Assembly (NCBI GenBank): GCA_013153575.1
Contig: JAADEE010000019.1
Span: 1-12,064 of the forward strand
From: Chlorobiota bacterium
GTDB taxonomy: Bacteria > Bacteroidota > Bacteroidia > Bacteroidales > JAADGE01
Direction of reading: 5' to 3'
DNA: 12,064 nucleotides
Every line of letters begins with the position of its first letter. Positions within the stretch are counted from its first letter, which is position 1. Positions 1-12,064 of the stretch are shown in pieces. The position numbers and the translations under genes were made by a program. Under the pieces are notes generated by a model that ran no database searches, had not been told where the DNA came from, and saw nothing but the letters and a program-made list of their open reading frames with translations.

Positions 1-599
1 GTGGTCATCCTCTAATTGATACGAACAAAATTGTTACTAATAATTTTAAGATTGAAGGTTTACAAAAAATTACAATAGTTACAGGAGCAAATATGGCAGG
101 AAAAAGTACATTTTTAAGAACCATTGGAATTAATTTAATTTTAGGAACTTTAGGAACCCATGTTTGTGCAAAAGAAATGACATTTTCGCCCATTCAAATT
201 TATACAAGTGTAAGAACAAATGATTCTTTACAAAAAAACGAATCTTATTTTTATGCTGAATTAATGAGATTAAAAAAAATTACAGATAGCCTTAAAGCCG
301 GAAATAAACTTTTTGTAATTATTGATGAAATGCTAAGAGGAACAAATTCAAAAGATAAGCATAAAGGTTCTTACGAATTAATTAAGCAACTTATAAAATA
401 TAATGTGGCAGGTTTAGTTGCTACACACGATATACAACTTGGCAAACTTATAGAGAAGTATCCAAATAATATTTCAAACAAACGTTTTGAAGTTGAAATA
501 ATAAATAATGAGCTTGTTTTTGACTATAAAATTAAAGATGGCATTAGCCAAAACCTTAATGCTTCATTTTTAATGAAAAAATATGGAATAATTGAATAA
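1..599 (+). CDS. MutS-family DNA mismatch repair-type ATPase, C-terminal part
   Basis: This is the last 198 codons of a gene whose start lies before the window; the frame is open from base 3. It encodes the ABC-type ATPase domain of the MutS superfamily. Visible residues 28-36 are the Walker A loop GANMAGKST, followed by FLRTIGIN as in MutS. Walker B is at about 103-110 (LFVIIDEM), followed by RGTNSKD, the D-loop-like segment. THD at 141-143 is the His switch. The GHPLI motif at visible residues 1-5, just before the ATPase core, is typical of MutS-related proteins. Bacteroidota encode, besides MutS and MutS2, a shorter MutS-like protein that often carries N-terminal membrane helices. This could be that one, but the diagnostic N-terminus is missing. 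An internal ATG at 93 falls inside Walker A and is not a start. The gene converges on idi with 18 bases between the stop codons. Confidence 0.9.
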   Translation, partial: GHPLIDTNKIVTNNFKIEGLQKITIVTGANMAGKSTFLRTIGINLILGTLGTHVCAKEMTFSPIQIYTSVRTNDSLQKNESYFYAELMRLKKITDSLKAGNKLFVIIDEMLRGTNSKDKHKGSYELIKQLIKYNVAGLVATHDIQLGKLIEKYPNNISNKRFEVEIINNELVFDYKIKDGISQNLNASFLMKKYGIIE

Positions 600-617
600 A
601 AGAGTTTGTTTAGATGT

Positions 618-1145
618 TTATTTCTGCAAATTTATTTTTTCAAGAACTATTGGTAATGCAACCTTAAACCACTCAGTATATTTTTGCGGATTTATTAAAA
701 TATCTTCTTTAAGTTCAGAAACTGAAATCCACTTCCAACTTTCAACTTCTTCGGGGTTTGGAATTGGAGCATCATCATAATATCCTGTAAAAACATGGTC
801 ATATTCATTTTCGGTAATTCCGTCATCGAAAACTGCTTTATACTTAAAACTAAATTGCCAAGTTAATTTACAAACTATTCCCATCTCAAAAAGTAACCTA
901 TCGGCAATATCATGCTCAATAGTACTATTTGGCTGGGGATGACTACAACAGGTATTTGTCCACAAACCTCCTGAATGATACTTACTTAATGCTCTTTGTT
1001 GTAAAAGCATTTCATTTTTATCATTAAACAAAAAAATAGAAAAAGCTCTATGAAGTTTTCCTTCAATATGAGCTTTTAATTTTTCTTCTGTACCAACTTC
1101 ATTATCATTCTCATCAACAAGAATAACTTTGCTAAACTCTTTCAT
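618..1145 (-). CDS. idi: Isopentenyl-diphosphate delta-isomerase, type I
   Basis: This 175-residue cytosolic enzyme interconverts isopentenyl diphosphate and dimethylallyl diphosphate, supplying the allylic primer for isoprenoid synthesis (quinones, heme o/a side chain, undecaprenol). The Nudix-fold type I family is recognisable over its full length. LHRAFSIFLFN (31-41) is the substrate and metal-binding start. TNTCCSHP (63-70) carries the catalytic cysteine, probably C67 by comparison with the E. coli VCGHP motif. TENEYDHVF (111-119) holds the catalytic and metal-binding glutamates. His26, His32 and His69 match the expected metal ligands. Length is normal for the family. The ATG at 1145 fits because residues 1-30 already align with the usual N-terminus (ILVDENDNEVG). 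It lies 6 bases after the DUF423 gene and is probably co-transcribed with it. A link to the prenyltransferase further upstream in the same direction is possible but not shown. Confidence 0.95.
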   Translation of the reverse strand: MKEFSKVILVDENDNEVGTEEKLKAHIEGKLHRAFSIFLFNDKNEMLLQQRALSKYHSGGLWTNTCCSHPQPNSTIEHDIADRLLFEMGIVCKLTWQFSFKYKAVFDDGITENEYDHVFTGYYDDAPIPNPEEVESWKWISVSELKEDILINPQKYTEWFKVALPIVLEKINLQK

Positions 1146-1151
1146 TAAAAT

Positions 1152-1538
1152 TTATTCTTCTTTCTTCTTATCTTTAAAAGCTGCATAAGCAAGTAATAAC
1201 CAACCTAATACAAACAATGTTCCTCCAAGTGGTGTTACATATCCCATTTTAATTCCGCCAAATACAATTATGTATAAACTACCTGAAAAAAATAAAATTC
1301 CTCCAAGAAAAGAATATCCTGCAAAAGTTAAAAGTTTTTCCTGTTTAGGAAATTGTAAATATGCTAATGCAACTATTAGTAAAGCAAGTGCATGATGCAT
1401 TTGATATTTAACTGCTTTACCAAAAGTAATTGTAGTTTCGGCAGTCATATATTTTGCACCTCCATGTGCACCATACGCACCTATTGCAACTGCAAGTCCT
1501 CCTAGTATAGCACCTATTATAAAAAAGTTTTTATTCAT
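1152..1538 (-). CDS. DUF423 family inner-membrane protein
   Basis: This is a 128-residue protein with four predicted membrane helices (about 5-22, 45-62, 68-90 and 98-118) and a charged C-terminus, DKKKEE. It matches the DUF423 (YgdD/YwdK-like) family. The N-terminal helix reads GAILGGLAVAIGAYGAHG, followed by a YQMHHALALL segment, then GSLYIIVFGG and a final TPLGGTLFVLGWLLLA helix; all of these are family hallmarks. The molecular function of DUF423 proteins is not known. Length is normal and the ATG start places the first helix correctly. It lies 6 bases upstream of idi. The 88 bases before it, up to the beta-barrel gene, contain no convincing terminator; only a 4-bp stem AAGG/CCTT was seen there, so read-through from the preceding gene is possible. 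Confidence 0.88.
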   Translation of the reverse strand: MNKNFFIIGAILGGLAVAIGAYGAHGGAKYMTAETTITFGKAVKYQMHHALALLIVALAYLQFPKQEKLLTFAGYSFLGGILFFSGSLYIIVFGGIKMGYVTPLGGTLFVLGWLLLAYAAFKDKKKEE

Positions 1539-1626
1539 TTTATTATTATTTATTAAGTTTTGTTAATTAGTTTTAAATTAGGAAACCACTTTTTGGATTA
1601 AAACACAAAAGGTATCCCTTCTAAAA

Positions 1627-2427
1627 TTAGTTTAATAAAATTGTTAAAGCCAAACCAAATCCGGTTGTTTTATATTCATTTTTTCCAAATAAATCAATTG
1701 GTGAATTTAATACCAAAATAAATCTTTCAGCTTTTTCAATTGCAATACCGGGATTTAATGTAAATAAATACGAATTTAAATTATCATCATCATTATTTCT
1801 AAAACTATAAGAAAATCCGGTGATAAAGTTAATATTCTCAAACAAATAATAACCTATATCTGAGCTTAAATAAATTCCTTCTTTATGATTTGTTACAGTT
1901 TTATTAATATGTGTTTGATATTGAGCATTAAAATCAGCACTTAATTTCTCAGAAAATGGATAAGAAACTATTAAACCAAATGCATAAGCAGATGTAGATT
2001 CATGCACACTATTTCTTTTCACATAAACATCATTGCCATATATTCCGTTATATCCTGCCATTAATCCAAACTCAACTTTGCTGTCAATTGGTAATTTATA
2101 TTTTATTCCAAGACTAAGAGTGCTAATATCAACAGGAATTGTTACTCCTATCTCAAAGTTTTTAAATAATCCGTAACTAAATCGAAAACCTGTTGATGCA
2201 AAATGCTGAATACTATCATCTGACATAAAAAGGTCATAAACATCACCATCTTGATTAAAGTACGAAGTTGTTGAAGCAAAACTAAAAGCAGGTTCAAATT
2301 CAATTGCTTGTGCAGGAACTGTTTCAACACAATAAGTTCCTAATTTAGAGGCAGACAACCCTCCAACTTGAGAAAAAGATAAGTTAATTATAAAAAGAAT
2401 ACTTAGAGTAATTGTTATTTTTTTCAT
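1627..2427 (-). CDS. Predicted outer-membrane beta-barrel protein (MetA/phenol-transporter-like)
   Basis: This 266-residue exported protein has a signal peptide (MKKITITLSILFIINLSFSQ, cleavage probably after residue 19). The rest is alternating hydrophobic and polar beta-strand sequence rich in aromatic residues and Gly. The segment around residues 80-115 (FRFSYGLFKNFEIGVTIPV, then LSLGIKYKLP) resembles the outer-membrane family named after the MetA pathway of phenol degradation, whose Bacteroidota members are usually called transporter-like proteins. The C-terminus (TGFGLALTILLN) looks like a final barrel strand. No substrate can be inferred. It sits between the paralogous small membrane proteins (56 bases) and the DUF423 gene (88 bases). 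These gaps are wider than those inside the prenyltransferase operon, so it may have its own promoter. Confidence 0.65.
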   Translation of the reverse strand: MKKITITLSILFIINLSFSQVGGLSASKLGTYCVETVPAQAIEFEPAFSFASTTSYFNQDGDVYDLFMSDDSIQHFASTGFRFSYGLFKNFEIGVTIPVDISTLSLGIKYKLPIDSKVEFGLMAGYNGIYGNDVYVKRNSVHESTSAYAFGLIVSYPFSEKLSADFNAQYQTHINKTVTNHKEGIYLSSDIGYYLFENINFITGFSYSFRNNDDDNLNSYLFTLNPGIAIEKAERFILVLNSPIDLFGKNEYKTTGFGLALTILLN

Positions 2428-2483
2428 TTTTTTAAATTTAGTGGATATTTATTTGTTTTTAGACTAAATAAAAATCATAAAGT

Positions 2484-2915
2484 TTAACTAAGCTTTTTAT
2501 AATTATTAATAAAAAATTTAAAATATAAGTAAGAAGAATACAACATTGCTAATCCTATTCCTAAATAAATTGGCATTAAATAAAGTTTCGGAATTGAGTC
2601 TGAGCGTCTTAACAAACTTCCTCCTACAATCATTACAACAATTAAAAGTTTATCTTTTGGTAAATGAAATTGAAGAATACTAACTTTTTCTTCTTTAAAG
2701 TTTGAAATTCTTGTAATGTTTGAATTTGTAATATTTTTAAAAACTAGGTAAGTTTTAATTATGGCAATAATAAAACCTAAGATAATTGTTAAGATTAATT
2801 CGTTTTTTGAGAATAATATTCCCCAACTATACGCTCTGTAAAATAGAACAAGACTTGCCCAAAACCAAATAAATCCGGTAAATAAAATAAGATTTATTTT
2901 TTTTAACTTAAGCAT
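2484..2915 (-). CDS. Small four-helix membrane protein, paralog of its upstream neighbour
   Basis: This is a 143-residue hypothetical protein with four predicted membrane helices (about 7-27, 38-58, 87-105 and 113-135). I do not recognise a named family. It is clearly related to the 139-residue protein encoded 5 bases upstream. Both share an NI-x-RI segment at the start of the cytoplasmic loop, a KV followed by F-x-hydrophobic pattern, a helix ending in G-x-x-LR, a PK-x-YL-x-P-x-Y-x-GIG segment and an S-x-x-Y-x-x-F ending. This copy has diverged more: the CMWAFQKW stretch of the other copy is replaced by SILQFHLPK, and it has lost the cysteine. Five-base spacing to its neighbour indicates co-transcription with the prenyltransferase. 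Confidence 0.72.
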   Translation of the reverse strand: MLKLKKINLILFTGFIWFWASLVLFYRAYSWGILFSKNELILTIILGFIIAIIKTYLVFKNITNSNITRISNFKEEKVSILQFHLPKDKLLIVVMIVGGSLLRRSDSIPKLYLMPIYLGIGLAMLYSSYLYFKFFINNYKKLS

Positions 2916-2920
2916 AAGTT

Positions 2921-3340
2921 TTATTTCTTATTTTTATATAAAAACAAATAATATTTAAAGCTTGCTGTAAAAAGGGCAAAACCTATTCCTATGTACATTG
3001 GAGTTAATAAATATTTAGGTACATAAGGAGTTTTTCTTAAAAAAATACCTAAACTAATCATAAAAATAATTAAAATATATGATTGCCATTTTTGAAATGC
3101 CCACATACAAACTTTGTCTTGATATAAATTTATTCTATCAATATTTTTCTGTGCAAGTCCTGCAAAACCAAAATATGCAATTGCAGTTCCTAATAATATA
3201 CCTCCTATTATCGCTAGAATAAATTGCTCTTGCGAAAGTAAATGAAACCATCTACTTGCAAAAAAATTAAGTAGTATTCCTACTCCTGACCATAAAACAC
3301 CTGCAATTAAAATCAATACTCTTTTATGAACTCTTGGCAT
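2921..3340 (-). CDS. Small four-helix membrane protein of unknown function
   Basis: This is a 139-residue protein with four predicted membrane helices (about 8-27, 39-61, 86-102 and 110-132) separated by a basic cytoplasmic loop with the motif NIDRINLYQDKVCMWAFQKW. The pattern NI-x-RI, then DK-x-C-x-FAFQ-W-K/Q-SY, then G-x-LR and PK-YL-x-P-x-Y-x-GIG is one I have met in single-copy hypothetical proteins of many bacteria, but no function is known to me. Start ATG at 3340 is preceded by AAAGGAT, a weak ribosome-binding site. It lies 5 bases after the prenyltransferase gene and 5 bases before its paralog, forming a tight three-gene unit. This suggests a role connected with the prenyltransferase product or the membrane complex it serves; that is inference only. 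Confidence 0.78.
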   Translation of the reverse strand: MPRVHKRVLILIAGVLWSGVGILLNFFASRWFHLLSQEQFILAIIGGILLGTAIAYFGFAGLAQKNIDRINLYQDKVCMWAFQKWQSYILIIFMISLGIFLRKTPYVPKYLLTPMYIGIGFALFTASFKYYLFLYKNKK

Positions 3341-3345
3341 ATCCT

Positions 3346-4218
3346 TTAATAATAAATTGAACCTAAAATAATAATAATCATTGCAAAAACCATATTTAAA
3401 GATGCTAATTTAAATAATGTAAAATTCATCTTTTCTGATGGTTTTAATATTCCATAAATAGCAAAACTTGTTGCAACTGTTGCTAAAATTATTAGAACTC
3501 TTATAAATCCCCACTCAATTCCAAGAAAGAATGCTCCTAGTGCAAAAGCTATTGCTGAAACCATTGTTGAAATTGCAATTATAACTCTTGATTTTTTAAA
3601 TCCATATTTTTCTGCAAATGTTGGTATTCCTGCTTTCTTGTAATCTTCAAAATACCTCATGTTAAAAGTCATTATATGAGTTGGTATCCAAAATAAAATT
3701 GCTAATGCAAGGAAAATACCTACCATATCAATTTCACCTATTCCTAACACTCTACCTGCTAAAATTGGCATTCCTCCTGATATTCCTCCCCAAACAATTG
3801 ACCAAGCACTTCTTTGTTTCAACCAAACTGTATAAATAATGAAATCGATAAAAAGACCTGCAAAAACTACTAAACTATATAATGGACTTAACCAAAAAGC
3901 AATTCCAAGCCCTAAAATATTAAGTACTGTTCCTAAAATAATTGCTTCTTTTACAGAAACTACTCCTTGAGGGATTGGTCTATTTTTAGTTCTATCCATT
4001 TTTGCATCAATCTTTCTGTCATAAACCATATTATAAACCGTTGTTCCGCTTATTGCTAAAAATAAACTTACAATTAGCCATAATGTCATTTCCCAACTTG
4101 TATAAGGACAACGGCTACTAAGAAACCCAGTTATTCCTGTAAGAAGCAACAAAAATGTTTGTAAACTTTTAATTAATTGCCAGTATGCTTTTATCTTAAC
4201 CTTTAAAGTTTTAAACAT
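3346..4218 (-). CDS. ctaB: UbiA-family prenyltransferase, heme o synthase (protoheme IX farnesyltransferase)-like
   Basis: This 290-residue integral membrane enzyme is closest to the CtaB/CyoE group, which adds a farnesyl chain to heme b to make heme o for heme-copper oxidases. The first Asp-rich motif is at about 63-82 (N-x-x-x-D-x-x-x-D-x-x-M-x-RT-x-x-RP). A second region at about 127-150 reads YTVWLKQRSAWSIVWGG, close to the CyoE YT-x-x-LK-R motif. FEDYKKAGIPTF (about 191-202) matches the CyoE DYK-x-AG-P motif. Eight or nine membrane helices are present and the length is right. Differences from standard heme o synthases: the PPHFW motif is PTHIM, and the PP-x-x-GW segment is GGMPILAGR. It may therefore be a divergent heme o synthase or a UbiA enzyme with another acceptor. 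It heads a unit with two small membrane proteins (5-base gaps), and the ATG lies only 10 bases after a terminator-like hairpin. Confidence 0.78.
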   Translation of the reverse strand: MFKTLKVKIKAYWQLIKSLQTFLLLLTGITGFLSSRCPYTSWEMTLWLIVSLFLAISGTTVYNMVYDRKIDAKMDRTKNRPIPQGVVSVKEAIILGTVLNILGLGIAFWLSPLYSLVVFAGLFIDFIIYTVWLKQRSAWSIVWGGISGGMPILAGRVLGIGEIDMVGIFLALAILFWIPTHIMTFNMRYFEDYKKAGIPTFAEKYGFKKSRVIIAISTMVSAIAFALGAFFLGIEWGFIRVLIILATVATSFAIYGILKPSEKMNFTLFKLASLNMVFAMIIIILGSIYY

Positions 4219-4228
4219 ATCTTTTTAT

Positions 4229-4272
4229 TAAAAAATGCACTTGCAGAAGCACATAGCGTTTCTACAAGTGCA
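4229..4272 (-). terminator. Intrinsic terminator after the SUMF1-lipoprotein gene
   Basis: On the minus strand the arms TGCACTTG (4236-4243, plus notation) and CAAGTGCA (4265-4272) pair perfectly. The stem extends inwards through CAGAAGC against GTTTCTA (one C-A mismatch, one G-T pair) to a 7-base loop. The minus-strand transcript continues directly into six U residues. This is a strong Rho-independent terminator for the lipoprotein gene that ends at 4293. Because the T-run ends about 10 bases before the ctaB start codon, it could also act as an attenuator for the ctaB unit. Confidence 0.85.
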
Positions 4273-4292
4273 AAATTATTAGAAAAATATTA

Positions 4293-5279
4293 TTACTCGT
4301 TTATTTTTTCTTCTATTTCAATAACTATTGTATCTGATACAGCTGTTGTATCATTTACAACAGGAGCAGCTTCTTCTTTTACATCTCTTGCACAACGGAA
4401 ACCAATGTTAATACTATAAAAATCTGGTCCTGCACTATTTCTAGCCCAAACAAAAAGGTTGTACTCATAATTTGTAAAACTTCCACCTCTCATATATCTG
4501 TAGTGAACATCAGGATAATCATCACCAACCCATTGCCAAACATTTCCTGCCATATCATATAATCCATAAGGACTTCTGTTATCTTTAGTTTGGAAATCTT
4601 CGTATTTGTTTCCATTAAAATAACCAACAGGAGTTGTTCTTGCAATGTTACCGCCTAATAATTTTTGAATAGCATTTCTGCTACTTCCATAATTAGTGTA
4701 ACTTCCATCAATTTCATCTCCCCAAGGATATGCTCTTTTATCAGTTCCACGAGCAGCTTTAGCCCATTCTTTTTCAAAAGGTAATCTGTAACCGTAAAAA
4801 TCAGCATAAGCCTTAGCTCCAAACCATGTTACCATTACAACAGGGTGATTATCAAAACCTTTATCAACTACAAATTTACCGTCAACTAATTTTATATGAG
4901 AACCTGGTTCACCAAATGGCATTAATAAATATTCTCCTGCAGGAATTTCCCACTCATGTAAATATCCGTCAAATTTATCACCATCATGATGTCCTTTAAT
5001 ACTATCTCCATCAATTTTTATAACACCTTTTGCTACCGCTTCATTCATGAATTTAGCATATTGTTTATTGGTAACATCAGTTATCATAATTTCATAATCA
5101 TTAGCAATTGTATCTACGTGTGCATGCATGTTATAAAAGAATTCACCTGCAGGTACTTTTACCCACTCGTCAGGATTTACACCTGTATCAACTTCTTTTA
5201 TTTCAGGGTTTACAATTACTTCTTCTGAACAACTAGCAAAAGCAAATGCTACTATAAATAAAAATATTAACTTTCTCAT
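4293..5279 (-). CDS. Lipoprotein with SUMF1 (formylglycine-generating enzyme-like) domain, catalytic cysteines absent
   Basis: This is a 328-residue lipoprotein with a hydrophobic signal sequence and lipobox FASC (Cys17). CSEE follows, an acidic start that in Bacteroidota can direct lipoproteins to the outer cell surface. Residues about 39-300 form a SUMF1/FGE-sulfatase fold. Landmarks are VPAGEF (42-47), MITDVTNKQYAKF (65-77), HPVVMVTW (145-152), RLPFEKEWAKAARG (165-178), YPWGDE (184-189), SPYGLYDMAGNVWQW (236-250), RGGSF (264-268) and IGFRC (292-296). The two active-site cysteines of formylglycine-generating enzymes, which follow the GGS motif, are missing (TNYEYNLFVWAR instead). Sulfatase activation is therefore unlikely, and a binding or structural role is more plausible. 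The C-terminal tail (301-328) is acidic and probably disordered. The start overlaps the stop of the 508-residue gene by ATGA and has an unusually perfect Shine-Dalgarno sequence. An SUMF1-fold protein, NirV, is also found beside nitrite reductase genes in denitrifiers. Confidence 0.88.
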   Translation of the reverse strand: MRKLIFLFIVAFAFASCSEEVIVNPEIKEVDTGVNPDEWVKVPAGEFFYNMHAHVDTIANDYEIMITDVTNKQYAKFMNEAVAKGVIKIDGDSIKGHHDGDKFDGYLHEWEIPAGEYLLMPFGEPGSHIKLVDGKFVVDKGFDNHPVVMVTWFGAKAYADFYGYRLPFEKEWAKAARGTDKRAYPWGDEIDGSYTNYGSSRNAIQKLLGGNIARTTPVGYFNGNKYEDFQTKDNRSPYGLYDMAGNVWQWVGDDYPDVHYRYMRGGSFTNYEYNLFVWARNSAGPDFYSINIGFRCARDVKEEAAPVVNDTTAVSDTIVIEIEEKINE

Positions 5280-6802
5280 TTCTCACCTCCTTCTGTATTA
5301 AATTCATTATCTCTTTTTATATTAAGAACAGGATCTGAAGTTCTTTCAACATCAAGTTCAGCATGTTCTGCTTCTTTTTTCCAAAGTCCGTCTGCTTGGA
5401 ATAAATCAAATAATTTCCAACCTAAGAAAATAGCTAAACTAACTAAAATTGCACCTAATCCAAAATCAGTTAAAAGCATTGTTGTATTAACAAGTTTTTG
5501 TTGAGCAACATCTTGAGGAATGAATAATTTTTTCATAGAGAAAATTGTCATAGAAGCAAATGCAAAGTCAGAGCCGATAATTAAAATCCAACCAAACCAT
5601 TTTCTTACTTTACCTTTTAAACCAACAATATCAACATAATACATAATTATAATTGTTGCAATTAAAGCAGCAAGAATATGCCAGTGACCAGTTAACGTAA
5701 TTCTTTCTTCACGTGCAGGCCAAACTCTAAATATTTTTTCAAGTTTAATTGCCATGAAAATACCAATTCCACTTACTGTGAAATTCATAAATACCATTTG
5801 CCATGTTGGTCCAAATTTTATTGGATCACTAAGAAGAGCTTTCAATTTTTGGAAAATATTTGGGTTTTCATAACCTAATTCAATTGAATTATCATGAATA
5901 AGTTTTTTCCAACTAAAAATAACTAACATAAATGCAGCTAACATTACACCAACTGAACCGATGTAAATAAATGTATGAGCCATATGCGTCCAAACAACTG
6001 ACCAAACACCGCCGGCAATTACAATAGTACCAACTATCATAAATGGCATTGCAATTTTATGAAATATTCCTTTGAATTTTAACCATCTTCCAACTACTAA
6101 AGTTATTGCAACAGCAATAAGAGTTAACATAATATGAAGGTGACCAATAATAGATTTTTGTAAGTGCGTTTTGTGTGGATTTCTAATTAAATCTTCCGCT
6201 AAGAAAGTTTCATGACCATTAGACCAGAATGAACCTGTAACAGCTCCAAATCCTGCAGAAATCAACATTGCAACAACCATCACAAAGAAAGCCATACGCT
6301 CCATGTCCATTCCACTTTTGAAATGAGCAAAATCTTTGTCAGTAACGTAATATTCTTTTTTCCAAGGATTTAATGCTACAGCAAGCATAACTCCTGCAAA
6401 AAACACTAATGATTGTCCAACTAGGAACAAACCATGAAATGTAAAGTTGTGTCCCCAATATGCAAAACCTAAGCCAAATACCATTGCTGTCATGTAACCA
6501 ATAGTTACAAGCATATTGATATTTCTTTGCTCATGTTTTCTCATTGGAATTATTGAAGTCATCATATAAACTTCAATAGCAACTACTGCCATAGCAATAG
6601 TGTGATAAAGCATAATAATCCTACCTGCTCTTTCTTCAGGATTTAAATCCATACCGAGTAGTTTCACGGTAATGTCCCTTATTCCCCATTCTACCATAGG
6701 ACCTGACAGTGTATTAAATATCGCAGTTACAATTGCAATTAGCGATATTGCTGTCAATATTAATCCTTTTGTAGATGTGAAAAGATATTTATATCTATTC
6801 AT
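5276..6802 (-). CDS. Divergent heme-copper oxidase superfamily subunit I-like protein, 12 membrane helices
   Basis: This 508-residue protein has 12 predicted membrane helices (I 12-30, II 61-83, III 95-115, IV 120-143, V 168-190, VI 216-238, VII 248-272, VIII 277-298, IX 333-352, X 368-390, XI 400-422, XII 440-465). Histidines fall where heme-copper oxidases place ligands: H67 in helix II (low-spin heme), H221/H223 in helix VI, H273 at the end of helix VII in VWTHMAHT (oxidases: VWAHHMFT), and H373/H375 in helix X (TGHWHI, oxidases: AHFHY). Helix IX reads FTVSGIGIFMA (oxidases: FTVGGLTGIVLA), and IFSW ends helix VIII. Spacing H223-H273 is 50 residues, as in bovine H240-H290. Missing are the second helix VII His (Met274 instead), the cross-linked Tyr, and the NorB helix VI Glu. 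It could be an unusual oxidase, a nitric oxide reductase-type enzyme or a non-catalytic heme protein. The gene overlaps the lipoprotein gene by 4 bases. Confidence 0.62.
   Translation of the reverse strand: MNRYKYLFTSTKGLILTAISLIAIVTAIFNTLSGPMVEWGIRDITVKLLGMDLNPEERAGRIIMLYHTIAMAVVAIEVYMMTSIIPMRKHEQRNINMLVTIGYMTAMVFGLGFAYWGHNFTFHGLFLVGQSLVFFAGVMLAVALNPWKKEYYVTDKDFAHFKSGMDMERMAFFVMVVAMLISAGFGAVTGSFWSNGHETFLAEDLIRNPHKTHLQKSIIGHLHIMLTLIAVAITLVVGRWLKFKGIFHKIAMPFMIVGTIVIAGGVWSVVWTHMAHTFIYIGSVGVMLAAFMLVIFSWKKLIHDNSIELGYENPNIFQKLKALLSDPIKFGPTWQMVFMNFTVSGIGIFMAIKLEKIFRVWPAREERITLTGHWHILAALIATIIIMYYVDIVGLKGKVRKWFGWILIIGSDFAFASMTIFSMKKLFIPQDVAQQKLVNTTMLLTDFGLGAILVSLAIFLGWKLFDLFQADGLWKKEAEHAELDVERTSDPVLNIKRDNEFNTEGGEK
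5284..5292 (-). promoter_or_regulatory. Near-perfect Shine-Dalgarno site of the SUMF1-lipoprotein gene
   Basis: The minus strand reads AAGGAGGTG, fully complementary to the 16S rRNA anti-Shine-Dalgarno end, 6 bases from the AGGAGG core to the ATG at 5279. The same bases encode the end of the upstream protein (Glu-Gly-Gly-Glu-Lys). Such sites are rare in Bacteroidota and no other gene in this window has one. Together with the ATGA overlap, it supports translational coupling. Confidence 0.65.
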
Positions 6803-6851
6803 ATTGTTAAAAATTTAAGAATTATATTAATTAAAAATTATAAAAATCATA

Positions 6852-7481
6852 TTATTTTTTAATGTGTTTTACATAACCATATGTAAAACCAAGTGTCATA
6901 GTTAAAAGTATAGTTGTTAATATAGCAAAAACAACTTGTGCTGTAAAGATTCCAAATAAAGGTTTACCTGCACCTAAGAATGCTAAAGCCATTCCTCCAA
7001 TTCCGATAATAGTACCACCAATTGTTACACCAATGAAACTTTTATCTGCCATTTTATCTTTAATTGCAAGAATTGGAACAATAAATATTGTAAAACCTGC
7101 AACAGAATGGAATATTGGATAAACTAATTTAGTTGTAATTACTCCATAGTTTAATAAAACTATTAAAATAAATCCTATTAAAAGAAATATTTTATAATAT
7201 GTTGCATATTTCTTATAAAATTCACACATCAAACCAATTGCTATTCCAAAAGGTATAAGTGTTGCAACAATTTTAATTTCAGGTCTTGATAAAACATCAA
7301 AGTCAAATAAAATAACCAGCACACCCGAAACAAATAATACTGCAAAAGCAGTTATTAAAGGAATAAAATGTCTATTATTATCACTTTGTTCTTTATATGC
7401 TTGTAAAAAACGATAAATTAAGTAAACTGCTATTAATCCTGTTAATAATAGCAAAGCTTGATCTAAAAGAGATGTTTCCAT
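6852..7481 (-). CDS. Seven-helix membrane protein, putative partner of the HCO-like protein
   Basis: This 209-residue protein has seven predicted membrane helices (about 6-26, 39-60, 69-88, 94-113, 117-138, 146-168 and 173-200) and a basic C-terminus, KHIKK. I do not recognise a family. Candidate functional residues inside the membrane are Glu near the end of helix III (MCEFYK) and His in helix V (YPIFHSVAGF). Heme-copper oxidase subunit III also has seven helices and a membrane glutamate, but I see no convincing motif match, so this is only a suggestion. It lies 49 bases upstream of the HCO-like gene in the same direction and is the first gene after the hairpin at 7556-7587. Composition and codon use match the neighbours. 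The start ATG at 7481 places a short extracytoplasmic or cytoplasmic leader before helix I. Confidence 0.72.
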   Translation of the reverse strand: METSLLDQALLLLTGLIAVYLIYRFLQAYKEQSDNNRHFIPLITAFAVLFVSGVLVILFDFDVLSRPEIKIVATLIPFGIAIGLMCEFYKKYATYYKIFLLIGFILIVLLNYGVITTKLVYPIFHSVAGFTIFIVPILAIKDKMADKSFIGVTIGGTIIGIGGMALAFLGAGKPLFGIFTAQVVFAILTTILLTMTLGFTYGYVKHIKK

Positions 7482-7555
7482 AATGATTATTATTTAATGA
7501 TTATAATTAAAACTATAAATATACATTTTATTTTGCAAATATTAAAATTTATAAA

Positions 7556-7587
7556 ATATACTAACCTAAAAAATTAGGTTAGTATAT
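7556..7587 (-). terminator. 14-bp perfect inverted repeat, probable terminator or processing hairpin
   Basis: Arms 7556-7569 (ATATACTAACCTAA) and 7574-7587 are perfectly complementary with a 4-base loop AAAA in plus notation. On the minus strand the hairpin is followed by TATTTTATAAATTTT, U-rich but interrupted. It lies 38 bases downstream of the 366-residue gene and 75 bases upstream of the 209-residue gene. It is best read as an intrinsic terminator of the former, possibly leaky; an mRNA-stabilising hairpin or a regulator site is an alternative. I found no convincing promoter downstream of it. Confidence 0.6.
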
Positions 7588-7624
7588 AAATAAAATGTTA
7601 ATGTTTTAATTTTTGTTATGGAAA

Positions 7625-8725
7625 TTAAGCAACTTCTTCTTTAACATCATCTTCCTCAACAAGGAATTGTTTAAAGATTGGAAGTATCATAAATACAAAT
7701 AATCCTAATGATAATGTTCCTCCAATTACCCATTCGAATGAACCTCTTACAAGTGCATTCCAATATGTTGCAACTGCAGAGAATAATGTAGCCATAAGCA
7801 TTGCATTATATGCCCATTTTTTACGTAAGAATACGAAAGGAATTAAGAATACCATTAAATATGAAGCTAAATAGTTTCCATATCCTCCTAAGAACAATGA
7901 AATTGTATTAGGGTTATATTCTGGTTTTGTTTTTTTAACTACAACTTGGTCAACACTATGATCTTTTCTTACAATTGCTACTTTTTCACCTGGTTTTAAT
8001 TCGTCAACTTGTTTTTGTGAAATAGTAGTTAATGCTAATGCATCGTAATAATCAAGGTTTGTGTGTGGGTTTCCAAGAGGATTATCATACCTTAATAAGG
8101 TTGGATTATCAGTTAAATATTCAGGTATAAACTCAAAATAACGAACACCATGTTGAGCATTCATGAATACCATACCTGCAACAACTCCGATACCTGTATA
8201 AACAATAGATTTAAAAATTTTATTTTTAACAGTATCTTTATCAGCTAATAAGAAGATAAAATATCCTACTAAGCCAATAAACATAACCCAAATAACAGAT
8301 GGCATAATTTGAACATCTTCAGGAGGTGGTATAATACCTGCTACAGGACCATTCGAATAGTCAGATACGATTAATACCATCCAAGGAATGAACATTGTCA
8401 TACCTGCAACAGATGCAATTGCTGTAACACCAAGCCCAGCAGCTCTTGCATTAAGGCTTCCTTGATAAATTTTGTAAGCTAAAACTAGCAATAAAGAGCC
8501 TCCAAATGTTAATAAAATAATCCAAATATCAAAAGTTGTTCCTAAAATAGGTACAGCTGTATAGAAATCTGGATCAAATGGAATTAATCTTTCCATTACT
8601 GCGTGTAATGCCAATTTTAAAGTTGACATCGCTTGCGTTGGTGCAATTATTAACAAATAAAGCCCAACAACAACTGCTGCAACTGCTGCAATTGTTCTTT
8701 GCATTTTTGTAGTTTGTCTAAACAT
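7625..8725 (-). CDS. Eight-helix membrane protein of unknown family
   Basis: This is a 366-residue protein that I cannot assign. Predicted membrane helices lie at about 10-29, 60-84, 97-121, 142-161, 168-188, 282-300, 304-323 and 330-351. Between helices V and VI is a soluble segment of about 90 residues (190-281) that opens with AQHGVRYFEF and contains a small beta-rich stretch GEKVAIVRKDHSVDQVVVKK. Proline-rich IIPPPEDV (131-138) links helices III and IV. The C-terminus is acidic (EEDDVKEEVA). There is no CxxCH, no CuA-type Cys/His motif and no obvious heme or copper pair, so it is not a standard oxidase subunit II. It lies 48 bases after the end of the disrupted TetR gene, and the 209-residue, HCO-like and lipoprotein genes follow. 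The location suggests it is part of that membrane system, but a separate transporter cannot be excluded. Confidence 0.72.
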   Translation of the reverse strand: MFRQTTKMQRTIAAVAAVVVGLYLLIIAPTQAMSTLKLALHAVMERLIPFDPDFYTAVPILGTTFDIWIILLTFGGSLLLVLAYKIYQGSLNARAAGLGVTAIASVAGMTMFIPWMVLIVSDYSNGPVAGIIPPPEDVQIMPSVIWVMFIGLVGYFIFLLADKDTVKNKIFKSIVYTGIGVVAGMVFMNAQHGVRYFEFIPEYLTDNPTLLRYDNPLGNPHTNLDYYDALALTTISQKQVDELKPGEKVAIVRKDHSVDQVVVKKTKPEYNPNTISLFLGGYGNYLASYLMVFLIPFVFLRKKWAYNAMLMATLFSAVATYWNALVRGSFEWVIGGTLSLGLFVFMILPIFKQFLVEEDDVKEEVA

Positions 8726-8764
8726 GATTAAAAAATTAAAGTTAGTAATTAGTAATTGATTTTT

Positions 8765-8788
8765 AAAAAGTATTTAAATATACTTTTT
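8765..8788 (-). repeat. AT-rich inverted repeat before the 366-residue gene
   Basis: AAAAAGTAT (8765-8773) and ATACTTTTT (8780-8788) are perfect complements around a 6-base spacer. The repeat overlaps the last codons of the disrupted TetR frame and lies 40 bases upstream of the next start codon. It could be a weak terminator for the regulator gene or an operator for the following gene. Its half-sites differ from the GTAAGTG palindrome at 9354-9369. Confidence 0.4.
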
Positions 8789-9329
8789 TCTATTTGTATT
8801 TATAATTATTTCCATACTTGTATATAATTTGCTTGTTTTTTCAACCAAATTAAAAGAAAAACAACACATCTTCCAGTTCTTAACCAAAAGCCTAAAAGCT
8901 CCCATTATCATTAAAGCTAAATCTTGACTATCAACATCATTTGTTATTTATATCTAAAATTTTTCCTACTTTCTCAGATAATGTTTTGCTATTTTTGAAA
9001 ATTTCTTCTGCAAAAATTACAGAAACATAAGCCGGTTTATTTGTAAAAGTATTTGATAATTTTTGATATATCTTTTTTATTTTTTCTAATGCACCATCTT
9101 CTGTTAATTTTATTTTTTCTATAAAGTTAGTTAATTTATTTATAAAATTATCTAAAACAGCACATAAAATTTCATTTTTACTTTTAAAATGCCTATATAT
9201 TGCAGCTTCTGTAACACCAATCGCATTCGACAAGTTTTTCATAGTAAATCCTTGAATTCCTTCTGAATGAATAATTTCAATAGAAGTATCAAGTATTTGA
9301 TTTTGCCTATTTGTTAAACTTGCATTCAC
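8774..9329 (-). pseudogene. TetR/AcrR-family transcriptional regulator, frameshifted
   Basis: The N-terminal part is a classic TetR DNA-binding domain: SLTNRQNQILDTSIEII, then the helix-turn-helix GFTMKNLSNAIGVTEAAIYRHFKSKNEIL (about residues 26-54 from the GTG). The first frame stops at 8937 after KVGKILDINNK. The +1 frame starting at 8941 continues for 55 codons to a stop at 8774-8776 and reads NDVDSQDLALMIMGAFRLLV, then W, FSFNLVEKTSKLYTSMEI. This is the expected C-terminus of the Bacteroidota TetR subgroup with the (DLAL-x-I-MG-RLLV-W-FSFNL) pattern. From memory, that subgroup has about 20 residues between the KIL and DLAL segments that are nearly absent here, so a small non-triplet deletion is more likely than a one-base error. 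GTG at 9329 is preferred as start; an in-frame GTG at 9365 lies inside the operator palindrome. The ligand-binding half would not be made in frame. Confidence 0.8.
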
Positions 9330-9340
9330 TTTCAAAATAA

Positions 9341-9377
9341 GTAAGTTTAGTAAGTAAGTGTTCACTTACAAAGTAAG
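9341..9377. promoter_or_regulatory. Palindromic operator cluster at the TetR gene start
   Basis: A perfect inverted repeat GTAAGTG-TT-CACTTAC occupies 9354-9369. The half-site core GTAAG recurs at 9341, 9350 and 9373. A 7-bp palindrome of this form directly before a TetR gene is the usual autoregulatory operator. On the minus strand TTTG (within ACTTTG) lies at the upstream edge and TTATTTTG at 9333-9340. The latter matches five of six fixed bases of the Bacteroidota -7 element TAnnTTTG, though the spacing to a -33 TTTG is too long for a standard promoter. Confidence 0.7.
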
Positions 9378-9427
9378 AAAAAAAAAAGCTATCAAAAAAA
9401 TGTTTTTTAACACAGCCTCTAAAATAC

Positions 9428-9466
9428 AAAAAAAGCTTAAAAGAACAAAATCTTAAAAGCTTTTTT
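9428..9466 (-). terminator. Intrinsic terminator after the FadL-like gene
   Basis: AAAAAAGCTT (9429-9438) pairs with AAGCTTTTTT (9457-9466). Inside it is an AA/AA internal loop, then AAGA/TCTT and a 6-base loop. The minus-strand transcript ends in a run of seven U. It lies 22 bases after the stop of the outer membrane protein gene and is symmetric enough to work in both directions. It separates that gene from the TetR operator region; 9378-9427 shows nothing else that I can support. Confidence 0.78.
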
Positions 9467-9487
9467 ATATAGTAAAACAATTTTAAA

Positions 9488-11032
9488 TTATAATCTCACA
9501 CCAAATGTAATTTTAAAAAAATGTTTGCTATTCGTTAAATTTGCTTGAGGCTCGGCAATATTTCCGATAGGATCATTTGGGAAAACATTATTTGCATCGT
9601 ACAGATATAATGTTTCATCTTGTGTTGAATAAGAATATGACAAATCAAGATTATACAATTGATCTGCAAAACCAATTCCGCCTGAGTATGTAACTCGAGG
9701 GTTTGTAAAATAATCATATTCAGCATATGGATTAGAATAAATAGAATAACCACCTCTAACTTTGATTACTCCAAAGTTAAATTCAACTCCAGCTCGTATA
9801 TTATGAGTTTCTTGAAATAAATTAGCAATATTTGAATTTTCTGTATAAAAACTATAATCTCCTCCTTCAACATCTCGAAGAAATGCTCTTGTATAATCAA
9901 CATACTCATAATCAACACTTAAAGTTATAGGAGTTGTATAGTAGTTTCCTATTTTATAAGCATCTAATATAAAAGCAATTCCTACATTTGCTCTAAATGG
10001 TGTTGTTAATCTCCAATCAAAAATATTTTCAGCTTCAGCATTATATTCATAAGCTCCATTTTCATCAGGAATAGGAAATACAGAATTCATATATGTGCTA
10101 TAATAATCTGTAAAATCATAAGCTGTTGAAGAATGTATTGAAGCTCCTAATCTGAAAAACTTAACAGGTTGCAATATAAAACCAAATTTTGCATTTATTC
10201 CGCTACCATCTGTTTCTAATACTTCTGTATATTTTAAACTACTTGGATTAACTTGAATACTATCACCCGGATTATCATTATCAGGAACCCATAAATTCTC
10301 AAAACCACTTTCATTTAAAACTGATGTGGAAGAATAATTAATAGAAGTTAACCCAATTGTTCCTCCTAAATATAAAATATCATTTATATTAAACCCTATA
10401 GTAAAACTAAATTCACCACCTCCTCCATTTGTATCAATACTTTTTGCTTGAGAATTACCATATTTTCCAAATTCAGTTACCCATGAATAATATCCATCTT
10501 CATCATATTCTAATAAATATGTATTATATGCTAAATCTTCTCTAAAATCACTATACCTATTATTATTTGCATTATAAACAGCATAATCTAAAAACGAAGA
10601 TTGCTGATTATCTGCATAAGCATATAACCTTTGCCTAAAATCATTGAAACTGTTATAAGAAATTCCTAAATTTACAGATTTCAAAATACCGTCATTTTCA
10701 TGAACGGCAACATAACCTGCACTTGAAAAGTTAAAACCTACCCTACCATCTTTAGCTTCAACACCGGAAAAAGAAGACGTTGTTTTACTTATAATTAAAT
10801 TAGGGGTAAAAGACATTTGGTTTGTTTTGTAAATTGCAATTCCTGCAGGATTAATCATAAATGCTGAGAAATCAGCACCAACAGCAGACAATGAATTACC
10901 CATTGCATCTGATTTTGCAGATGTTGAATAAAATTGTTGACTATACCTTAATGCATCAATATGATTTTGTGAGAAACCATAAATAAAGCTTATTGTAATT
11001 AAATAAATTATTATTGCTATTCTTTTATACAT
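9488..11032 (-). CDS. FadL/OmpP1/TodX-type outer membrane transport protein
   Basis: This 514-residue outer-membrane protein begins with a signal peptide (basic MYKRIA, hydrophobic stretch to about residue 21, SQ at the probable cleavage site). The mature start carries the FadL-family signature seen in Bacteroidota: S-x-K-SDAMGNSLSAVGADFSAF, then NPAGIA (about 38-66). The remainder is amphipathic beta-strand sequence with many Tyr, Phe and Asn residues, ending in ITFGVRL, a typical last barrel strand with positive C-terminus. FadL proteins import hydrophobic compounds such as long-chain fatty acids; Bacteroidota members are numerous and mostly untested, so the substrate is unknown. It follows the low-complexity protein gene by 25 bases and is probably co-transcribed with it. 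Its transcript ends at the hairpin 9428-9466. The length is slightly above the classical E. coli protein and normal for Bacteroidota. Confidence 0.85.
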   Translation of the reverse strand: MYKRIAIIIYLITISFIYGFSQNHIDALRYSQQFYSTSAKSDAMGNSLSAVGADFSAFMINPAGIAIYKTNQMSFTPNLIISKTTSSFSGVEAKDGRVGFNFSSAGYVAVHENDGILKSVNLGISYNSFNDFRQRLYAYADNQQSSFLDYAVYNANNNRYSDFREDLAYNTYLLEYDEDGYYSWVTEFGKYGNSQAKSIDTNGGGGEFSFTIGFNINDILYLGGTIGLTSINYSSTSVLNESGFENLWVPDNDNPGDSIQVNPSSLKYTEVLETDGSGINAKFGFILQPVKFFRLGASIHSSTAYDFTDYYSTYMNSVFPIPDENGAYEYNAEAENIFDWRLTTPFRANVGIAFILDAYKIGNYYTTPITLSVDYEYVDYTRAFLRDVEGGDYSFYTENSNIANLFQETHNIRAGVEFNFGVIKVRGGYSIYSNPYAEYDYFTNPRVTYSGGIGFADQLYNLDLSYSYSTQDETLYLYDANNVFPNDPIGNIAEPQANLTNSKHFFKITFGVRL

Positions 11033-11057
11033 AGTTTTTAAGGTTTAATTAGGCTAA

Positions 11058-12064
11058 TTATCTTCCTGTTCTTGAAGATCTACTACTTGAGCTTCTTGAG
11101 TTTGAACTACTACGAGAAGAAGAGCTAGACCTACTAGAACTTGAACTTTTATGACTGCTATAACTTGAGCTTGTATTACTTTTAGGCTTAGAATAACTAC
11201 TTCTTGAAGAAGTCCTTGAACCACTATTATAACTAGAACGACTACTATTATTTGGCTTTGTATAAGATCGATTTGAATTAGTTCTGCTTTTATTTACATC
11301 AGAGCGAGTATTTGAATTTCTATTATAGTTATTTGTTCTACTTGAACGATTTGCATTAGTTCTTCCAGTACGGTTTACATTTGTTCTTTCATTACGATTT
11401 ACATTTGCATTACCTCTACTTGAAGAATTTCTATTTACACTAGAACGATTACTATTCCTTGAAGTATTAATTCTCGAATTATCTCTTGATGCATTTGGTC
11501 TTGAATCTCTCCTTACAGTACTATTTCTGTTAGTATTTACACGATTTACATTTGAACGTCTTACAGTTGTTCTGCTACTATTATTTCTTGTAGTATTATT
11601 TCGTGATGTATTAGTTCTTGCATCTCTTCTAACTACATTATTTCTACTTGTTGTACTTGTTCTTGAAGCATCTGTTGAAGAACTATAAGTTCTTGTTCCT
11701 GAATGCGTTCTATATCTGTTGCCATATGAATAATTTCTATTATAACGATTATAACTGTAATAATCATAATATCTGCTATCATAATATCCATCGTAATATC
11801 CGTCCCAGTAGCCATTATAATAATCATTATATCCCCAAGTGCCATAATAATATGGTCTATAGTAACTATAAGGTCTGTAATAACTATAAGGTCTGTAATA
11901 GCTATAAGAATATCTGCTATATGGGTAATAACTGTATGAAGAATAAAAGAATGGAAAACCAAATGAAATACTCCATCCTCCATAACTATAATAATCATCA
12001 TAGTAATTATCTATAATATATGTATCACTATGAAATCTTCTAATTCTTGAAGAATAAGATGGAT
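11058..12064 (-). CDS. Low-complexity Tyr/Ser/Arg/Asn-rich protein, N-terminus outside the window
   Basis: A minus-strand frame is open from the window end to the TAA at 11058-11060: 334 codons without a stop, start not included. The visible N-terminal part (about 1-110) is rich in Tyr, Gly, Asp, Ser and Trp, with SISFGFPFFYSSYSYYPYS and three YSYYRP repeats, then YYDGYYDSRYYDYYSY. From about residue 110 it changes to Arg/Asn/Thr/Ser/Val repeats such as NVNRTGRTNANRSSRTNN. The last 60 residues are almost only Ser and Arg with some Lys and Asn, ending SSRTGR. Proteins of this style occur in Bacteroidota next to outer-membrane protein genes and are of unknown function. Export and a cell-envelope or DNA/polyanion-binding role are possible but unproven. 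It lies 25 bases before the FadL-like gene. Other open frames in 11633-12016 are shadows of this repetitive sequence. Confidence 0.75.
   Translation of the reverse strand, partial: PSYSSRIRRFHSDTYIIDNYYDDYYSYGGWSISFGFPFFYSSYSYYPYSRYSYSYYRPYSYYRPYSYYRPYYYGTWGYNDYYNGYWDGYYDGYYDSRYYDYYSYNRYNRNYSYGNRYRTHSGTRTYSSSTDASRTSTTSRNNVVRRDARTNTSRNNTTRNNSSRTTVRRSNVNRVNTNRNSTVRRDSRPNASRDNSRINTSRNSNRSSVNRNSSSRGNANVNRNERTNVNRTGRTNANRSSRTNNYNRNSNTRSDVNKSRTNSNRSYTKPNNSSRSSYNSGSRTSSRSSYSKPKSNTSSSYSSHKSSSSSRSSSSSRSSSNSRSSSSRSSRTGR
11853..11906 (-). repeat. Three tandem 18-bp units inside the low-complexity gene
   Basis: Units at 11853-11870, 11871-11888 and 11889-11906 are nearly identical in DNA (the last two differ by one base) and each encodes Tyr-Ser-Tyr-Tyr-Arg-Pro on the minus strand. 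The repeat is in frame, as expected for expansion within a repetitive coding sequence, and not a mobile or CRISPR element. Confidence 0.85.

Follow-up and report, generated by a model that had tools for sequence, protein, structure and literature searches.

A protein family with the predicted heme-copper oxidase fold, possibly a type of nitric oxide reductase missed so far

The window analysed here, a stretch of 12,064 nucleotides from a Chlorobiota bacterium, makes up one complete contig of a draft genome of 1.75 Mb (313 contigs, 71% complete). It encodes a membrane protein, P0001, that almost certainly has the fold of the heme-copper oxidases (HCOs) and probably works like one of them. Judging from sequence, P0001 would be an enzyme linked to nitric oxide (NO) and using heme O, most likely a NO reductase (NOR), a reading to which we give a probability of about 0.5. 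Its family may be an overlooked kind of NOR. The use of heme O by the family is likely, and its action on NO is slightly favoured. Open PMC full-text searches, judged mostly by title or by the start of the abstract, led to no paper describing the family. A separate branch that combines the HCO fold with a changed set of ligands, undescribed in the searchable literature, is supported. Table 1 gives the features of the window.

Table 1. Coordinates of the HCO-fold gene, of its conserved histidine codons and of the neighbouring genes in the window
Feature	Position	Strand	Basis or conservation
HCO-fold membrane protein P0001, 508 aa	5276..6802	minus	ORF, model and relatives
H67 codon, helix II	6602..6604	minus	His 149/149
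H123 codon, start of helix IV	6434..6436	minus	His 149/149; pairs with H276 in the internal repeat
H221, L222 and H223 codons, helix VI, GHLH motif	6134..6142	minus	both His 149/149; aligned with the helix X GHWH
H276 codon, start of helix VIII	5975..5977	minus	His 149/149
H373, W374 and H375 codons, helix X, GHWH motif	5678..5686	minus	H373 149/149, H375 148/149
FGE-sulfatase-domain protein, lipoprotein-like start	4293..5279	minus	PF03781, E 1.5e-41; 36/38 loci
Heme O synthase (CtaB/CyoE)	3346..4218	minus	TIGR01473, 210.6 bits, just over the cut-off of 210.3; 36/38 loci
209-aa membrane protein, cluster 3	6852..7481	minus	30/38 loci
366-aa membrane protein, cluster 4	7625..8725	minus	23/38 loci
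TetR-family regulator, cluster 5	8937..9365	minus	PF00440, E 9.4e-12; 16/38 loci
Two small, mutually related membrane proteins, cluster 6	2921-3340, 2484-2915	minus	16/38 loci

Predicted fold and conserved histidines

An earlier note on this DNA had described an ORF with twelve helices, and both were recovered. The predicted model of P0001 (pLDDT 87.1, pTM 0.90) displays 12 long helices (residues 11-32, 55-84, 89-115, 120-143, 167-191, 213-240, 246-270, 275-309, 327-360, 366-393, 397-422 and 431-468). Foldseek was used to look for a non-HCO fold or for kinship with some transporter family outside the HCOs, either of which would have spoken against the note, and it returned HCO/NOR-type chains instead: ranks 1-34 and the best 50 VIA rows are catalytic chains of HCOs or NORs, or chains of respiratory supercomplexes, with a best E-value of 1.4e-3. 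The nearest fold is that of cbb3 CcoN (8smr_E, 3mk7_G). The model and the structure search thus agree on the twelve-helix HCO arrangement, and a fold of this type is almost certain on the strength of the prediction.

The kinship with HCOs proposed by the earlier note is seen in the predicted fold but not in profile-profile comparison. Comparisons by hhalign with cbb3, qNOR, A-type, NOR-like and NnrS-like alignments gave nothing; since the HCO alignments are small (2-22 sequences, some rows being partial) and the family alignment is shallow, a weak homology was possibly missed. No match to PF00115 was obtained for P0001 or for any of the 21 family members scanned, and P0001 has neither a link to known HCOs nor a match to the NnrS model in Pfam and NCBIfam. 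In the same way, P0001 and a 133-row family profile revealed no similarity to HCOs among PDB sequences. Six conserved histidines are given as the entry criterion for HCOs (PMC3084760). As the family has neither this six-His set nor similarity to PF00115, P0001 should not be filed in the HCO superfamily in the usual sense.

Conservation was assessed on 149 sequences, 11 of which are divergent members at 32-40% identity. Fourteen divergent loci were fetched, three of which (L148, L151 and L153) are absent from this wider alignment, as is the main-family locus L163; at these four, an overlapping reading frame had been picked instead of the gene. Six loci with split or truncated genes (L009, L010, L012, L013, L023 and L037) were kept out of the protein alignments and retained in the neighbourhood counts. 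Among the 17 histidines of P0001, the seven listed in Table 1 are kept in 148-149 of the 149 sequences and the remaining ten in 7 to 137, the best of these being H248 (137/149). The conservation of these seven residues exceeds chance.

By position, H67 on helix II and the HxH of helix X (H373 and H375) correspond to the heme ligands of HCOs. At the place of the canonical non-heme metal site the residues differ: canonical HCOs have a single helix VI histidine plus two neighbouring ones that follow helix VII, whereas the P0001 family has two histidines on helix VI, and the pair is replaced by H276, the only conserved histidine of that region. For example, FeB of qNOR is described as held by three histidines, His486, His537 and His538 (PMC10256718), for which P0001 offers two candidates, H223 and H276. 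H123 and one of the two helix VI histidines have no counterpart in known HCOs. Compared with subunit I of HCOs, P0001 thus lacks the PF00115 or sequence similarity, the adjacent His pair and the helix VI tyrosine, and has an extra invariant histidine as well as a second one on helix VI.

The residue four positions after the helix VI histidine also differs. In NORs it is reported to be Glu, Gln, Asn or Asp, with Gln as the signature of eNOR (PMC8756737). Counted from H223, this residue is T227 in P0001 (T in 109 sequences, A in 26, S in 13 and M in 1, of 149) and, counted from H221, it is M225 (Met in 149/149), so that the family departs from the cNOR, qNOR, eNOR, sNOR and gNOR signatures as this source presents them. 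In O2 reductases, a tyrosine is linked to a His ligand of the metal; it stands at this place in the A and B families and elsewhere in the C family. No tyrosine stands at this place in the 149 sequences, and the earlier note was right that neither Tyr nor Glu stands there. Y280, located four residues past H276, is kept in 139 of the 149 sequences; as it is lost in 9 of the 11 divergent members, it was rejected as a universal redox tyrosine.

The same note had read the histidines at 67, 221, 223, 273, 276, 373 and 375 against HCO ligands, and all of them, like the FTVSG landmark (residues 341-345), are present in P0001. Of these, H67, H221, H223, H276, H373 and H375 are conserved and H273 is not, and the note missed H123 and the joint invariance of H221 and H223. 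Position 273 is His in 19 of the 149 sequences (53 of 265 family members), Glu being the commonest residue (76/149), and position 274 is Met in 8 of 149. The helix VII His-Met pair and the VW-x-H landmark consequently rest on a free position. So does the spacing of 50 residues between H223 and H273, which is correct as a count, while its likeness to the bovine enzyme is not meaningful. Both H273 and M274 were rejected as metal ligands. The separate HCO branch with a changed metal site that the note had proposed thus keeps its fold and its altered ligand set, and loses these details. The other option of the note, a heme protein lacking a binuclear centre, is compatible with these observations.

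Internal repeat and proposed cofactors

The family carries an internal repeat. Alignment of helices III-VI (residues 87-242) with helices VII-X (242-395) by hhalign covers 124 columns (E 0.0016); in the wider alignment, the same arcs match over 121 columns with an E-value of 2.2e-4 and a score of 31.2, compared with at most 22.5 for 60 column shuffles and 22.1 for the reversed arc. In this repeat, H123 is aligned with H276 and GHLHIM with GHWHIL. For the third arc, the match is weak (repeats A-C and B-C, E 0.031 and 0.019). A [TA][VL][ST]G motif can be seen by eye in helices I (TLSG34), V (AVTG190) and IX (TVSG345); G345 is not conserved among the divergent members. When the hhalign comparison was repeated on alignments of cbb3, A-type and qNOR sequences, the E-values were 0.046, 0.12 and 0.26, a contrast that is suggestive only, since these alignments are shallower.

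The HCO fold is a ring of three pores, two of which hold hemes. H221 and H223, being two residues apart on a helix, must face opposite sides. By a count of the side that each histidine of a pair would face, H223 matches the histidine of CuB or FeB and H221 would point to the third pore, where H123 belongs according to the repeat; from this we infer a third cofactor. Its presence in pore A of P0001, a pore that is empty in other HCOs, is possible, although the odds are somewhat against it.

In the mechanism proposed, the gene would encode the catalytic subunit of a separate HCO-fold family. H67 and H375 would hold a low-spin heme. The heme on H373 would be high-spin, probably heme o, and would face a non-heme metal with two histidine ligands only (H223 and H276), perhaps along with a carboxylate. 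H221 and H123 would hold the third cofactor, most simply a third heme. Quinol would supply the electrons, and the likely reaction would be the reduction of NO, which in anaerobic or microaerophilic bacteria would serve respiration or detoxification. The full scheme, i.e., a new class of NOR in which the H221/H123 cofactor of pore A mirrors pore B (H373 and H276) beside the low-spin and high-spin hemes and the two-His metal, is more tentative than the third cofactor taken by itself.

Operon, distribution and link to nitric oxide

In the window, the genes for the TetR regulator, the 366-aa and 209-aa membrane proteins, the HCO-fold protein, the FGE protein, the heme O synthase and the two small membrane proteins form, in this order, a run on one strand. 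Their neighbourhood was counted over 38 loci (37 and the window), many of which lie on cut contigs. The FGE gene and the stop of the HCO-fold gene share 4 nt, an overlap found in 26 loci. NirV proteins, which accompany nirK, share the FGE-sulfatase domain. The cluster 3 protein has one invariant histidine (H125, 38/38) and about seven helices in its model (pTM 0.89), and the cluster 4 protein has no conserved histidine among 23 sequences. Further neighbours are a cluster 7 membrane protein (11 loci), a CRP/FNR regulator (8) and a NapH-like ferredoxin (6). At the 14 divergent loci, CtaB adjoins in three and the FGE gene in none.

A dedicated heme O synthase gene in the neighbourhood of the HCO-fold gene recalls the bo3 and aa3 systems with CtaB and distinguishes P0001 from NORs. 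Unlike bo3 and aa3, the recurring neighbours scanned include neither a subunit II with CuA or cupredoxin nor a subunit III. There is likewise no cytochrome c or cupredoxin family among these neighbours, which points to quinol as the putative donor. A PF00115 gene was undetected in 11 of 37 carrier genomes, whose completeness is unstated, and CtaB is consequently without any other known customer there. The absence of canonical HCOs from carriers is weak as a proof of heme O use, since 45 of the 55 Anaerolineae carriers (counted by eye), against 165 of the 243 non-carriers, have a PF00115 match, and since the completeness of these genomes, too, is unstated. Besides P0001, the window's genome carries genes for a cbb3 oxidase (L001) and for a qNOR that has a NorB cytochrome-c-like domain (L002).

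The family is large. One protein search, with 8,000 candidates scored, gave at least 3,196 relatives of P0001 at E 0.001; the 120 relatives listed have no Pfam domain and, where their names are descriptive, "hypothetical protein" is used. A second search with the most divergent member then known gave at least 3,257 relatives, and among the 120 matches listed one has a Pfam domain: P0159 (780 aa), with an FGE-sulfatase domain fused in frame. According to their record titles, the 37 loci represent at least eight phyla, the titles including Bacteroidales, Chlorobi, Ignavibacteria, Neomarinimicrobiota, Aminicenantes, Anaerolineales/Chloroflexi, Spirochaetales and Thermaerobacter, along with one untitled bacterium. 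A tree of 35 rows is made up of a deep, divergent clade and of a main one, which tracks phylum fairly well (8 phylum changes for a minimum of 6, with a warning of long branches from the program). Presence is patchy: 4 of 60 genomes made up of that of the window and its relatives (its own included), 55 of 298 in the class of L025 (Anaerolineae by title), 14 of 199 in the phylum of L016 (Neomarinimicrobiota by title) and, among 395 genomes drawn from the window's own phylum, only the window's own. A search of a plasmid collection for family members gave no match.

Several observations connect these genes with NO. In locus L033, the order is an Rrf2 regulator, YgbA_NO (PF11756, E 5.7e-41), cluster 3, the HCO-fold gene, FGE and CtaB; of 37 carrier genomes, 12 have a YgbA_NO gene, a count made without a control group. 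HcpR sites are described with the form TTGACnnnnGTCAA (PMC1274295). Seven palindromes of FNR/HcpR type (TTGAYN4RTCAA) lie in 24,293 upstream bases, at 6 of the 38 loci, none of them at that of the window; 0.2 are expected, and the maximum in 200 simulated sets was 3.

Furthermore, nitrite reductases co-occur with the family in the 298 Anaerolineae genomes, in statistics that ignore kinship and genome completeness. With NirS called from a cytochrome d1 match (PF02239 at E 1e-40), 14 of the 55 carriers have it, versus 16 of the 243 others (p 1.6e-4); for the 38 main-family carriers the count is 12, versus 18 of the 260 other genomes (p 5.7e-5). NirK passes the cut-off in 11 of the 38 versus 25 of the 260 (p 0.002), the value being p 0.064 for all carriers (11/55 versus 25/243). 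NirS or NirK is found in 18 of the 38 versus 41 of the 260 (p 3e-5). The divergent subfamily and the fragments display no link with Nir in this class (2/17); G621 and G767, which hold fragments, were counted as carriers and not as main family.

The link extends to gene order. In locus L185, a run on one strand contains a CRP/FNR gene, cluster 3, the HCO-fold gene, FGE, CtaB, cluster 12 and nirS, which encodes two cytochrome c domains and a d1 domain (E 3.7e-119). Locus L184 has the same order, also ending with nirS, its FGE frame having been confirmed separately, and in L186 the orientation of nirS and of three CRP/FNR genes is divergent. Neighbours, palindromes, co-occurrence and the shared nirS run together establish a genetic link with NO metabolism. 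In two other genomes, G540 and G615, an eNOR-type gene is found near nirS, at distances of about 1.0 and 2.5 kb, and in the other NirS-bearing carriers nirS is distant or on a different contig. The HCO-fold gene is thus not always the partner of nirS. Canonical NORs, called from Gln, Glu or Asn at helix VI +4 and an intact HH pair, are present in 13 of the 20 Nir-bearing carriers; none was called in the other seven (G525, G604, G608, G620, G683, G767 and G770), some of which hold weak unclassified fragments.

Alternative explanations and biological meaning

These canonical NORs suggest that NO reduction may be covered already in many Nir-bearing carriers. They would suit a membrane electron-transfer protein whose bis-His hemes (H67-H375, H373-H276 and H221-H123) hand on electrons taken from quinol to acceptors in the periplasm, NirS for example, with no catalytic binuclear centre. 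Both the missing canonical His pair of the non-heme metal and the presence, in the same gene run of two genomes, of nirS, whose product needs electrons, fit such a protein. However, it would leave the invariant H223 without a role, and NirS was undetected in most carriers (41 of the 55) by the cytochrome d1 criterion. We know of no HCO-fold protein that acts in electron transfer without a catalytic centre, and this explanation seems rather unlikely. An enzyme that reduces or scavenges O2 at a heme o active site is a little less probable again. It is favoured by the constancy of CtaB as a neighbour and by the His-Tyr spacing of four (H276-Y280) kept in most of the family, and heme o and heme a are described as serving the A-family O2 reductases bo3 and aa3 (PMC8780969). 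Yet the tyrosine is lost from most divergent members and has no equivalent at the canonical helix VI position, the gene context points to N-oxides, and most Anaerolineae carriers already possess a PF00115 gene.

NnrS is reported to belong to several NO regulons and to be a hypothetical heme-copper membrane protein (PMC1274295). Like the L066 family (about 435 aa, found in the same bacteria), it is an HCO-like membrane protein as P0001 is. The L066 protein has its HxH in helix VI and a PF00115 match that is one arc out of register (residues 55-244 against profile positions 211-400), whereas P0001 matches neither PF00115 nor an NnrS model. An NnrS-like protein that helps in NO tolerance or in metal or heme handling without reducing NO would agree with the NO-stress genes adjoining the operon in L033; it is improbable in view of the missing NnrS match and of the dedicated heme O synthase and full set of histidines, which suggest an active redox enzyme. 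An unrelated twelve-helix transporter merely resembling the HCO fold would account for the lack of sequence or profile similarity to HCOs, for the best Foldseek E-value and for the names given at source to a few of the listed relatives ("uncharacterized membrane protein YfcA" or "MFS family permease"); faced with the HCO and NOR chains returned by the structure search, it is very improbable. The NOR reading also has observations against it, namely the canonical NORs of the Nir-bearing carriers and the qNOR of the window's genome, nirS beside eNOR in two genomes, a divergent subfamily with neither a Nir link nor an FGE neighbour, and the lack of a palindrome at the window's locus.

If P0001 is indeed a NOR, a widespread enzyme with at least 3,196 relatives would be invisible to the surveys of HCOs and NORs that use standard models, since these models do not detect the family. 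Counts of the anaerobic bacteria able to remove NO would change. The HCO superfamily would gain a member whose pseudo-threefold symmetry can be read in its sequence, with metal sites possibly located in a pore thought to be empty and, should the three-cofactor reading be true, a near-threefold layout in which all three pores are used.

A conserved methionine of the HCO-fold protein

Methionine 225 of the 508-aa HCO-fold membrane protein (P0001) is Met in all sequences of the family alignment (149/149). Its spacing of four from H221 puts both residues on one face of the helix, and it could be an axial ligand or a second-shell residue.

Sites and open reading frames
Feature	Position	Remarks
Codon of M225 (P0001)	window 6128-6130	helix VI, P0001 gene
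TetR ORF	window 8937-9365	142 aa
Low-complexity stretch	window 11633-12001	both strands open, 122 aa each way
Nitrite/sulfite reductase-domain protein	L189:1-1185	PF01077, E 2.1e-45
HCO-like protein of ~435 aa	L066:1150-2445	further members: L058, L065, L067

Genes of the window and of related loci

The TetR ORF of the window is short compared with its counterparts in related loci (191-208 aa), which may reflect a truncation or a misassembly. The low-complexity stretch reads as Ile/Asp/Thr-rich in one direction and Asn/His/Tyr-rich in the other. Four Neomarinimicrobiota loci (L014, L015, L016 and L019) carry upstream an additional, second gene of the CtaB cluster (293 aa), placed between the TetR and cluster 4 genes. 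In the nirS-bearing Anaerolineae genome G615, the PF01077 gene lies downstream of the HCO-fold operon. Among the matches listed, P0159 (780 aa) is a natural fusion, its FGE-sulfatase domain being joined in frame to the HCO-fold protein.

Other HCO-like proteins

Several Anaerolineae HCO paralogues (L222, L224, L211) match PF00115 well, yet have lost several metal-ligand histidines. The ~435-aa HCO-like family occurs in the same bacteria as the P0001 family. Its HxH stays in helix VI, and its residues 55-244 align to profile positions 211-400, as if PF00115 were displaced by one arc of the ring.
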